In this document: piece after piece, positions 1 through 64,000 of the stretch
Position numbering within the stretch: position 1 is the stretch's first letter
How the letters are laid out: the number at the start of each line of letters is the position of its first letter
From: Desulfovibrio sp. MES5
Lineage (GTDB): Bacteria > Desulfobacterota > Desulfovibrionia > Desulfovibrionales > Desulfovibrionaceae
Assembly (NCBI RefSeq): GCF_002237645.1
Contig: NZ_MJUZ01000049.1
Location: forward strand, 1 to 64,000
Reading direction: 5' to 3'
Length of the DNA stretch: 64,000 bases
The notes under the pieces: generated by a model
Told to the model about the DNA's origin: nothing
The model's input: only the letters and a program-made list of their open reading frames with translations
Databases searched by the model: none
Position numbers and translations under genes: made by a program

Positions 1-215
1 GGGCTTACGGATAGCGACAGCGGTTCTTCCACTTAGATGCCGTGTAACCAAGTACTGTCTTCAGGCGTATTTTCATGCGACCCAACGCCTGAAGCAAGGC
101 TTCCAAGACGACCGCTTCGGCGCGTAACAGCGCAATAAATTGCGCTTGCACCTCTGCGGCAGGCGTCTGCTCCCGCATCCGCCAGAGCAATTTCAAAATG
201 AAATTGCTCTAAAGC
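1..215. repeat. Intergenic repeat family R2, copy 1 (truncated by window edge)
   Basis: Non-coding stretch similar to 63222-63556 in the same orientation and to 37300-37700 in reverse orientation. Shared blocks include a 'cttacg(g)at(a/g)gcgacagcg' segment and a 'tgctgtcttcaagcgta'-like segment. It ends in an inverted repeat at 184-210, AGAGCAATTTCA / TGAAATTGCTCT with a 3-nt loop, which also closes the 63.5 kb copy. The similarity was read by eye; no alignment score was computed. Confidence 0.6.
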
Positions 216-224
216 AAGACTGCC

Positions 225-1004
225 CTAAAACGTGTCCTGCATGCTATACAGTTTTCCCGGCTTCTGCCCGGCCAGCCATGCGGCGGCCCGCAACGCGCCC
301 TGCGCGAAATTTTCACGCGAATGGGCCTGATGGGTAACTTCAATGCGTTCGCCAGGTCCCATAAAGTACACGGTATGCACGCCCACTACATCGCCGCCGC
401 GAATGGCCTGAATGCCTATCTGCGCCTTGGGCCTTTCGCCGATGATGCCGTCGCGCGAGGAACAGCGCACATCATTAAGCTCCCAGTCACGCGCTTCGGC
501 CAGGCATTCGCCCAGGGTCAGAGCCGTGCCGCTGGGGCTGTCCTTTTTGCGGTTGTGGTGCAGTTCCACCATTTCGATGTCGTACGTATCGCCCAGAGCG
601 CGCGTCAGTTCCGGCAGAATCTTGTACAGCACATTAATGCCAATGCTCATGTTGGATGACCAGAAAATGGGTGCGCGCTTTGCCAGTTCCCTCAGTTCGT
701 CCTTTTCTTCATCCGTAAAGCCCGTGGTGCCGATAACGAGGGCGCGGCCGCTTTCGGCCACGGTGCGGGCCGACCGCAGGCTCACGGCTGGCGCGGTAAA
801 GTCGATGGTTACCGCCCCCGGAGCCTGGGGCAGCACGGCCGCCAGGTTGTCCCCCACGGGGCACGGCGATCCGGCCAGCTTTCCCACATGTTCTTTGCTG
901 TCCACCAAACCGGCGAGGCTGAACGCCGGTTCTGCGGCTACGAGTTGGCTGATGGTTCTGCCCATGCGTCCGTTAGCCCCTACCACGATGATGGATGTGC
1001 TCAT
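225..1004 (-). CDS. dapB: 4-hydroxy-tetrahydrodipicolinate reductase DapB
   Basis: 259 residues. It reduces hydroxy-tetrahydrodipicolinate with NAD(P)H in the cytoplasmic diaminopimelate/lysine pathway. The N-terminus has the Rossmann nucleotide loop (VVGANGRMGR, about residues 7-16). The catalytic and substrate-binding stretch ELHHNRKKDSPSGTAL matches the family signature E(L/A)HHxxKxDxPSGTA. The C-terminus (VHTVYFMGPGE, THQAHSRENFAQGALRAA) is also typical, and the length is normal for DapB. It starts 23 nt after the stop of ligA on the same strand, so the two are probably co-transcribed. Identification is firm. Confidence 0.96.
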   Translation of the reverse strand: MSTSIIVVGANGRMGRTISQLVAAEPAFSLAGLVDSKEHVGKLAGSPCPVGDNLAAVLPQAPGAVTIDFTAPAVSLRSARTVAESGRALVIGTTGFTDEEKDELRELAKRAPIFWSSNMSIGINVLYKILPELTRALGDTYDIEMVELHHNRKKDSPSGTALTLGECLAEARDWELNDVRCSSRDGIIGERPKAQIGIQAIRGGDVVGVHTVYFMGPGERIEVTHQAHSRENFAQGALRAAAWLAGQKPGKLYSMQDTF

Positions 1005-1027
1005 GCTTTACTCACTTTGCATTCAAA

Positions 1028-3374
<2,347 letters not shown>

Positions 3375-3430
3375 GTTTTAGGGGGTGGGGGAGGAGACCC
3401 TTTTTCAAAAGGGTCCCTCCCCCACAAAGC
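3375..3430. repeat. GC-rich palindromic terminator-like repeat R1, copy A
   Basis: A long inverted repeat: GGGGGAGGAGACCCTTTT pairs with AAAAGGGTCCCTCCCCC, preceded by TTTTAGGGGGTGG and followed by CAAAGCATTT. Near-identical elements occur at 21044-21112, 57292-57360 and 63165-63221. This copy sits just downstream of the uvrB stop, so it probably terminates uvrB transcription (inference from position and structure). Confidence 0.7.
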
Positions 3431-3476
3431 ATTTAAATTAAAATTTCCCCAATAAAAACGCCCCAGTAAAATTGCC

Positions 3477-5516
3477 CTAGTCGGGCAAGGCAATCAAGCG
3501 CGCCCGCAACACCCGGATGCGGTCGCGCAACTGGGCGGCCTGCTCGAATTCCAGATCACGGGCGGCCTGGCGCATTTCCTTTTCAAGCTTGGCCACCAGC
3601 AGGGCCGTATCCTCTGCGGTAAGCGGAACTGCGTCCGGCTCCTGCCCCTTGCCCTTGCCTCGGCCCTTGCCACGCCCGCGTGAAGCGCCATCTTCCACAT
3701 ACAAACTATCCAGCGGAGACTCAAGACTTTTCCGTGTGCTGGTCGGCGTGATGCCGTGTTCTTCGTTATGCGCCGTCTGCCTGGCGCGGCGGCGCGCGGT
3801 TTCGTCCATGGCGGCCTTCATCGAATCCGTCATCTTGTCGGCGTACAGGATGACCCGGCCCTGCGCATTGCGCGCGGCGCGGCCAAATGTCTGAATGAGT
3901 GAACCGACGGATCGCAAAAAGCCTTCCTTGTCCGCGTCCAGAATGCAGACAAGGGACACTTCGGGGATGTCCAGGCCCTCGCGCAGCAGGTTGATGCCCA
4001 CCAGCACGTCAAACTCGCCCATGCGTAGCGCGCGGATGATCTGCATGCGTTCAAGGGTGTCGATGTCAGAATGGAGATAGCGCGCGCGCACCCCCATGTT
4101 GCAGCAGTATTCCGTCAGGTCTTCGGCCATGCGTTTGGTCAGGGTGGTCACAAGCACTCTCTCGCCCCGGCTGACGCGGCCACGGCACTCGCCCAGCAGG
4201 TCTTCCATCTGCCCCTTGGTGGGGCGTACCTCCACCTGGGGATCCACAAGCCCCGTGGGCCGGATGATCTGCTCGGCCACAATGCCCTGCGCCTGATCAC
4301 GCTCGTACTTGCCCGGCGTGGCCGACACATAGACCACCTGATTGAGCAGGGCCGTAAATTCGTTGAACTGTAAAGGCCTGTTGTCCAGGGCCGACGGCAG
4401 GCGAAAGCCGTAGTCCACCAGGGTGGTCTTGCGCGAGCGGTCGCCCTTGTACATGGCCCCCACCTGCGGGACGGTAATGTGCGACTCGTCCACAAAAAGG
4501 AGAAAATCCTTGGGAAAATAGTTGAGCAGGCACGAGGGCGGCTCGCCCGCCACGCGGCCATCAAGGTGGCGGGTATAGTTTTCGATGCCGTTGCAATAGC
4601 CAAGTTCTTCAATCATTTCAAGATCAAGCTGTGTGCGCTGTTCAAGGCGCTGGGCCTCCACAAGCTTGCCCTGTTCTTTGAACAGAATAAGCCGTTCCGC
4701 CAGTTCGTCACGAATGTCGCTGGCGGCGCGCTTGAGGTTATCCTGCGCGGACACGAAGTGGCTGGCCGGGTACAGCACAGTCTTGGACACATCCGCCAGC
4801 ACTTCGCCTGTGAGCGGGTCAATTTCGCGCATGGCGTCGATGTCGTCGCCAAAAAATTCCAGCCGCAGGGCGCGCTCGTGATGGTAGGCCGGGATGATTT
4901 CAAGGGCGTCGCCGCGCACGCGGAACGTGCCGCGGTGGAAGTCATAGTCATTGCGCTCGTAATGCACTTCCACAAGGCGCGTGATGAGTTTGTCCATAGG
5001 GAAATGCTGGCCCACCTCAACGGGAATGACCATCTTTGCGTAGTATTCCGGCGAGCCAAGGCCGTAGATGCACGAGACAGAGGCCACGATTATGACGTCG
5101 CGCCGCGTGAGCAGGGCGTGGGTGGCGGCGTGGCGCAGCTTGTCGATGTTGTCGTTGATGGAAGAATCTTTTTCAATATAGGTGTCAGAGGCCGGCACAT
5201 AGGCCTCTGGCTGGTAATAGTCGTAATAGCTGACAAAATACTCCACGGCATTGCGCGGAAAAAGCGCGCGGAATTCGCCGTACAGCTGGGCGGCCAGGGT
5301 CTTGTTGGGCGCGAGCACCAGGGCCGGGCGGTTGCAGCGGGCAATCACGTTGGCCATGGTAAAGGTCTTGCCGGACCCCGTGACGCCCAGAAGCACCTGG
5401 GCGGGCACCCCTGCCTGAATGTTGCTCACCAGTTCGTCGATGGCCGTGGGCTGGTCGCCTGTGGGAACATAGGATGTTTCCAGGCTGAAAGGGGTAGCGG
5501 ACTTGTCTTCCATCAT
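3477..5516 (-). CDS. uvrB: Excinuclease ABC subunit B (UvrB)
   Basis: 679 residues. The helicase-like damage-verification subunit of nucleotide excision repair, working with UvrA and UvrC. It shows Walker [10 protein letters not shown] (about residue 46), the beta-hairpin motif [12 protein letters not shown], the DEAD-like box FVDESH, helicase motifs [16 protein letters not shown] and QTFGRAARN, and a C-terminal UVR domain ([22 protein letters not shown]) that binds UvrC. A Gly/Arg/Lys-rich linker ([11 protein letters not shown]) precedes the UVR domain. Two adjacent ATG codons could serve as start; the first is used. It is divergent from the hypothetical gene at 5571. Confidence 0.97.
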
Positions 5517-5570
5517 GTTCTGTTTTGGGGTAAGAAGGTGTGAAATAATACACTAACCACGGGATGTGCT

Positions 5571-6065
5571 ATGGAAAAGATCATCGTGCCCTCGCAGTTC
5601 GACCTGCCGCTGGACAGAATTTACATTGTGGCCGCAACGCTCAAGACCTTCAAGGGCCGCCGCCATGTGGACGTGCAGGTTTTCAGGCCCAACGGCGGTG
5701 ATGAAGAACTGGAAGCCCTGCGCGGCCTTGGCCTGGTGGCTCCCCCCGACCCGTCCATTCCGGCCGAAGTGCTTCAGGGCGCTACGGAAGAAGCCGCCCT
5801 GCGCTGTATTCTCGAAGCCTTCACTGCCGAAGAAAGCCGCGCTCTGGCGGACTATCTTGAACAGCGCTATGCCGATCATATCGAAAAAATCACCGTCTGT
5901 CCGATGGACATACCCGTCCCTATGGGCGTAGCGCCCCTGGCGGGCATTACCGAAGGCAAGAGCACAGGCTTCATCCGTTTTGAGACCGTGCGCGACTATC
6001 CCCTGCCCTTCGTGGCTCACGGGTATTACGACCTGGAAGCCCACGCCCCGCTGGACAGCGAATAG
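5571..6065 (+). CDS. Conserved hypothetical protein, 164 aa
   Basis: Not recognised as a named family. It is soluble, acidic and without signal peptide, transmembrane segment or cysteine motif. It starts 54 nt from the divergent uvrB start. Its last 40 nt overlap the 3' end of aat on the opposite strand, so the two are convergent with overlapping stop regions. Codon use resembles its neighbours and the ORF is uninterrupted, which supports a real gene. No function is proposed. Confidence 0.7.
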   Translation: MEKIIVPSQFDLPLDRIYIVAATLKTFKGRRHVDVQVFRPNGGDEELEALRGLGLVAPPDPSIPAEVLQGATEEAALRCILEAFTAEESRALADYLEQRYADHIEKITVCPMDIPVPMGVAPLAGITEGKSTGFIRFETVRDYPLPFVAHGYYDLEAHAPLDSE

Positions 6066-6850
6066 TCATAGCGTTCACGCCAGGGCTGCCAGACCTGCTC
6101 GTCAGTCACCTTGTGGATTGCATCCCCGCAGATGACATGCTCCGTTGAGGGCAATCCGACGCCGGGTTCCGCATCCGCAGGGGGAGCCAGAGCTTCCCGC
6201 AGCCTTTGCATGAAGGCCTCTCGAGGCAGAAGAACCCCGCCCATCTTCATGATGTGCGGGGTTTCCTGTTGGCAATCCAGCAAGGTCACGCCGCGCAGAC
6301 GCAGCAGGCCCACAAGCCCTGCCAGGGCCGCGCGCGACGCCTCGGAAACAACATGAAACATTGACTCGCCGAAAAACACCCTGCCAAATCCCACGCCATA
6401 CAGCCCCCCGGTCAGTTCCCCATCACGCCATGCCTCAATGCTGTGGGCAAAACCCATGGCATGCAGGCGGTCATACGCCTCGATCATCGCAGGCGTGAGC
6501 CAGGTGCCGCCATGGGGCGTTCGCGCCTGGGCGCAGGCCCGTATGACCCTGCCGAAGGCCGCGTCAAGGGTAAGTTCAAAGGGCTTTTGTCGTAAGGCGC
6601 GGGCACTGCGGGCAGGAAGGCGAAAACCTTCCAGAGGCAGCACGCATCGCGGATCCGGCGACCACCACAGTATGGGCTGCCCGGCCTCGTACCAGGGAAA
6701 AATCCCCCGGCTGTAGGCCGCCAGCAAGCGCTCCGGCCGCAGGTCGCCCCCGAAGCAGAGCAGCCCGTCTTCACGGGCCGCTTCAAGCGGAGGAAACTGG
6801 GCGGCCAGTGCCGCGAAGATCGTCTCCACAGCCTGCCGCCCCGTTATCAA
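6026..6850 (-). CDS. aat: Leucyl/phenylalanyl-tRNA--protein transferase Aat
   Basis: 274 residues. It adds Leu or Phe from aminoacyl-tRNA to proteins with N-terminal Arg or Lys, making N-degrons read by ClpS/ClpAP. Family motifs are visible: YSRGIFPWYEAGQPILWWSPDPR, HGGTWLTPAMIEAY, GFAHSIEAW, GGLYGVGFGRVFFGESMF and LLDCQQETPH. The start codon overlaps the clpA stop by 4 nt, so aat is the last gene of the clpS-clpA-aat unit, a layout that fits the shared N-end-rule function. The C-terminus runs past the usual end and overlaps the opposing gene. Confidence 0.96.
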   Translation of the reverse strand: MITGRQAVETIFAALAAQFPPLEAAREDGLLCFGGDLRPERLLAAYSRGIFPWYEAGQPILWWSPDPRCVLPLEGFRLPARSARALRQKPFELTLDAAFGRVIRACAQARTPHGGTWLTPAMIEAYDRLHAMGFAHSIEAWRDGELTGGLYGVGFGRVFFGESMFHVVSEASRAALAGLVGLLRLRGVTLLDCQQETPHIMKMGGVLLPREAFMQRLREALAPPADAEPGVGLPSTEHVICGDAIHKVTDEQVWQPWRERYDYSLSSGAWASRS

Positions 6851-9456
6851 ACCTTGCTCTTGGGCGGCTTTTTGGCTGCTGTTTCGCGTTTTACAGCGCC
6901 ATCCTTGCCTTGAGTTTCCGCCTTGGCTGAAGAGCCCGCTTTGTTCCTGGCGCGGGGCTTGCCGCCGGATTTTTCCGACGTGCCGGATTTGGCTTTGGCG
7001 CTGCCGGATTTACCGGACTGGCCCGATTTTCCCGATTTGCCAGATTCGTCAGCCTTGGCCTTGGCGCTGCCGGACTTTTCAGTCGTGCTGGCAGCGGCGG
7101 ATTTGGCGCTTTTCGCCTTTTTGGCCGTAGCCGCTCTGGCGGGCGTCTTTGCTTCGGCGCCGGTCGCGTCGAGCACAAGCGCATCGTCAACAACATCAAG
7201 CCGCGCGCTGCCCCCCTTGGAGAGCGAACCGAACAGCAGTTCGTGGGCCAGCTTGTCTTCCAGCTCCGTGCGCAGCAGACGCCGCAGCGGCCTTGCGCCC
7301 ATGGCGGGGTCAAAGCCCTTGCGGGCCAACCATTGCCGGGCGTTTTGGCTCAGATCAAGCTGCACATGGCGCTGTTCAAGGCTGTGGGTGATTTCGCCCA
7401 CAAACTTGTCCACAATGCGCAGCATCATGTCCTCGGTCAGGCTGCCAAAAGGCACGAGAGCGTCGAGCCTGTTGCGGAACTCGGGGCTGAAGGTATTTTC
7501 CACAGCCTTGAGGCCCTTGTGGGCCGCATCCTGCCGCGACGCGCCACCGAACCCCATGGCCGGGCGCGACATGTCGAAGGCCCCGGCATTGGAGGTCATG
7601 ATCAGGATCACGTGCGAGAAGTCCGTTTTCCTGCCCGTATTGTCGGTCAGCGTGGCATAGTCCATCACCTGAAGCAGCACGTTGAAGATGTCGGGATGGG
7701 CCTTTTCCACTTCGTCCAGCAAAACTACGGAATACGGGGCCTTGCGCACGGCCTCGGTGAGCAGGCCGCCCTGATCAAATCCCACATAGCCTGGAGGCGC
7801 GCCGATAAGACGCGACACCGAGTGCTTTTCCATATACTCGCTCATGTCATAGCGCAGAAATTCCACGCCCATGAGCTTGGCAAGGCTGCGGGCCACTTCT
7901 GTCTTGCCCACGCCAGTGGGGCCATAGAACAGAAAGGCTCCTGCCGGGCGCTGCTCCTGACCAAGACCCGCACGAGCTCGCAGAATGGCCCGCACCGTAA
8001 GCTCGATGGCCGGATCCTGGCCGAACACAAGTTCCTTGAGGTCTTTTTCAAGCGAAGCAAGACGGTTGCGTTCCGTACCGGACACGGTACGCACGGGAAT
8101 GCCCGCCATGCGCGCCACAATGCGCTCCACATCGGCAACGCCCACCGTGGGGCGCGTCGCCTTGCCGCCCGCAGCGGATTTGCCGCCCGCAGGCTGTTTG
8201 CGAGAGCCAGTCTGAACGCCACGCCCAAGGCGGACGGCAGCGCCGGATTCGTCCAGCACGTCGATGGCCTTGTCAGGCAGCAGGCGGTCACGCACATGCC
8301 GGGCCGTCAGATCAACCATGGCCTTGACGGCAGTCGGGCTGTATTTGACTTTATGGAAATCGGCATAGCGCTTTTCAAGCCCCTGAAGGATGGCGAGACA
8401 CTCATCGGTATTCGGTTCAGCAAGGTCAATGCGCTGGAACCGCCGGGCCAGGGCTCGGTCCTTTTCAAAGTGGTTGCGAAACTCTTCATAGGTCGTGGAG
8501 CCGATGCAGCGCAAATCGCCGTTGGCCAGCATGGGCTTGAGCAGATTGGAGGCGTCCATTGAGCCGCCGGAAGTGGAGCCCGCCCCCACGATTGTATGAA
8601 TTTCGTCAATAAACAAAATGGCGTCCGGAATTTCCATCAAACGCTGCACCACAGCCTTGAGGCGGCTTTCAAAGTCGCCCCTGTAGCGGGTGCCCGCCAG
8701 CAAAAGCCCCATATCCAGGGCGAACAACTGGGCCTTGGCGAACATTTCCGGCACGTTGCCTTCAACAATACGCAAAGCCAGCCCTTCGGCCAGGGCTGTT
8801 TTGCCTACGCCGGGATCGCCCACAAAAAGCGGATTGTTTTTGCGGCGACGGCACAGCACTTCCACCGCGCGGTCAAGCTCTGTCACGCGCCCCACCAGGG
8901 GGTCTATCTTGCCCTCGCGGGCGCGGGCGGTAAGATCAACGGCGTACTGGGCCAAAGGATCGGCCTTGCCTTCCTTGTCGTCTGCGTCGCCGCCCTGGCC
9001 AGCGCCCTTGGAGCCGCCGCCCTCGTCCATACCGTGCGATACGAATGTCAGGACATCCAGACGCTCCACGCCCTGCTTGCGCAGATAGTAATGGGCATAG
9101 CTTTCTTCTTCATCCATGATGGAAATGAGCAGATCGCCCAGTTCCACGGTGTCGCGCCCGGCGGAACGGATATGACTCAAGGCGCGTTCAAGCACGCGCT
9201 GTACGCCTTCTGTCTGGGCCACTTCATGGCTGCCCGCCAGAGGCACGACTTCCATTTCGCGGTTAAAAAATTCTTCAAGCTGCTCGCGCAGCACGGCCAC
9301 ACTGGCCCCGCTGCCCTCAAGCAGGATACGCCCGCGCATGCTGTTGGTAAGAGCAAAAAGAACATGCTCCACAGTCAGCAGGTCGTGGCGACGCCGGTGC
9401 GCTTCCATAAGGGCGTCACGGATGACGCTTTGAACACTCTTGCTCAACATAGGCAT
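6847..9456 (-). CDS. clpA: ATP-dependent Clp protease ATP-binding subunit ClpA, with long basic C-terminal tail
   Basis: 869 residues. AAA+ unfoldase that feeds substrates to ClpP and partners with ClpS. Visible parts are the N-domain (LMEAHRRRHDLLTVEHVLFAL), AAA-1 Walker A GDPGVGKTALAEGL with LFIDEIH, and AAA-2 Walker A GPTGVGKTEVA with VVLLDEVEKAHPD. The recognisable ClpA part ends near residue 760, followed by about 105 residues of Lys/Ser/Ala/Gly-rich low-complexity sequence (repeats such as SGKSGKSGQSGKSG). That tail is not part of canonical ClpA. A second in-frame ATG two codons in is an alternative start. The gene begins 1 nt after clpS. Confidence 0.96.
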   Translation of the reverse strand: MPMLSKSVQSVIRDALMEAHRRRHDLLTVEHVLFALTNSMRGRILLEGSGASVAVLREQLEEFFNREMEVVPLAGSHEVAQTEGVQRVLERALSHIRSAGRDTVELGDLLISIMDEEESYAHYYLRKQGVERLDVLTFVSHGMDEGGGSKGAGQGGDADDKEGKADPLAQYAVDLTARAREGKIDPLVGRVTELDRAVEVLCRRRKNNPLFVGDPGVGKTALAEGLALRIVEGNVPEMFAKAQLFALDMGLLLAGTRYRGDFESRLKAVVQRLMEIPDAILFIDEIHTIVGAGSTSGGSMDASNLLKPMLANGDLRCIGSTTYEEFRNHFEKDRALARRFQRIDLAEPNTDECLAILQGLEKRYADFHKVKYSPTAVKAMVDLTARHVRDRLLPDKAIDVLDESGAAVRLGRGVQTGSRKQPAGGKSAAGGKATRPTVGVADVERIVARMAGIPVRTVSGTERNRLASLEKDLKELVFGQDPAIELTVRAILRARAGLGQEQRPAGAFLFYGPTGVGKTEVARSLAKLMGVEFLRYDMSEYMEKHSVSRLIGAPPGYVGFDQGGLLTEAVRKAPYSVVLLDEVEKAHPDIFNVLLQVMDYATLTDNTGRKTDFSHVILIMTSNAGAFDMSRPAMGFGGASRQDAAHKGLKAVENTFSPEFRNRLDALVPFGSLTEDMMLRIVDKFVGEITHSLEQRHVQLDLSQNARQWLARKGFDPAMGARPLRRLLRTELEDKLAHELLFGSLSKGGSARLDVVDDALVLDATGAEAKTPARAATAKKAKSAKSAAASTTEKSGSAKAKADESGKSGKSGQSGKSGSAKAKSGTSEKSGGKPRARNKAGSSAKAETQGKDGAVKRETAAKKPPKSKV

Positions 9457-9457
9457 C

Positions 9458-9778
9458 TCAATAAATTTTTTCCATGGTGCATTTGAGGGGGAATCCCGCA
9501 GCCTTGGCCGCCTGATGAACCCTTTTCACCTTGGTCTCAGCTACTTCATGGGTGTATACACCACACTGTCCCACGCCTTGCTGGTGTATCTTCAGCATGA
9601 TGACGGTGGCCTCTTCCGTGGATTTGTGAAAGATGCTGCATAACACAGCCACCACAAAGTCCATACTGGTGTAATCGTCGTTGTGCAGGAGCACCCGATA
9701 GCGGTCGGGCTCCTTCAATTTTTTTTCCACAATGACCTGGCTTTCGCCGCCATTCTGGTTCTCGTTAGAAACGGGCAT
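9458..9778 (-). CDS. clpS: ATP-dependent Clp protease adaptor ClpS
   Basis: 106 residues from the ATG preceded by GGAG at 8-nt spacing; an upstream in-frame ATG at 9796 has no ribosome site. ClpS binds proteins with N-terminal Leu, Phe, Tyr or Trp and delivers them to ClpA. The core motif YRVLLHNDDYTSMDFVV and the C-terminal HEVAETKV segment are diagnostic. It is directly upstream of clpA and in the same operon as aat, which makes the N-degrons it recognises. Confidence 0.96.
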   Translation of the reverse strand: MPVSNENQNGGESQVIVEKKLKEPDRYRVLLHNDDYTSMDFVVAVLCSIFHKSTEEATVIMLKIHQQGVGQCGVYTHEVAETKVKRVHQAAKAAGFPLKCTMEKIY

Positions 9779-9802
9779 GCAATTGCTCCACGGCACAAGT
9801 AT

Positions 9803-10447
9803 TCAGCGCTGTTCAGGGAAAACGGGGCAGTTCTCGTCCGGCAGCCCCAGCTGCTGCCGCCATGCCCGTCTCTGCGTTTCGTCAAACACAAAGGATATTC
9901 TGGGGGGCAGGTTGTTGCGGTGCAACCAATCCTGATGCAGCTGATGATAATTCTTGGTACTGATTGCCACCTTGTCAAGGCCCAGGCTTTTCTGCACGGC
10001 ATTGATGGCCTCTGCCGGGCCTTCCAGTTCCGCCCCCTGCATGAAGGACAGAATATCCAGTTCCACTTCCACGCCGTTCAGTCGCCAGGGCTCGCGGACC
10101 TTCTCATAACGCGCCGTCGGGCTGTAGCCAAGACCTTCAAGGATAAGCTGCATGGCAGCGGCATCTGTCACCCCTACCTCGCGCTCATCCCGCACCTTGC
10201 AGTGCTCCGCCCCGGCCGGAGCCGCAGCGGGCAGCTTCAGGGTCAGTACGCAGCGGGTCTTGTCCGGCCACTCCTGGCTGCGCAAACGCAGCAGCCGCCC
10301 ACTGGAAAAAAGGTCGCCTTGCGGCGTGTCAAAAACCGTATTGGCCTCAAAGTGCGCGCCAAGGCAGCGCGCGCCCTGCTCCCGCAGCCGGTTGCGCAGG
10401 TCGTCCAGATCAACATCCGGGAATTTACGTTCCACTTCCAGCGCCAT
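9803..10447 (-). CDS. CYTH-domain protein (class IV adenylate cyclase/thiamine triphosphatase-like)
   Basis: 214 residues. The N-terminal ExExK signature is present as EVERKF (residues 4-9), followed by alternating Arg/Lys/Glu strands (RLLRLRSQ, CVLTLKLP, DEREVGV, EVELDIL) that form the triphosphate tunnel of CYTH enzymes. Members act on triphosphates, either as CyaB-type adenylate cyclase or as thiamine or inorganic triphosphatase; sequence alone does not decide which. The C-terminal ~40 residues extend past the fold. It lies 2 nt after radA and 24 nt before clpS, so it is probably in the same transcript. Confidence 0.85.
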   Translation of the reverse strand: MALEVERKFPDVDLDDLRNRLREQGARCLGAHFEANTVFDTPQGDLFSSGRLLRLRSQEWPDKTRCVLTLKLPAAAPAGAEHCKVRDEREVGVTDAAAMQLILEGLGYSPTARYEKVREPWRLNGVEVELDILSFMQGAELEGPAEAINAVQKSLGLDKVAISTKNYHQLHQDWLHRNNLPPRISFVFDETQRRAWRQQLGLPDENCPVFPEQR

Positions 10448-10449
10448 GG

Positions 10450-11820
10450 CTATTCCTCCGGCCTCTGGCGACGGTGAAAAAGGCGCTGTTGCAGGGCCGC
10501 AATGGTGGCAATGCCGCCCTTGTCGTCGCCAGGATGCACAATGGGGTCAAAACCCAGCCGCCGGGCCTGGGTGAGGCGCAATTCCTGCGCGGCCACTGGC
10601 CGTATCTGACCGTTGAGGTCCACCTCGCCCCAGAGCACGCATTTTTCCGGCAAGGGCACATCATAATACGATGAAAGCACGGCGGCCACCAGAGCAAGAT
10701 CCAGCCCCGGTTCGTTGAGCTTCATGCCGCCGCCCACCTTGGCATAAATATCCACCTGCCCGAAATTGAGTTTAAGGCGTTTTTCCAGAACGGCCAGCAG
10801 CAGGTGCAGCCGCCCCACGTCAAACCCAAGGGCCGCCCGGCGCGGAATGCTCAAAAAGGTGCGGGACACAAGCGCCTGCACTTCGACGGCAAGCGGACGC
10901 TGCCCATCCACGGCCATGACCACGGCTGTGCCGGATAGCGAAGCGTCGCGCTGGCCCAGAAAAAAGGTGGAAGGGTCGTCAACGATCTGCATGCCCTGCT
11001 GCCCCATGCGGAAAACCAGCAGTTCTTCGTTGGGGCCAAAGCGGTTCTTGAACACGCGCAGCAGGCGGAACATCTGGCGGCGGTCGCCTTCAAGCGAAAT
11101 GACCGTGTCCACCATATGTTCCAGCAGACGCGGCCCGGCGAGCACGCCGTCCTTGGTCACATGCCCCACCAGAATGAGCGTGCAGCCGAGGCGGCGGCAG
11201 GCTTCCAGCAGGGAGGTGGCCACAGCGCGCACCTGGCTGACGTTGCCCGGCAGGCCTTCGGCCTCAAGGCTGGTGAGGGTCTGCACAGAGTCCACCACAA
11301 GCAGGGCCGGATTCTGCGCATTGGCGGCCTCCACCACGTCTTCAACGCGGGACGTGGCGAGCGCCAGCAGGTTTGCGTCAAGCATGCCAAGGCGCTCCGC
11401 CCGGCCCTTGATCTGCGGCAACGACTCTTCGCCGCTGGCGTAGAGCACGGGGCGGCCTCTGGCGGTCATCTCTGCGGCCACAAGCCCTGCCACCTGCAAT
11501 AAAAGCGTGGATTTCCCTATGCCGGGTTCGCCGCCCACAAGAATGGCCGCTCCGGGCACAAGCCCGTTGCCCAGCACCCTGTCCAGCGCCTGCAGGCCGC
11601 TGCCGTAGGGTTCGTAGCCGGAATCCTCCACGTCGCGCAGGGATACGGGACGCCCGGCAGGAGTCTCGCCACCCACTGACGCGCGCGCCTTGCCTGCCGA
11701 GCGCGCCTGCACGGACGCTTCCAGAGTGTTCCACTCATGGCAGCCGGGGCATTGCCCCCGCCATTGCATGGTCTGTGCCCCGCAGGAGGAGCATACATAT
11801 ATTTCACGTAGTTTTGCCAT
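10450..11820 (-). CDS. radA: DNA repair protein RadA
   Basis: 456 residues. A RecA-like branch-migration ATPase that helps process recombination intermediates. It has an N-terminal C4 zinc finger (CSSCGAQTMQWRGQCPGC), Walker A GGEPGIGKSTLLLQ, the RadA-specific KNRFGPNEE motif and a C-terminal Lon-protease-like domain (VGGGMKLNEPGLDLALVAA). First gene of the minus-strand run radA-CYTH-clpS-clpA-aat. Identification is firm. Confidence 0.97.
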   Translation of the reverse strand: MAKLREIYVCSSCGAQTMQWRGQCPGCHEWNTLEASVQARSAGKARASVGGETPAGRPVSLRDVEDSGYEPYGSGLQALDRVLGNGLVPGAAILVGGEPGIGKSTLLLQVAGLVAAEMTARGRPVLYASGEESLPQIKGRAERLGMLDANLLALATSRVEDVVEAANAQNPALLVVDSVQTLTSLEAEGLPGNVSQVRAVATSLLEACRRLGCTLILVGHVTKDGVLAGPRLLEHMVDTVISLEGDRRQMFRLLRVFKNRFGPNEELLVFRMGQQGMQIVDDPSTFFLGQRDASLSGTAVVMAVDGQRPLAVEVQALVSRTFLSIPRRAALGFDVGRLHLLLAVLEKRLKLNFGQVDIYAKVGGGMKLNEPGLDLALVAAVLSSYYDVPLPEKCVLWGEVDLNGQIRPVAAQELRLTQARRLGFDPIVHPGDDKGGIATIAALQQRLFHRRQRPEE

Positions 11821-11962
11821 GATTCAAGATTACGGAAAAAGTCCAGGTGGCGCAAGCTGGCGGGCATGCTTCCACACAAATGGTAAAAAATTCAGGGATA
11901 AGCGGCGCCATCTGGCCCGCGCGGCGGACAGCGGCAAGACGACGGGGGGGGCGGGGCTGCGC

Positions 11963-12882
11963 TTATGATTTATGCACCGCGGCCAAAACCGTAGCGCAAA
12001 AAATGCCGCCAAGAATGGCCGCAGTGCTTATGCCAAGGCGCAGAGTCAGGGCCTCCCCCATAAACAGCGCGCCTCCAAGAGCTGTAATAAGCGGCACGCT
12101 CAACTGCACCACGGCGGCAGTAGGCACGCTGAGCCTGGGCAAAACGGAATACCACAGCACATAACCAAGGGCCGAGGCAATGCCTCCGGCGACGAGGGCG
12201 CAGAGCACGCCTGCGAAGGGCAGCGTCGGGCCGCCTCCCCAAGCCACGCCACCGGCCCCGGCATGTTCCAGCCAGGCCAGGGGCAGAAAAAGCAGCGCCA
12301 GCGGCAGGCAACGCACAAAATTGCCCGCAGTGGCGGCCACGGGCGCGCTGTTGCGGCGGCCCAGCAGCGTATAGACGGCCCATGACGCGCCGGAAAGAAA
12401 GATGATGGCAGACGGCCATAGGGGGGGCGCGTCCAGACCCGGCAACAGTAGATACACTAGGCCCGCCATGGCCAGGGTTATGCCCAGAGCCTGAGCGCGG
12501 CTGGGGCGCTGTCCGAGGGCCACTCCCGCGCCCACCATGCTTGTCTGAACGGCCACGGCAATAATGAGGGCTCCGGCGGCGGCGGACAGATTGACATACG
12601 CCCAGGAAAAACAGGCCATATAGGAAAAAAGGGCCAGGGCCGCGCTCCAGCTGCCGAACTGCAAGGCCCGCTCGCCGCGCAGCCTGGTGAGCAGCCACAG
12701 CACAGCGGCAGCGGAAACGGATCGCAAAACGGTGTAGCTCACGGCGTCCATGCCCGTCCCAAAAAGGGCCATACGGCACAGCAGCGAATTGGCCGCGAAA
12801 AAAATCATGCAGACCAGCGTGATGCCCGCCGTCAGGGCCATGCCGTTTTGGCGCGCGCCATTGGAACGGCTGCCGGCCGAAG

Positions 12883-12886
<4 letters not shown>
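11963..12886 (-). CDS. EamA-family (DMT) transporter
   Basis: 307 residues with about ten predicted transmembrane helices in two EamA halves, e.g. ALTAGITLVCMIFFAANSLL and VVQLSVPLITALGGALFMGE near the C-terminus. DMT carriers move small metabolites across the inner membrane; the substrate cannot be read from sequence. The start overlaps the stop of the sigma-54 activator by 4 nt (ATGA), so it is the last gene of the glycyl-radical operon. A role in moving the sulfonate or its products is an inference from that position. Confidence 0.85.
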
Positions 12887-14283
<1,397 letters not shown>

Positions 14284-14310
14284 GTTTCAACCCGGTGACA
14301 TGCTATGAAA

Positions 14311-15252
14311 TCAGTGTGAAATCTGCACCCGCTCGCCCAAAATGTCCAGAGCGGTCTTTTGCAGCCTGTCCATACGGGCTTTATCAAGACTCACTTCACC
14401 CATGGGAACCTCTCTGCCAAGAAAGTGGTACTTCTGGGTGCCCAGACGGTGATAGGCCAGCATTTCGTAGCTGACGCGCCCGAAGGGCTTGATGAATTCC
14501 GCAATGGCGCTGATGGCGTCCTCGGTGTCATTGAAGCCGGGAATGACGGGCGTGCGGGCCAGTATGGGCACATCGGAAAATTCCTCGGCCAGAATGCGGA
14601 AATTTTCAAGGATGCGGGCATTGGGCAGGCCTGTATGCGCCTTGTGCACAGCGCTGTCCATATGCTTGATGTCATAAAGAACGTAGTTCAGATAGGGCGC
14701 AGCCTCGCGCACGGTTTCGGCGGGCACCATACCACAGGTCTCAACCGCCGTTTTGATGCGGCGGGTGCGGGCTTCACGCAGCAAAGCCACGGCAAAGGCT
14801 CCCTGCAACAGGGGTTCGCCGCCCGAAAGGGTCAGGCCGCCGCCGGAGCGGGCGTAAAAGGCCATGTCCTGCTCCACAACGCGCAGCACATCGTCAACAG
14901 TACGTTTTTTTCCATATACCAGCAAACCCTGGGCAGGACAAACTGCGGCGCAGGGCATGTCGCAGCCCGCGCAATGGCTGCGATCAATGACCGGCTTGTC
15001 ATCGTCGCCGCAGGTTATGGAGCCGTGGGGACAGGCGGGAATGCAGTGCCCGCATTTGGAAATGTCAATGCAGCGGCCATGATTGCAGGCCAGTTCCGGA
15101 TAGGGCTTTTGCGACTCCGGATTGCTGCACCACTGGCATGAAAGGGAACATCCCTTCAGGAATACAATGGTCCGTATGCCCGGGCCGTCGTGTACGGAAT
15201 ACTTTTGAACGTTGAACACCATGCCTTGCTGCTGGCTGTCATCCAGGCACAT
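14311..15252 (-). CDS. islB: Glycyl radical enzyme activase (IslB-like radical SAM protein)
   Basis: 313 residues. Generates the glycyl radical on the neighbouring enzyme by reductive cleavage of SAM. The radical-SAM cluster motif CSLSCQWC (CxxxCxxC) lies near residue 35. An inserted ferredoxin-like domain carries further clusters (CGHCIPACPHG, CAGCDMPCAAVCPAQG), typical of activases for non-PFL glycyl radical enzymes. GGEPLLQ and VETCGMV are SAM-binding motifs. It lies 137 nt downstream of the lyase gene, which fixes its partner. The symbol follows the partner's assignment. Confidence 0.88.
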   Translation of the reverse strand: MCLDDSQQQGMVFNVQKYSVHDGPGIRTIVFLKGCSLSCQWCSNPESQKPYPELACNHGRCIDISKCGHCIPACPHGSITCGDDDKPVIDRSHCAGCDMPCAAVCPAQGLLVYGKKRTVDDVLRVVEQDMAFYARSGGGLTLSGGEPLLQGAFAVALLREARTRRIKTAVETCGMVPAETVREAAPYLNYVLYDIKHMDSAVHKAHTGLPNARILENFRILAEEFSDVPILARTPVIPGFNDTEDAISAIAEFIKPFGRVSYEMLAYHRLGTQKYHFLGREVPMGEVSLDKARMDRLQKTALDILGERVQISH

Positions 15253-15345
15253 ATTCCCTTCCTTTACAAAATCTTTTGCTCAGTAGCGGTTCAAGGTCTG
15301 CCCGCGCAAAAAAACCTCTGCGCGCGCAGCCCTCAATACAGTAAT

Positions 15346-15372
15346 GCGGGGAAGGGCCACGCCCTTCCCCGC
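15346..15372 (-). other. Perfect 12-bp stem-loop between lyase and activase genes
   Basis: GCGGGGAAGGGC and GCCCTTCCCCGC are separated by CAC. No U-tract follows on the minus-strand transcript. A processing or stabilising hairpin giving more lyase than activase mRNA is plausible, since the lyase is needed in excess (inference). Confidence 0.55.
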
Positions 15373-15389
15373 CATGAGGGTGTCTGTAC

Positions 15390-17885
15390 CTACATCACGT
15401 CGTGTTCGGTACGGGCGATAAGGTCATTTTGCAGATCGGGCGACAGGTCCACAAAGTAGGCGCTGTAACCGGCGATACGCACGATAAGGTTGCGGTATTT
15501 CTGCGGGTCTTTCTGGGCGGCCACAAGGGTTCCCTTGTTGACCACGTTGAACTGCACGTGCCAGAGCTTGAGATCGCAGAAGGTGCGGATGAAGGACACC
15601 AGCTTTTCCGTGCCCTGCTCGCCTTCCACGCACTTGGGCGTGAACTTGATGTTCAGCATACGGGCGGCGCGGTCGCGCAGGCCCATATTTTTGGTGGTGT
15701 AGTTGGAAAGCAGCACCGCCGTGGGGCCGTTGACGTCTGCGCCGTGCGAGGCCGAGGAACCGTCGGACAGGGGGAAGCTGTCGGTGCGGCCGTTGGGCGT
15801 GGCGGAAACCACCTTGCCAAAGGGCACATGCGAGGTGAAGGGCACGTAGCGCACGTCGTTGTGGATGCCCAGATCCTTCATGGAGTACTTGTTGCCGTAT
15901 TCCACGGAAATCTTGTCGATTTCGCGGCCAATGGCATCGGCGTATTCGTCATTGTTGCCATAGCAGGGGGCAGAGCGCAGCAGGGCGCGCACGTCGTCAT
16001 AGCCTTCGAAGTTAGCGTCAATGGCTTCAATGAGCTTGCCCATGGTCAGCTTCTTTTCTTCAAAGACCAGCTTTTTCACGGCAGCCAGGGAGTCCACCAC
16101 GGTGCCCAGGCCCATGTACTCAAAGTAGCCCAGGTTGATGCCTTCGGGGATCTGCTCCTGATGCAGGTCGATGCAGTGCTTCATGCACAGGTCGTGCATG
16201 GCCGAGCCCATGGGCTGGGCAAAGTGCTGCGCGCGCAGCTTGTTGATGATGTACTGCTGGGTGAAAGCCGTCTTGAGGAAGAGCATGTGCTGTTCCACAT
16301 AGGCGTTCCAGAATTCGTCCCAGGTTTTGAAGTTGCGCGGATCGCCCGTTTCAACGCCCAGCTTCTGGTCGCCGTACTTCTTCATGCGGCCATTGCGCAG
16401 CACCATTTCCACAGCGGCGGCAAAGTTGATGTACGCGCCGCCGGAGGTGTAGGTATCGCGGTTGGGCATGCGGGCCTCTGTGCAGCCGGAAACGGCGTAG
16501 TCCAGTGCCTCTTCAAAGGTCGCGCCCTTGGAAACGTACAGGGGCACGATTTCTTCGTCATTGATAAGCTTGGGGAAGCCGGAACCGTACTTGATGGTTT
16601 CAGCCACGTCCCAAAGATAACGCTCCGGCGCGCGGGAATGGATACGGGCCGCAAGGTCCGGGTAATGCAGCGGGAATTCACGCTTGGACTTGAGTATCAG
16701 GTAGGTGAGGTCATTGCTGGCGTCGCGGCCGTCCGGGGTCTGTCCGCCGACGGTCACGGCTTCCCAGTGGGCGTAACCTTCGTTGAAAGCGCCGCCGGTG
16801 GGCGAGATGTACATGTCGATGAACTCGGCCATGCCCACCCACATGCACTCCAGCAGTTCCATAGCCTGGGCTTCGGTGATCTTGCCCGCAGCGCGGTCCT
16901 GCTTGTAGTAGGGGTAGAAATACTGGTCCATACGGCCATTGGAAATGGTGGTGCCGGTCTTTTGCTCGATGCGCGAAAACATCTGGGTGAACCACTGGCT
17001 CTGGCAGGCTTCCCAGAAATCACGGGCGGGTTCGCCGGGCACGCGCTCGGCATTTTCAGCCATGCGCAGCAGTTCGGCCTTGCGCGTGGGATCGGATTCT
17101 TTTTCAGCCATTTCACGCGCCAACACAGCGTGACGCTTGGCCCACAGCACAATGGCGTCGCTCACGATGACCACGGCTTCAAGGAAGGGGCGCTTTTCGC
17201 GGTCGTCCTTGGCGCTCATAGGATCAAGGGCGGCCAGCTTTTCTTCGGCTTCTTTCTTGATGCTGTTGAAGCCGCGCTTGAGGATCTTTTCAAAGTCGTG
17301 CACCCACTGGATGGACGAACGGAACGAAGAGGTCTCATTGACGATGAAGCGCGAGATGAGCCCTTCAGGATCGTCATAGGTAAGCTTGTGCACTTCGGCG
17401 GGCAGGGCCGCGTTCAGGGCTTCATGGTAGGTCTTGCCTTTCCAGTAGGGAGCGATTTCTTCCACAACGCGCTTGGCGTCTTCGGGCGTAATGGTAGCCG
17501 GCGAGGTTTGACGCGTGGGCAGATCGCGCACGGCTATATCCAAGAAGTCGCCATCCAGTTCAGGATAGAGGATGCCGTAGCGGCCGTCGCACCCGGCGCG
17601 TCCCAGCAGCAGCTGCCCTTCCTGCACATAGACGGTGATGTTCTGGGCAATGTGCATGAGAGCCTTGGCCCAGCGCAATACCAGAGGCTGCCCTTCGGTC
17701 TGCTCCATAGACTGGGTGAAATACAGGGCGCGCTCGATATCAATACGGGGCTTCTGCCCTTCAAACCGCTCAAGCAGATTGAAAACGCGGGGGTGGGTTT
17801 TGCGGAATCTGTCTTCCTTGCCCTCAATCTTGTCAAACAGACGCTGCTCCTGAGGGGACCGGCATTCGCAAGTGGTCATGCTCAT
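15390..17885 (-). CDS. islA: Glycyl radical enzyme, isethionate sulfite-lyase type (IslA)
   Basis: 831 residues from the ATG preceded by AGGAG at 8 nt; an upstream in-frame extension has no ribosome site. Isethionate sulfite-lyase splits 2-hydroxyethanesulfonate into acetaldehyde and sulfite, an electron acceptor for sulfate reducers. The catalytic Cys-Glu motif [11 protein letters not shown] puts Cys at 468 and Glu at 470. FRSSIQW gives Arg189 and Gln193, and Trp is at 374. The glycyl radical loop is RIAGYSAYF (Gly806). As I recall, these positions coincide with the sulfonate-binding residues described for IslA, shifted by one near the C-terminus. The related dihydroxypropanesulfonate lyase HpsG is the main alternative. 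Confidence 0.85.
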
Positions 17886-17993
17886 CACGCTACTCCTGAA
17901 ATAGTATGAATATAAAGCGCGCGGGCTTGCGCATATGCCGCCGCGCGGAGAATGCCTTGTGTTTTTGGCAATCCTCGTTGGTTGCCCCCTGTT

Positions 17994-18009
17994 TGCATGG
18001 GACATGCCA
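17994..18009 (-). promoter_or_regulatory. Sigma-54 (-24/-12) promoter of the lyase operon
   Basis: On the minus strand the sequence reads TGGCATGTCCCATGCA, with GG and GC separated by exactly 10 nt as sigma-54 promoters require. The predicted start, about 12 nt downstream, leaves a leader of about 100 nt before the lyase ATG. The operon encodes a GAFTGA activator, which supports the call. Confidence 0.8.
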
Positions 18010-18096
18010 TAATTTATAACATACTGATATAAAATGCTTTTTTTAAATTTTCTCTCTTTTGCCTCCTCAGCTCCTGCGCCAGCTTTCACAATAGCC

Positions 18097-18106
18097 GCAA
18101 ATTTGC
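18097..18106. promoter_or_regulatory. Palindromic site GCAAATTTGC, copy 1
   Basis: Perfect 10-bp palindrome about 115-125 nt upstream of the predicted minus-strand start, a normal distance for an enhancer of a sigma-54 activator. The AT-rich stretch 18010-18060 lies between it and the promoter and could bend. Confidence 0.7.
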
Positions 18107-18150
18107 ACCACTCAGTAAGATTTTCTGATAAAAGGGGCTGATTATGCGAC

Positions 18151-18160
18151 GCAAATTTGC
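18151..18160. promoter_or_regulatory. Palindromic site GCAAATTTGC, copy 2
   Basis: Same 10-bp palindrome, 54 bp from copy 1. It lies between the two divergent sigma-54 promoters and could serve either. Confidence 0.7.
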
Positions 18161-18272
18161 ATCATCCACAAAATTCCGCTCTTTCTGACGGGGCTCAAGC
18201 TACTGTCCGACAAGCATGATTCTCTTTTCACAAGCTATTATTATCGGCCCCAGACAATGATTACTGCTAGTT

Positions 18273-18282
18273 GCAAATTTGC
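18273..18282. promoter_or_regulatory. Palindromic site GCAAATTTGC, copy 3
   Basis: Same palindrome, about 130-140 nt upstream of the predicted plus-strand start. A strongly AT-rich segment (18296-18365) separates it from the promoter, as expected for a bendable or IHF-bound spacer. Confidence 0.7.
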
Positions 18283-18386
18283 GACCAGCTTTTTCTCAAA
18301 ACCACATTTCAGACAAGTTTTTAATGTAATATATAGATAACATTTGATTTTTATTTTTAAAATCTGCACAACTCCTCAATCTGCTC

Positions 18387-18402
18387 TGGCACGCATCATG
18401 CA
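18387..18402 (+). promoter_or_regulatory. Sigma-54 (-24/-12) promoter of the amidohydrolase/symporter operon
   Basis: TGGCACGCATCATGCA has a consensus -24 TGGCAC and the -12 GC at the required 10-nt spacing from GG. The predicted start is near 18413, leaving about 70 nt before the first start codon at 18482. Confidence 0.82.
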
Positions 18403-18481
18403 AAACGAAAAAAATCACAAAGCATGACAGGTTCGTGTATGCTGTCCCACTTTTCGTAACCGTTCAGGCAGAGAGGAGAAG

Positions 18482-18610
18482 ATGAGAAAAACATCACATT
18501 CCACACCTGCGGCAGGTGCCTCAGGCATGCCCGCGAGGCAGGCCGGAGCTCGTGGACGCGTCAGCCGGAAAGCACGCCCTTCAACACTTCAGACAGTTCA
18601 GGAGATCTGA
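18482..18610 (+). CDS. Small ORF, 42 aa, upstream of the amidohydrolase gene
   Basis: The ATG follows a strong ribosome site (GAGAGGAGAAG). The peptide is basic (MRKTSHSTPAAG..., many Arg/Lys) and has no recognisable domain or membrane segment. Its stop lies 2 nt before the next ATG, whose own GGAG site is inside this ORF, so translation is probably coupled. It may be a coupling leader rather than a functional protein. Confidence 0.5.
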   Translation: MRKTSHSTPAAGASGMPARQAGARGRVSRKARPSTLQTVQEI

Positions 18611-18612
18611 GC

Positions 18613-19446
18613 ATGAAGGTCATCGACTTTCGCTTCCGTCCCAACACTCCGGAAATCATCAACGGCATCAAAAACAGCGCCATGTTCAAGGCCGCCTGCA
18701 AGGCCATAGGCTTTGACAGGCGCAAGCCACAACCCCTGGAAGACATTGTGGCCGACCTTGACCGGCTCAATGTCGAGCTGGGCGTCATCACTGGCCGCGA
18801 CTGTGAAACAACTTACGGTTTTCCGGCCAACAACCAGAGCGTTTTGGAATTCTGCCGGGCCTACCCCGAAAAATTTGTGGGATTCTGGGGCATTGACCCT
18901 CACAAAAAAATGGCCGCTCTGCGCGAGATCGCACACGTCACTTCTGAATACGGCATGAAGGGCATAGCCATTGACCCTTATCTTGCCCACATTCCCGCTT
19001 CCGAGGCCCGTTTTTACCCCATTTACGCCAAGTGTTGCGAACTCGGGCTGCCGGTGTTCATCACCATGGCCCCACCCCCGCAGGTTCCCGGAGCAATTCT
19101 GGAGTATGCGGATCCGCGCGACGTTGATAAGGTGGCCCGCGACTTCCCCGAACTCACGCTCATCATGAGCCACGGCGGTTACCCCTTTGTGAATGAAGCC
19201 GTTTACACCTGCCTGCGCAATGCCAACGTGTATATGGACATTTCTGAATACGAACGCGCCCCCATGGTGGACGTATACGTACAGGCCATGAACGAGCTCA
19301 TTACCGACAAGGTGCTTTTTGCCAGCGCCCACCCCTTTGTGGAGCTGGCAGACGCTCTGGACGCATATGAAGCTTTTGAACTGACTGATGAGGCCCGCCG
19401 CAAGGTCATGTATGAAAACGCCCGCCGCGTGCTGGGCCTGGCATAA
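18613..19446 (+). CDS. Amidohydrolase-2 fold protein lacking canonical metal ligands
   Basis: 277 residues resembling the PF04909 amidohydrolase/decarboxylase TIM-barrel family: FVGFWGIDPH, GMKGIAIDPYL, GLPVFITMAPPP, LIMSHGGYPFVNEA and a C-terminal NARRVLGL. The N-terminal HxH metal motif is replaced by RxR (IDFRFRPN). The late Asp of the usual F(G/A)SD(Y/W)P motif is Ala (FASAHP). The strand-6 His (MSHGG) remains. It may therefore be metal-free, a binding protein or an altered enzyme. First full-length gene of a sigma-54 operon with an MHS symporter, divergent from the sulfonate lyase. Substrate unknown. Confidence 0.8.
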   Translation: MKVIDFRFRPNTPEIINGIKNSAMFKAACKAIGFDRRKPQPLEDIVADLDRLNVELGVITGRDCETTYGFPANNQSVLEFCRAYPEKFVGFWGIDPHKKMAALREIAHVTSEYGMKGIAIDPYLAHIPASEARFYPIYAKCCELGLPVFITMAPPPQVPGAILEYADPRDVDKVARDFPELTLIMSHGGYPFVNEAVYTCLRNANVYMDISEYERAPMVDVYVQAMNELITDKVLFASAHPFVELADALDAYEAFELTDEARRKVMYENARRVLGLA

Positions 19447-19456
19447 GGAGAATGAA

Positions 19457-20824
19457 ATGAGCGTTGCCGCTACCGACGTACAAGCACAAAAAAACCTGCG
19501 CCGCGTGGTTATATCCTCCCTTATGGGCGCTGTTATCGAATGGTACGACTTCTTCCTCTACGGCGTCGTGGCCGGACTTGTGTTCAACAAGCTCTATTTT
19601 CCCTCATTTTCGCCGGGCGTGGGCACCATTCTGGCTTTTGCCACCTTTGCCGTGGGCTTTGTGGCCAGACCGCTGGGCGGCTTCATTTTCGGCCATTTTG
19701 GCGACAAGATAGGCCGCAAGAAAATGCTCATCCTCACGCTTGAGATTATGGGCGTGGCCACTGTGCTCATCGGCTGCATCCCCTCCTATGACAGCATAGG
19801 CATCTGGGCGCCCATTCTGCTGGTCATCTGCCGCCTTGCCCAGGGCATCGGCCTTGGCGGCGAATGGGGCGGCGCTGTGCTTATGGCGTATGAGTCCGCA
19901 CCGGCGCACAAGCGCGCCTTTTACGGCAGCCTGCCCCAGATCGGCCTTTCACTGGGCCTCATGCTGGCTTCAGGCGTCATTGGCCTGCTCTCCTTCCTGC
20001 TGCCCGAAGAAGCCTTCATTTCCTGGGGCTGGCGCATAGCCTTTGTTCTGAGCGCCGTCCTGGTGCTGGTGGGCGCGTATATCCGCACCTCAGTTCAGGA
20101 AACCCAGGACTTCTCCTCCGCCAAAAAGGAAGTGGCAAAAATCCGCTACCCCATGCTTGAAGCCTTCAAGCGCTATCCCAAAACCCTTACGGCCTGCGTG
20201 GGCGCACGCTTTGTGGAAGGCATCGCCTTCAACGTCTTTGGCGTGTTTTCACTAACCTATCTTACGCAGACCTGCGGCGTCAGCCGCACCGTGGCCCTGA
20301 TGGCCGTGGTGGTGGCATCTGGCGTCATGGCCTGCTTTATTCCCATGTGGGGGTCCATGGCTGACCGCATCGGCAAGGCCCGTATTTTCGGAACCGCCGC
20401 CATACTGCTCGGCGTGACCGCCTACCCCGTCTTCTGGGTATTGCACAACTATGCGACCACCAACCTCTTCTTTGTCTACATGGCCATTATCGTGCCCTTC
20501 GGCATCATCTACGCCGCCGCGTACGCCAGCATGGCCAGCCTGTTCTCCGAAAGCTTCGATCCCACGGTGCGCTACTCAAGCATCTCATTCGTGTACCAGT
20601 TCTCGGGCATCTTCGCTTCGGGCCTGACGCCGATGATCGCCACCATGCTGGTGCAGGCCAACGACTCGCAGCCCTGGTATCTCTGCGGCTACCTGCTTGT
20701 GGCTGGCATCATCAGCTCTCTGGCGACCGTCTGGATCAGCAACCTGAAGTCAGCCAAGGCCGAGCCCCGCGCGCTGCCCACTGACGACGCTGTTGTCGTC
20801 GCTGCCAATGTTGTGCCGGAATAA
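19457..20824 (+). CDS. MHS-family MFS symporter (metabolite:H+ symporter)
   Basis: 455 residues, about twelve transmembrane helices. The N-terminus GAVIEWYDFFLYG is the signature of the MHS group (proline/betaine, shikimate, alpha-ketoglutarate permeases). The MFS loop motifs GHFGDKIGRKKML and the RLAQGIGLGGEWGGA segment follow. MHS members usually import organic anions or zwitterions with protons. It starts 10 nt after the amidohydrolase stop with AAGGAG before the ATG. It probably imports the substrate of the divergent lyase or of the amidohydrolase-like protein; known isethionate clusters often have a TRAP carrier instead. Substrate is inference. Confidence 0.9.
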   Translation: MSVAATDVQAQKNLRRVVISSLMGAVIEWYDFFLYGVVAGLVFNKLYFPSFSPGVGTILAFATFAVGFVARPLGGFIFGHFGDKIGRKKMLILTLEIMGVATVLIGCIPSYDSIGIWAPILLVICRLAQGIGLGGEWGGAVLMAYESAPAHKRAFYGSLPQIGLSLGLMLASGVIGLLSFLLPEEAFISWGWRIAFVLSAVLVLVGAYIRTSVQETQDFSSAKKEVAKIRYPMLEAFKRYPKTLTACVGARFVEGIAFNVFGVFSLTYLTQTCGVSRTVALMAVVVASGVMACFIPMWGSMADRIGKARIFGTAAILLGVTAYPVFWVLHNYATTNLFFVYMAIIVPFGIIYAAAYASMASLFSESFDPTVRYSSISFVYQFSGIFASGLTPMIATMLVQANDSQPWYLCGYLLVAGIISSLATVWISNLKSAKAEPRALPTDDAVVVAANVVPE

Positions 20825-20850
20825 TGCGTACCTGCTGATTCTCCTCCAAA

Positions 20851-20981
20851 AGGGCGGGAGATGTTGCCGCATCCCCGCCCTGCAGATACCGGTCAGACCA
20901 AGCCAACCGGTGTAACTGCCGCTTCCATCCCATGCGATCCCCGCATCCGGCCTGTCCACTACTACAGGGCCGGATGCGGGG
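20851..20981 (+). other. Two inverted repeats after the symporter gene
   Basis: AGGGCGGG/CCCGCCCT (20851-20881), then a perfect 14-bp stem CCCCGCATCCGGCC/GGCCGGATGCGGGG with a 15-nt loop (20939-20981). Neither is followed by a T-run, so they may block 3' exonucleases or act with the R1 element downstream. Confidence 0.5.
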
Positions 20982-21043
20982 TTCATGCGTGAAAGGCTTT
21001 GAACGGGCGATCTTCTCAAGAAAATGTTACTTTGAAATACGTT

Positions 21044-21112
21044 GCGGGGGAGGGACCCTTTTGCAAAAGGATCCCTCCCCCACGCCCCCACCCCCTAAAA
21101 CTCTTATTCTTT
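21044..21112. repeat. GC-rich palindromic terminator-like repeat R1, copy B
   Basis: Core GGGGGAGGGACCCTTTTG / CAAAAGGATCCCTCCCCC followed by the G/C-run arm ending CCCCCTAAAACTC. It is inverted relative to copies A and C and lies between convergent transcription units. Confidence 0.7.
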
Positions 21113-21276
21113 TTGAGTACAGTTCAAAGTGCGTTTCGATCCGAGGGCGGGAGTTCCAGAGGCAGCGTCTTGCAGACATCGCACCATGGCAAAGGGTATC
21201 TGCACCTTGAAGCGTGGCGGCGGTACCTGCCACAGCGCCCCGTTCGCGTTTGCCCCGCAGGCTGCTGTGCTGCCAT

Positions 21277-21312
21277 AAAAAAGTGCGGCCCGGATGCATG
21301 CATCCGGGCCGC
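21277..21312 (-). terminator. Rho-independent terminator of the zinc-ribbon/hpt unit
   Basis: A perfect 28-nt palindrome (21285-21312; arm GCGGCCCGGATGCA) is followed on the minus strand by AC and six T residues. It lies about 60 nt beyond the stop at 21372. Confidence 0.85.
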
Positions 21313-21371
21313 GCAAAGAATGCGGTCCACAAGCCGCCAGCAGCTTTCAGGCTGCCGGGTTCGTCAGACGC

Positions 21372-22085
21372 CTACTTGGCTTTCGCCGCGTCCTTATCCT
21401 GGGCAGGCACATCCTTGACGTCAACAATCCGCACGCCAAACTCGGCGATGCCCTCGGGCGGCGCATAAAACAGCACCATAAAGGGAACCTCGCCGCCACG
21501 CGGCACATTGGTATTGTTGGTCAGAATCTCCACCTTGTTATTGAGGAAGGATTCCATTTCCTTTTCGCTCAATACCTGCAACTGAAAAAGTGAAAGCTGC
21601 ACGCCGCCAAGCTGCTTCTTGGTGGCCAGCGCTTTTTTATCTTTGTCGTAAATGGCTGCCTCAACAGTCACCAGTTCCTTGGGATCAGGAAATTCGTTAA
21701 CGACCTTGCCTTCAATGACAAAGACCTTGCCGACTTTTTCATTGTCCACATAGTACTGGCGCACATTGCGCATGGTGAGCAATTCCACCTTTTTGGCCAG
21801 CTCCTGCTCTGTGGGCGGGCTCGCGGGGGTGGCTGCAAAATACTTGAAATACCCATAGCCGCCGCCAGCGCAGACAAGAACCAGCAGCAGCGCTCCAAGT
21901 ATTTTTCCAAGCCGACCCCGGCCCTTGACCGGCATGTCCGGCAACGGGCCTTGAGTTGCAAGCTGTTCTGCCGGGTCAAAAGCAAAAACAGTTTTGCACA
22001 CCGTGCAGCGCAGCTTCGTACCTGCCTTGGCAAACTGCTCCGGCAGGTTAAAGCGGCTTGAGCAATTGGGACATCTTACTTCCAT
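21372..22085 (-). CDS. Zinc-ribbon membrane protein with DUF3426-like domain
   Basis: 237 residues. The N-terminal MJ0042-type zinc ribbon (CPNCSSRFNLPEQFAKAGTK...CTVC) is followed by a Pro/Gly linker, one transmembrane helix (ILGALLLVLVCAGGGYGYF, about residues 62-80) and a C-terminal domain, periplasmic if the N-terminus is cytoplasmic, resembling DUF3426 (LTMRNVRQYYVDNEKVGKVFVIEG...). Function is unknown in the family. It lies 47 nt after hpt on the same strand and ends at a strong terminator. Confidence 0.82.
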   Translation of the reverse strand: MEVRCPNCSSRFNLPEQFAKAGTKLRCTVCKTVFAFDPAEQLATQGPLPDMPVKGRGRLGKILGALLLVLVCAGGGYGYFKYFAATPASPPTEQELAKKVELLTMRNVRQYYVDNEKVGKVFVIEGKVVNEFPDPKELVTVEAAIYDKDKKALATKKQLGGVQLSLFQLQVLSEKEMESFLNNKVEILTNNTNVPRGGEVPFMVLFYAPPEGIAEFGVRIVDVKDVPAQDKDAAKAK

Positions 22086-22132
22086 GCCGTTACTCCCAAA
22101 AACCGTATCCGGCAGCCATAACCAGCAGGATT

Positions 22133-22684
22133 TTATTCAGGTATGATCTCAAAAATGCCGGGCAGATTACGATAGTGTTCTGCATAATCAAGACCATAAC
22201 CAACAATGAAACCCTCTGTCAGCTTGAAGCCGGCAAAGTCAACGTGTACGTCAATTTCGCGCCTTTCATTCTTGTCCACCAGGGCAGCCAAGCGCAGGCT
22301 GCGGGCCTTGCGGGCGGCAAACTGCCCGAGCAGAAAACGCATGCTGTACCCGCTGTCCACTATGTCTTCCACTATCAGCACATGCTTGTCGCAAATGTCA
22401 ATCTCAACATCCTTGTTGAAAATGACGTGCTTGGAGGAGGCCGATGATTTGCCGTAGCTGGACAGGCGCACAAAATCCAGCTCCAGATTCTTATTGTGCA
22501 AAGCGCGTACCAGATCGCTGAAGAAAACAAAGCCGCCCTTGAGAACGCATACGGCCACCAGTGGTTCCTGGCCATAATGGGCGTCAATTTCAGCTGCCAG
22601 CTCTTTTACCCTTTGGGCAATCAGCTCCGCACTGTACACGGTTTTCAATTCTTTGATTTTGAGCTCATGCCCAACCTTCGACAT
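22133..22684 (-). CDS. hpt: Hypoxanthine phosphoribosyltransferase
   Basis: 183 residues from the ATG preceded by GGAGG; a longer reading frame upstream lacks a ribosome site. Purine salvage: joins hypoxanthine or guanine to PRPP. The PRPP-binding loop VLIVEDIVDSGYS and the flexible-loop segment LSSYGKSS identify the family, and VCVLKGGFVF is the PPi-binding strand. It uses PRPP, the product of Prs (encoded at 35538). Firm. Confidence 0.94.
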   Translation of the reverse strand: MSKVGHELKIKELKTVYSAELIAQRVKELAAEIDAHYGQEPLVAVCVLKGGFVFFSDLVRALHNKNLELDFVRLSSYGKSSASSKHVIFNKDVEIDICDKHVLIVEDIVDSGYSMRFLLGQFAARKARSLRLAALVDKNERREIDVHVDFAGFKLTEGFIVGYGLDYAEHYRNLPGIFEIIPE

Positions 22685-22909
22685 CTGATCCTCCGGCACG
22701 GGCCGCGCGGGCGGCCCCGTTTTCAGGGGCCGTGGCGTTTGCCGGCTCCAGTGCAAAATATCCGCGTTGTTTCGCGCGGCCGGAACAGCAGACGCAATCC
22801 GCTTCTGTCATTCCTTTTAACAGTGCCATTACGCCCTGGCCCCCAAATGGGCAGCGCTGAAGGCGCGACCCTTCACAATTTTGGACATGAAAACCGTTCC
22901 CGTATCTGC

Positions 22910-23401
22910 CTATTTTTGTTCAAGCAGCTTTTTGAACACCATTTCAATCATCTCGGTATCGGCTATGCCGGGTTCTGATATGACCCTCTGGCCGTCCTTG
23001 GCGTAAAAAACATTGTGCGGAATGCTGCTGACCTGAAAGGCCTTGGTGATGTCACGCCCGGCCATGTACACGGGATAATCCATATTCATTTTTTTCATGA
23101 AGGGAACAACGACCTTGGAGTCATCGTCCACTGAAAGACTGACGATGAGCACATCCTTGCCCGCGTATTTTTTGCTCACGGCCACAAGATCGGGCACTTC
23201 CACCTGGCAGGGCGGGCACCATGTGGCAAAAAAGTTGAGCATGATGACTTTGCCCTTGTTCTTTGCCAGAAGGTCCATCAATCCGGCAAGATTGAGGGAA
23301 GGCACCGATGAGGAGGTCGAGGCGGGCGCGGCTGATGAGGCCGCAAGGGCGGCGCAGGGCAACAACAGGCAAAGCAAAAGGGGAAGGATGATTTTTTTCA
23401 T
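22910..23401 (-). CDS. TlpA-like periplasmic thiol:disulfide protein
   Basis: 163 residues from the ATG after a short AGG site. A signal peptide is visible (MKKIILPLLLCLLLPCAALA, cleavage near residue 20). The thioredoxin fold follows with active-site FFATWCPPCQVE and a cis-Pro-like SSIPHNVFY. Such proteins reduce periplasmic disulfides, often for cytochrome c maturation; the partner is not evident here. It lies 105 nt after metH on the same strand. Confidence 0.9.
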   Translation of the reverse strand: MKKIILPLLLCLLLPCAALAASSAAPASTSSSVPSLNLAGLMDLLAKNKGKVIMLNFFATWCPPCQVEVPDLVAVSKKYAGKDVLIVSLSVDDDSKVVVPFMKKMNMDYPVYMAGRDITKAFQVSSIPHNVFYAKDGQRVISEPGIADTEMIEMVFKKLLEQK

Positions 23402-23506
23402 ATGGTACCTTGATGAGTTCTGAACCCATACATAACGTGAACAGTTACATGCCGCCATGACTGCCCGTGGACGCCCGGCATGACTACGCCCACGTATCAA
23501 GTCAGT

Positions 23507-25939
23507 CTACATAAAATTTTTGGCAGCCCGCACAGCCCCTACCGCGTCGGCGCAGTACGCGTCCGCCCCGATGGAATCGGCAAAAGCCTGGGTGACGGCC
23601 GCGCCGCCCACCATGACCTTGATCGGCAGCCCTTTATCCTTCACGAGCTGTATGGTGTCTTCCATACGTACCATCGTGGTGGTCATCAAGGCCGACAACC
23701 CGATAATACTCGCTTTATGCTCCAGGGCGCAAGCAACGATGGCCTCAGCAGGCACGTCCTTGCCCGCGTCGACAACATCAAAACCGTGGTTGCCCAGCAA
23801 CAGGGACACAATATTTTTGCCAATATCATGAATGTCGCCCTCAACCGTGGCCATGACGACGACGGGCCTTTCTTCCGGCCCGCGTCCGGCTTCGAGCATG
23901 GGTTTCAGGTGGGCGAACGCCGTCTGCATGGTTTCCGCTGCGCGGATAAGCTGGGGCAAAAAATATTCGCGCCTCTCATAGCGCGCCCCGACTTCGGTGA
24001 TGGCCGGGATAAGCACGTTCTGCACAAGGCTGAAAGGTTCCGCCCCGCTCTTCAGTTCGGCTTCAAGCAGGGGCAGCACATTTTCCCTGTCGCCGTTAAG
24101 TACGGCCTCCCCCAGGCTTTTGGCCGCCCCCCCGCCGCCCTGGCGTTGCAGCACGCTGCCCTCGCCCGGTTTCCAACCGGCATATCCTGAAATAAAGGAT
24201 GCCGCGTGCGGGTCATGCTCGCCCAGAACCTTGAGCGCGTCAGCCGCCTCACGCAGGCGCTGCGCCGAAGGGTTAGCGATGCAGGAGGAAAGCCCCGCCC
24301 CGGCCGCGTAGGCCAGAAATGTGGCGTTGAGCAGGTCGCGCGCGGGCAGGCCGAAAGAAAGGTTGGAAAGGCCCAAAGTGGTGGGCAGTCCCTCGCTGGA
24401 GCACCAGCGCGTCATCTCAAGGCACTGGCGCGCGCCGTCCGGGCTGGATGAAACCGCCAGGGCCAGAATGTCCACCATCATGAGGCGGCGCGGTATGCCC
24501 AGCTGTTCGGCGCGGCGGATCAGGCTTTCCACCGTGCGAATGCGGTCGGCGGCTTTTTCGGGCAGGGTCGCCCCTTCAAGGGGCAGCAGGATGAAGGGCG
24601 CGCCATAGTCGCGACACAGCGGCCCCAGCAGTTCCATACGTCCGGCCTCGCCGCTGATGGAGTTCACCAGGAAGGAACCGGGGCAGTACGGAAGGGCATT
24701 GGCAATGGCCTGCGCATTGGACGAGTCCACAGAAAGCGGCACGGTAAGCCGCCCCACGAGCCTTTGCACCAGTTCCGGCAGCAACGTTGTTTCATCCACC
24801 AGGGGCGCGCCCACGTTGACGTCCAGCACCGTTGCCCCGGCCTCGAGCTGGGCGTCGGCAAACTGCATGGCCGTGTCAAAGCGGCCTTCCTGCAATTCCA
24901 GGGTAAGCTGCTTTTTGCCGGTGGGATTGATGCGCTCGCCAATGATCGCCAGCGGCTGCCCCGCGCCGATACGCACCAGTTGCGAGCGGCTCGTAAGGCT
25001 GATGCCCCTGCGCTCGACCTTGGGCGCGCATATTTCGCCCAGGCTGTGCAATGCCTGCGTCAACGCCGCCAGGTGGTCTGGCGTGGTGCCGCAGCAGCCG
25101 CCAAGCACCTGTGCGCCCATATGGGCAAAGGGGGAGGTTTTTTGGGCAAAGCCTTCCGGCCCCAGGGGAAATACCGTTTGCGTGCCGTGCAGTTCAGGCA
25201 GCCCGGCGTTGGGTTCAGCCATGACGGGGCAGGCGCAGACGCTCAAGAGTTCCGCCACCACGGGTTCCATCTGTTCCGGCCCGAGGCTGCAGTTGGTCCC
25301 CACCACATCCACGCCCATATTCTGCATGGTCTCAGCAAAGATGGTGGGCGTGGAGCCTGTAAGGCTGACGCCCTGCTCAAAGGTCATTGAAACCATGACC
25401 GGCAGGTCGCATTCCTGCCGTGCGGCGACCACCGCCGCCCTGGCCTCGGCCAGATCGAACTGGGTTTCAATAAAGATCAGGTCCACCCCGCCCGCCACAA
25501 GCCCCCGGATCTGCTGGGCAAAGGCCTCAATAAGCTCACGGGGCTCCACAGGGCCGAGGGGCTTGATAAAGTGGCCGGTGGGGCCCACATTGCCCGCAAC
25601 AAAAACAGGGCGATCCCCGGGCCGGGGCACGTCTGCGGCGGCAGCCCGCGCAACGGAGGCCATGCGCTTGTTGAAAGCAAAAACATCCATTCCTTTCGGA
25701 AGTTTGTAGGAGTTCCCGCCAAAGGTGCAGGAGGTCAGAATGTCGACCCCGGCCTTGAGGTAGGAAGCATGGATCCCCCGCAGGATATCGGGGTTTTCCA
25801 TACAGAACTCTTCGGGGCTTGTGCCAGCGGGAAGACCCGAAGCCTGGAGCATGGTGCCCATGGCCCCGTCCAGAAAAAGAGGACGTTTTGCGCAAAGCGC
25901 TTGTCTGAATGTCATGAATGCCGCCACCTTGGCCGTCAT
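23507..25939 (-). CDS. metH: Cobalamin-dependent methionine synthase (MetH without reactivation domain)
   Basis: 810 residues from the first ATG. The ATG at 25915 (MTFRQALC) has a better ribosome site (AAGGTGG) and may be the true start. Transfers methyl from methyltetrahydrofolate to homocysteine. Domains in order: homocysteine-binding barrel with zinc cysteines (GTNCSLG, GGCCGTTPDH), pterin-binding domain (IGERINPTGKK), cobalamin cap and B12-binding domain with DIHDIGKN. The C-terminal SAM-dependent reactivation domain (about 330 residues in E. coli MetH) is absent, as in many anaerobes, so reactivation would need a separate protein. Confidence 0.93.
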   Translation of the reverse strand: MTAKVAAFMTFRQALCAKRPLFLDGAMGTMLQASGLPAGTSPEEFCMENPDILRGIHASYLKAGVDILTSCTFGGNSYKLPKGMDVFAFNKRMASVARAAAADVPRPGDRPVFVAGNVGPTGHFIKPLGPVEPRELIEAFAQQIRGLVAGGVDLIFIETQFDLAEARAAVVAARQECDLPVMVSMTFEQGVSLTGSTPTIFAETMQNMGVDVVGTNCSLGPEQMEPVVAELLSVCACPVMAEPNAGLPELHGTQTVFPLGPEGFAQKTSPFAHMGAQVLGGCCGTTPDHLAALTQALHSLGEICAPKVERRGISLTSRSQLVRIGAGQPLAIIGERINPTGKKQLTLELQEGRFDTAMQFADAQLEAGATVLDVNVGAPLVDETTLLPELVQRLVGRLTVPLSVDSSNAQAIANALPYCPGSFLVNSISGEAGRMELLGPLCRDYGAPFILLPLEGATLPEKAADRIRTVESLIRRAEQLGIPRRLMMVDILALAVSSSPDGARQCLEMTRWCSSEGLPTTLGLSNLSFGLPARDLLNATFLAYAAGAGLSSCIANPSAQRLREAADALKVLGEHDPHAASFISGYAGWKPGEGSVLQRQGGGGAAKSLGEAVLNGDRENVLPLLEAELKSGAEPFSLVQNVLIPAITEVGARYERREYFLPQLIRAAETMQTAFAHLKPMLEAGRGPEERPVVVMATVEGDIHDIGKNIVSLLLGNHGFDVVDAGKDVPAEAIVACALEHKASIIGLSALMTTTMVRMEDTIQLVKDKGLPIKVMVGGAAVTQAFADSIGADAYCADAVGAVRAAKNFM

Positions 25940-25943
25940 ATGT

Positions 25944-25969
25944 AAAAAACTTGAGGGGCGTCAGCCCCT
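25944..25969 (-). terminator. Terminator-like attenuator just upstream of metH
   Basis: On the minus strand AGGGGC-TGAC-GCCCCT is followed by CAAG and six T residues, ending 4-5 nt before the first metH ATG. An intrinsic terminator in front of a start codon suggests conditional read-through. No known riboswitch motif was recognised in the ~250 nt above it. Confidence 0.6.
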
Positions 25970-26259
25970 TCTTCCGTGCAAAGCCCGTCTTTGCTTTCCG
26001 GACATAATGCCTGTATGCTGTAAAAACGTCCCCAAGGCTCCAGGCCGCTCCGGACAGGCAAGCGCCTTGTCGTACCCTCCGGAAACCGCACAGCACCCAG
26101 AAGGACCTGAGACGGCGTGCCGGACAGATTCTTTGTCATGATTGCACACGGCAGCGGGGACGTGGTTGGCCTTTCAGTACTGAATAATATTGAAAAGAAC
26201 AAACCAAAACTATAGCATACAGACATTGCAGCGCCTTTTTACAGCGCCAATGACTGAGT
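25970..26259. promoter_or_regulatory. Divergent promoter/leader region between metH and the RpoH-like gene
   Basis: Toward the plus strand, TTGAAA (26190) and TATAGC (26211) resemble a weak -35/-10 pair 15 nt apart. Toward metH the leader holds several copies of TGTCCGG(A/C). I checked for the cobalamin, SAM-I and SAH riboswitch cores and did not find them. Confidence 0.4.
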
Positions 26260-27600
26260 ATGGATAAAATGAAAAAAAATAGCAAGATAGCCTTCAGCAC
26301 GGCCAAGGCTGGCCCCAAGACGGTGAAAGGCGAAAAAAATACGCCCCCGATTGGGGTTGTGGAAATTCTTGATGGGCCCAGAAAATCCAAGGCTGCCAAT
26401 GGATCAGCCCGGAGCGGCTCCAGCGCCCGGTCTGCCGCCAGGGCTTCGGCCAAAGCGGCTTCCAGCCCGGACGCCTCGCCCCGTCAAGACAACAAGAAAA
26501 AAAAGCTCGCTCCCATTGCGCCTGATGACGAAAGCCTTCATGACGGCCCGGTTCTTGATGTGGACGAACTGGAACCCGCCGCCGAACGCGACGATGATGA
26601 GCTTGAGCTTGAGTCCCACGACGATCAGGACGATATCCTTGATACCGCTCTGGACGTGGACATGGACGAGCACCCCCTGCCCCTTGAAGAAGGCCGGGAG
26701 GGCGACGTGCCTGCGCCCGCGTCTACCCGACTGCCTGCGGTAGGCACCCGCGACAGTCTGCACCTGTACCTGCGGGAAATGAGCAAGTTCCCCATGCTCA
26801 AGCCCGAGGAAGAACACGAACTGGCCTTACGCGTACGCGACCATAACGACGCGGACGCGGCCTTTCGCCTTGTGTCGTCGCATTTGCGGCTGGTGGTGCG
26901 CATCGCCATGGATTTTCAGCGCCGCTGGATGCAGAACGTGCTGGATCTTGTGCAGGAAGGCAACGTGGGCCTCATGCGCGCGGTCAACAAATTTGACCCC
27001 GACAAGGGCATCAAGTTCTCCTACTATGCCTCATTCTGGATCAAGGCCTACATTCTCAAGTTCATCATGGACAACTGGCGCATGGTCAAAATCGGCACCA
27101 CCCAGGTGCAGCGCAAGCTGTTCTACAATCTGAACCGCGAGCGCCAGAAGCTCATCATGCAGGGCTTTGACCCTGACGCGGCCATGCTGTCGGAGCGCCT
27201 CGGCGTGACCGAAGACCAGATCAACGAGATGGATCAGCGGCTGGCCTCAACCGACATGTCGCTGAACGCCCAGGTGGGTGAAGAATCGGGCGGGGCCACC
27301 CGTATGGACTTTCTGCCCGCTCTCGGCCCCGGCATTGAAGACAGCCTGGCTTCTGACGAAATCGCGGGGCTTGTGCGGTCAAAACTCAAAACCATCATAC
27401 CCAAGCTCAATGAAAAAGAACTGTACATCCTGCACAACAGGCTGCTGACTGACGAGCCCATCACCTTGCGCGAGATAGGCGAACGGTATAATATAACAAG
27501 AGAGCGAGTGCGCCAGCTTGAGGCGCGACTGGTAGAAAAAATCGGCCAGCACATGAAGAATGATATCGAAGACTTCTCCGACCACTGGATTCAATCCTAA
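26260..27600 (+). CDS. rpoH: Sigma-70 family factor, RpoH-like, with long low-complexity N-terminus
   Basis: 446 residues. The first ~160 are low-complexity: basic Ala/Ser/Lys then acidic Asp/Glu. The sigma core begins at SLHLYLREMSKFPMLKPEEE (region 1.2). Region 2 follows (SHLRLVVRIAMDF, LVQEGNVGLMRAVNKFDPDKG, FSYYASFWIKAYILKFIMDNW), then KIGTTQVQRKLFYNL and region 4.2 (LREIGERYNITRERVRQLEARL). The region 2 spacing and the TTQVQRKLFYNL stretch are those of heat-shock sigma-32. Canonical RpoH is about 285 residues, so the N-terminal extension is unusual. Divergent from metH; a TPR lipoprotein gene follows 21 nt later. Confidence 0.85.
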   Translation: MDKMKKNSKIAFSTAKAGPKTVKGEKNTPPIGVVEILDGPRKSKAANGSARSGSSARSAARASAKAASSPDASPRQDNKKKKLAPIAPDDESLHDGPVLDVDELEPAAERDDDELELESHDDQDDILDTALDVDMDEHPLPLEEGREGDVPAPASTRLPAVGTRDSLHLYLREMSKFPMLKPEEEHELALRVRDHNDADAAFRLVSSHLRLVVRIAMDFQRRWMQNVLDLVQEGNVGLMRAVNKFDPDKGIKFSYYASFWIKAYILKFIMDNWRMVKIGTTQVQRKLFYNLNRERQKLIMQGFDPDAAMLSERLGVTEDQINEMDQRLASTDMSLNAQVGEESGGATRMDFLPALGPGIEDSLASDEIAGLVRSKLKTIIPKLNEKELYILHNRLLTDEPITLREIGERYNITRERVRQLEARLVEKIGQHMKNDIEDFSDHWIQS

Positions 27601-27621
27601 GCAGCACGGATACAGTCCGCA

Positions 27622-29373
27622 ATGAAACGTAAGCACATAGCGCTCTTTTGCGCCCTGACACTGGCCGCCGTCACCTCCTTTTCCCTTCTTGGCTGTGGGG
27701 GCTGTGCCGGCACCAAGGCTGCCGGCGAAAAAAACGCAACCGTAGGCGACGCCTGCCCAACCGCACTGCGCAATGTTGAAGTGCGCCAGCCAGAAGAGCA
27801 CCTTTCGAATGAAGCCAGAAGCACCTATGCTTTTCTGCTCTATTCCCAGGCGCTCAACGCCGAGGACGAGGCCGCCCTTTTGCAGGCCGCGCCCCTCATG
27901 GCCGCCGCAAAGCTGCCTCCCAACATCTGGCTTGAAGGCGGCGTCTGGCTGGTAAGCCGCAAGTCCGAAGGGGCCATCCCCTATCTGGAGCAAGGGCTTT
28001 CCGTTGCGCCCGATGACATGTCGCTCAACCTGCTTCATGCCGAAGCGCTTATGGAGCAGGGCACGCCGGAGCGCGGCGTGGAACTCATGCGCGCCTACCT
28101 GAAAAAGCATCCGGAGTCTCTGGACGCGCGCCTGGAGCTGGCCCTGCTGCTGGTTAAAAGCAAGGAATATCCCGAAGCCGAAACACTGCTCAACAGCGTG
28201 AGCGCCAAGGAGCGCACGCCGCTGGTGGACTACTACCACGCCCGCGCCCTTATCGGCATGGGCCGTCAGGCCGACGCCATACCATTTCTCCAGAAGGCCA
28301 TCAAAGAAATGCCGGACTTTGTGGAAGCCATGGCCGAACTGGCCTTCATCCACGAACAACGCTCGGAATTCAAGCCTGCGCGCGCCCTGTACGAAAAACT
28401 GCTCAAGCTCAACTTTTCGCCCCAGGACGTGCTCCTGCGCCTCATCAGTCTTTCACTGCGCATGAACCAGCCCGAAAAAGCCCTGAAGTACATGCGCCAG
28501 GGGCCGGACACCATCCCCTTCAAGCTTACCGTGGCGGGCCTTTTTATCGACTCGCGCCACTACCTTCAGGGAGAAACGCTGCTCAAGCAGATTGCCGCCA
28601 GGGACGACGCCCCTGTTGACGTGTACCTGCTGCTGGCTGATCTGAACTATGAACAGCGCCGCGACCTGCCCATGGCCCTTTCATGGCTGGACAAAGTCCC
28701 CCCGACCAGCAAGGCCGCGCCCAGAGCGGCGCTGCTGCGGATACAGCTGCTTGGCGAAGCGGGCAAGGAGCAGGAAGCCCTGACCGTGACGCGGCAGGCC
28801 CAAAAACAGTTTGCGGACGCGCCCCAGTTCTGGGAACTGGAAGTCCGCCTGCTGGCACGCCAGAAGCAGATGCCGCAGGCCCTTGAGGTGGCGCGCAAGG
28901 CCGCCAAAAAATGGCCCGACAATGCGGAGATGGCCTTTCTTCTGGGATCGTTGCTGGACGAGTCCGGCGACAAGAAGGAAGCCTTCAAGGTGATGGAACA
29001 CATAATCACCCTGCATCCGGAAAATTATCAGGCCCTCAACTACGTGGGCTATACCCTGGCCGAAGAAAACCGCGATCTTGAAAAAGCCCTGAGCCTGCTC
29101 ACCAAGGCCGACGAGCTTTCACCCAACCAGTCCTACATTGTGGATTCTCTGGCCTGGGCCCTTTACAAGCTCGGCAGAAATGAAGAGGCCCTCACGGCCA
29201 TACGCCGTGCCGTCAAACTTGACGAGCATGTGGACGCGTCCATCTGGGAACACTATGGCGACATCGCCCTTAAAATGGGGCTCAAAGACGAGGCTCGCAC
29301 CGCCTACCAGAAGGCGCTGGATCTCAAACCCGCCAATGCGGATGCATTGCGGCAGAGGCTTTCACAGTTATGA
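27622..29373 (+). CDS. TPR-repeat lipoprotein
   Basis: 583 residues. Lipoprotein signal peptide with lipobox LLGC (Cys at about residue 25). The rest is a series of tetratricopeptide repeats, e.g. PDNAEMAFLLGSLLDESGDKKEAF and VDSLAWALYKLGRNEEALTAI, giving a superhelical scaffold. It probably sits in the outer membrane facing the periplasm and mediates protein contacts; its partner is not known. It overlaps the next lipoprotein gene by 4 nt, so the two are co-translated and may work together. Confidence 0.88.
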   Translation: MKRKHIALFCALTLAAVTSFSLLGCGGCAGTKAAGEKNATVGDACPTALRNVEVRQPEEHLSNEARSTYAFLLYSQALNAEDEAALLQAAPLMAAAKLPPNIWLEGGVWLVSRKSEGAIPYLEQGLSVAPDDMSLNLLHAEALMEQGTPERGVELMRAYLKKHPESLDARLELALLLVKSKEYPEAETLLNSVSAKERTPLVDYYHARALIGMGRQADAIPFLQKAIKEMPDFVEAMAELAFIHEQRSEFKPARALYEKLLKLNFSPQDVLLRLISLSLRMNQPEKALKYMRQGPDTIPFKLTVAGLFIDSRHYLQGETLLKQIAARDDAPVDVYLLLADLNYEQRRDLPMALSWLDKVPPTSKAAPRAALLRIQLLGEAGKEQEALTVTRQAQKQFADAPQFWELEVRLLARQKQMPQALEVARKAAKKWPDNAEMAFLLGSLLDESGDKKEAFKVMEHIITLHPENYQALNYVGYTLAEENRDLEKALSLLTKADELSPNQSYIVDSLAWALYKLGRNEEALTAIRRAVKLDEHVDASIWEHYGDIALKMGLKDEARTAYQKALDLKPANADALRQRLSQL

Positions 29374-30164
29374 AAAAATTTCTTGCTCTTTGCTGCCTAT
29401 GCAGCCTTGCGCTGCTGACCGCCTGCGCCAAGCAGCCCTCCCTGGAGATGACGCCTGAGGCCCAGGCCAGGCTTGAAGAACGCTGGCAGAAATTCGAGGC
29501 AAGAGGGCAGAACGTCGCCATGGCCCCCTATCGGCTGCAAATGAGCCTGCGCTTTGGTACTGAAGGCGATACCCGCCGCGTTACCGCCCTTTTCTGGGGC
29601 AACAGCCAGCGCAGGCTGCGCCTGGACGTTATGGCAGGCGTCGGCGCGACTGTGGCCAAAATTCTTGAAGACGGGCAGCACTTCCTCGTCTACAGCCCCA
29701 CAGACAACAAGGCGTATTTCTACCAGGGCGCTTCCAAACCCCTGCTCCAGGTGGGCGTGCCCGTGCCCTTCAATCTGGAGCATCTGGCTGACCTGCTCAA
29801 CGGACGCTACAGCCAGGTTTTCGGCAAAAAATTCGCCTCCGGCACATTTGTGTCCGGCGACCTTGCCCAGTACACGCTTGAGGGCAACCTCGGCGGCGTG
29901 CTGACGCTCGATGCCGCAGGCCTGCCAGTGGCCTGGGTTGAAAAAAGCGACAGCGGCAAGGGCTGGAAGATGGAAGTGGCCTTTGACGATGCGGCATCCC
30001 CCCTGCCCCAGCGCCTTAACCTCTCGCATGACAACGGCAAGCGCGCCATCGTGCTTGTCAAGGAAAGGGAAAAGCCCGCTGCGCCCTTTACAGACGAGCA
30101 GATGACCTTATCCATACCAGAGGGCGTTCCTTTGCTGCCGCTGTCCAAATACCAGCAGCGCTAG
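29370..30164 (+). CDS. LolB-like outer-membrane lipoprotein
   Basis: 264 residues. Signal peptide with lipobox LLTAC. The body has the LolB/LppX-like pattern of a half beta-barrel: YRLQMSLRFGTEGDTRRVTALFWGNS, RLDVMAGVGATVAKIL, and a late strand GVLTLDAAGLPVAW. It could insert lipoproteins into the outer membrane as LolB does, but similarity is weak and judged by fold pattern. Overlaps the TPR lipoprotein gene by 4 nt. Confidence 0.65.
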   Translation: MKKFLALCCLCSLALLTACAKQPSLEMTPEAQARLEERWQKFEARGQNVAMAPYRLQMSLRFGTEGDTRRVTALFWGNSQRRLRLDVMAGVGATVAKILEDGQHFLVYSPTDNKAYFYQGASKPLLQVGVPVPFNLEHLADLLNGRYSQVFGKKFASGTFVSGDLAQYTLEGNLGGVLTLDAAGLPVAWVEKSDSGKGWKMEVAFDDAASPLPQRLNLSHDNGKRAIVLVKEREKPAAPFTDEQMTLSIPEGVPLLPLSKYQQR

Positions 30165-30419
30165 GCCGCGTCGAGGTTCGGTCTCACGGGTTCAGGCCGT
30201 CCCAACGCTTTTTCGGGTTGGCGGCCAACCCTCTTTGCTGGCTACGGTCGCTTCTCTGACCAACTGCCCCCTGTCTGCCCCGGCCCGCAAGCGGACGGCG
30301 AGCGGCAGCGCGAGGGCAAGGCCGGACGGGTCCAGCGCGAGGCCAAACCCGCCAGCGCGGACAGGCCCACAGGTTCCACTGCTTACGAAAAACGCGCATT
30401 CCTGATGCGAAGAAGTTCT
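30165..30419 (+). other. Intergenic region upstream of rpiB
   Basis: About 255 nt without a credible ORF. It has local GC-rich inverted repeats (e.g. 'gggttggcggccaaccc' near 30215-30231) but no recognised RNA gene. The rpiB-cysS promoter is probably here. Confidence 0.35.
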
Positions 30420-30452
30420 GGCAGGCTGACCGGTACAACCGGTCAGCCTGCC
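30420..30452 (+). promoter_or_regulatory. Perfect 15-bp hairpin in the rpiB leader
   Basis: GGCAGGCTGACCGGT-ACA-ACCGGTCAGCCTGCC, ending 21 nt before the rpiB start codon and just above its ribosome site (GAAGGAG). No U-run follows, so it is not a classic terminator. Confidence 0.55.
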
Positions 30453-30473
30453 CTCACCCTTGAAGGAGTTGTT

Positions 30474-30908
30474 ATGCAATCCATCCATATCGCTTCGGAC
30501 CACACCGGCGTTGACCTTAAAACCACCCTGGCCGAGCATTTGGGTAAAAAGGGTTTCACTGTTATCAATCACGGTACGGACTCCTCTGACAGCTGCGACT
30601 ACCCCGTGTTGGCGCACAAGCTTTGCGCCGCCGTGGAAGCTTCCGGCGAGCCGGGCATTCTCATCTGCGGCACGGGCCTGGGCGTTTCCATTGCCGCCAA
30701 CCGGCATTCCGACATCCGCGCCGCCCTCTGCACCACAGAACTGCACGCGCGCATGGCTCGTCAGCACAACAACGCCAACGTGCTCTGTCTCGGAGCGCGC
30801 ATAACCGGCGTTGAACTGGCCAAGGCCATTGTGGACGCTTTTATGGAAAACACCTTTGAAGGCGGCCGCCACCAGCGCCGCCTGGATATGCTCAACCTCC
30901 CAGCATAA
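30474..30908 (+). CDS. rpiB: Ribose-5-phosphate isomerase B
   Basis: 144 residues from the ATG preceded by GAAGGAG. Interconverts ribose-5-phosphate and ribulose-5-phosphate. Family motifs: HIASDHTGVDLK at the N-terminus, the GTGLGVSIAANR phosphate loop (ILICGTGLGVS) and the C-terminal FEGGRHQRRL. It starts a plus-strand run that also includes prs, which uses its product ribose-5-phosphate. Confidence 0.95.
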   Translation: MQSIHIASDHTGVDLKTTLAEHLGKKGFTVINHGTDSSDSCDYPVLAHKLCAAVEASGEPGILICGTGLGVSIAANRHSDIRAALCTTELHARMARQHNNANVLCLGARITGVELAKAIVDAFMENTFEGGRHQRRLDMLNLPA

Positions 30909-30918
30909 AAGGAAGATC

Positions 30919-32370
30919 ATGCAGCTCTACAATACCCTTGGCCGCCAGAAGGAAACATTCGTGCCGGTGCATCCCGGCAAGGTGAACATGTATGTCTGCG
31001 GTATCACTGCATATGACTACTGCCACATAGGCCACGCCCGTTCGGCCCTCGTGTTCGACGTGCTCGTGCGCCAGCTGCGCCATCTGGGGCTGGACGTAAC
31101 CTTTGTGCGCAACTTTACGGACGTGGACGACAAAATCATCAACCGCGCCAACAAGGAAAACCGCGACTGGCGTGAGGTGGCCCAGACCTATATCGACGCC
31201 TTTCATGAAGACATGGACAGGCTGGGCGTGCTTCGTGCGGATGTTGAGCCGCGCGCCACAGAATATATTAAGGAAATTCAGGATCTCTGCGCAAAGCTGA
31301 TCGCCGCCGGCAAAGCCTACGCCACCCCTTCGGGCGACGTGTACTTCAAGGTGCGCTCGTATGCGCCTTACGGCAAACTCTCTGGCCGCAGCCTGGACGA
31401 ACTGCTTTCCGGCGCGCGCGTGGCCCCCGGCGAAGAAAAGGAAGATCCACTGGATTTTGCCCTGTGGAAGGCCGCCAAGCCCGGCGAACCCTCGTGGGAA
31501 AGCCCCTGGGGCCAGGGCAGACCCGGCTGGCACATCGAATGCTCGGCCATGAGCGAATCCTATCTGCCCCTGGATATTCACGGCGGCGGGCAGGACCTTG
31601 TGTTCCCGCACCACGAAAACGAAATCGCCCAGACCGAAGCCGTCTGCCATTGCCATCTGGCCCGCTACTGGGTGCATAACGGCTTTGTGCAGGTCAACGC
31701 GGAAAAGATGTCCAAGTCGCTTGGCAACTTCAAGACCATCCGCGACATTCTTGAAAGCTATTTGCCGGAAACCCTGCGCTTCTTCTTGCTGGGTAAACAC
31801 TACCGCAGCCCCATCGACTTTACAGCCGACAGCATGGATGAGGCCGAAAAAGCCCAGCACCGGGTGTACACCGCCCTGCGCGAAGCGGAAAAAGCCCTCC
31901 AGCGCGAAAAGTGGAAAAAAATCCCCCTACCCCAGGAGACGGCCGACGAATGGACCGCGCAGCCCAAAGCGCTGGACGAGGCCATGGATGATGACCTTAA
32001 TACCGCGCAGGCTCTGGGCCACATCTTCACCCAGGTGCGTATTGTGAACCGCCTGCTTGAAGACAAAAACATGCGCGCCAGCGAAGCTGGCCGGGACATC
32101 CTGCGGGAGTTTCTCGCCCGTGCGGGACAGTGGAACGCGCGGTTGGGTCTTTTTGGCCAGCAACCGGATGCGTTTTTGACCGCCTTGCGGGGCATGCGCG
32201 CCAGCCGCAAAACCATTGACATGCCCCGTGTGGAAGCCCTGCTGCAAGAACGGCAGGCTGCCCGCGCCAACAAGGATTTTGCCACCTCCGACGCTCTGCG
32301 CCAGTCTTTGCTTGAGCTCGGCGTAAGCGTGCGCGACACCCCTGAAGGGCAGGACTGGGACCTCGAGTAG
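30919..32370 (+). CDS. cysS: Cysteinyl-tRNA synthetase
   Basis: 483 residues from the ATG preceded by GGAAG. Charges tRNA-Cys. Class I motifs: HIGH as [13 protein letters not shown] near residue 35 and KMSKSLGN. Zinc-binding residues include CGITAYD and the GWHIECSAM region with HHENEIAQ. The start lies 10 nt after the rpiB stop. Firm. Confidence 0.97.
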
Positions 32371-32397
32371 TCCCAGCGCGGGCACTCAGGAGAACCT

Positions 32398-33807
32398 ATG
32401 CTGCATTATTGTGCTCCCCGCCGATGGACGGCCCTGATTGTGCTGCTGGCCTTTCTGCTGCCGCAGATATGCCCCGCGCCCGCTCATGCCTTCTTTTTCG
32501 GCGGTGTGACCATTAAAGACGAAAAGGAGATGGGAGAAAAATTCGATGTTATGGTGCGCTCCAATCTGCCTGTCATCGAAGACCCTGAAGTCAAACAGTA
32601 TGTGGACTATATGCTGGCCCGGCTGGTCAAGGCCATCCCGCCCCAGCCGTTCACCTTCAAGGCCACCACCATACTGCACAATTCTCTCAACGCCTTTGCC
32701 GTTCCCGGTGGCTACGTATACGTGTTCACCGGGCTTATCATGAATCTGGACAAGGAAGAGGAACTGGCTGGCGTGCTGGCCCACGAACTGGCCCACGTCA
32801 CCCAGCGCCATGTGGCCTCGCGCCTGCAAAAGGCCCAGTTCGTCACTCTCGGTTCACTGCTGCTGGCCGTGGCGGGCGTGGCGGCGGGCGGCGCAGGCGG
32901 CGGGGCCCTGGCAATGGGCGCCCTGGGCGCCGGGCAATCGGCCATGCTCAACTACAGCCGCCTGGATGAAAATGAGGCCGACCAGATCGGCCTGCAATAT
33001 CTCATTGCCGCTGGCTATCCGCCCGAAGGCATGGTGGCGGGCTTCAAGGTGCTGCGCCAGAAAAGCTGGATGAGCGGCATCAGCGTGCCCACCTACCTCT
33101 CCACCCACCCCGCCCTCGGCGACCGCATCAACGGGCTCCAGGCCCGCATCCAGACCATGGGCAAATCCGTCCAGAACCGCAGTCAGGACAACAAGCGCTT
33201 CACCCGCGTGAAGACCCTGCTTTGGGCCAGGTACGGCGACGATCAGGCGGCCCTGCAACGCTTTTCAGGCAGCGACGGCCTTTCAAGCATGGGCCGGGGC
33301 ATTGTGCTGGCCAGACAAAACCGCATAAACGAAGCCAGCACGGCCTTTGACCAGGCCCTCAAGGCCGCCCCGGACGATCCTCTGGTGCTGCGCGAGGCAG
33401 GGGCCTTCCACTACCGCAAGGGTGACATGGGCCGGGCTGACGGCCTGTTGACCAAGGCCATGCGTATTGATCCCAAGGACTACATGGCCGCCTTCTTCTA
33501 TGCGCGCATGCTGGACGAAACAGGCAGGCAGGCGCAAGCGGCCAACTACTACAAACAGGTGCTGCGCTATGTGCCCGAGGATGCCGAGGTGCACGAAGCC
33601 TACGCCCGCTCGCTGGGCAAGACGGGCAATACGCCCGAAGCCTATATTCACATGGCTTACAGCGCCATCTATTCCAACAACAAAAAACTTGCCGAGCGTT
33701 ATTTCAACGAGGCCAAGAGCATGTCGGCCCGCACCACGGACAAAACCGCCTTCAAGCGCCTTGAAACAGCCTATAAAGAACGCAAGGAAATCTGGGATAA
33801 AAATTGA
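32398..33807 (+). CDS. BepA-like M48 metalloprotease with TPR domain
   Basis: 469 residues. N-terminal signal sequence ([19 protein letters not shown]). Zinc protease motif [10 protein letters not shown] (HExxH) with the downstream Glu in [10 protein letters not shown], and a Gly/Ala-rich membrane-associated stretch after it. The C-terminal half has TPR-like repeats ([20 protein letters not shown] type). BepA/YfgC proteins act in periplasmic quality control of outer-membrane assembly. Ribosome site AGGAG precedes the ATG; the stop overlaps the hslV start (TGATG). Confidence 0.9.
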
Positions 33808-34340
33808 TGGAAACGCATGCCACTACTATTCTCGCCGTTCGCAAGAACGGTCTTGTGGCCCTGGCCGGCGACGGCCAGGTGACCATGGGACAGAACATGA
33901 TCATGAAGCACGCCGCGCAAAAAGTGCGCCGCCTGCATGACGGCAAAATTCTGGCGGGCTTCGCCGGGGCCACGGCTGACGCCTTTACCCTGTTTGAACT
34001 TTTTGAGGCCAAGCTCAAGGAAGTGCGCGGCAATATGGTGCGCGCCGCCGTGGAAATGACGAAAGACTGGCGCAAGGACAAATACCTGCGCAAGCTTGAG
34101 GCCATGCTGCTTCTGGCCGACACCGAGCACATACTCGTGCTTACAGGCACGGGCGACGTTATTGAGCCGGACGACAACGTGGCCGCCATCGGCAGCGGCG
34201 GCCCCTACGCCCTTGCTGCGGCGCGGGCGCTGTCGCGCCACAGCGACCTTGACGCTGAAACCATAGCGCGCGAATCCATGCGCATTGCCGCCGAGATCTG
34301 CGTGTACACCAACGACCACGTGACGCTTGAAACCCTGTAG
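33807..34340 (+). CDS. hslV: ATP-dependent protease subunit HslV
   Basis: 177 residues. Proteasome-like threonine protease that works with the HslU ATPase. The catalytic Thr is expected in [10 protein letters not shown] after removal of a short propeptide (METHA). Other family features are [27 protein letters not shown] and [18 protein letters not shown]. The start is the ATG in TGATG, overlapping the stop of the M48 gene; a TTG one codon upstream is less likely. No hslU gene is adjacent or elsewhere in this window. Confidence 0.95.
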
Positions 34341-34370
34341 GCCCGACCGGCTGCAAACCAAGGATAAACC

Positions 34371-35258
34371 ATGAGTGTTGTCATTGCTGGCTGCAAGGTA
34401 AATCTTGGGCTGCGCATCACCGGCGTGCGCCCGGACGGCTATCACGAAATAGATTCGCTCTTCTATCCTCTGGCGCGCCCCTGCGATCAGCTGAAACTGC
34501 GCATTACGGAAACTCCCGGCATTGTGGTGCGTTGCGAGGGGCCCGCCCACGCCACGCTGGATGAAAACGACAATACCCTTACCAGAGCCTACGCGGCTTT
34601 TGCCTCGGCTGCGGCCTGCCCCACCCCCGGCATTGAAGTACAGCTGCGCAAAGGCATTCCTTCCGGGGCAGGACTTGGCGGCGGCAGCAGTGACGCGGCA
34701 GCCCTTTTGCGCTGGCTCAACAGCAGGGCTACCGCTCCGCTGGACGCGCAGGCGCTTGCGGCGGTGGCGCTGACCGTGGGAGCCGACGTGCCCTTTTTTC
34801 TGCATGAAGGCCCCTGTCGTGTTCGCGGCATAGGCGAAATCGTCGAGCCGGTCCGGCCCGATTTATCCGGCATGCGCCTTGTGCTGGTATGCCCCGACAT
34901 CCACGTAAGTACGCAGCGCGCCTTTGCTGATTACGATGCCCATATGGCTTCCACGGGCGGCAGCGAAAGCCAAAACAACTTGACAAGAGACCAAAGCAAG
35001 GCTAATGGAACTTTTCTCTCCCAAGGGCGGTTTGATGCTGACCTGGACAACGATCTCGAAACTGTTGTCTTTGCACGTCACCCCGAACTTGCCGACATCA
35101 AGGCAACCCTGCTGCGCTGCGGCGCCACAGCGGCATCAATGAGCGGCAGCGGTTCCAGCATACTGGGGCTTTTTGGGCGTGAGGCGATTGTGGAAACACA
35201 GGCGGCCACGGCCACGCTTCAGGGAGAGAACAGGCGCGTCTACGCGCATGTGCTGTAA
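34371..35258 (+). CDS. ispE: 4-diphosphocytidyl-2-C-methyl-D-erythritol kinase IspE
   Basis: 295 residues. GHMP-family kinase in the non-mevalonate isoprenoid pathway. Motifs: CKVNLGLRITGVRPDGYHE at the N-terminus, the ATP loop PSGAGLGGGSSDAAALL, and the C-terminal MSGSGSSILGLF. A ~35-residue polar segment (about residues 190-225, around GGSESQNNLTRDQ) lies between the conserved blocks. tRNA-Gln follows 6 nt after the stop. Confidence 0.95.
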   Translation: MSVVIAGCKVNLGLRITGVRPDGYHEIDSLFYPLARPCDQLKLRITETPGIVVRCEGPAHATLDENDNTLTRAYAAFASAAACPTPGIEVQLRKGIPSGAGLGGGSSDAAALLRWLNSRATAPLDAQALAAVALTVGADVPFFLHEGPCRVRGIGEIVEPVRPDLSGMRLVLVCPDIHVSTQRAFADYDAHMASTGGSESQNNLTRDQSKANGTFLSQGRFDADLDNDLETVVFARHPELADIKATLLRCGATAASMSGSGSSILGLFGREAIVETQAATATLQGENRRVYAHVL

Positions 35259-35264
35259 CAGCAC

Positions 35265-35339
35265 TGGGATGTAGCCAAGTGGTAAGGCAACGGGTTTTGG
35301 CTCCGTCATTCGAAGGTTCGAACCCTTCCATCCCAGCCA
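35265..35339 (+). tRNA. tRNA-Gln (anticodon UUG)
   Basis: Complete cloverleaf with acceptor TGGGATG/CATCCCA, anticodon loop TTTTGGC giving TTG, T-loop TTCGAAC and encoded CCA. Lies immediately after ispE and probably forms part of the same transcript. Confidence 0.96.
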
Positions 35340-35537
35340 CAGCATACTGCCGGGCCGCGCCCTGATTGCCGGGCGGAGGTTGCCGGAAAGTATCCGGGCG
35401 CTTCCATTGCCGTGCGGGCCAATGTCCGCATCCGGCGCCGCGACGGCGGCTGTCTGATTGTCAGCACAGCTGGGCGGGCGGCGGGCAAAGGTTTATAACC
35501 CAAATTGCTCTTTGACGCGCACAAGGCAGGGCGGTTC

Positions 35538-36485
35538 ATGTTCAGCGATCTGAAGATCGTCACCGGTTCTTCCAATCCGGAATTGGCCAAGGCAATCTGC
35601 GACCATTTGGGCTGTCAGCTCACCCCGACGCTGTCGACGACGTTCAGCGACGGGGAATTGCGTATTGAAATCGGTGACAATGTCCGTGGCGACGATGTTT
35701 TTGTGGTGCAGCCCACGTGTCCGCCAAACGTCAATCGTAACCTGGTGCAGCTCTGCCTTATGCTGGACGCCCTCAAGAGGGCCAGCGCCGGGCGCATCAC
35801 AGCCGTTATTCCCTACTACGGCTATGCCCGGCAGGACCGCAAGGTCAGCCCCCGTGCGCCCATAAGCGCCAAGATGGTGGCCGACTTCATCAGCGTGTCC
35901 GGGGCGGAGCGCGTGGTTACCATAGATTTGCATGCGGGCCAGATTCAGGGCTATTTTGACTGCCCTGTGGACAATCTTTTTGCTGTGCCCGTCATGCTGG
36001 ACGCCCTGCGCAAGCTCGGCGACGAAAAAATGGTCATTGTGTCACCTGATGCTGGCGGCGTTGAAAGAGCCAGGGCCTATGCCAAACGCCTCAACGCCCC
36101 GCTGGCCATCGTGGACAAAAGACGCGACAAGCCCAATCAGGCCCAGGCCATGCACGTCATCGGCGACGTGGAAGACCGCTTGGCCATTGTGGTTGACGAC
36201 ATGATAGACACTGCGGGCACCCTGTGCGCCGGAGCTGAAGTTCTGCTGAAAAACGGGGCTAGAAAAATTGTGGCCTGCGCCACGCACCCCGTGCTGTCCG
36301 GCCCGGCCATTGACCGCATCAATGCCACCGAGGCGCTTTCGCAGGTCTTTGTTACCGACACTATCCCGCTGGGCGACAAGCTGGAACGCTGCCCCAAGCT
36401 TGAGGTCATTTCCGTGGCCGCCATCTTGGGCAAAACCATTCACAACATCCATACCGGCTCGTCGGTCAGCGTGTTGTTTGTTTAG
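35538..36485 (+). CDS. prs: Ribose-phosphate pyrophosphokinase
   Basis: 315 residues, the family's usual length, from the ATG at 35538. Makes PRPP from ribose-5-phosphate and ATP. Motifs: GDNVRGDDVFVVQPTC, PYYGYARQDRK, the metal-binding histidines in DLHAGQIQGYF, and the PRPP loop IVVDDMIDTAGT. The ~200-nt gap after tRNA-Gln may hold its own promoter. rplY follows. Confidence 0.96.
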   Translation: MFSDLKIVTGSSNPELAKAICDHLGCQLTPTLSTTFSDGELRIEIGDNVRGDDVFVVQPTCPPNVNRNLVQLCLMLDALKRASAGRITAVIPYYGYARQDRKVSPRAPISAKMVADFISVSGAERVVTIDLHAGQIQGYFDCPVDNLFAVPVMLDALRKLGDEKMVIVSPDAGGVERARAYAKRLNAPLAIVDKRRDKPNQAQAMHVIGDVEDRLAIVVDDMIDTAGTLCAGAEVLLKNGARKIVACATHPVLSGPAIDRINATEALSQVFVTDTIPLGDKLERCPKLEVISVAAILGKTIHNIHTGSSVSVLFV

Positions 36486-36609
36486 CAAAAACCGTCGGCT
36501 CAAAGCCTTCGCGCATGACCGCACGGCATAACTCCCGCAAGGGAATGGCAAGTTTACAGTAAAGAACTTTTCCGCACGTATCAGGCGGCGGTAAGCCAAG
36601 GAGTGGACC

Positions 36610-37206
36610 ATGAATATTGAAAAGACTTTGAGCGTGCAGAAGCGCGAAGGTTGCGGCAAGGGCCCCAGCGGTCGCCTGCGTGCCGAGAAACTGATTCCCG
36701 GCGTGTTCTACACCGCCAGCGGTGAAAACATTTCCGTGCAGGCCCCCGTGCTGCCCCTTGAAAAGATCTACGGTGAAATGGGCCACACCACTGTGTTCAA
36801 TCTTGAAATTGAAGACAACGGCAAAAAGACCCTGCATCCCGTGCTTATCTGGCAGGTGCAGTTCCACCCCTACAAGCGCGCCTTCACCCACATCGACTTC
36901 TACGGCGTTGATCTGGACAAGGAAGTCACCGTTGACGTGCCTGTGGAATTCGTGGGCACCTCGCGCGGCGTGAAGCTTGGCGGCCGCCTTGAAACCTACC
37001 GCGAAATGGTGCGCCTGTGCAGCAAGCCGCTGACCATGCCCCAGAAGATCACCGTTGACGTGACCGACATGGGCATCAACGACACCATCACCGTGTCTGA
37101 TCTCAAGCTGCCCGAAAACGTGCGCGCCGTGTTTGACCAGAACTACGCTCTGGTCAGCGTTATCTCCAAGAGCAAGGATGACGCGGCCGAAGGCGAAGAC
37201 GCCTAA
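36610..37206 (+). CDS. rplY: 50S ribosomal protein L25 (Ctc form)
   Basis: 198 residues, the long form with the C-terminal Ctc domain. It binds 5S rRNA on the large subunit. N-terminal KREGCGKGPSGRLRAEKLIPGVFY is the L25 fold; FIDFYGVD-like text (THIDFYGVDLDKEVTVDVPVE) begins the Ctc domain. The acidic tail EDDAAEGEDA-type end is common. AAGGAG lies before the ATG, and a strong terminator follows at 37266. Confidence 0.95.
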   Translation: MNIEKTLSVQKREGCGKGPSGRLRAEKLIPGVFYTASGENISVQAPVLPLEKIYGEMGHTTVFNLEIEDNGKKTLHPVLIWQVQFHPYKRAFTHIDFYGVDLDKEVTVDVPVEFVGTSRGVKLGGRLETYREMVRLCSKPLTMPQKITVDVTDMGINDTITVSDLKLPENVRAVFDQNYALVSVISKSKDDAAEGEDA

Positions 37207-37265
37207 GACTGTTCGCGGCCTGCATGACCGGGCGAGCCCGGTTACGGCCATTCCGCCTTATATAT

Positions 37266-37297
37266 GGCCGGTTCCGCAGGGAACCGGCCTCCTTTTT
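37266..37297 (+). terminator. Rho-independent terminator after rplY
   Basis: Perfect stem GGCCGGTTCC-GCAG-GGAACCGGCC followed by TCCTTTTT, 60 nt after the rplY stop. It probably ends the rpiB-to-rplY transcription run. Confidence 0.9.
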
Positions 37298-37299
37298 CG

Positions 37300-37700
37300 A
37301 GCTTTGCGCCTTTGAAAAAGGGCAAATGCTCAAGTGCCGCGCAAGAGTGCAGCGCGCCGCTACGTGGCGTGGATTCTGCCGGGCTTTAGCCATTGTGACG
37401 AAGGAAGCTGCGGATGCTTTAAGCGTTGCGACGCAGGAAGCTACGGATAAAGACAGCATGCGTAACGACACGGTTTGTCCCATGCAATCGCTGTCGCCAC
37501 CCGTAGCGATGCTGTCCTGCCCCGTAAGGCGGTTCCGTCTACGATTCAGGCAAGCCCTGCGGGCAACGGCTGCCGCAAAGACAACAACTGGCTAATTGAA
37601 CGGGCAGCCTGCTGATGGCTGTCGCTATCCGCAAACGGCAAAGCCCCGCTAACGGCTGCCGCAAATCGATTTTTTCGGTAGAATGACAAATTGAAATGTG
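37300..37700. repeat. Intergenic repeat family R2, copy 2 (inverted)
   Basis: Non-coding block matching the reverse complement of 63222-63556 over most of its length. Shared stretches include 'ggcgtggattctg', 'gacgaaggaagctacgga', 'acgcaggaagctacg', 'aagacagcatg' and 'cagcctgctgatggctg'. It carries no credible ORF. Confidence 0.65.
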
Positions 37701-37819
37701 AAGCACTTCAGTGGTAATCTGGTTCAGGCTCAGAAACGACGTCTTCAGCCGTTGAGAACATATATTCCCAACGTGGATCTGCTCCAGAACTGTGGCCCAT
37801 TGCAGATTTTCCTGTCCGC

Positions 37820-38824
37820 ATGCAACTGCCTTGCGGCGCACGCGCTGTCACTGAAATGGCAAACGCCGGACCGGGCATGGCTGAAACGCCAACCCGAAAA
37901 CCTCTCAACGCAACCCGACCGGACATGTCGCAGCCAACCGTGACCTACCATTCCTTGCGCTCCCTGGGCAGCAAGGCAAGCCTGGAATTCTGGCCCAAGC
38001 GGAATGCCGGGGTCATGCTGTTTTATCCGGGAACCATGCTCTGCCCTCGGCAGTACCGGCCCCTTCTTGCTGCACTGTACGAAGCGGGCTTTGCCGTGGC
38101 TGCTCTGCACCTCACTGGGCATGGCCGCAATAGCCACTGGACGGGCTTTACCTTTGCGGATCTGTTGCGGGACGGCCTTGCTGCGGAGCAATGGCTGCGG
38201 CAAGAGGGGTTCAACGCCATCGCCGTAAGCGGGCACAGCCAGGGGGGCATTTTGACCCTGGCTCACGCTGCCGCGTCGCAGGGCCTTACGGCGGCCTTTC
38301 CCATTACGGGCACGCTGCCCCAAAGCGACGATGCGGTGGACCTCACACGTTTCAGGCGCTGGAAAAACAGACGACGCGAGATCACAGCAAACATCAACGC
38401 GCTCGCGCGCAGGCTGCCGCGTCTTGCCCTGCCCCTGCCGGCCTATCTGTCCATACGGCGCATTACTTCCGGTGCGCGGCGCATAGTCTATGACAGAAAA
38501 CACTCCCGGCTGACCTACCCTCTGGCTTTTCTGGCCAGCCTGTTTTCAGCCAACGTGTCAGAAGAAATGCACTGCCCGCTCTATTTTTTCAGCGCTGTCA
38601 ATGACGCCCTGTTTACACCGGCCAACACCAAGGCCACTTTTGAAACGCTGCGCGCGCCAGTCAAAAAACTTCTCTGGCTGCCCGGCGGCGGGCATCTGGC
38701 TGCCATGAACCCCCCGCTCTGCCGGTTTATCGCGCGTCATGCGGCAGCCGTTTGCGCGGGGCAGGGCTTGCCCTTGCAGATGGAAGCCACACAGGCGCGA
38801 GGAGGCGCACACTATGGACTATAA
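37820..38824 (+). CDS. Alpha/beta hydrolase
   Basis: 334 residues as the longest frame. The N-terminal ~35 residues are not conserved-looking, and in-frame ATGs at 37856, 37877 and 37925 are alternatives; none has a clear ribosome site. The fold is evident: GVMLFYPGTMLCPRQY oxyanion region, LTGHGRN, nucleophile elbow GHSQGG (Ser), and the late catalytic His in GGGHLAAM, with an acid in VNDALF. A lysophospholipase-like esterase is likely; the substrate is unknown. It overlaps the pth start by 11 nt. Confidence 0.78.
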   Translation: MQLPCGARAVTEMANAGPGMAETPTRKPLNATRPDMSQPTVTYHSLRSLGSKASLEFWPKRNAGVMLFYPGTMLCPRQYRPLLAALYEAGFAVAALHLTGHGRNSHWTGFTFADLLRDGLAAEQWLRQEGFNAIAVSGHSQGGILTLAHAAASQGLTAAFPITGTLPQSDDAVDLTRFRRWKNRRREITANINALARRLPRLALPLPAYLSIRRITSGARRIVYDRKHSRLTYPLAFLASLFSANVSEEMHCPLYFFSAVNDALFTPANTKATFETLRAPVKKLLWLPGGGHLAAMNPPLCRFIARHAAAVCAGQGLPLQMEATQARGGAHYGL

Positions 38825-39464
38825 TGGCGTTCTGGTGGGCCTTGGCAATCCCGGCTCGAAGTATGAGGGCACCAGGCACAATTATGGCTTTGCTGTTGTT
38901 GACGCGCTTGTGGATTTTGCACAGCGCCATGGCGCTGCAGAATCGCTCAATGGCGGCAAGTTCTCCTGCGAGCTGTGGCGTATACGCCTCAAAGAACTGG
39001 ACGGCGTCTGGCTGGCCGCCAAGCCGCAAACCTTCATGAATCTCAGTGGACAAAGCGTGCAGCCCCTTCTGGCCTGGCACAAACTGCGTCCCTCTGATCT
39101 TGTGGTGGCGCACGATGAACTGGATATTCCGGCTGGAGAGATGCGCTTCAAGCTTGGCGGGGGCAACGCCGGACACAACGGGCTGAAATCCATTACCGAA
39201 CTTCTGGGCACGCCGGACTTTTACCGCTTGCGCCTGGGCATTGGCCGTCCTCCGCACAAGGGTGACGTGACCAACTGGGTGCTGGGCCGCGCCCAGGGCG
39301 ACGATGCCGAACGCATGCTGCAAACCATGCCCGCTGCCCTGGATACCCTGTTTGCCTTTGCCGACAAAGGCCTGGACGGCGCGCTGCGCGTTGCCCGAAA
39401 AACGGCCCAACCGCGCAAAAAACCTGACCCTGAAACCGCGCAGGTTTCAGACCGGATCGAATGA
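38814..39464 (+). CDS. pth: Peptidyl-tRNA hydrolase
   Basis: 216 residues from the ATG preceded by GAGGAGG. Releases tRNA from peptidyl-tRNA dropped by ribosomes. Motifs: LVGLGNPGSKYEGTRHNYGF with the catalytic His, KPQTFMNLSGQSV, and VAHDELDIPAGEMRFKLGGGNAGHNGLKS. The C-terminal tail is basic. In many bacteria pth is next to rplY, as here apart from the intervening hydrolase. Confidence 0.96.
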   Translation: MDYNGVLVGLGNPGSKYEGTRHNYGFAVVDALVDFAQRHGAAESLNGGKFSCELWRIRLKELDGVWLAAKPQTFMNLSGQSVQPLLAWHKLRPSDLVVAHDELDIPAGEMRFKLGGGNAGHNGLKSITELLGTPDFYRLRLGIGRPPHKGDVTNWVLGRAQGDDAERMLQTMPAALDTLFAFADKGLDGALRVARKTAQPRKKPDPETAQVSDRIE

Positions 39465-39765
39465 CAATTTTGTTTTGCGCTTGCAAAACAGGCGGGCATG
39501 ACCAGAGATGAACCGGGGGCGGTTCAGGATATGGCGCATGCCGGAGCGGCTGAAACGAGTGAGAGAGTAGGCGAAAAAGCGCATTGTCACTTTCGGGGAA
39601 CCATGCATTTTTGCTTTTTCGGCTGGACTCTTCAACACATTTAGACTACTATGTTTGAAGAGTAAGTTTCCCACTCATCTATTATTCAAAAAAATTTCGT
39701 GACTTCCAGCTAATTTCGCTCCAGGTCTCGTACAGTGGCGCTCCTTTGGGGCGTGTGGTGACATC
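39465..39765 (+). other. Intergenic region between pth and carD
   Basis: About 300 nt without a credible gene. AT content rises from about 39590 to the carD start, where the carD promoter is expected. No confident -35/-10 pair or terminator was identified. Confidence 0.35.
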
Positions 39766-40281
39766 ATGTTCACGCCGAACGATCTTGTGGTATATCCGGC
39801 CCAGGGGGTGGGTAAGATAGAACGCATTGACAGCCAGACCATTGGCGGTATCGCATGCGATTTCTATATTGTCCGCATTCAGGCCAACAATGTCACGCTG
39901 ATGGTTCCCGTCAACAATGCGGCCCACGTCGGGCTGCGTACCCTCACCCCACATGAAGAAGCCGGGCGCATTCTTGAAGGCCTGCGCAACAGCACCGGAA
40001 AAATCGTACATACCGGCCAGAACTGGAACCGGCGCTTTCGTGAATATTCCGAGCGCCTCAAGAGCCCCGATCTTGCAGTGGTTACAGAAGTTCTGCGCGA
40101 ACTGCTGCTGATCAGCCGCACCAAGGATCTTTCTTTTGGCGAACGCCGCCTGCAGGAACAGGCCATGGGCCTTGTGACCGGCGAACTGGCTGAAGTGCTG
40201 CAAGTTGAGGAAGACAGCCTGCGGGACGAATTGCTCAAACTATACGCACCACCGCCGCAGCCGGAAGACGCCAAAGAATAG
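39766..40281 (+). CDS. carD: CarD-family transcriptional regulator
   Basis: 171 residues. CarD proteins bind RNA polymerase beta and stabilise open promoter complexes. The N-terminal RNAP-interaction domain is a Tudor-like barrel (FTPNDLVVYPAQGVGKIERID...), and the C-terminal part is helical (YSERLKSPDLAVVTEVLRELLLI...SFGERRLQEQAMGLV). It is two genes from rho, so two transcription factors lie together. Confidence 0.92.
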   Translation: MFTPNDLVVYPAQGVGKIERIDSQTIGGIACDFYIVRIQANNVTLMVPVNNAAHVGLRTLTPHEEAGRILEGLRNSTGKIVHTGQNWNRRFREYSERLKSPDLAVVTEVLRELLLISRTKDLSFGERRLQEQAMGLVTGELAEVLQVEEDSLRDELLKLYAPPPQPEDAKE

Positions 40282-40615
40282 TTTTTTACTGGCGCGTGAT
40301 TGCCCTTTATAGCCCGACAGAAGCAAAATACCTGCAACAGCCTTAAATAACTACTGGATGTCTTTTGCAACTCCCGCATACATAGTATGGGCTTTGCCTT
40401 GGGGCATTGGTCAGACAGCCCCGACCATGGCTCAAACTGCCAGATGACGTGTTTTTTTATGGTGTGAACGTCATTTTTCTCTTGCCATATTGCAAAAGAT
40501 AAGCTAATCGCAATTTCGCACACCTATTTTGTCTCCTTACATCCGCTCATCTGCAATACAGTGTTCATTGATACTGTATAGTTTTGGTTTGTCTTCTTCA
40601 AAAGATCGGACAGTT
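40282..40615 (+). promoter_or_regulatory. Long leader upstream of rho
   Basis: 334 nt without a credible ORF between carD and rho; AT-rich and pyrimidine-containing. Rho is commonly autoregulated by termination in its own leader; this region is long enough for that, but no specific element was identified. Confidence 0.4.
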
Positions 40616-41911
<1,296 letters not shown>

Positions 41912-41953
41912 GCCACCGCGCTCATCAGACAATACCGCACACGCGCCGATTGC

Positions 41954-41985
41954 AGGCCCTGGCAAATGCCGGGGCCTTTTTCTTT
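41954..41985 (+). terminator. Rho-independent terminator after rho
   Basis: AGGCCCTGGC-AAAT-GCCGGGGCCT with one mismatch, followed by TTTTCTTT, 43 nt after the rho stop. Confidence 0.88.
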
Positions 41986-42123
41986 ATTGCGCTGGCTGAT
42001 CGAGTTTTGGTTCCCGCATAAATCTGCTGTATGTCTTTCTTCTCTGTGCTAGCATGGAGCCACAGACGGCTTCTGCCCCTGTTTCGCCCACCTGGGCGAG
42101 CACATATAAACAAGGAGAAAACC

Positions 42124-42441
42124 ATGACCAGATATTTGCGACACGGAATTCTCATGCTGGCCGCTATCCTGCTTGTGGCTGGCGTGCAAACGGTTGTGGC
42201 CCAGGACGCCGCGCAGAAAAAAGGCGCGGAACTGTACGCCAGCCTGTGCGAGTCATGTCACACCCCCACCCCTGCCAAGCTGATGGGCAAACCTGTGGAA
42301 GCGCTGACCGCTGGTATGAATAAAGTCAAGAATATGGGCTCGGCCTCAGGCCCGCTGCTGAAAATGCAAGAGAACCTGAAGACGTTGAACGCGGAGCAGA
42401 TAAACGACATCGCCGTTTACATCAATCAGCTCAAGCCATAA
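42124..42441 (+). CDS. Small periplasmic monohaem c-type cytochrome
   Basis: 105 residues from the ATG preceded by AAGGAG. Signal peptide to about residue 26 (LMLAAILLVAGVQTVVA). One haem site CESCH (CxxCH) near the mature N-terminus, followed by KLMGKPVEALTAGMNKVKNMGS and a C-terminal helix LNAEQINDIAVYINQL. Size and pattern resemble class I cytochrome c, like the c553 electron carriers of Desulfovibrio. Electron partner unknown. It stands alone between rho and tRNA-Val. Confidence 0.92.
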   Translation: MTRYLRHGILMLAAILLVAGVQTVVAQDAAQKKGAELYASLCESCHTPTPAKLMGKPVEALTAGMNKVKNMGSASGPLLKMQENLKTLNAEQINDIAVYINQLKP

Positions 42442-42757
42442 ATGACCACACAGTGCCCCTGGGGATGGCCCCGGGGGCCCGGGATTCTACTGTACAAGGC
42501 CTCGTGATAAGCGCCGCCAGTGGCCGTCCAGAGCTTTGGAGATTCTGCCGGGCGCAATCAACCTCCCATATTTGTGGCTTTCGTGGCCGTGTACCTCCGC
42601 CAGATTCGAGCAGTGCAGTGGCAGACCCACACCCAGTATGGGGTATTGGAACGGGTTCATCTTGAAGTTACTGCACAGCCAGCGCATGCGGAGCCACGTT
42701 TTCGCCAAAGCACGACAACCGGCCAGTTTTCCAGCAAAAGTGACGCGCAATTTGGTG
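42442..42757. other. Intergenic region between cytochrome and tRNA-Val
   Basis: About 315 nt with no recognisable gene. A GC-rich segment immediately after the cytochrome stop (CCCCTGGGG...CCCCGGGGG) may terminate its transcript. Short frames on the minus strand show no ribosome site or known family. Confidence 0.35.
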
Positions 42758-42786
42758 GTGACAACAGTATAAAAATAGCCTATAAG
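42758..42786 (+). promoter_or_regulatory. Sigma-70-type promoter of tRNA-Val
   Basis: GTGACA (-35) and TATAAG (-10), each one mismatch from consensus, 17 nt apart, with the tRNA beginning 22 nt after the -10 box. Confidence 0.65.
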
Positions 42787-42808
42787 GCTTTTCTTGGTTG
42801 AGAATTTC

Positions 42809-42884
42809 GGGCAGTTAGCTCAGTTGGTTGAGCACCGCCCTTACAAGGCGGGGGCCACAGGTTCAAGTCCTGTACTGCCCACCA
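42809..42884 (+). tRNA. tRNA-Val (anticodon UAC)
   Basis: Full cloverleaf: acceptor GGGCAGT/ACTGCCC, anticodon loop CTTACAA giving TAC, T-loop TTCAAGT, encoded CCA. A recombinase fragment lies directly downstream, so its 3' end was probably an integration site. Confidence 0.96.
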
Positions 42885-42892
42885 ATGATACA

Positions 42893-42928
42893 AGGGGTTA
42901 CGGTTAATGCCGTGACCCCTCAGTTTTT
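42893..42928 (+). terminator. Terminator after tRNA-Val
   Basis: AGGGGT-T-ACGG-loop-CCGT-G-ACCCCT followed by CAGTTTTTG, beginning 8 nt after the tRNA. Confidence 0.8.
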
Positions 42929-43099
42929 GTACAGGTCTTTTTGTACAGGTTTTTGCGGAGATGGGAGGGCTTCAACGGCAGCCCTTTTTTGAGAGTCGCG
43001 TACGTGCTGATAGTGCTTCCAGACCATACTGGGGCTACTGTGTCCCATCAATGTTGCCACCGTACTGTAGCCGACATTCACTTTTGCCCTAACTGACAG
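42920..43099 (-). pseudogene. Truncated tyrosine recombinase (phage integrase) C-terminus
   Basis: About 59 codons with no start codon. The translation contains STVATLMGHSSPSMVWKHYQ, which matches the end of tyrosine integrases: the GH(S) box and the nucleophilic Tyr in KHY. A basic tail follows (RDSQKRAAVEALPSPQKP). The catalytic Arg and the N-terminal domains are missing, as an in-frame stop at 43100-43102 cuts the frame. It lies at a tRNA 3' end, the classic integration position, so it is a remnant of an integrated element. Confidence 0.8.
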
Positions 43100-43411
43100 T
43101 TATTCTTGCTGAGCGCGGTCTTCCCTGCGGCGCGGAATTTGCCGGGCCGGTGGATCTACTTGACTCTGCGTTTTTGGCGGCAATTTTTCCCTTTGGACAG
43201 GGCAAACGAAGCGACGAGGAAAAGGAGGCAACGCCTCCTTTTTCTTTGGAGTGGCATTTAAGGCTATTTGGCAACGGTGGTCGTCCATGTGCATGTCTTG
43301 GATTTCCTCGGACATATCGGCCAAAATCAAGGCGCGGGCCTGGGCTAGCGGGCCTGCCTTCCTCACCAGATCCTCTATTTGGCTGGCCGTGTAACAGCCG
43401 TGGTTCTCCAT
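43100..43411 (-). CDS. Hypothetical phage-remnant protein, 103 aa
   Basis: Not recognised. The first ~55 residues (CYTASQIEDLVRKAGPLAQAR...) look like an ordinary helical protein; the end is Pro/Arg-rich and may run out of the original frame. It overlaps the HTH gene upstream by 37 nt in another frame and lies just behind the integrase fragment, so it belongs to the decayed element. Confidence 0.4.
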   Translation of the reverse strand: MENHGCYTASQIEDLVRKAGPLAQARALILADMSEEIQDMHMDDHRCQIALNATPKKKEALPPFPRRFVCPVQREKLPPKTQSQVDPPARQIPRRREDRAQQE

Positions 43412-43548
43412 CGCAAGCCGTTTCTGCGACCGCGCCCAATGTCCACAGGTTTTACGCCATACTTATCCAGCATTAAGTGGGTTTTTGATTCACTCATATT
43501 GAGCGCGGCCCCTATCTCTTTCCTCGTGAGATATAAAGGGGTATCCAT
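43375..43548 (-). CDS. Small HTH-type protein of the phage remnant
   Basis: 57 residues from an ATG preceded by GGGAGCAAGTG. The segment LTRKEIGAALNMSESKTHLML has a helix-turn-helix pattern, followed by GVKPVDIGRGRRNGLRW as in excisionase or AlpA-like regulators of mobile elements. It is oriented like the integrase fragment. Family assignment is by pattern only. Confidence 0.5.
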   Translation of the reverse strand: MDTPLYLTRKEIGAALNMSESKTHLMLDKYGVKPVDIGRGRRNGLRWRTTAVTRPAK

Positions 43549-43610
43549 CACTTGCTCCCTACTCCTCAAGTTCCTTGCGCCCCTTGGCGGCCACTGTGAT
43601 GTCATACAGA

Positions 43611-43864
43611 TCATAGCCATGACCATTTTACCGCGATCTTATTGATGTGATAAGTTCCCGTTTTAGCAAAAAAATCAATGGTTGGCATGCGTGGGGTTGT
43701 GCTTGCGAAATAGACGGTACGCCCTGTGCCATTGGATGTAACAAGCATGCCGTCTTGCACAGCCTTCAACGCCGGAACCTGGGCTTCGGTCAGCCTTGCT
43801 TGCTTCGTCGCGTATACACATCTGGACGGAGCAGCCCCCAATCATTCAAAAATTCAGGTATCAT
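43611..43864 (-). pseudogene. Probable frameshifted phage-remnant gene
   Basis: An ATG at 43864 with a good AAGGAT site opens a frame (MIPEFLNDWGLLRPDVY...) that stops at 43790. A second frame overlapping it continues to 43611 (RLTEAQVPALKAVQDGMLV...). Together they look like one gene with a frameshift. No family recognised. Confidence 0.35.
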
Positions 43865-43955
43865 AACTTATCCTTCATAAATAAAAAACCATTGCCGTTT
43901 TTCCGACAATGCGGTTTCTCTCGTTCAGCCCCTGTTTCCCTGTGGGGCTACCGTG

Positions 43956-43992
43956 GCCCGCCCCTATTGTTGGGGGTGGGCTTTTTATTTTT
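43956..43992 (+). terminator. Orphan terminator on the plus strand
   Basis: GCCCGCCCC/GGGGTGGGC stem (one G-T pair) followed by TTTTTATTTTT. No plus-strand gene upstream is credible. Another stem, AGCCCC/GGGGCT at 43927-43949, sits just before it. It may be a leftover of the lost element or end a small RNA. Confidence 0.6.
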
Positions 43993-44470
43993 CAGTTGGC
44001 GGCGCGATGGAGCCAGCCCGTTCAACGAAGTCCGACATTGGGCATTCCACCTTGCTCACCGGAATCATCGCGTACATATCCCCGTTGATTTCCACGACAC
44101 GTACAACAAACCATATTAAGTTCATTCCGAGTGCCCAATAATACTGTCCGTCTTCTGTGGGAGGATTTGTGGTTTTACTAAGGGCGTGGAGAAGGGCGTT
44201 CCAACAATCAATGAGCCATTCGAGATGGTTAAGCGGCGCAGGCAGTAAGAGCAAGCAGTGTGGGCAACGGATCTCCAGCCGCGCGGCTTCAACTATTCGC
44301 GGTGCATGTTCAACGCTCCCGCGCCATCTTCTATGCGCAGGATGATGGGCTTGGGCCATGTGACGGCGAAGGTGGTTTTGCCAAGCCGGGAACGCGTAAA
44401 CAACGCCCTGCCACCAGCCGCAGCACCGCGCACGGCTCTGCACGCATGCCGGATTGATATTCAGGGTCAA
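43985..44470 (-). CDS. Hypothetical protein of the phage remnant, 161 aa
   Basis: Not recognised. The N-terminal half is Arg/His/Trp/Cys-rich and may be out of frame. The C-terminal half (YYWALGMNLIWFVVRVVEING, then DMYAMIPVSKVECPMSDFVE) reads like a real protein. A Cys pair (RCPHC) lies in the middle. It is probably a decayed gene; start uncertain. Confidence 0.35.
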   Translation of the reverse strand: MTLNINPACVQSRARCCGWWQGVVYAFPAWQNHLRRHMAQAHHPAHRRWRGSVEHAPRIVEAARLEIRCPHCLLLLPAPLNHLEWLIDCWNALLHALSKTTNPPTEDGQYYWALGMNLIWFVVRVVEINGDMYAMIPVSKVECPMSDFVERAGSIAPPTEK

Positions 44471-44515
44471 AATCGAGGAGATGAGGAGCGGGCCACACGG
44501 GCACGGACTGAGAAA

Positions 44516-44547
44516 AGCCCATCCTACGTTTGGGGCAAGGATGGGCT
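44516..44547. other. Inverted repeat at the far edge of the phage remnant
   Basis: AGCCCATCCT and AGGATGGGCT, a perfect 10-bp stem with a 12-nt loop. No T-run follows. Function unknown. Confidence 0.4.
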
Positions 44548-44639
44548 GCTTCTACTGATCTGCCCTGAGGCGGGGTCAGGGGGACAACGAAGCAACTTCA
44601 AACTATATATCATTTAAACGCTGTCAACACGCTTCATAA

Positions 44640-45356
44640 AAAATGAGACACTCGCGGCGGGAATACCTGTAAGCATAGTGCATGTCTGCTCTCGCTGTTG
44701 ACGGCAAAATCACAATTAAAACACATGTGAATAGTTTCACTTTGTAAAATTTATAAAATTATTTCAGTGTACTATATATGTATTCCACATGACTCACAAC
44801 AAGCGACGCCCAACCGATCACCGCGCGGCGCACATCGGCTAGCCTGCTATGGGGCATCGCAAGCCGCCCCTCTGGCCCAAGGAGAAATGAGCGCTGGCAA
44901 GCGGCAAACACACGAACGCCCAGCCCTTAACCCCAGTTAGGCCAGATGTGATATGTGGCGGACAGCACCGTGACCATTTTAAATGCAACAATACCGATCC
45001 ACTAGGAATCATTGAAAAAAATGTGAAATAAATCTTTATCAGCGCGTTTTTTTGCAGCCTCTGACCCGTATTTTTCTCTTCATTACGTCATATTACACAT
45101 ATCAATATGTAATTTTTATAAGAATAAAAATTCACACCTTTTCTTATGTTGTGAGTATATGCACATCCCGCTGATACTTTTTTCAATAGGGTATTGACAT
45201 AATAGTTCCAATGGCATAGCCATAAAGAAAATCATTCTGACTAGCTTTTACTTCTACTGCACAATATACATTGGATTGAATCCGGATTGTCCGACAAAGG
45301 TATTTACGTCCGTCCGGGTACATGTACTGGTCTTTTTATGCCAGGAGGCGTCAAAC
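44640..45356 (+). promoter_or_regulatory. AT-rich region upstream of the nuo operon
   Basis: About 700 nt without a credible gene and clearly richer in A+T than its surroundings. It holds an operator-like inverted repeat ATTAC-N12-GTAAT at 45092-45113 and a TTGACA at 45194-45199 with only a weak -10 candidate. The nuo promoter should be here; the exact site is uncertain. Confidence 0.45.
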
Positions 45357-45767
45357 GTGACCTCTCAAGAGTTGATTGACCTCATTTATATTATTGTGTT
45401 CTGCATGGGCGGCATTGCTTTTGCCGTCGGTCCCTTCATCCTAGTATATTTCCTCCAGCCACGATCCACCAGAAACACCGTTGGCAAAACGCTTCAGGTG
45501 GTGGAATGCGGCATGCCGCCCATTGGCGACGCCTGGATCAAATTCAGCGCCGTCTACTATCTCTATGCACTGATGTTTGTGGCCTTTGCCGTCGACATTC
45601 TCTTTCTTATGCCTGTTGCGCTCGTATACAACCGCCCCGGACCTGTGGGCGATTTGCAGGCATTTCTGGAGATACTCATATTTGTGGGCATTCTGTCCCT
45701 GGTCATTGTCTACGCATGGAAAAAGGGAGTGTTCCAGTGGCAACGCAAGACGTACTCGGATCAATAG
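45357..45767 (+). CDS. nuoA: NADH-quinone oxidoreductase-like subunit NuoA
   Basis: 136 residues from a GTG with AGGAGG 8 nt upstream; a longer frame from 45276 lacks a ribosome site. Small membrane subunit with three helices ([21 protein letters not shown]..., [23 protein letters not shown], a third near the C-terminus). The family motif is the [11 protein letters not shown](I)KF loop. First gene of the eleven-kilobase nuo operon; it overlaps nuoB by 31 nt. Confidence 0.94.
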
Positions 45768-46381
45768 TCCAGTTCTCAAAGCTGGATCAGCTTCTGAACC
45801 TGTGCCGGGCCAATTCGCTCTGGCCCATGACCTTTGGCCTGGCCTGCTGTGCCATTGAAATGATGGCCACCGGCGCTTCGCGCTTTGACATGGCGCGCTT
45901 TGGGGCTGAGGTTTTTCGCCCGTCCCCGCGTCAAAGCGACGTGATGATCGTTTCGGGCACCATCAATAAAAAAATAGCTCCAGCCGTGCAGACGCTGTAC
46001 GACCAGATGCCTGAACCCAAATGGGTTATCGCCATGGGCAACTGCGCCATTTCAGGCGGGCCTTTTGTGTACAAAGGTCAGTACGGCATTGTTGAGGGTG
46101 TGGACAAACTCTTTCCTGTGGATGTTTTTGTTCCTGGCTGTCCGCCGCGCCCTGAAGCCCTCATTGAGGGCATTCTCAAGCTTGAGGAAAAGCTCACCGG
46201 AAAGCGCCGCTGGCCTCGCGTAGACCCTATTCCTCTGCCCGGCCCCGCCGCAGCCAGAGCCAGGGCGGAGGCTTCAGCATCCAGCGAGCCGCAGGCTTTG
46301 CACACGCCGGACGCGCCTTCTGGCGAGGCTCCCGCAGAGCCCTCCCCTGAGTCAGCCCCTGCTGCGGAGGTCAAGCCATGA
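45737..46381 (+). CDS. nuoB: NuoB subunit with long Ala/Pro/Glu-rich C-terminal tail
   Basis: 214 residues from a GTG inside the end of nuoA (GGGAG upstream). Carries the N2 [4Fe-4S] cluster that passes electrons to quinone. Cluster cysteines are visible: [18 protein letters not shown] and [11 protein letters not shown]. The usual protein ends near residue 165. The last ~48 residues are low-complexity ([14 protein letters not shown]...). Stop overlaps the nuoC start by 4 nt. Confidence 0.95.
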
Positions 46382-47034
46382 GCCAGCAAAACACGCAGTC
46401 TGAAGCCCTTGCCACAAGCCTTGCCGCCTTGCCGGGAGCCGTTGTGCGCCCTGCAGAGCACGCGGCAAAAGGCTATGATCTGGATGTAAGCCTGCCCCCG
46501 GAAGCCCTTGTGCCAGCCGTCAATATTCTGGACGCGGCCGGATATTTTCTTGAAACCATCACCGGTGTTGACTGGTTTGGCGAGCAGGCAGAGCTGCGCA
46601 AGGCGGCCGAAGCGGCTGAAGCGGCCGAGGCCAAAAAGCGTGAAGAAGCGCTGGCAAAACAGGCCGAAGCGGCAGCAGCAGAAGCTACTGGCGCAGAAAC
46701 TGCGCCTGCCGACGCCAACGCTGCTCAGCCAGCCGCACAGCCAGCAGCGCATACGCCGCCCGCAGACAACGCCCCCCTGCCCGAAGACGAAATTGAAGTG
46801 GTGTATGACTTCAACCGCTTTGAGTCGCGCCACAGGGTCGTTTTACGTGTGCGCACGCCGCGCAGCCAGCCGCAGGTTCCCACAATCCAGACCATCTATC
46901 CCATTGCCCATTGGCATGAGCGCGAGGCCCACGACTTCTTCGGCATCGACTTTGCCGGACACTGCTATCTTGTCCCCCTGCTGTTGCCCGAAGATGCGGA
47001 CTTTCACCCTCTGCTCAAGGATTACGGCGCATGA
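46378..47034 (+). CDS. nuoC: NuoC subunit with large low-complexity insertion
   Basis: 218 residues. Peripheral subunit of the Q-module, contacting NuoD. The N-terminal part ([19 protein letters not shown]) and C-terminal part ([21 protein letters not shown]) are typical. Between them, about residues 72-138, lies an Ala/Glu/Lys then Ala/Pro/Gln-rich segment absent from canonical NuoC. It probably forms a charged helix or flexible loop. Start and stop both overlap neighbours by 4 nt. Confidence 0.93.
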
Positions 47035-48149
47035 ACGTTCTGCCACAATGCCCCATTGACGAATATTTCGTCCTGAACCTTGGGCCGCAGCACCCCGCCA
47101 CTCATGGCGTGCTGCGCATCAAGCTGGTCATGGACGGCGAGTATGTTTTCGAAGCAGAGCCGGTGCTGGGTTACATCCACCGCATGCACGAAAAAATGGC
47201 CGAAAACCGCACATGGCCGCAGTTTTTCCCCAATACAGGCCGCATGGACTACCTGCACGCCCTGGCCTACAACCACGGCTACGCCTGTGTTGTGGAACGC
47301 GCAGCCTCCATTGAAGTGCCGGAACGCGCCGAATATATCCGCGTCATCACGGCGGAGCTGAACCGCATATCCAGCCATTTGCTCTGGTTCGGAGCCTTTG
47401 TGCTGGACCTCGGGGGATTTTCGCCCCTGCTGTACGCTTTTGATGACCGCGAACACATCCTTGACCTTCTTGAATCCGTCACCGGCTCACGCCTGACCTA
47501 CTGCTACTTCCGCTTCGGCGGGGTCGCCAACGACATCGACGACGATTTCATCACAGGCACGCGCGCCTTCATCAAGCGCATGCGCAGGCGGCTCGTCAAA
47601 TATCATGATCTTGTCACCAAGAATATCATTATCATGAAGCGCCTGAAGAACATTGGCTTTGTCCCGGCAGAGATGTGCCGCAAGTACGGCGCTACCGGCC
47701 CTGTGGCCAGAGGCGCAGGTATTGATTACGACGTGCGCCGCCACGAGCCCTACTCCGTTTATGACCGCTTTACCTTTGACGTGCCGGTCTACCCCGAGGC
47801 GGACTCCATGGCCCGCTACATGGTGCGCATGGACGAAATCGAGCAGAGCCTGCGCATCATCGAGCAGGCTTTGGATCAGCTGCCCGGCGGCCCCGTCATG
47901 GCGCCCAAGGTTCCCAAAAATATCAAGCCGCCCAAGGGCGACTACTATCATGCTGTTGAAACGGCGCGGGGCCTTCTTGGCATGCGCGCTGTAAGCGATG
48001 GAAGCACGACCCCCTGGCGGCTCAAGCTGCGCACCCCCTGCTTTGCCAATCTGCTGGTTTTCGGCGAGGCCAGCCGGGGTATGCTGCTGCCTGACGCCCT
48101 TGCCATGCTTGGCAGTTTGGATCTGGTTATTCCCGACATCGACAGGTGA
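47031..48149 (+). CDS. nuoD: NuoD subunit
   Basis: 372 residues. 49-kDa-type subunit forming the quinone site with NuoB. Motifs: LNLGPQHPATHGVLR (quinone-site His), YIHRMHEKMAENRTW, GRMDYLHALAYNHGY, MCRKYGATGPVARGAGIDYDVR and the C-terminal LVIPDIDR. It lacks the hydrogenase cysteines, so this is a Nuo-type complex and not a group 4 hydrogenase. It overlaps nuoC by 4 nt. Confidence 0.96.
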   Translation: MNVLPQCPIDEYFVLNLGPQHPATHGVLRIKLVMDGEYVFEAEPVLGYIHRMHEKMAENRTWPQFFPNTGRMDYLHALAYNHGYACVVERAASIEVPERAEYIRVITAELNRISSHLLWFGAFVLDLGGFSPLLYAFDDREHILDLLESVTGSRLTYCYFRFGGVANDIDDDFITGTRAFIKRMRRRLVKYHDLVTKNIIIMKRLKNIGFVPAEMCRKYGATGPVARGAGIDYDVRRHEPYSVYDRFTFDVPVYPEADSMARYMVRMDEIEQSLRIIEQALDQLPGGPVMAPKVPKNIKPPKGDYYHAVETARGLLGMRAVSDGSTTPWRLKLRTPCFANLLVFGEASRGMLLPDALAMLGSLDLVIPDIDR

Positions 48150-48156
48150 GGTCATC

Positions 48157-49152
48157 ATGCTGCTGCCTGATCCCGAAGTATTGCGCCTTATTGCCTATCT
48201 GGTGGTTTTTTTCGCCTTTGTTGGCCTTAACGCCGCCTATCTTGTCTGGCTTGAACGAAAAGAAGCCGGGCATATACAGCGGCGCATAGGCCCCAAAGAG
48301 GTAGGCCCGTTCGGCCTGTTACAGCCCCTGGCCGACGCGCTCAAGCTCATGAGCAAACAGGTTTTCATCCCCCAGGGGGCTGACCGGGTGCTGTACCTTG
48401 TGGGGCCGGTGCTGGTCATGACCCCGGCGTTCATGAGCTTTGTCACCATTCCTTATGCGGAGAACCTGGGCGCACGAAACCTGAACGTGGGCCTTCTTGC
48501 CATATTCTCCTTTGCCTCCATCAACGTGCTGGGCCTGCTGCTGGGCGCGTGGGGTTCGCGCAATAAATACGCCATCATATCGGCCGCCCGCGTTGTTTCG
48601 CAAAACGTGGCCTATGAAATACCCATGCTGCTGGTGGTGGTAAGCCTTGTGATGGTGACCGGCTCCCTGAACCTGCACGAAATCGTCACCACCCAGGCGG
48701 GCGGCTTCTGGAACTGGAACATCCTGCGACTTTCGGCCAGTCCGCTTATGCCCGTTGCCTTTATTATCTTCTTTATCTGTATGTTGGCCGAAACCAACCG
48801 CGCCCCCTTCGACATGGCTGAAGCCGAAAGCGAGCTTATAGCCGGAGCCTTTACCGAATACGGCGGCATGGGATTTGGCGTGTTCTTTATGGGCGAATAC
48901 GCCAACATGGTGGTGGGCAGCAGCGTTCTCACCATTCTTTTCCTTGGCGGATGGGGCTGCCCTCTGGGCCTGTGGCCCGGCGTTCACTGGTTTCTCATCA
49001 AGCTTTACGCCGTCATCTTCACTATCATCTGGATACGCTGGACCTTTCCGCGCACCACATTTTACGGTCTGCTCAACCTTTCATGGAAGGTGCTTATTCC
49101 TATAGCCCTTGCAAACCTCATCCTTACGAGCGCGCTGCTCAAGGTGCTGTAA
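48157..49152 (+). CDS. nuoH: NuoH subunit
   Basis: 331 residues from the ATG 7 nt after nuoD; a longer upstream frame overlaps nuoD and is rejected. Membrane subunit linking the quinone site to the antiporter arm, about eight helices. Motifs: ERKEAGHIQRRIGPKEVGPFGLLQPLADALKL, SKNKYAIISA-like text (GSRNKYAIISAARVVSQNVAYE) and AETNRAPFDMAEAESELIAG. Confidence 0.96.
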   Translation: MLLPDPEVLRLIAYLVVFFAFVGLNAAYLVWLERKEAGHIQRRIGPKEVGPFGLLQPLADALKLMSKQVFIPQGADRVLYLVGPVLVMTPAFMSFVTIPYAENLGARNLNVGLLAIFSFASINVLGLLLGAWGSRNKYAIISAARVVSQNVAYEIPMLLVVVSLVMVTGSLNLHEIVTTQAGGFWNWNILRLSASPLMPVAFIIFFICMLAETNRAPFDMAEAESELIAGAFTEYGGMGFGVFFMGEYANMVVGSSVLTILFLGGWGCPLGLWPGVHWFLIKLYAVIFTIIWIRWTFPRTTFYGLLNLSWKVLIPIALANLILTSALLKVL

Positions 49153-49154
49153 TC

Positions 49155-49595
49155 ATGACTGCCTACTTCAAAGACATTCTGGGCGGCGCATGGAGCCTGG
49201 CGATGGGGATGGCCATCACCCTGCGCTATTTCTTCAAGCCCGTGGTGACCAAACAGTACCCCTATGAGGTGCTGCCCATTCCACCACGCTATCGCGGGCA
49301 CATCGACCTTGTGTATGACGAAAAAACCGGCTCGGACAAATGCATTGTCTGCGGCTCATGCCAAAAGGCATGCCCCTCGGGCTGCATCTCCCTTGCTGGC
49401 GAAAAACCCGAGGGCGCCAAGCAGAAAAAGCTCACCACCTATCAACTTGATTTCACCAAGTGCAGCCTTTGCGGACTGTGCGTTGAATCCTGCCCCACTG
49501 ATGCCCTGACTTTTTCGAAGGACTACAACATGGCTGGCTTTGACGCTGACGAATACCGCTTCGATCTTGTCAAAAGACTCAAGGAGCGCCCGTAA
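49155..49595 (+). CDS. nuoI: NuoI subunit (two [4Fe-4S] ferredoxin-like)
   Basis: 146 residues from the ATG 2 nt after nuoH. Carries two tetranuclear clusters: CIVCGSCQKACPSGC and CSLCGLCVESCP. An N-terminal amphipathic stretch (MAITLRYFFKPVVTKQYPYE) contacts the membrane. With NuoE, F and G absent, NuoI is the likely electron entry point from a ferredoxin or other donor (inference). Confidence 0.95.
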   Translation: MTAYFKDILGGAWSLAMGMAITLRYFFKPVVTKQYPYEVLPIPPRYRGHIDLVYDEKTGSDKCIVCGSCQKACPSGCISLAGEKPEGAKQKKLTTYQLDFTKCSLCGLCVESCPTDALTFSKDYNMAGFDADEYRFDLVKRLKERP

Positions 49596-50122
49596 TGCCC
49601 ACATCCGATTTGTTGCAGACCATCGCCGAGATCATCTTTCTGGTCTTTGTGGCGGCGACCTTTTTCGGGGCTGCAGTAGCCGTGACCACGCGCCGGCTCA
49701 TACGCAGCGTGGCGGGGCTGGCCCTGTGCCTTATGGGTGTGGCGGGCCTCTACTACTTCCTGTCCAGCCCTTTTCTGGCATTCATGCAGATACTCATCTA
49801 CGTCGGGGCCGTCTGTGTAACCCTTGTTTTCGCCATCATGCTGGCTGAAAGGTCATACCGGGCGCCAGAGGTGAAAAAAGGTGGGCTGGTCGTGGCATTG
49901 GGTACTCTGGGCGGCAGCGTGTTTACAGCCACCCTGCTGGCCACGACGATGACCGCCAGCTGGGGCGACATTCCACAGACACAGGCTGACGGCTCGCTTG
50001 AGCGCGTAGGACAATCCCTGCTTTCCACCTATTCTATGAGTTTTGAGCTCATTTCCGTGGTGCTGCTGGTGGCCATGGTCGGCGCTCTGGTGCTGGCCCG
50101 CGAAGGGAGGGACAGACAATGA
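49595..50122 (+). CDS. nuoJ: NuoJ subunit
   Basis: 175 residues, five transmembrane helices. The TM3 region GLYYFLSSPFLAFMQILIYVGAVCVTLVFAIML carries the conserved Tyr/Gly (pi-bulge) motif IYVGAV. The start overlaps the nuoI stop and the end overlaps nuoK by 4 nt, so the operon is tightly coupled. Confidence 0.94.
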   Translation: MPTSDLLQTIAEIIFLVFVAATFFGAAVAVTTRRLIRSVAGLALCLMGVAGLYYFLSSPFLAFMQILIYVGAVCVTLVFAIMLAERSYRAPEVKKGGLVVALGTLGGSVFTATLLATTMTASWGDIPQTQADGSLERVGQSLLSTYSMSFELISVVLLVAMVGALVLAREGRDRQ

Positions 50123-50445
50123 ATATTTTCAATCTGAGCCAGTACCTTGAAACATACCTGTTCATCGGCGCTGTGCTGTTCTGCATGGGCCTTATGGGCA
50201 TGGCTTTCAGACGCACTTTCATCGGCATGCTCATTGCCTCCGAGCTAATCCTGAGCGGGGCCTCCGTAAACTTCATGGCTTTTGGCCGGTTTGTGGCCCA
50301 CGACCAGACCACCGGGCAGATAGCCACCCTTTTTGTCATGGCCATTGCCGCGGCAGAGGCTGTGGTGGCGCTTTCCATCATCATGGTTGTTTACCGCAAT
50401 TACCGCACGGTGGACGCTGACGCCCCGAAGGAACTCAAAGGGTAA
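50119..50445 (+). CDS. nuoK: NuoK subunit
   Basis: 108 residues, three helices. Conserved Glu residues for proton transfer are present in GMLIASELILSGASVNFMAF and AIAAAEAVVALSIIMVVYR. The signature matches NuoK/MrpC. A 63-nt gap follows, the largest inside the operon. Confidence 0.95.
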   Translation: MNIFNLSQYLETYLFIGAVLFCMGLMGMAFRRTFIGMLIASELILSGASVNFMAFGRFVAHDQTTGQIATLFVMAIAAAEAVVALSIIMVVYRNYRTVDADAPKELKG

Positions 50446-50508
50446 GGCAGAACGGAATTTTCGGTTCCGTACCGCAATCCCGCGCTCCGACGAACAGGAG
50501 AGGAACAG

Positions 50509-52005
50509 ATGGAGATTGTTGCATCCGTAAAACCGCTGGCAGCCGTGCTTTCGGCCCTTATCGGGGCCTGCATGGTCATGCTTTCCAGACGGTCCCCCAA
50601 TGTGCGTGAGTCCTGGTCGCTGGTAGCGGCGCTGGTCATGTTTGGCATTATCCTTTCAATGGTGCCGGATGTGGCCCCGCAGCCCGTGGGGCGCGGCCTT
50701 ACGCTGCACCAGACGCTCTTTCCCATACTCCCCGGCCTGTCGGTGAGTTTTCGCGCCGATGCCTTTTCAATGGTCTTTGCCCTGGTGGGTTCATTCCTGT
50801 GGGTCATCACCATCTTCTATTCGGCAGGCTACATGCGCAGCCTGGAGGAACACGCCCAGACGCGCTTTAACGCCTGTTTCGCCCTGACCCTTTTCGGGGC
50901 CATGGGCGTGGCCTTTGCCGACAACCTTTTTACCCTCTATCTGTTCTACGAAGTGGTGAGCATCTGCACTTACCCCCTGGTGGCTCACCATCAGGATGAA
51001 GAAAGCTACAGCGGCGGACGCAAGTACATCGTGTACCTGACCACCACGGCCAAGGGCCTGGTGCTTCCGGCCATGATACTCATCTACGTGCTCACCGGCA
51101 CGCTGGACTTCACGCACAACAGCCACCTGAGCGTGCTTACCCCTGAAATAAACGCAACGCTTGTCACCATTCTTTACGCCTGCTGCCTGCTCGGCTTTGC
51201 CAAAAACGGCATCATGCCCTTCCACAACTGGCTGCCGGGCGCAATGGTGGCGCCCACCCCGGTTTCCGCCCTGCTGCACGCCGTGGCAGTTGTTACCGTG
51301 GGCGTGTTCTGCACAACGCGGGTCATGCTCTATGTCTTTGGCACCGACCTCATGACCAGGCTCAACCTGGGCGTGCCCACAGCCTACTTTGTTTCCTTTA
51401 CCATTCTGATGGCTTCAATCATTGCCCTGAGCAAGGACAACCTCAAGGCCCGCCTGGCCTATTCCACAGTGAGCCAACTTTCCTACATCGTACTGGGCGT
51501 GGCCCTGCTCACCGTGGACGGCATACAGGGCGGCGTAGTGCACATGGCCAACCATGCTTTCGCCAAGATCACGCTCTTCTTCTGTGCCGGCGCCGTTTAC
51601 GTGGCCACCCACAAGAAGTGCATTTCCGAGATGAGCGGCCTTGGCCGCTCCATGCCCATCACTTTCGCCGCGTTTGCCGTAGCCTCGCTTTCAATGATCG
51701 GCGCGCCGCCGGTGGCGGGCTTTGTCACCAAGTGGAAGCTGCTTACCGGGGCAATGGAAATGCCCACGCACGCCATGGGCATTCTGCTTGTGCTGCTGGC
51801 CAGTACCCTGCTGAACGTGGCCTACTTTGCGCCCGTGACCTTCAAGGCCTTTTTCGGCAAGCGCCCAGAGGGAGAACCTGAAACCGGGATGCGTGAAGCC
51901 CCGCTGGCCATGGTGGTTCCCATCGTCATCGCGGCGGCCATTTCCGTTATTCTGGGCATCTTCCCCGACATCATCATGGTTTTTGTGAAGGCGGTGACAG
52001 GATGA
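50509..52005 (+). CDS. MrpD-like antiporter subunit of the Nuo complex
   Basis: 498 residues, about fourteen helices, preceded by AGGAGAGG. Proton-channel residues are present: TM5 Glu in LYLFYEVVSICTYPLV and TM7 Lys in GFAKNGIMPFHNWLPGAMVA, with PTPVSALLHAVAVVT. It lacks the C-terminal lateral helix of NuoL, so it resembles MrpD/NuoM-type subunits although it occupies the nuoL position. It probably pumps H+ (or Na+) as part of the membrane arm. Confidence 0.85.
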   Translation: MEIVASVKPLAAVLSALIGACMVMLSRRSPNVRESWSLVAALVMFGIILSMVPDVAPQPVGRGLTLHQTLFPILPGLSVSFRADAFSMVFALVGSFLWVITIFYSAGYMRSLEEHAQTRFNACFALTLFGAMGVAFADNLFTLYLFYEVVSICTYPLVAHHQDEESYSGGRKYIVYLTTTAKGLVLPAMILIYVLTGTLDFTHNSHLSVLTPEINATLVTILYACCLLGFAKNGIMPFHNWLPGAMVAPTPVSALLHAVAVVTVGVFCTTRVMLYVFGTDLMTRLNLGVPTAYFVSFTILMASIIALSKDNLKARLAYSTVSQLSYIVLGVALLTVDGIQGGVVHMANHAFAKITLFFCAGAVYVATHKKCISEMSGLGRSMPITFAAFAVASLSMIGAPPVAGFVTKWKLLTGAMEMPTHAMGILLVLLASTLLNVAYFAPVTFKAFFGKRPEGEPETGMREAPLAMVVPIVIAAAISVILGIFPDIIMVFVKAVTG

Positions 52006-52253
52006 TCGTAAAACTCATTGATTTCTTTCGTGACAGGCTTGCTGCCACTATCAGGGTATGCCTTGCCATGCTGGTGCTGCTGGTGCTGTGGGACGCCCTG
52101 CTGGTTGACAAGGGTGACGCCCACACGCTTGTGGAGCGTATCCCCGGATTCTGGGCCGGGTTCGGCTTTCTGGCCTGCGTGCTCATCATCATTGTCTCCA
52201 AATGGTTCGGCCATCTGGGCATCATGACCCGCGAGGATTACTATGATGACTGA
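52002..52253 (+). CDS. Small membrane protein, 83 aa, within the nuo operon
   Basis: Two hydrophobic segments, about residues 18-36 (RVCLAMLVLLVLWDALLVD) and 48-66 (FWAGFGFLACVLIIIVSKW), then a polar C-terminus (TREDYYDD). No known family recognised. It overlaps the MrpD-like gene by 4 nt and the NuoL-like gene by 11 nt, so production is coupled to both. A linker subunit joining the extra antiporter unit to the arm is an inference. Confidence 0.8.
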   Translation: MIVKLIDFFRDRLAATIRVCLAMLVLLVLWDALLVDKGDAHTLVERIPGFWAGFGFLACVLIIIVSKWFGHLGIMTREDYYDD

Positions 52254-54039
52254 TACCTGGATTCACCCCTCGGCCATCCTGCTGGTTGGAGCCGTCATTC
52301 TGCCCTGTCTGCCCAAGGCGTGGCGCAAGATCTTTCTGGTCATAGTGCCTCTGCTGGCCTTTGCGGACGTGGTGAGCATGCAGGGCCACAATGGCGTGTT
52401 CGGCAGCCTGCGCTTTATGGACGCCACCATGATTTTTGGCAGGGTGGACGCCCTGAGCATGGTCTTTGCCTACATCATGTCGCTCATGTGCATTATCGGC
52501 ACGGTCTACGGGCTGCATGTGGAAAACCCGGTGGAGCAGTCCGCAGCCTGGGTTTACGTGGCGGGGTCACTGGGGGTCATCTTCTGCGGAGACTACCTGA
52601 CGCTCTTCCTTTTCTGGGAGCTGATGGCCTTTTCGTCGGTATTTCTGGTCTGGTTCCGCCGCCGCAAGGAATCGCTGGCCACAGGCTACAGATACCTGCT
52701 GGTGCATACGGCTGGCGGCCTTATGCTGCTGGCGGGCATTGTGCTGCGCTACAAGGCCACCGGCGGCGACATGTCCTTTGGCCCCATTGGCGTGGATTCG
52801 CCGCAGCTTTACACATGGCTCATCCTGGCCGGATTTCTGCTCAACGCGGCTGTGCCGCCGCTGCACGCATGGCTGCCTGACGCCTATGGCGAAGCCACTG
52901 TGGCCGGGGCGGTGTTCATGTGCGCCTTTACCACCAAGACAGCCGTATACGCCCTGGCAAGAGGCTTTGCGGGCATGGAAATTCTGGTGCCGCTCGGCGT
53001 CATCATGGCTTTGTACGGCGTGGTCTACGCCGTGCTTGAAAACGACGCGCGGCGGCTGCTGGCTTACCACATCATCAGCCAGGTCGGCTACATGGTGGCC
53101 GGGGTGGGCATAGGCACGCAACTGGCCATCAACGGCGCGTGCGCCCACGCCTTTGCCCATATTCTCTACAAGGGCCTGCTCTTCATGGGCTGCGGCGCGG
53201 TGCTGCAGATGACCGGCACCAGCAAGTTCACGGAGCTTGGCGGCCTGTATAAAAAAATGCCCAAAACCTTCCTCTATACCCTTATTGGCGGCCTTTCCAT
53301 CTCCGCCTTCCCTCTGTTCAGCGGTTTTGTGAGCAAGGCCATGATCGTGGCGGCCGGGTACGAGGTGCATAATTACTGGGCCGCCTTCCTGCTCACGCTC
53401 GCCTCTGCAGGTACTTTTTTGCACACCGGACTCAAAGTTCCCTACTTTATCTGGTTCGGCAAAAACAACTGTTCCAAAAAGACGTGGCAGCGCGCGGGCG
53501 ATCCGCCCAAGAACATGCAGCTGGCCATGTTCATGGCCGCTGCCCTGTGTATCTTTGTGGGCTGCTACACCCCGTATCTTTATGACATGCTGCCCTTCCC
53601 GCAGGCTGCGGCCGCATATCACCCCTACACTGCCTACCATGTGGCGGAAACGCTTCAGATCCTGCTGTTTACGGCTCTGGGCTTCTTTTTGCTGCTCAAA
53701 AAGCTTTCGCCCGAACCCACCATCAGCCTGGACCTGGACTGGTTTTACCGCAAGGGCGGAAGGCTCTTTTACTGGCTTGCTCGCAAGCCCGTACAAACTG
53801 CCGACACGGCGGTGGGCGAAGCCTGGAACAAGGAAGGCATTGTGCCGCTCATGCGTACGGCCCGTTTCTGGTCATGGTTTGACTGGCACGTCATTGATAC
53901 CGTGGTTGACGGCACTGCCCGCGGCGTGCGGGCGCTGGGCGGCAAACTGCGGCTCGTGCAGCGCGGCAGGTTGCAGATCAGCATCACCTATATGGCCGTC
54001 CTGATGGCCTTTGCACTCGCGTTCCTGGCCTTGGCCTGA
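52243..54039 (+). CDS. NuoL-like antiporter subunit with altered TM7 site
   Basis: 598 residues. TM5 Glu is kept (LFLFWELMAFSSVFLVW), but the position of the essential TM7 Lys, nine residues before the conserved Trp, is Asn (LLNAAVPPLHAWLPDAYGEA). A Lys is present in the next helix (FTTKTAVYALARG). The C-terminus (WFDWHVIDTVVDGTARGVR, then a final helix) resembles the lateral helix and last TM of NuoL. So this is the fourth antiporter-like unit and the probable NuoL counterpart. It overlaps the 83-residue gene by 11 nt. Confidence 0.83.
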   Translation: MMTDTWIHPSAILLVGAVILPCLPKAWRKIFLVIVPLLAFADVVSMQGHNGVFGSLRFMDATMIFGRVDALSMVFAYIMSLMCIIGTVYGLHVENPVEQSAAWVYVAGSLGVIFCGDYLTLFLFWELMAFSSVFLVWFRRRKESLATGYRYLLVHTAGGLMLLAGIVLRYKATGGDMSFGPIGVDSPQLYTWLILAGFLLNAAVPPLHAWLPDAYGEATVAGAVFMCAFTTKTAVYALARGFAGMEILVPLGVIMALYGVVYAVLENDARRLLAYHIISQVGYMVAGVGIGTQLAINGACAHAFAHILYKGLLFMGCGAVLQMTGTSKFTELGGLYKKMPKTFLYTLIGGLSISAFPLFSGFVSKAMIVAAGYEVHNYWAAFLLTLASAGTFLHTGLKVPYFIWFGKNNCSKKTWQRAGDPPKNMQLAMFMAAALCIFVGCYTPYLYDMLPFPQAAAAYHPYTAYHVAETLQILLFTALGFFLLLKKLSPEPTISLDLDWFYRKGGRLFYWLARKPVQTADTAVGEAWNKEGIVPLMRTARFWSWFDWHVIDTVVDGTARGVRALGGKLRLVQRGRLQISITYMAVLMAFALAFLALA

Positions 54040-54062
54040 GCCCACCAGAGGAGATGGCAGCC

Positions 54063-55586
54063 ATGCAATTTTTGAGCATGAACACTTCAGGTTTTCCCAT
54101 TCTTTCCGTGCTGATATTCCTGCCGTTGGCTGGGGCCGCCATTGTGCCTTTGCTCGGCAGCGAAAAGCAGGCGAAAATATGGACCTTGTTGATAACCTTG
54201 GTCAACGGCGCGCTGTCGCTCCCGCTGTTTTGCGACTTTTCCCTGGCATCGCCACAGTACCAGTTCGCCGAACACCATTCGTGGATCGCGTCTTTCAACA
54301 TCAACTACACACTGGGCGTGGACGGCATATCCCTGCTGCTGGTGCTCATGACCACGCTCATCATGCCCCTGTGTGTTCTGGGATCGTGGAAATACATTCA
54401 GAGTCGGGTCAAGGAGTTCATGATCTGCCTTCTGATTATGGAGACGTCCATGCTGGGCGTGTTCATGGCCCTTGACCTTGTGCTCTTCTACATTTTCTGG
54501 GAAGCCATGCTCATCCCCATGTTTCTGCTCATCGCCGTATGGGGAGGGCCGCGCAAGACCTACGCCTCCATCAAGTTCTTTCTCTACACCCTTGCGGGTT
54601 CGGTTTTTCTGCTGGTGGCCATTGTGGCCCTGTACATACACGAGGGAACCTTCAGCATTCCCACCCTTATGGGGCAGCAGTACGCAGCCAACTTCCAGCT
54701 GCTGATTTTTCTGGCATTCTTTGTGGCCTTTGCCATCAAGGTGCCCATGTTCCCCTTTCACACATGGCTGCCGGCAGCCCACGTGGAAGCGCCCACGGCG
54801 GGTTCCGTCATTCTGGCCTCTGTCCTGCTTAAAATGGGCACCTACGGCTTTATGCGCTTTTGCCTGCCCATAACCCCCGCCGCCACGGTAAGCCTGATGC
54901 CCGCTCTGCAATGGCTTTCCATTGCGGGTATTCTTTACGGCGGCTTTACCGCCCTGGCCCAGCAGGACATGAAAAAGCTCATCGCCTATTCCAGTGTGGG
55001 CCATATGGGCTTTGTGACGCTGGGAATATTCGCTCTTGACCAGCGTGGACTGGAAGGCGCGTTATTGCAGATGATCAATCACGGCATCACCACTGGAGCG
55101 CTGTTTCTGTGCGTGGGCATGATCTATGAGCGCAACCACAGCCGCGAGCTTTCAGCGGCGGCCGGGCTTGGCCGGTTTATGCCCATATATGTGACTTATT
55201 TGACGGTATTTTCTCTTTCGTCACTGGCCTTCCCCGGCACCAACAGCTTTGTGGGCGAGTTCATGATTCTGGCCGGGGCCTTCTTCAACAACAAGATTGT
55301 GGCCGCCTGCGCCATACCCGGCGCGGTGCTTGCCGCAGCCTACATGCTGCGCATGCTGCAAAGGGTCATATGGGGTGGCACCCATAATCCCGACCAGTCA
55401 AAACTCTGGGATCTGGGCTGGCGTGAAACCGTAACCCTGGCCCCTCTGATGGTCTTTGTTTTCTGGATTGGCCTGGCTCCCGAGCCTTTTCTGCGCGTCA
55501 TGCGCCCGAGCCTTACCCACCTTCTGGTACAGACGGGCTACCACGCCCCACAAACGCAGGCTCTGGCGGAATTTTTCGCCCGCTGA
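54063..55586 (+). CDS. nuoM: NuoM subunit
   Basis: 507 residues from the ATG 9 nt after GAGGAG; an ATG at 54054 touches that site and is less likely. Antiporter-like subunit with TM5 Glu (LFYIFWEAMLIPMFLLI), TM7 Lys (FAIKVPMFPFHTWLPAAHVEAP), and LLKMGTYGFMRF with the further Lys. AYSSVGHMGFV and the GTNSFVGEF motifs are typical of NuoM. Confidence 0.94.
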   Translation: MQFLSMNTSGFPILSVLIFLPLAGAAIVPLLGSEKQAKIWTLLITLVNGALSLPLFCDFSLASPQYQFAEHHSWIASFNINYTLGVDGISLLLVLMTTLIMPLCVLGSWKYIQSRVKEFMICLLIMETSMLGVFMALDLVLFYIFWEAMLIPMFLLIAVWGGPRKTYASIKFFLYTLAGSVFLLVAIVALYIHEGTFSIPTLMGQQYAANFQLLIFLAFFVAFAIKVPMFPFHTWLPAAHVEAPTAGSVILASVLLKMGTYGFMRFCLPITPAATVSLMPALQWLSIAGILYGGFTALAQQDMKKLIAYSSVGHMGFVTLGIFALDQRGLEGALLQMINHGITTGALFLCVGMIYERNHSRELSAAAGLGRFMPIYVTYLTVFSLSSLAFPGTNSFVGEFMILAGAFFNNKIVAACAIPGAVLAAAYMLRMLQRVIWGGTHNPDQSKLWDLGWRETVTLAPLMVFVFWIGLAPEPFLRVMRPSLTHLLVQTGYHAPQTQALAEFFAR

Positions 55587-55613
55587 CACGAAACTTCGAG
55601 ACAAGGCGCACGC

Positions 55614-57038
55614 ATGAACATACACCTTTTTCTTCCTGAGTTGGCCCTTCTGGCAGGCTGCCTTGTGGCTTTCTGCATGACCATCGGCAAGGCTGGAAAA
55701 AACGCCATGCGCGTTTCAATACTCTGCGCCGCCCTGGCCTATACCCTGGCCGCCATATGGGCGTTGCCGCTCAAGGGCACCCTTTTTTACGACGCATACC
55801 GTGTGGATCTTTTTTCCCAGATGGTCAAATGCGCCATGGGTATTGGCTTCTGCCTCATGCTGTTCTTCGGAGGCGAAGCCAAGGGTATTGATGGCGACGT
55901 GAAGGCCGAATACTACTTCTTTTTGCTGACGTCCCTGCTGGGGCTGACCCTGCTTGTCAGCAGCGTCGAACTTGTGACCCTGTTTATCGCGCTGGAACTG
56001 TCGTCCTACTCCCTCTACCTTCTCGTGCCCATGCGCTCCGCGCCTGACGGGCAGACATGGCATGTGGAGGCGGCCGTCAAATACCTGTTCTTCGGCGTTG
56101 CCAGTTCGGGCATCATGCTGTTTGGCATAAGCTGGATATTCGGCCTGACCGGAACCACCTACATGTCCGGCATACTGCCAGTGCTGCATATGGTTTCATC
56201 CCAGCCTGTGGGCATTATGGCCCTGGTCATGCTGCTGTGCGGCATGTTCTTCAAGCTGGCGGTATTTCCTTTCCACTTCTGGACGCCCGATGTTTACCAG
56301 GGCGCGTCCAACGAAACCACAGCCTTTATTTCCGCCTTGCCCAAGGTGGCGGCTGTGGCTGTTCTGGCACGGTTCTGCGCGCTGGCGGCTCCGGATTCCA
56401 TAGCCCTGCCAACCCTGCTTACCGTGCTTTCCGTGTGCTCGATGTTTTACGGCAACCTGACAGCTCTTGTGCAAAAAGACGTCAAACGTATGCTCGGTTT
56501 TTCGGGCATAGCGCATGCTGGCTACATCCTGCTGGGTATGGTCACCCTCAAAACCTGGGGATTCGCCACCTCCCTGTACTACGGCATCGGCTATCTCTTC
56601 ATGATGCTGGCGGCCTTTCTGGTGCTGTACACCGTAGCCCCCAACGGCGCTAATGTGAACGTCAAGAATCTCAATGGGCTGTCCCGCCGTTCGCCCCTGC
56701 TGGCCTTCATCATGACCGTGAGCATGTTCGCTCTGGCGGGCATTCCTCCTTTTGCGGGCTTTATGGGCAAATTCTTGCTGCTCACAAGCGCGTACAAGTC
56801 CGGCTATGTGCTGCTGGTGGTCATCGCAGCCATCAATACGGCCATTGGCATCTACTATTACCTGCAGGTGGTTCGTGCCGTGTATGCCGAAGACGAAGCT
56901 GATACGGCGGAAACCCCTGTGACTACGGCCGGAACCCGCGTTGCTGGCGTCTGCCTTGTGGCCATAACGCTTGCGCTGGGTATTATGCCTGAAACCGTGG
57001 TGGACATGGCTGTCAAGGCCATGCAGGCCGCATGGTAA
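55614..57038 (+). CDS. nuoN: NuoN subunit
   Basis: 474 residues. Third canonical antiporter-like subunit. TM5 Glu in LFIALELSSYSLYLLV, TM7 Lys in FFKLAVFPFHFWTPDVYQGA, SNETTAFISALPKVAA with the TM8 Lys, and MLGFSGIAHAGYILLG. Last gene of the operon; a 25-bp hairpin follows at 57169. Confidence 0.94.
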   Translation: MNIHLFLPELALLAGCLVAFCMTIGKAGKNAMRVSILCAALAYTLAAIWALPLKGTLFYDAYRVDLFSQMVKCAMGIGFCLMLFFGGEAKGIDGDVKAEYYFFLLTSLLGLTLLVSSVELVTLFIALELSSYSLYLLVPMRSAPDGQTWHVEAAVKYLFFGVASSGIMLFGISWIFGLTGTTYMSGILPVLHMVSSQPVGIMALVMLLCGMFFKLAVFPFHFWTPDVYQGASNETTAFISALPKVAAVAVLARFCALAAPDSIALPTLLTVLSVCSMFYGNLTALVQKDVKRMLGFSGIAHAGYILLGMVTLKTWGFATSLYYGIGYLFMMLAAFLVLYTVAPNGANVNVKNLNGLSRRSPLLAFIMTVSMFALAGIPPFAGFMGKFLLLTSAYKSGYVLLVVIAAINTAIGIYYYLQVVRAVYAEDEADTAETPVTTAGTRVAGVCLVAITLALGIMPETVVDMAVKAMQAAW

Positions 57039-57168
57039 GATCGCGGGCAAACGCGGACGTTTCAAAACGGGAGTACTGACGTTTCAAGTGGGTTTGCGCG
57101 AGGGGTTTTCAAGCAAAATCACCTGACATTCCCGATTTCAATGGCGACAAAATTTCCATGAATGGCTC

Positions 57169-57229
57169 ATACGACAGACCGGGGGCCTTGCAGGCGTTCT
57201 AGCGCTGCAAGGCCCCCGGTCTGTCGTAT
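57169..57229. terminator. Very long perfect hairpin between nuoN and the chemotaxis gene
   Basis: 25 bp of perfect complementarity (arm begins ATACGACAGACCGGGGGCCT) around an 11-nt loop. It lies between convergent genes. No T-run follows on either side, so it may be a barrier to exonucleases or to transcription from both directions. Confidence 0.6.
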
Positions 57230-57291
57230 TGGGGCAGATTGCCTTTGCAAACAGACTCAACCCTTCGAGCATTTACTATGCCCTATAACAA

Positions 57292-57360
57292 GAGTTTTAG
57301 GGGGTGGGGCGTGGGGGAGGAGCCCCTTTTGCAAAAAGGATCTCCTCCCCCACAAAGCAT
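57292..57360. repeat. GC-rich palindromic terminator-like repeat R1, copy C
   Basis: GAGTTTTAGGGGGTGGGGCG arm, then GGGGGAGGAGCCCCTTTTGC / GCAAAAAGGATCTCCTCCCC and CAAAGCATT. Same orientation as copy A. It lies 34 nt downstream of the chemotaxis gene stop. Confidence 0.7.
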
Positions 57361-57393
57361 TCCTTCCCCGTAACTACCCTGCCAGGTCAGCTG

Positions 57394-59808
57394 TTACCGC
57401 AGTTCTTCCATGGTGGTTCGCAGTTCCTGGGCCATTTGCGAAAGCTCCTGCAACGCCACGGAAGACTGCACGATGCCTTCGGAGGTTTCACCGACGATAC
57501 GGTTGATTTCTTCAATGGCCCGACTGATTTCCTCTGATGCGGCGCTTTGCTCTTCCGCAGCCGCGGCAATGGAGCTGACCACAGTGGAGTTGTCCGACGC
57601 GAGCGTCACTATTTCATCAAGGGCAGCGCCAGAAGCATTGGCCAGCCCCGTGGCATCTGTCACGCTTTGCACGGCGCTGTGCACCTCGTCGATATTGGTG
57701 CGGGCCGAGCCCTGAATCGCGGTGATGGCGGCGCTTACTTCCAGTGTGGCGCTCATGGTTTTTTCCGCCAGCTTGCGCACCTCGTCCGCAACCACAGCAA
57801 ATCCCCTGCCCGCATCGCCAGCGCGTGCGGCCTCAATGGCTGCGTTGAGTGCAAGCAGGTTGGTCTGATCGGCAATATCGGAAATAACGCCCATGATGCT
57901 GCCGATATTTTCTGCCTGGTTTCCCAGTTCGCTCATATTGCCTTGCAGGGTGTGCGCCACGTTGTTCACGGCATTGATGGACTGGACAACCCTGTTGACC
58001 AGGCCGGAGCCGTCCTCGGCCTTGTGCCGCGAGTTCTGGCTCTGGTCGGCGGCCTGAGCCGCGTTTCGCGCAACCTCCAGAACGGTGGAATTCATTTCCG
58101 CCATGGCGCTGGCCGTGGATTCCACACGTGTGCGCTGAATTTCGGCGCCACGGGAAATTTCTCCAACCTGGGTTGAAAGCTCTTCAGAGGCCGCCGCGAG
58201 CCGGTCAGCTATGTTTGAGGCATGATTGGCGACCTCAAGCATGGTCCTCTGCTGGGTTTTGATTTCGGTAAGATCGGTCAGAAGCTGCATCACCGACGTA
58301 ATGTTGCCCTGCTCATCAAGCATGGGAATGGCGGTGTACGCCACATCCATAGTCTTGCCCCGCGGGTGGGCCTTGGTTTCGCCGCTGGCGGGAGCCTTGG
58401 TATTCACGGATGTGGTCAGACCGCAGCGGTCAGTGCCGTAGTCATCGCGGTGGAACATTTCATAACAGGTCATGCCGTGCCAATCTTCTCCAACCAGTTT
58501 GCGGGCGATTTTATTGATGTACGCGGCTTTGAGGTCCTTGTTCAACACAATGACAGGCGAAGGGATGTTTTCCAGAACCATGCGGAAGCGATCAAGAATA
58601 TTGTTTGTGCCGTGAACAAGCACTGCAAATTCACCTTCAAACTTGCCCGCGTCGCCTTCGGAGTTCAGGTAGCCCTCTTCGATCTTCCTTTCCAGCCACT
58701 TGTATTCTTCAAGAATTCTGTTGAGTGCTGTGGGAACCATCTTCATGGCCTCAACCATTCTTCCGATTTCACCTTTTTCGCGTGATTTCAGGTGATGGGA
58801 GAAATCGCCGTGGGCCATTGCGCTTGCGTAGCCAGAAAGATCGGTAAGCAGGCGAATAAAGCCAATAACTATACCTGCCGCAAGGACTGCGCCAAAAAAG
58901 ATGCCCGCAAGGCTTGTGACCAGCATGTACTGCTGGGCGCTCCGATTTTCATCCAGTATTTGCGGCCCCAGCGTGGTCAGTTCCACCGTCACGCTGTCGT
59001 TCAGCGCCCCAAGCGCGTCACGTACCTTGGCTATTTCAGCAAACAGACCAGTCATGCCGGTATTGCCCTGCTCCAACAGCTTTTCCAGCTTGGCAAGGTT
59101 TACGCTTATGGCGTCCCTGTTCTTCACAAGGCGTGCATACAAATCGCGGCCTTCTTGCGTGAAAAGGTATGGCGCTATCTTTTCCATACTCCCCTTGAGC
59201 GATTCCAAATAGCCACGGGCTTTTTTTGCTTCTTCCATATCACGCGAGTTTGCAAAACGCTCAAAGCTGGCCTGGGCCGACGCAAGATAAGGCCAGGCCT
59301 GGGCAATGCCAGCAAGGGCTTCACCTGTGCCTGCATCATGCAGCCCTTGTCCCAACCCACGCATGTCTTCAGACATTGCTTTCATGGCGGGCAGCACATC
59401 TTTGTCAAACAGATCTCTCGCTCCAGTCAGGCTATTGGTAATCACATCAATCTGCTCGTCGAGTTTTTGCGCAGCGGCGAGCATTTTTTTGAGAAATCCA
59501 GTGCGCTCGGCGCTCTCAACCAGCCCGTCAGAACGCTTGATTTGCGCTATCAGAGCGTTCACGGAATCATGAGCCACCTTGATGGCGTTTTTATTTTTGG
59601 TATCGTGCTGGAACCGAAAAACATCGGACGTTATCGCATTGATTGCGTTGGAGGACTCGCTGCATATTGCGTTCAGCTGCGCGATTTTTTGGTATTCTTC
59701 AAAGTTCGCTGAAGACATGCCGATGTTCCTGTGGCCAAAAAATGCCATAGAAACAAGCAGCAACACCATGAAGGCGAATCCGATAATTATTCTGTACTTG
59801 GTTGTCAT
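57394..59808 (-). CDS. Methyl-accepting chemotaxis protein with HAMP and PAS
   Basis: 804 residues from the ATG before [10 protein letters not shown]; an ATG at 59838 adds ten residues. TM1 (about 5-23) is followed by a helical periplasmic sensor (about 25-290), TM2 ([19 protein letters not shown]), HAMP ([20 protein letters not shown]), a PAS domain ([21 protein letters not shown]) and the signalling hairpin with [20 protein letters not shown] and [13 protein letters not shown]. The end has no CheR-binding pentapeptide. Ligand unknown. Transduces signals to CheA/CheW, which are not in this window. Confidence 0.93.
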
Positions 59809-60168
59809 GCTGGCATCCGTGGGAGGTTGAAGATGCATTCGCCTGCGGAACTGCTACATAATCTTGGCTGGCGACAATCGTGCCGTTTTTTCCGCTAGCT
59901 GCTCGTTAATTATATTTTAGCCATGACAATATATATTTATTAATCTATATGATGGGCATATGCATATACGAGGATGATTGCCTGGTTCAAACCGCGATAT
60001 TGACAGGAATTACGCTTGCCCTGTTAGCCCGTGTGGCAAGGGCGGACAAAGAAAACAGGGCGGGAGAGGTAAGGTTGGTTATGCCGTACGGCTGTTATCA
60101 CTAACTTCTTATTATCAAAAACTACCCCTATTGCAACTAATAATCTATAACGTATTTTCGGTTTTATT
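59809..60168. other. Intergenic region upstream of the chemotaxis gene
   Basis: About 360 nt, AT-rich between 59905 and 59965, where the chemotaxis promoter is expected. Short frames here have no ribosome site or recognisable product. Confidence 0.4.
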
Positions 60169-60210
60169 AAAAAAAAGAATAGGGCAGCGCCAGTTTTTGA
60201 CGCCGCCCCT
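60169..60210 (-). terminator. Terminator downstream of the metallophosphoesterase
   Basis: On the minus strand AGGGGCGGCGTC...GGCGCTGCCCT forms an imperfect stem followed by ATTCTTTTTTTT. It lies about 140 nt past the stop at 60351. Confidence 0.65.
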
Positions 60211-60350
60211 GTAAAGGCTGAAAAAAATACGACCTAACTATAGAACTTTACAGCACTTTTATCCACGGCCTCTTGGCTGAAAAACATACTGTCGTGGCAT
60301 GCAGGCCGCATCACCCGTGTTGTTTCACTATTATTCATTGTGGCCGGGCA
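60211..60350 (-). other. Untranslated region between the terminator and the phosphoesterase stop
   Basis: 140 nt with no recognisable gene or repeat. Confidence 0.3.
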
Positions 60351-61499
60351 TCAGGCGCTACGCAAAATTATCCTGGGAATCTCCGACGGCACGCCAAGCC
60401 GCACGGGAAATCCGTTCCATACCCCCGCTCCGGAGGTAACATACATTTTCAGCGCGTCAGCCGAGTACCGCCCATACAGATAGCCGCCGTTGAACTGCGC
60501 CACCAGGGCATTCATGCCCAGTATCTGGCCGCCGTGCGTATGGCCCGAAAGCTGCACATCAATGCCGTGAAGGGCGTTGGCCGGCGCGTTGGCGGGCCTG
60601 TGTTCCATAAGGATGCGCACCGCGTCTTGAGGCGCGCCCTGAAGCGCCACAGGCAGATCAGGCCCGGGCAAACCAAGGCGCTCTGCGGCCACATCCGTAA
60701 CACCGGCGAGAACCAGCGGCTGTTCCTGAATGTGCAGCACCGCATGCTGGTTCAGCAGCATACGCATACCCAGGGCGGGAAATGCCTTCATCCAGCCGGA
60801 AAAATCGCTGTAATACTCATGATTGCCCACAGAGCCCCAAATGCCGTAGCTCGCCCGCAGCCGCCGCAATGGAGCCACATCCGCAGCCCTGACTGTGGGG
60901 TTGCCGTCAACCATATCACCTGTGAACAGAACCAGATCCGGCTTCAGGGCATTGACGCGGTCCACCAGAGCATTCACCCAGGCGCTCTGCAAAAGCGGGC
61001 TTGCGTGCATATCGCTGATCTGCACGATGCTCAGCCCGTCCAGAGCCTTGGGGAGCCTCGGCACAACCAGTTCAATATTTCGCACCTCCGGCACGCCAAC
61101 GGCTTCACGCAGGCCCCAGAATGCCGTGCCTGCGGCAAGAGTCACCATTATGGCCTGCCGTCTGCCAGATGAAAAAGCGGGTTGCGGAGCGGCGGGCTTT
61201 GCGCCGCCACGGATTTTTCGCGCGAGCCACCCAATGATAAGAACCAGATCGCGCAAAAGTGTGAACACCAGCAACAGCACCAGCAAGAGAAAGCACCAAC
61301 CCTGCGCCAGCAGCAGAAAAGCGGGAATTTCAGGAGAAGCCAGCCCTCCGAAGACTACACGGTTGATAAAGTGTTGCTGTGTGATGAAAAGCAGCAGCAC
61401 GGCCAGCGCGATTTTGGTTTTCCAGCCTGCCCGCAGGGGCAGCAAAAGCCGGACCGCCAGATATAGGAAGACGATCCCGCCCGTCAAATGTATGAACAT
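60351..61499 (-). CDS. Membrane-anchored metallophosphoesterase (YkuE/YaeI-like)
   Basis: 382 residues from the ATG preceded by AGGA at 8 nt; a longer frame from 61850 has no ribosome site and runs through a repeat. Three to four N-terminal helices (FLYLAVRLLLPL, IALAVLLLFITQ, FLLLVLLLVFTLL) precede a calcineurin-type domain. Metal motifs: SDMHASP, FTGDMVDG, GNHEYYSD and LSGHTHGGQ. Relatives dephosphorylate lipid-linked substrates such as UDP-diacylglucosamine; the substrate here is not known. A small second helix group ends in an Arg/Lys-rich linker. Confidence 0.9.
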   Translation of the reverse strand: MFIHLTGGIVFLYLAVRLLLPLRAGWKTKIALAVLLLFITQQHFINRVVFGGLASPEIPAFLLLAQGWCFLLLVLLLVFTLLRDLVLIIGWLARKIRGGAKPAAPQPAFSSGRRQAIMVTLAAGTAFWGLREAVGVPEVRNIELVVPRLPKALDGLSIVQISDMHASPLLQSAWVNALVDRVNALKPDLVLFTGDMVDGNPTVRAADVAPLRRLRASYGIWGSVGNHEYYSDFSGWMKAFPALGMRMLLNQHAVLHIQEQPLVLAGVTDVAAERLGLPGPDLPVALQGAPQDAVRILMEHRPANAPANALHGIDVQLSGHTHGGQILGMNALVAQFNGGYLYGRYSADALKMYVTSGAGVWNGFPVRLGVPSEIPRIILRSA

Positions 61500-61519
61500 G
61501 CTTGATTTCCTGTATACTA

Positions 61520-61660
61520 GAGCATTTTGGCTTTGAAAAAGGTTGCATGCTCCAACGCTGCATGCGCGTGCAGCGCCCCACAACGTAACGTGGCTTCTGG
61601 CGAAAATCATATTTTTCGGCAGAATGGCGACTTTGAACGGCACGGCAGCAGCACGCGCCG
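61520..61660. repeat. Intergenic repeat family R2, internally deleted copy
   Basis: Begins 'agagcattttggctttgaaaa', continues through 'tgcatgcgcgtgcagcgcc' and 'acgtggcttctggcg' and ends 'tttttcggcagaatgg'. This matches the two ends of the 37.3 kb copy in the same orientation but skips its middle ~200 bp. Confidence 0.5.
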
Positions 61661-62109
61661 GGCAGATGGAGGCAATGGTGCCCGATGTCAGAAAATATTC
61701 ACGATTTTGCTTATGTCCATTGCGCCACATTTTTTGGGCAACGGCGCACCACTGCGCCTGCTGCCGGGGCTGCCGCAACCCCTCCGGCAGTGGAGGCGGC
61801 AGTGGACAACAGCCTGTTACTGTTACCCTTATACCATTGCGTATGCACAATCATACAATAAAATCTGACGCAAGGTTGTTACAAAAACAACGGGTGCTCC
61901 CGCGTACAGGCCCCTGTGCATATGGCAAAAGTATGGTTGGCACCATGGTCTGGTACGGATATGATGGTCTGAAATATCTGCTCTGCTTGCAGTGTCCTGC
62001 GCCAGCCCCGGCTACCGCAGGCAGCCTAGAGCAATTTCACCCTGAAATTCCTCCAGGTGCCGCCCCAGGCGGCATGACGGCAATCTCAACACTTTTCAGG
62101 AGAACCGTT
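61661..62109. other. Intergenic region upstream of the methyltransferase
   Basis: About 450 nt. Although open in one frame, it has no ribosome site or protein-like composition until 62110. A degenerate copy of the R2 closing motif (AGAGCAATTTCACCCTGAAA) is at 62031. The methyltransferase promoter should be here but was not identified. Confidence 0.35.
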
Positions 62110-63144
62110 ATGGGCTCAGCGCCTTTTGACCATCTTAGCCGAGAAATGACATCCTTCATGCGTTCCAGCGTTCTTGCTGCCTTGGCCGAACTTGATTTTG
62201 GCACAGTCATCCTCCAGAACGGCAACAGCCTCGACGTTGCCGAGCTTGCCCGGCTGTGCGCGTGCGATGAACGGGGCGCCGAGACCCTGCTGGATGCGCT
62301 TGCCGCTCTGGGCTATTTCGCCAAAACCGGAACTGGAGCCGCGGCCCGGTATTCCGTGGCAGAAGAATACAAAACCTATCTGGACAGCCGCCACCCATCA
62401 ACATTTATTCCAATGATGCGGCACATGGCTGGCTTGCAGCGCTCGTGGGCACGTCTTGCGTGGGCCGTGCGGGACGGCAAACCGCAGGACAAAATCCCCA
62501 GTATTCTCGGAGCGGAACAGGACAGGGTATCGTTCATTATGGCCATGAATTCCATAGCCGTCAGGCTGGTGGACAGCACGGTAGCTTCGCTGTTCAGTGC
62601 CGGGGTTCTGCCTGCCGCCAGCAAGGGGCTGCGGATTCTGGACATTGGCGGCGCATCCGGCACCTATACTGAAGCCTTTCTCAATAACTTGCCGGAGAGC
62701 ACCGCCACCATCATCGACCTGCCTGTCGCCATTGCACAGGCTAAAAACCGCTTCGGGGGCACGAGCCTCGAGTCGCGCGTCAGCCTGATAGAGTGCGACT
62801 TTACAAAGGACGCCCTGCCCTCTGGTTTCGATTTTGCCTGGATAAGCGCCATAATCCATCAGATGAACCGCGAAAAAAGCCGCATGCTCTACGCCAAAGC
62901 CCTGGATGCGCTGAAACCTGGCGGCATTGTGGCCGTTCGCGACTACGTAATGCGCCAAAACCGCACCTACCCGGTTGACGGCGCGCTTTTTGGCATCAAC
63001 ATGCTTGTGAACACACAGAACGGCATGGTCTACACCTATGAAGAAATCAGGGAAGACCTCGAGCTGGCAGGCTTCACCGAGATTGTCCACGCCGTTGACG
63101 TGCCCAGCATGTCCGCTGTAGTGACCGCGAAAAAACCCGGTTAG
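62110..63144 (+). CDS. Class I SAM-dependent O-methyltransferase family 2-like
   Basis: 344 residues from the ATG preceded by AGGAG. N-terminal winged-helix dimerisation domain (LDVAELARLCACDERGAETLLDALAALGYF). The SAM domain begins with LDIGGASGTYTEAFL (motif I) and continues with TIIDLPVAIAQAK, FDFAWISAIIHQMN and ALKPGGIVAVRDY. Relatives methylate small hydroxylated compounds or act in cofactor pathways (UbiE/HIOMT-like). Substrate unknown; no biosynthetic neighbours give a hint. Confidence 0.88.
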   Translation: MGSAPFDHLSREMTSFMRSSVLAALAELDFGTVILQNGNSLDVAELARLCACDERGAETLLDALAALGYFAKTGTGAAARYSVAEEYKTYLDSRHPSTFIPMMRHMAGLQRSWARLAWAVRDGKPQDKIPSILGAEQDRVSFIMAMNSIAVRLVDSTVASLFSAGVLPAASKGLRILDIGGASGTYTEAFLNNLPESTATIIDLPVAIAQAKNRFGGTSLESRVSLIECDFTKDALPSGFDFAWISAIIHQMNREKSRMLYAKALDALKPGGIVAVRDYVMRQNRTYPVDGALFGINMLVNTQNGMVYTYEEIREDLELAGFTEIVHAVDVPSMSAVVTAKKPG

Positions 63145-63164
63145 AGCTGGTTTCACTTTGGGCT

Positions 63165-63221
63165 GCGTTGTGGGGGAGGGATCCTTTTGTAAAAGGGTCC
63201 CTCCCCCACGCCCCCTAAAGC
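63165..63221. repeat. GC-rich palindromic terminator-like repeat R1, copy D
   Basis: TGTGGGGGAGGGATCCTTTT / AAAAGGGTCCCTCCCCCACG then CCCCCTAAAGC. Inverted relative to copies A and C; 21 nt after the methyltransferase stop. Confidence 0.7.
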
Positions 63222-63556
63222 ATTTTGCTTTTGAAACACTCCCTGTTTCAACCCATCATTCTGGCGGAAAACGTGGTTTGCGCCAGCCATCAGCAGGCTG
63301 CTCGCTCTATTAACCAATTGCTGTCTTTGCGGCAGTCGTTGGCGAGTCTACGAGCCTTACGAATGGCGACAGCGACTACACAGAACAAGACGTATAGTTA
63401 CTCATGCTGTCTTCAAGCGTAGCTTCCTGTGTCACAACGCTTGAAGCATCCGTAGCTTCCTTCGTCGCAACGGCCAAAGCTCGCCAGAATCCACGCCGCT
63501 TCGTGGCGGCTGCCGCCTTCGCGTCAGCAGAGCAATTTCAAAGTGAAATTGCTCTA
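63222..63556. repeat. Intergenic repeat family R2, copy 4 (full)
   Basis: Starts 'attttgcttttgaaacac', runs through 'gcgccagccatcagcaggctg', 'ttgcggcagtcgttggcgag', 'acgcttgaagcatccgtagc' and 'cagaatccacgccgcttcgtgg'. It ends with the perfect 12-bp stem AGAGCAATTTCA/TGAAATTGCTCT (63529-63555). No coding potential. Confidence 0.65.
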
Positions 63557-63744
63557 AAAGTTTTATTGTAGTTTAGTATGGGGCTGGCGGCTCTGTGCAG
63601 ACGCCCGCCGTCCAGACATCTGCACAGTTTGTCTACACGGCTGCGGCATGCGCGGCAAAACCGGATGTGCTGCGCAAAAATCTTTATAAACACTGTGTTA
63701 CCAATACCAAGGCCCGGAGAAATATGCTCCGGGCCTGTTTTTTT
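63557..63744 (+). ncRNA. Candidate small RNA or leader ending in a strong terminator
   Basis: Terminator at 63710-63744: AGGCCCGGAG-loop-CTCCGGGCCT then GTTTTTTT. No convincing gene ends just before it; frames through 63578-63700 lack ribosome sites. The region may be a small RNA, a leader of the gene at 63908, or the end of a decayed gene. Confidence 0.35.
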
Positions 63745-63907
63745 GCCGCTCTTTCCCCCTGCCCGCCCGAAATCAGGGCCATGGCGCGCAGCCAGAATAA
63801 AAATGATTTTTTTCTCAAATTATCATCCAGATGATGGAATCAAAACTTCACCCCGCCTAGCATGCGCAATCAAACGTATTTTGCGCACGTACAAGAAAGG
63901 GTGAGCT
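63745..63907 (+). promoter_or_regulatory. Upstream region of the partial gene at 63908
   Basis: Becomes AT-rich around 63795-63850, suggesting a promoter for the gene that starts at 63908. No precise site assigned. Confidence 0.3.
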
Positions 63908-64000
63908 ATGAATCAGGATTTTTGTGCATCACGACTGCCAGTATTTACCTACCTTTGTGAAAATGTTCGTAAATCTGGAAACACCCCCTGTAGGCCTTTG
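63908..64000 (+). CDS. Start of an unidentified gene, cut by the window end
   Basis: 31 codons open from an ATG preceded by AAAGGGTGAG. The visible N-terminus (MNQDFCASRLPVFTYLCENV) has no signal peptide and is not recognised. Confidence 0.4.
   Translation, partial: MNQDFCASRLPVFTYLCENVRKSGNTPCRPL

Follow-up and report, generated by a model that had tools for sequence, protein, structure and literature searches.

Introduction

When Desulfovibrio and Bilophila respire isethionate and taurine, sulfide is produced in the gut. In the parts of the literature covered here, what is known of the isethionate gene switch comes from a knockout and from a prediction that is a decade old and was made under another pathway name. 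The knockout is that of islR in D. alaskensis G20, which abolishes growth on isethionate (Peck et al. 2019, PMC6386719). The prediction concerns the DVU2827 regulon of the Desulfovibrionales, which was proposed with binding sites in five genomes, assigned to pyruvate metabolism, and accompanied by a binding motif published as a figure (Kazakov et al. 2015, PMC4641369). Two further descriptions are of the D. piger GRE, linked to an MFS transporter whose family also counts the putative isethionate transporter IseU among its members (PMC6453916), and of a Bilophila cluster that combines a PAS-domain regulator with a predicted amidohydrolase and is induced by taurine and isethionate (PMC8667426); the portion of PMC11668362 covered here has no text on the regulator. 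For the sulfate branch, the HcpR consensus TTGTGA-N6-TCACAA has been described upstream of sat and apsAB in Desulfovibrio, with repression predicted (Rodionov et al. 2004, PMC545781; also PMC5701242). In the text of the open-licence literature we found nothing on isethionate together with HcpR and, among the matches listed and by title, no sulfonate paper that treats HpsG with sigma-54 enhancers and no statement of the explicit operator GCAAATTTGC described below.

The locus studied here lies in a 64-kb stretch of Desulfovibrio DNA (the window) and resembles both regulator-bearing systems. Like the DVU2827 regulon, as far as the excerpts of PMC4641369 describe it, it combines an EBP gene within the operon, a GRE with its activase, an amidohydrolase gene with its own sigma-54 promoter, and an MFS transporter gene, which belongs to that regulon in D. 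desulfuricans and D. piger; unlike the window's IslR, which has GAFTGA, DVU2827 carries GAFSGA. With the isl cluster of Peck et al. the window shares islA, islB, and the regulator gene islR, but that cluster has a TRAP transporter in place of MFS, and the excerpts of PMC6386719 give no binding site. We consider IslR the counterpart of DVU2827 and of D. alaskensis G20 islR, a match made by gene context and not by sequence. The original prediction had called the regulator uncharacterised, a description made out of date by the predicted regulon of the one counterpart and the knockout phenotype of the other.

What was already known, comparing by gene context and by the partial descriptions in these sources, is thus the kind of regulon and the need for islR. 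Added here are an explicit operator with its geometry, the occurrence of this operator in a paralogous HpsG module as well, and a CRP/HcpR-like element that is conserved among relatives; the excerpts of PMC4641369 contain no mention of operator geometry or of a CRP-like element for the DVU2827 regulon. The promoters and operators, their conservation and geometry, and their co-occurrence with IslR were computed directly. With a probability of roughly 0.86, we read the region as an enhancer that consists of predicted IslR operators and is shared by the two sigma-54 promoters diverging from it in an isethionate-respiration locus (Table 1).

Table 1. Features of the isl locus, in window coordinates (distances are from operator centres)
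Feature	Position	Strand	Remarks
EamA-family transporter gene	11963..12886	-	last of left operon; relative in 4/35 full-flank islA loci
islR, PAS - sigma-54 AAA+ - Fis-type HTH activator	12883..14283	-	GAFTGA present
islB, radical-SAM activating enzyme	14311..15252	-	
islA, glycyl radical isethionate sulfite-lyase	15390..17885	-	start 17885 or 17879; 1535 bits to 7kq3
sigma-54 promoter of islA operon, TGGCATGTCCCATGCA	17994..18009	-	predicted start ~17983
predicted IslR operator 1, GCCGCAAATTTGCACC	18094..18109	.	106 b from islA -12
predicted IslR operator 2, GACGCAAATTTGCATC	18148..18163	.	160 b from islA -12; 54 b from operator 1
CRP/FNR (HcpR)-like element	18216..18233	.	TTGTGA half-site at 18228-18233 (- strand); second half degenerate, 2/6
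predicted IslR operator 3, GTTGCAAATTTGCGAC	18270..18285	.	full 16-mer; 123 b from right -12, 282 b from left
sigma-54 promoter of amidohydrolase-MFS operon, TGGCACGCATCATGCA	18387..18402	+	predicted start ~18413
amidohydrolase (Amidohydro_2)	18613..19446	+	accompanies islA in 23/35 full-flank loci
MFS metabolite:H+ symporter family, possible isethionate importer	19457..20824	+	relative in 3/35 full-flank loci

A predicted divergent pair of sigma-54 promoters

The left operon is ordered islA-islB-islR-eamA and the right one comprises the amidohydrolase and MFS transporter genes. Two features of the DVU2827 regulon thereby recur, namely a PAS-AAA+-HTH sigma-54 activator encoded in the GRE operon and -24/-12 elements upstream of both the GRE and the amidohydrolase genes. 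The genome encodes one IslA-type GRE and one distant GRE (34%). The amidohydrolase also accompanies HpsG modules.

The divergent -24/-12 pair of the original prediction is present where it had been placed, with the elements pointing away from each other, a GG-to-GC spacing of 10 nt in both, and agreeing predicted starts at 17983 and 18413. Scored against an eight-position consensus, TGGCATGTCCCATGCA and TGGCACGCATCATGCA reach 6/8 and 7/8, respectively, and scores of at least 6/8 occur at 8 places in the 64-kb window, both strands counted. Such an element lies within 330 b upstream in 70 of 100 islA loci (window included) compared with 18 of 1246 control windows. When ten loci picked for close IslA and amidohydrolase were aligned by eye, the right promoter was in register in eight, the exceptions being L023 and L026. 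The segments between palindromes and promoters are AT-rich as had been noted, with a GC content of 0.32 on the left and 0.28 on the right compared with 0.58 for the whole window.

Two candidate features of the region were rejected. An exact IHF consensus at 18017-18029 beside the left -24 is not a conserved part of the arrangement because the consensus is found there in 2 of the 57 loci compared (window included), with 0.5 expected. Likewise, a 42-codon open reading frame with a good ribosome site (18483-18611), considered as a leader peptide of the right operon, does not keep its frame in relatives (alignment by eye).

A conserved, predicted 16-bp operator upstream of islA

Three perfect copies of the 10-bp palindrome GCAAATTTGC lie between the promoters (18097-18106, 18151-18160, and 18273-18282), as originally predicted. 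They are also the only matches with up to one mismatch in the 64 kb, where about 6 would be expected by chance, so that the raw count is uninformative and the case rests on clustering: Nowhere else in the window does one 10-bp palindrome occur three times within 500 b, and any such triple arose in 1 of 60 Markov copies. The conserved unit turned out to be longer than the 10 bp first proposed. When the 700 b ahead of islA were searched in 77 loci besides the window, GCAAATTTGC was the most frequent among the 1024 perfect 10-bp palindromes (23 copies in 17 loci), with AAAAATTTTT as the runner-up (7/77), and the outer G-T-Y/R-A-C flanks are conserved as well, extending the unit to the 16-bp palindrome GTYGCAAATTTGCRAC (64 sites with at most one mismatch, from 35 loci). 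The third copy in the window fits this 16-mer in full and the first and second with two mismatches each.

In the window's genome, GTYGCAAATTTGCRAC with up to two mismatches occurs at 8 places, 3 of them in this region, and with up to three mismatches at 43 places compared with 27 for a reversed control pattern. The genome contains four further exact copies of GCAAATTTGC: Two (L002 and L003, both inside open reading frames) have an element of 6/8 and 5/8, about 360 and 500 b off, and the other two (L001 and L004) have none of 5/8 within 600 b.

Across genomes, the 16-mer with at most one mismatch was found in 41 of 121, the window's own included. Taking one locus per genome around 30 such matches, 23 lie within 1.5 kb of islA (again including the window's own), one (L098) lies beside a HpsG-type GRE, and six lie beside neither. 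Among 20 match stretches away from islA (L118-L137), three belong to an HpsG module, L134 proved to be islA, and 16 have no islA-like neighbour. One stretch, L121, carries the 16-mers GTTGCAATTTTGCAAC and GTTGCAAAATTGCAAC with starts 21 b apart (5248-5284), and none of the six isl-locus proteins is encoded in the 11 kb examined there.

Operator-promoter geometry

For the geometry, 103 islA loci (window included) were reduced to 90 by dropping those with less than 330 b upstream and near copies among promoter-bearing loci; 68 of the 90 have a -24/-12 element of at least 5/8 within 330 b of the start and 22 have none. Sites of at least 11 bits were then called with a matrix trained on these same loci. 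A site centre lies 103-108 b (ca. 106 b) from the islA -12 in 34 of the 68 promoter-bearing loci, and in 29 there is a second site at 155-162 b (ca. 159 b) as well, compared with a median of one locus per 6-b bin. The operator spacings of the window, 54 and 122 b, recur mostly as 51-54 b and more loosely as about 106-146 b, and operators 1 and 2 are about five helical turns apart. In the ten-locus alignment made by eye, the left promoter and the operators are in register across the diverged loci. Calculated from the coordinates, the three sites are centred 118.5, 172.5, and 294.5 b away from the predicted start on the left; for the predicted start on the right the distances, in ascending order, are 135.5, 257.5, and 311.5 b. 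In a scan of right-hand promoters, the distance of 123 b was matched by L008 alone (124 b); eight other loci have a promoter at other distances or without a site, and 16 lack a promoter.

IslR as the probable binder of the operators

To the original prediction the EBP of the left operon was the obvious binder of the shared sites, a reading that the comparative data favour. We called operators in the 700 b upstream of islA with a leave-one-out matrix at a threshold of at least 18 bits, for which the resulting counts are not fully independent because close relatives remain in the training set and because the loci themselves are related. Of the 25 loci whose IslR is at least 60% identical, 21 have such a site, compared with 7 of 1307 control windows, and 12 have two or more, compared with none of the 1307. 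The four loci of this class that lack one are L023, L035, L038, and L040. Where IslR is 41-59% identical, 6 of 23 loci have a site (two of these IslR matches being partial), and among loci without a visible IslR the site was found in 4 of the 7 whose flanks are long and in 12 of the 22 whose flanks are short.

It is unlikely, in our estimation, that another protein such as a one-component repressor or a different EBP binds the palindromes while IslR acts elsewhere. This alternative can draw on the 19 EBP-like matches in the window's genome, two of which besides IslR are whole-length (37% and 33% identical), and on the lack of an 18-bit site upstream of islA in 17 of the 23 loci with 41-59% IslR, including L044, L049, L054, and L060, of which L054 and L060 have a site of at least 11 bits on the amidohydrolase side. 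Against it, the presence of the operator tracks IslR identity, and does so in three genomes in which islR is remote from islA. Nine genomes were compared, L013 serving as the control with islR in place. L014, L019, and L041 have sites upstream of islA, no islR in the flanks examined, and a full-length islR of 73-77% elsewhere in the genome, with no site of at least 15 bits in the ca. 1.5 kb beside the relocated gene. L063 and L052, for which genome completeness is not stated, have neither a site nor a full-length IslR relative. L051 has no 18-bit site and an IslR relative of 45%, and in L045, which has a site, a 52% islR lies elsewhere in the genome and adjoins a second islA (L053) without an 18-bit site. 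L042 speaks against the IslR reading, with a 20-bit site and a best IslR relative of 40%.

The putative recognition helix points the same way in one further case, since the paralogous EBP of L119 adjoins the same operator and its helix RSTIFRK is identical to that of IslR. A general recognition-helix rule was considered and discarded: RST types often go with the operator, yet a site is also present in L079 (DRTT), whereas none of 18 bits was found for L040 and L038 (both DRST), and no simple rule links helix and operator. On these comparisons, together with the near-fixed distance to the promoter, the palindromes very probably bind IslR.

Isethionate as the probable substrate

The structures closest to the GRE of the window are 7kq3 (1535 bits), an isethionate sulfite-lyase of B. 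wadsworthia, and 5ymr (1502 bits), which is listed as a formate acetyltransferase and which we take to be D. vulgaris IslA, compared with 1214 bits for 6lon, presumably B. wadsworthia HpsG. Ten positions of 7kq3 have been mutated (R189, I192, Q193, W374, C468, E470, R678, V680, F682, and G805; PMC8473560). All ten are kept in the window GRE (alignment by eye), including I192 and F682, where 6lon has Leu and Ile, respectively. The GRE therefore shows neither mark used here for an HpsG, i.e., being closest to 6lon and having Ile at the place of F682, where it keeps Phe.

These results make it very unlikely that the system serves pyruvate or C4-dicarboxylate metabolism, in line with the 2015 reading, or 2,3-dihydroxypropanesulfonate, as the NCBIfam name HpsG would have it. 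Both readings have a source: Pyruvate metabolism is the assignment given in the excerpts of PMC4641369, and the NCBIfam models NF048011 (HpsG; 1546, cut-off 1000) and NF048010 (HpsH, the activase model; 447, cut-off 430) pass on the window proteins. We take both as broad models, and since they pass their cut-offs on IslA and IslB, automatic annotation may misname isethionate lyases; in addition, relatives carry a separate HpsG-type enzyme. It is extremely unlikely that the palindromes have no specific protein partner and act structurally, as hairpins or as A-tract/T-tract DNA with an intrinsic bend: They are self-complementary and AAATTT centres affect helix shape, but the outer GTY/RAC bases are conserved too, promoter distances vary little, and palindromes of other AT sequences occur less often.

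The same predicted operator in an HpsG module

Three species carry an HpsG-type module (L118, 7841-15924; L119, 2123-10325; L120, 2-7574). Like the isl locus, it comprises a GRE (62-63% to IslA), an activase, an amidohydrolase, an MFS transporter, and a related EBP, the last being 44% identical to IslR over its length in L119 and 47% and 40% over cut stretches in L118 and L120. Each GRE and amidohydrolase gene of the module has a -24/-12 element together with an operator of 21.6-27.6 bits, so that sigma-54 promoters and operator are shared with the isl locus as well. In contrast to the latter, one operator was found per promoter and the GRE is of the HpsG type, with 1594 bits to 6lon compared with 1170 for IslA in L118, the one for which structures were compared. 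Since the genomes G065 and G052 hold both modules, cross-talk between them is possible.

A CRP/FNR-like element between the operators

Between operators 2 and 3 lies a sequence that partly resembles the HcpR sites, as described in the excerpts of PMC545781, in half-site and spacing. Unlike those sites, it lies inside a sigma-54 enhancer and not at a -10/-35 type promoter, and one of its halves is degenerate; the islA loci L018 and L064 carry the full TTGTGA-N6-TCACAA. Of 66 non-redundant loci, 28 have TTGTGA or TCACAA in the interval 200-290 b from the islA -12, compared with 4, 9, and 5 of 66 for three other 90-b intervals (Fisher p ~9e-9, a value that ignores the relatedness of the loci). 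A loose CRP-type pattern with two mismatches says little genome-wide (85 places compared with 74 for the control), and the claim therefore rests on position and conservation. Candidate binders are encoded in the genome, which has ten HTH_Crp_2 matches, five of them above the cut-off. A separate TCACAA (18415-18420) lies past the right -12, at the predicted right start, and has counterparts in L008, L009, L010, L012, L013, and L030.

Proposed regulation

We infer a regulatory scheme in which IslR dimers would bind the three GTYGCAAATTTGCRAC-type palindromes through the Fis-type HTH and the PAS domain may sense isethionate or a close metabolite. IslR would then assemble, loop the AT-rich spacers, and remodel sigma-54 polymerase at both promoters. 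Of the three sites, operators 1 and 2 would mainly serve islA-islB-islR-eamA, and operator 3, which matches in full and is nearest to the right promoter, would probably mainly serve the amidohydrolase-MFS operon. Since IslR would be made from the islA operon itself, positive autoregulation is probable. Finally, output may be tuned to the electron-acceptor state by a CRP/FNR-type protein bound between operators 2 and 3, with HcpR as the leading candidate.

Taken further, and as a tentative idea that we ourselves consider doubtful, the islA enhancer could have two inputs: IslR would read the sulfonate at operators in fixed helical register, and an HcpR-type CRP/FNR protein of the kind predicted on sat and apsAB would read the electron-acceptor or nitrosative state between them, which together might let the cell change over between respiring sulfate and respiring sulfonate. 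Where a genome also carries the HpsG module, the operator common to both might allow cross-activation of C2 and C3 sulfonate respiration by IslR and its paralogue.

With the operator now explicit and its geometry nearly fixed, and with a further conserved element and a paralogous module at hand, this regulation becomes directly testable; together they also offer a DNA signature by which sulfonate-respiration operons can be found.

Past the MFS gene, the window carries an inverted repeat with 18-bp arms and no loop (GGGGGAGGGACCCTTTTG, 21046-21081), which is perhaps a terminator or a dispersed element.
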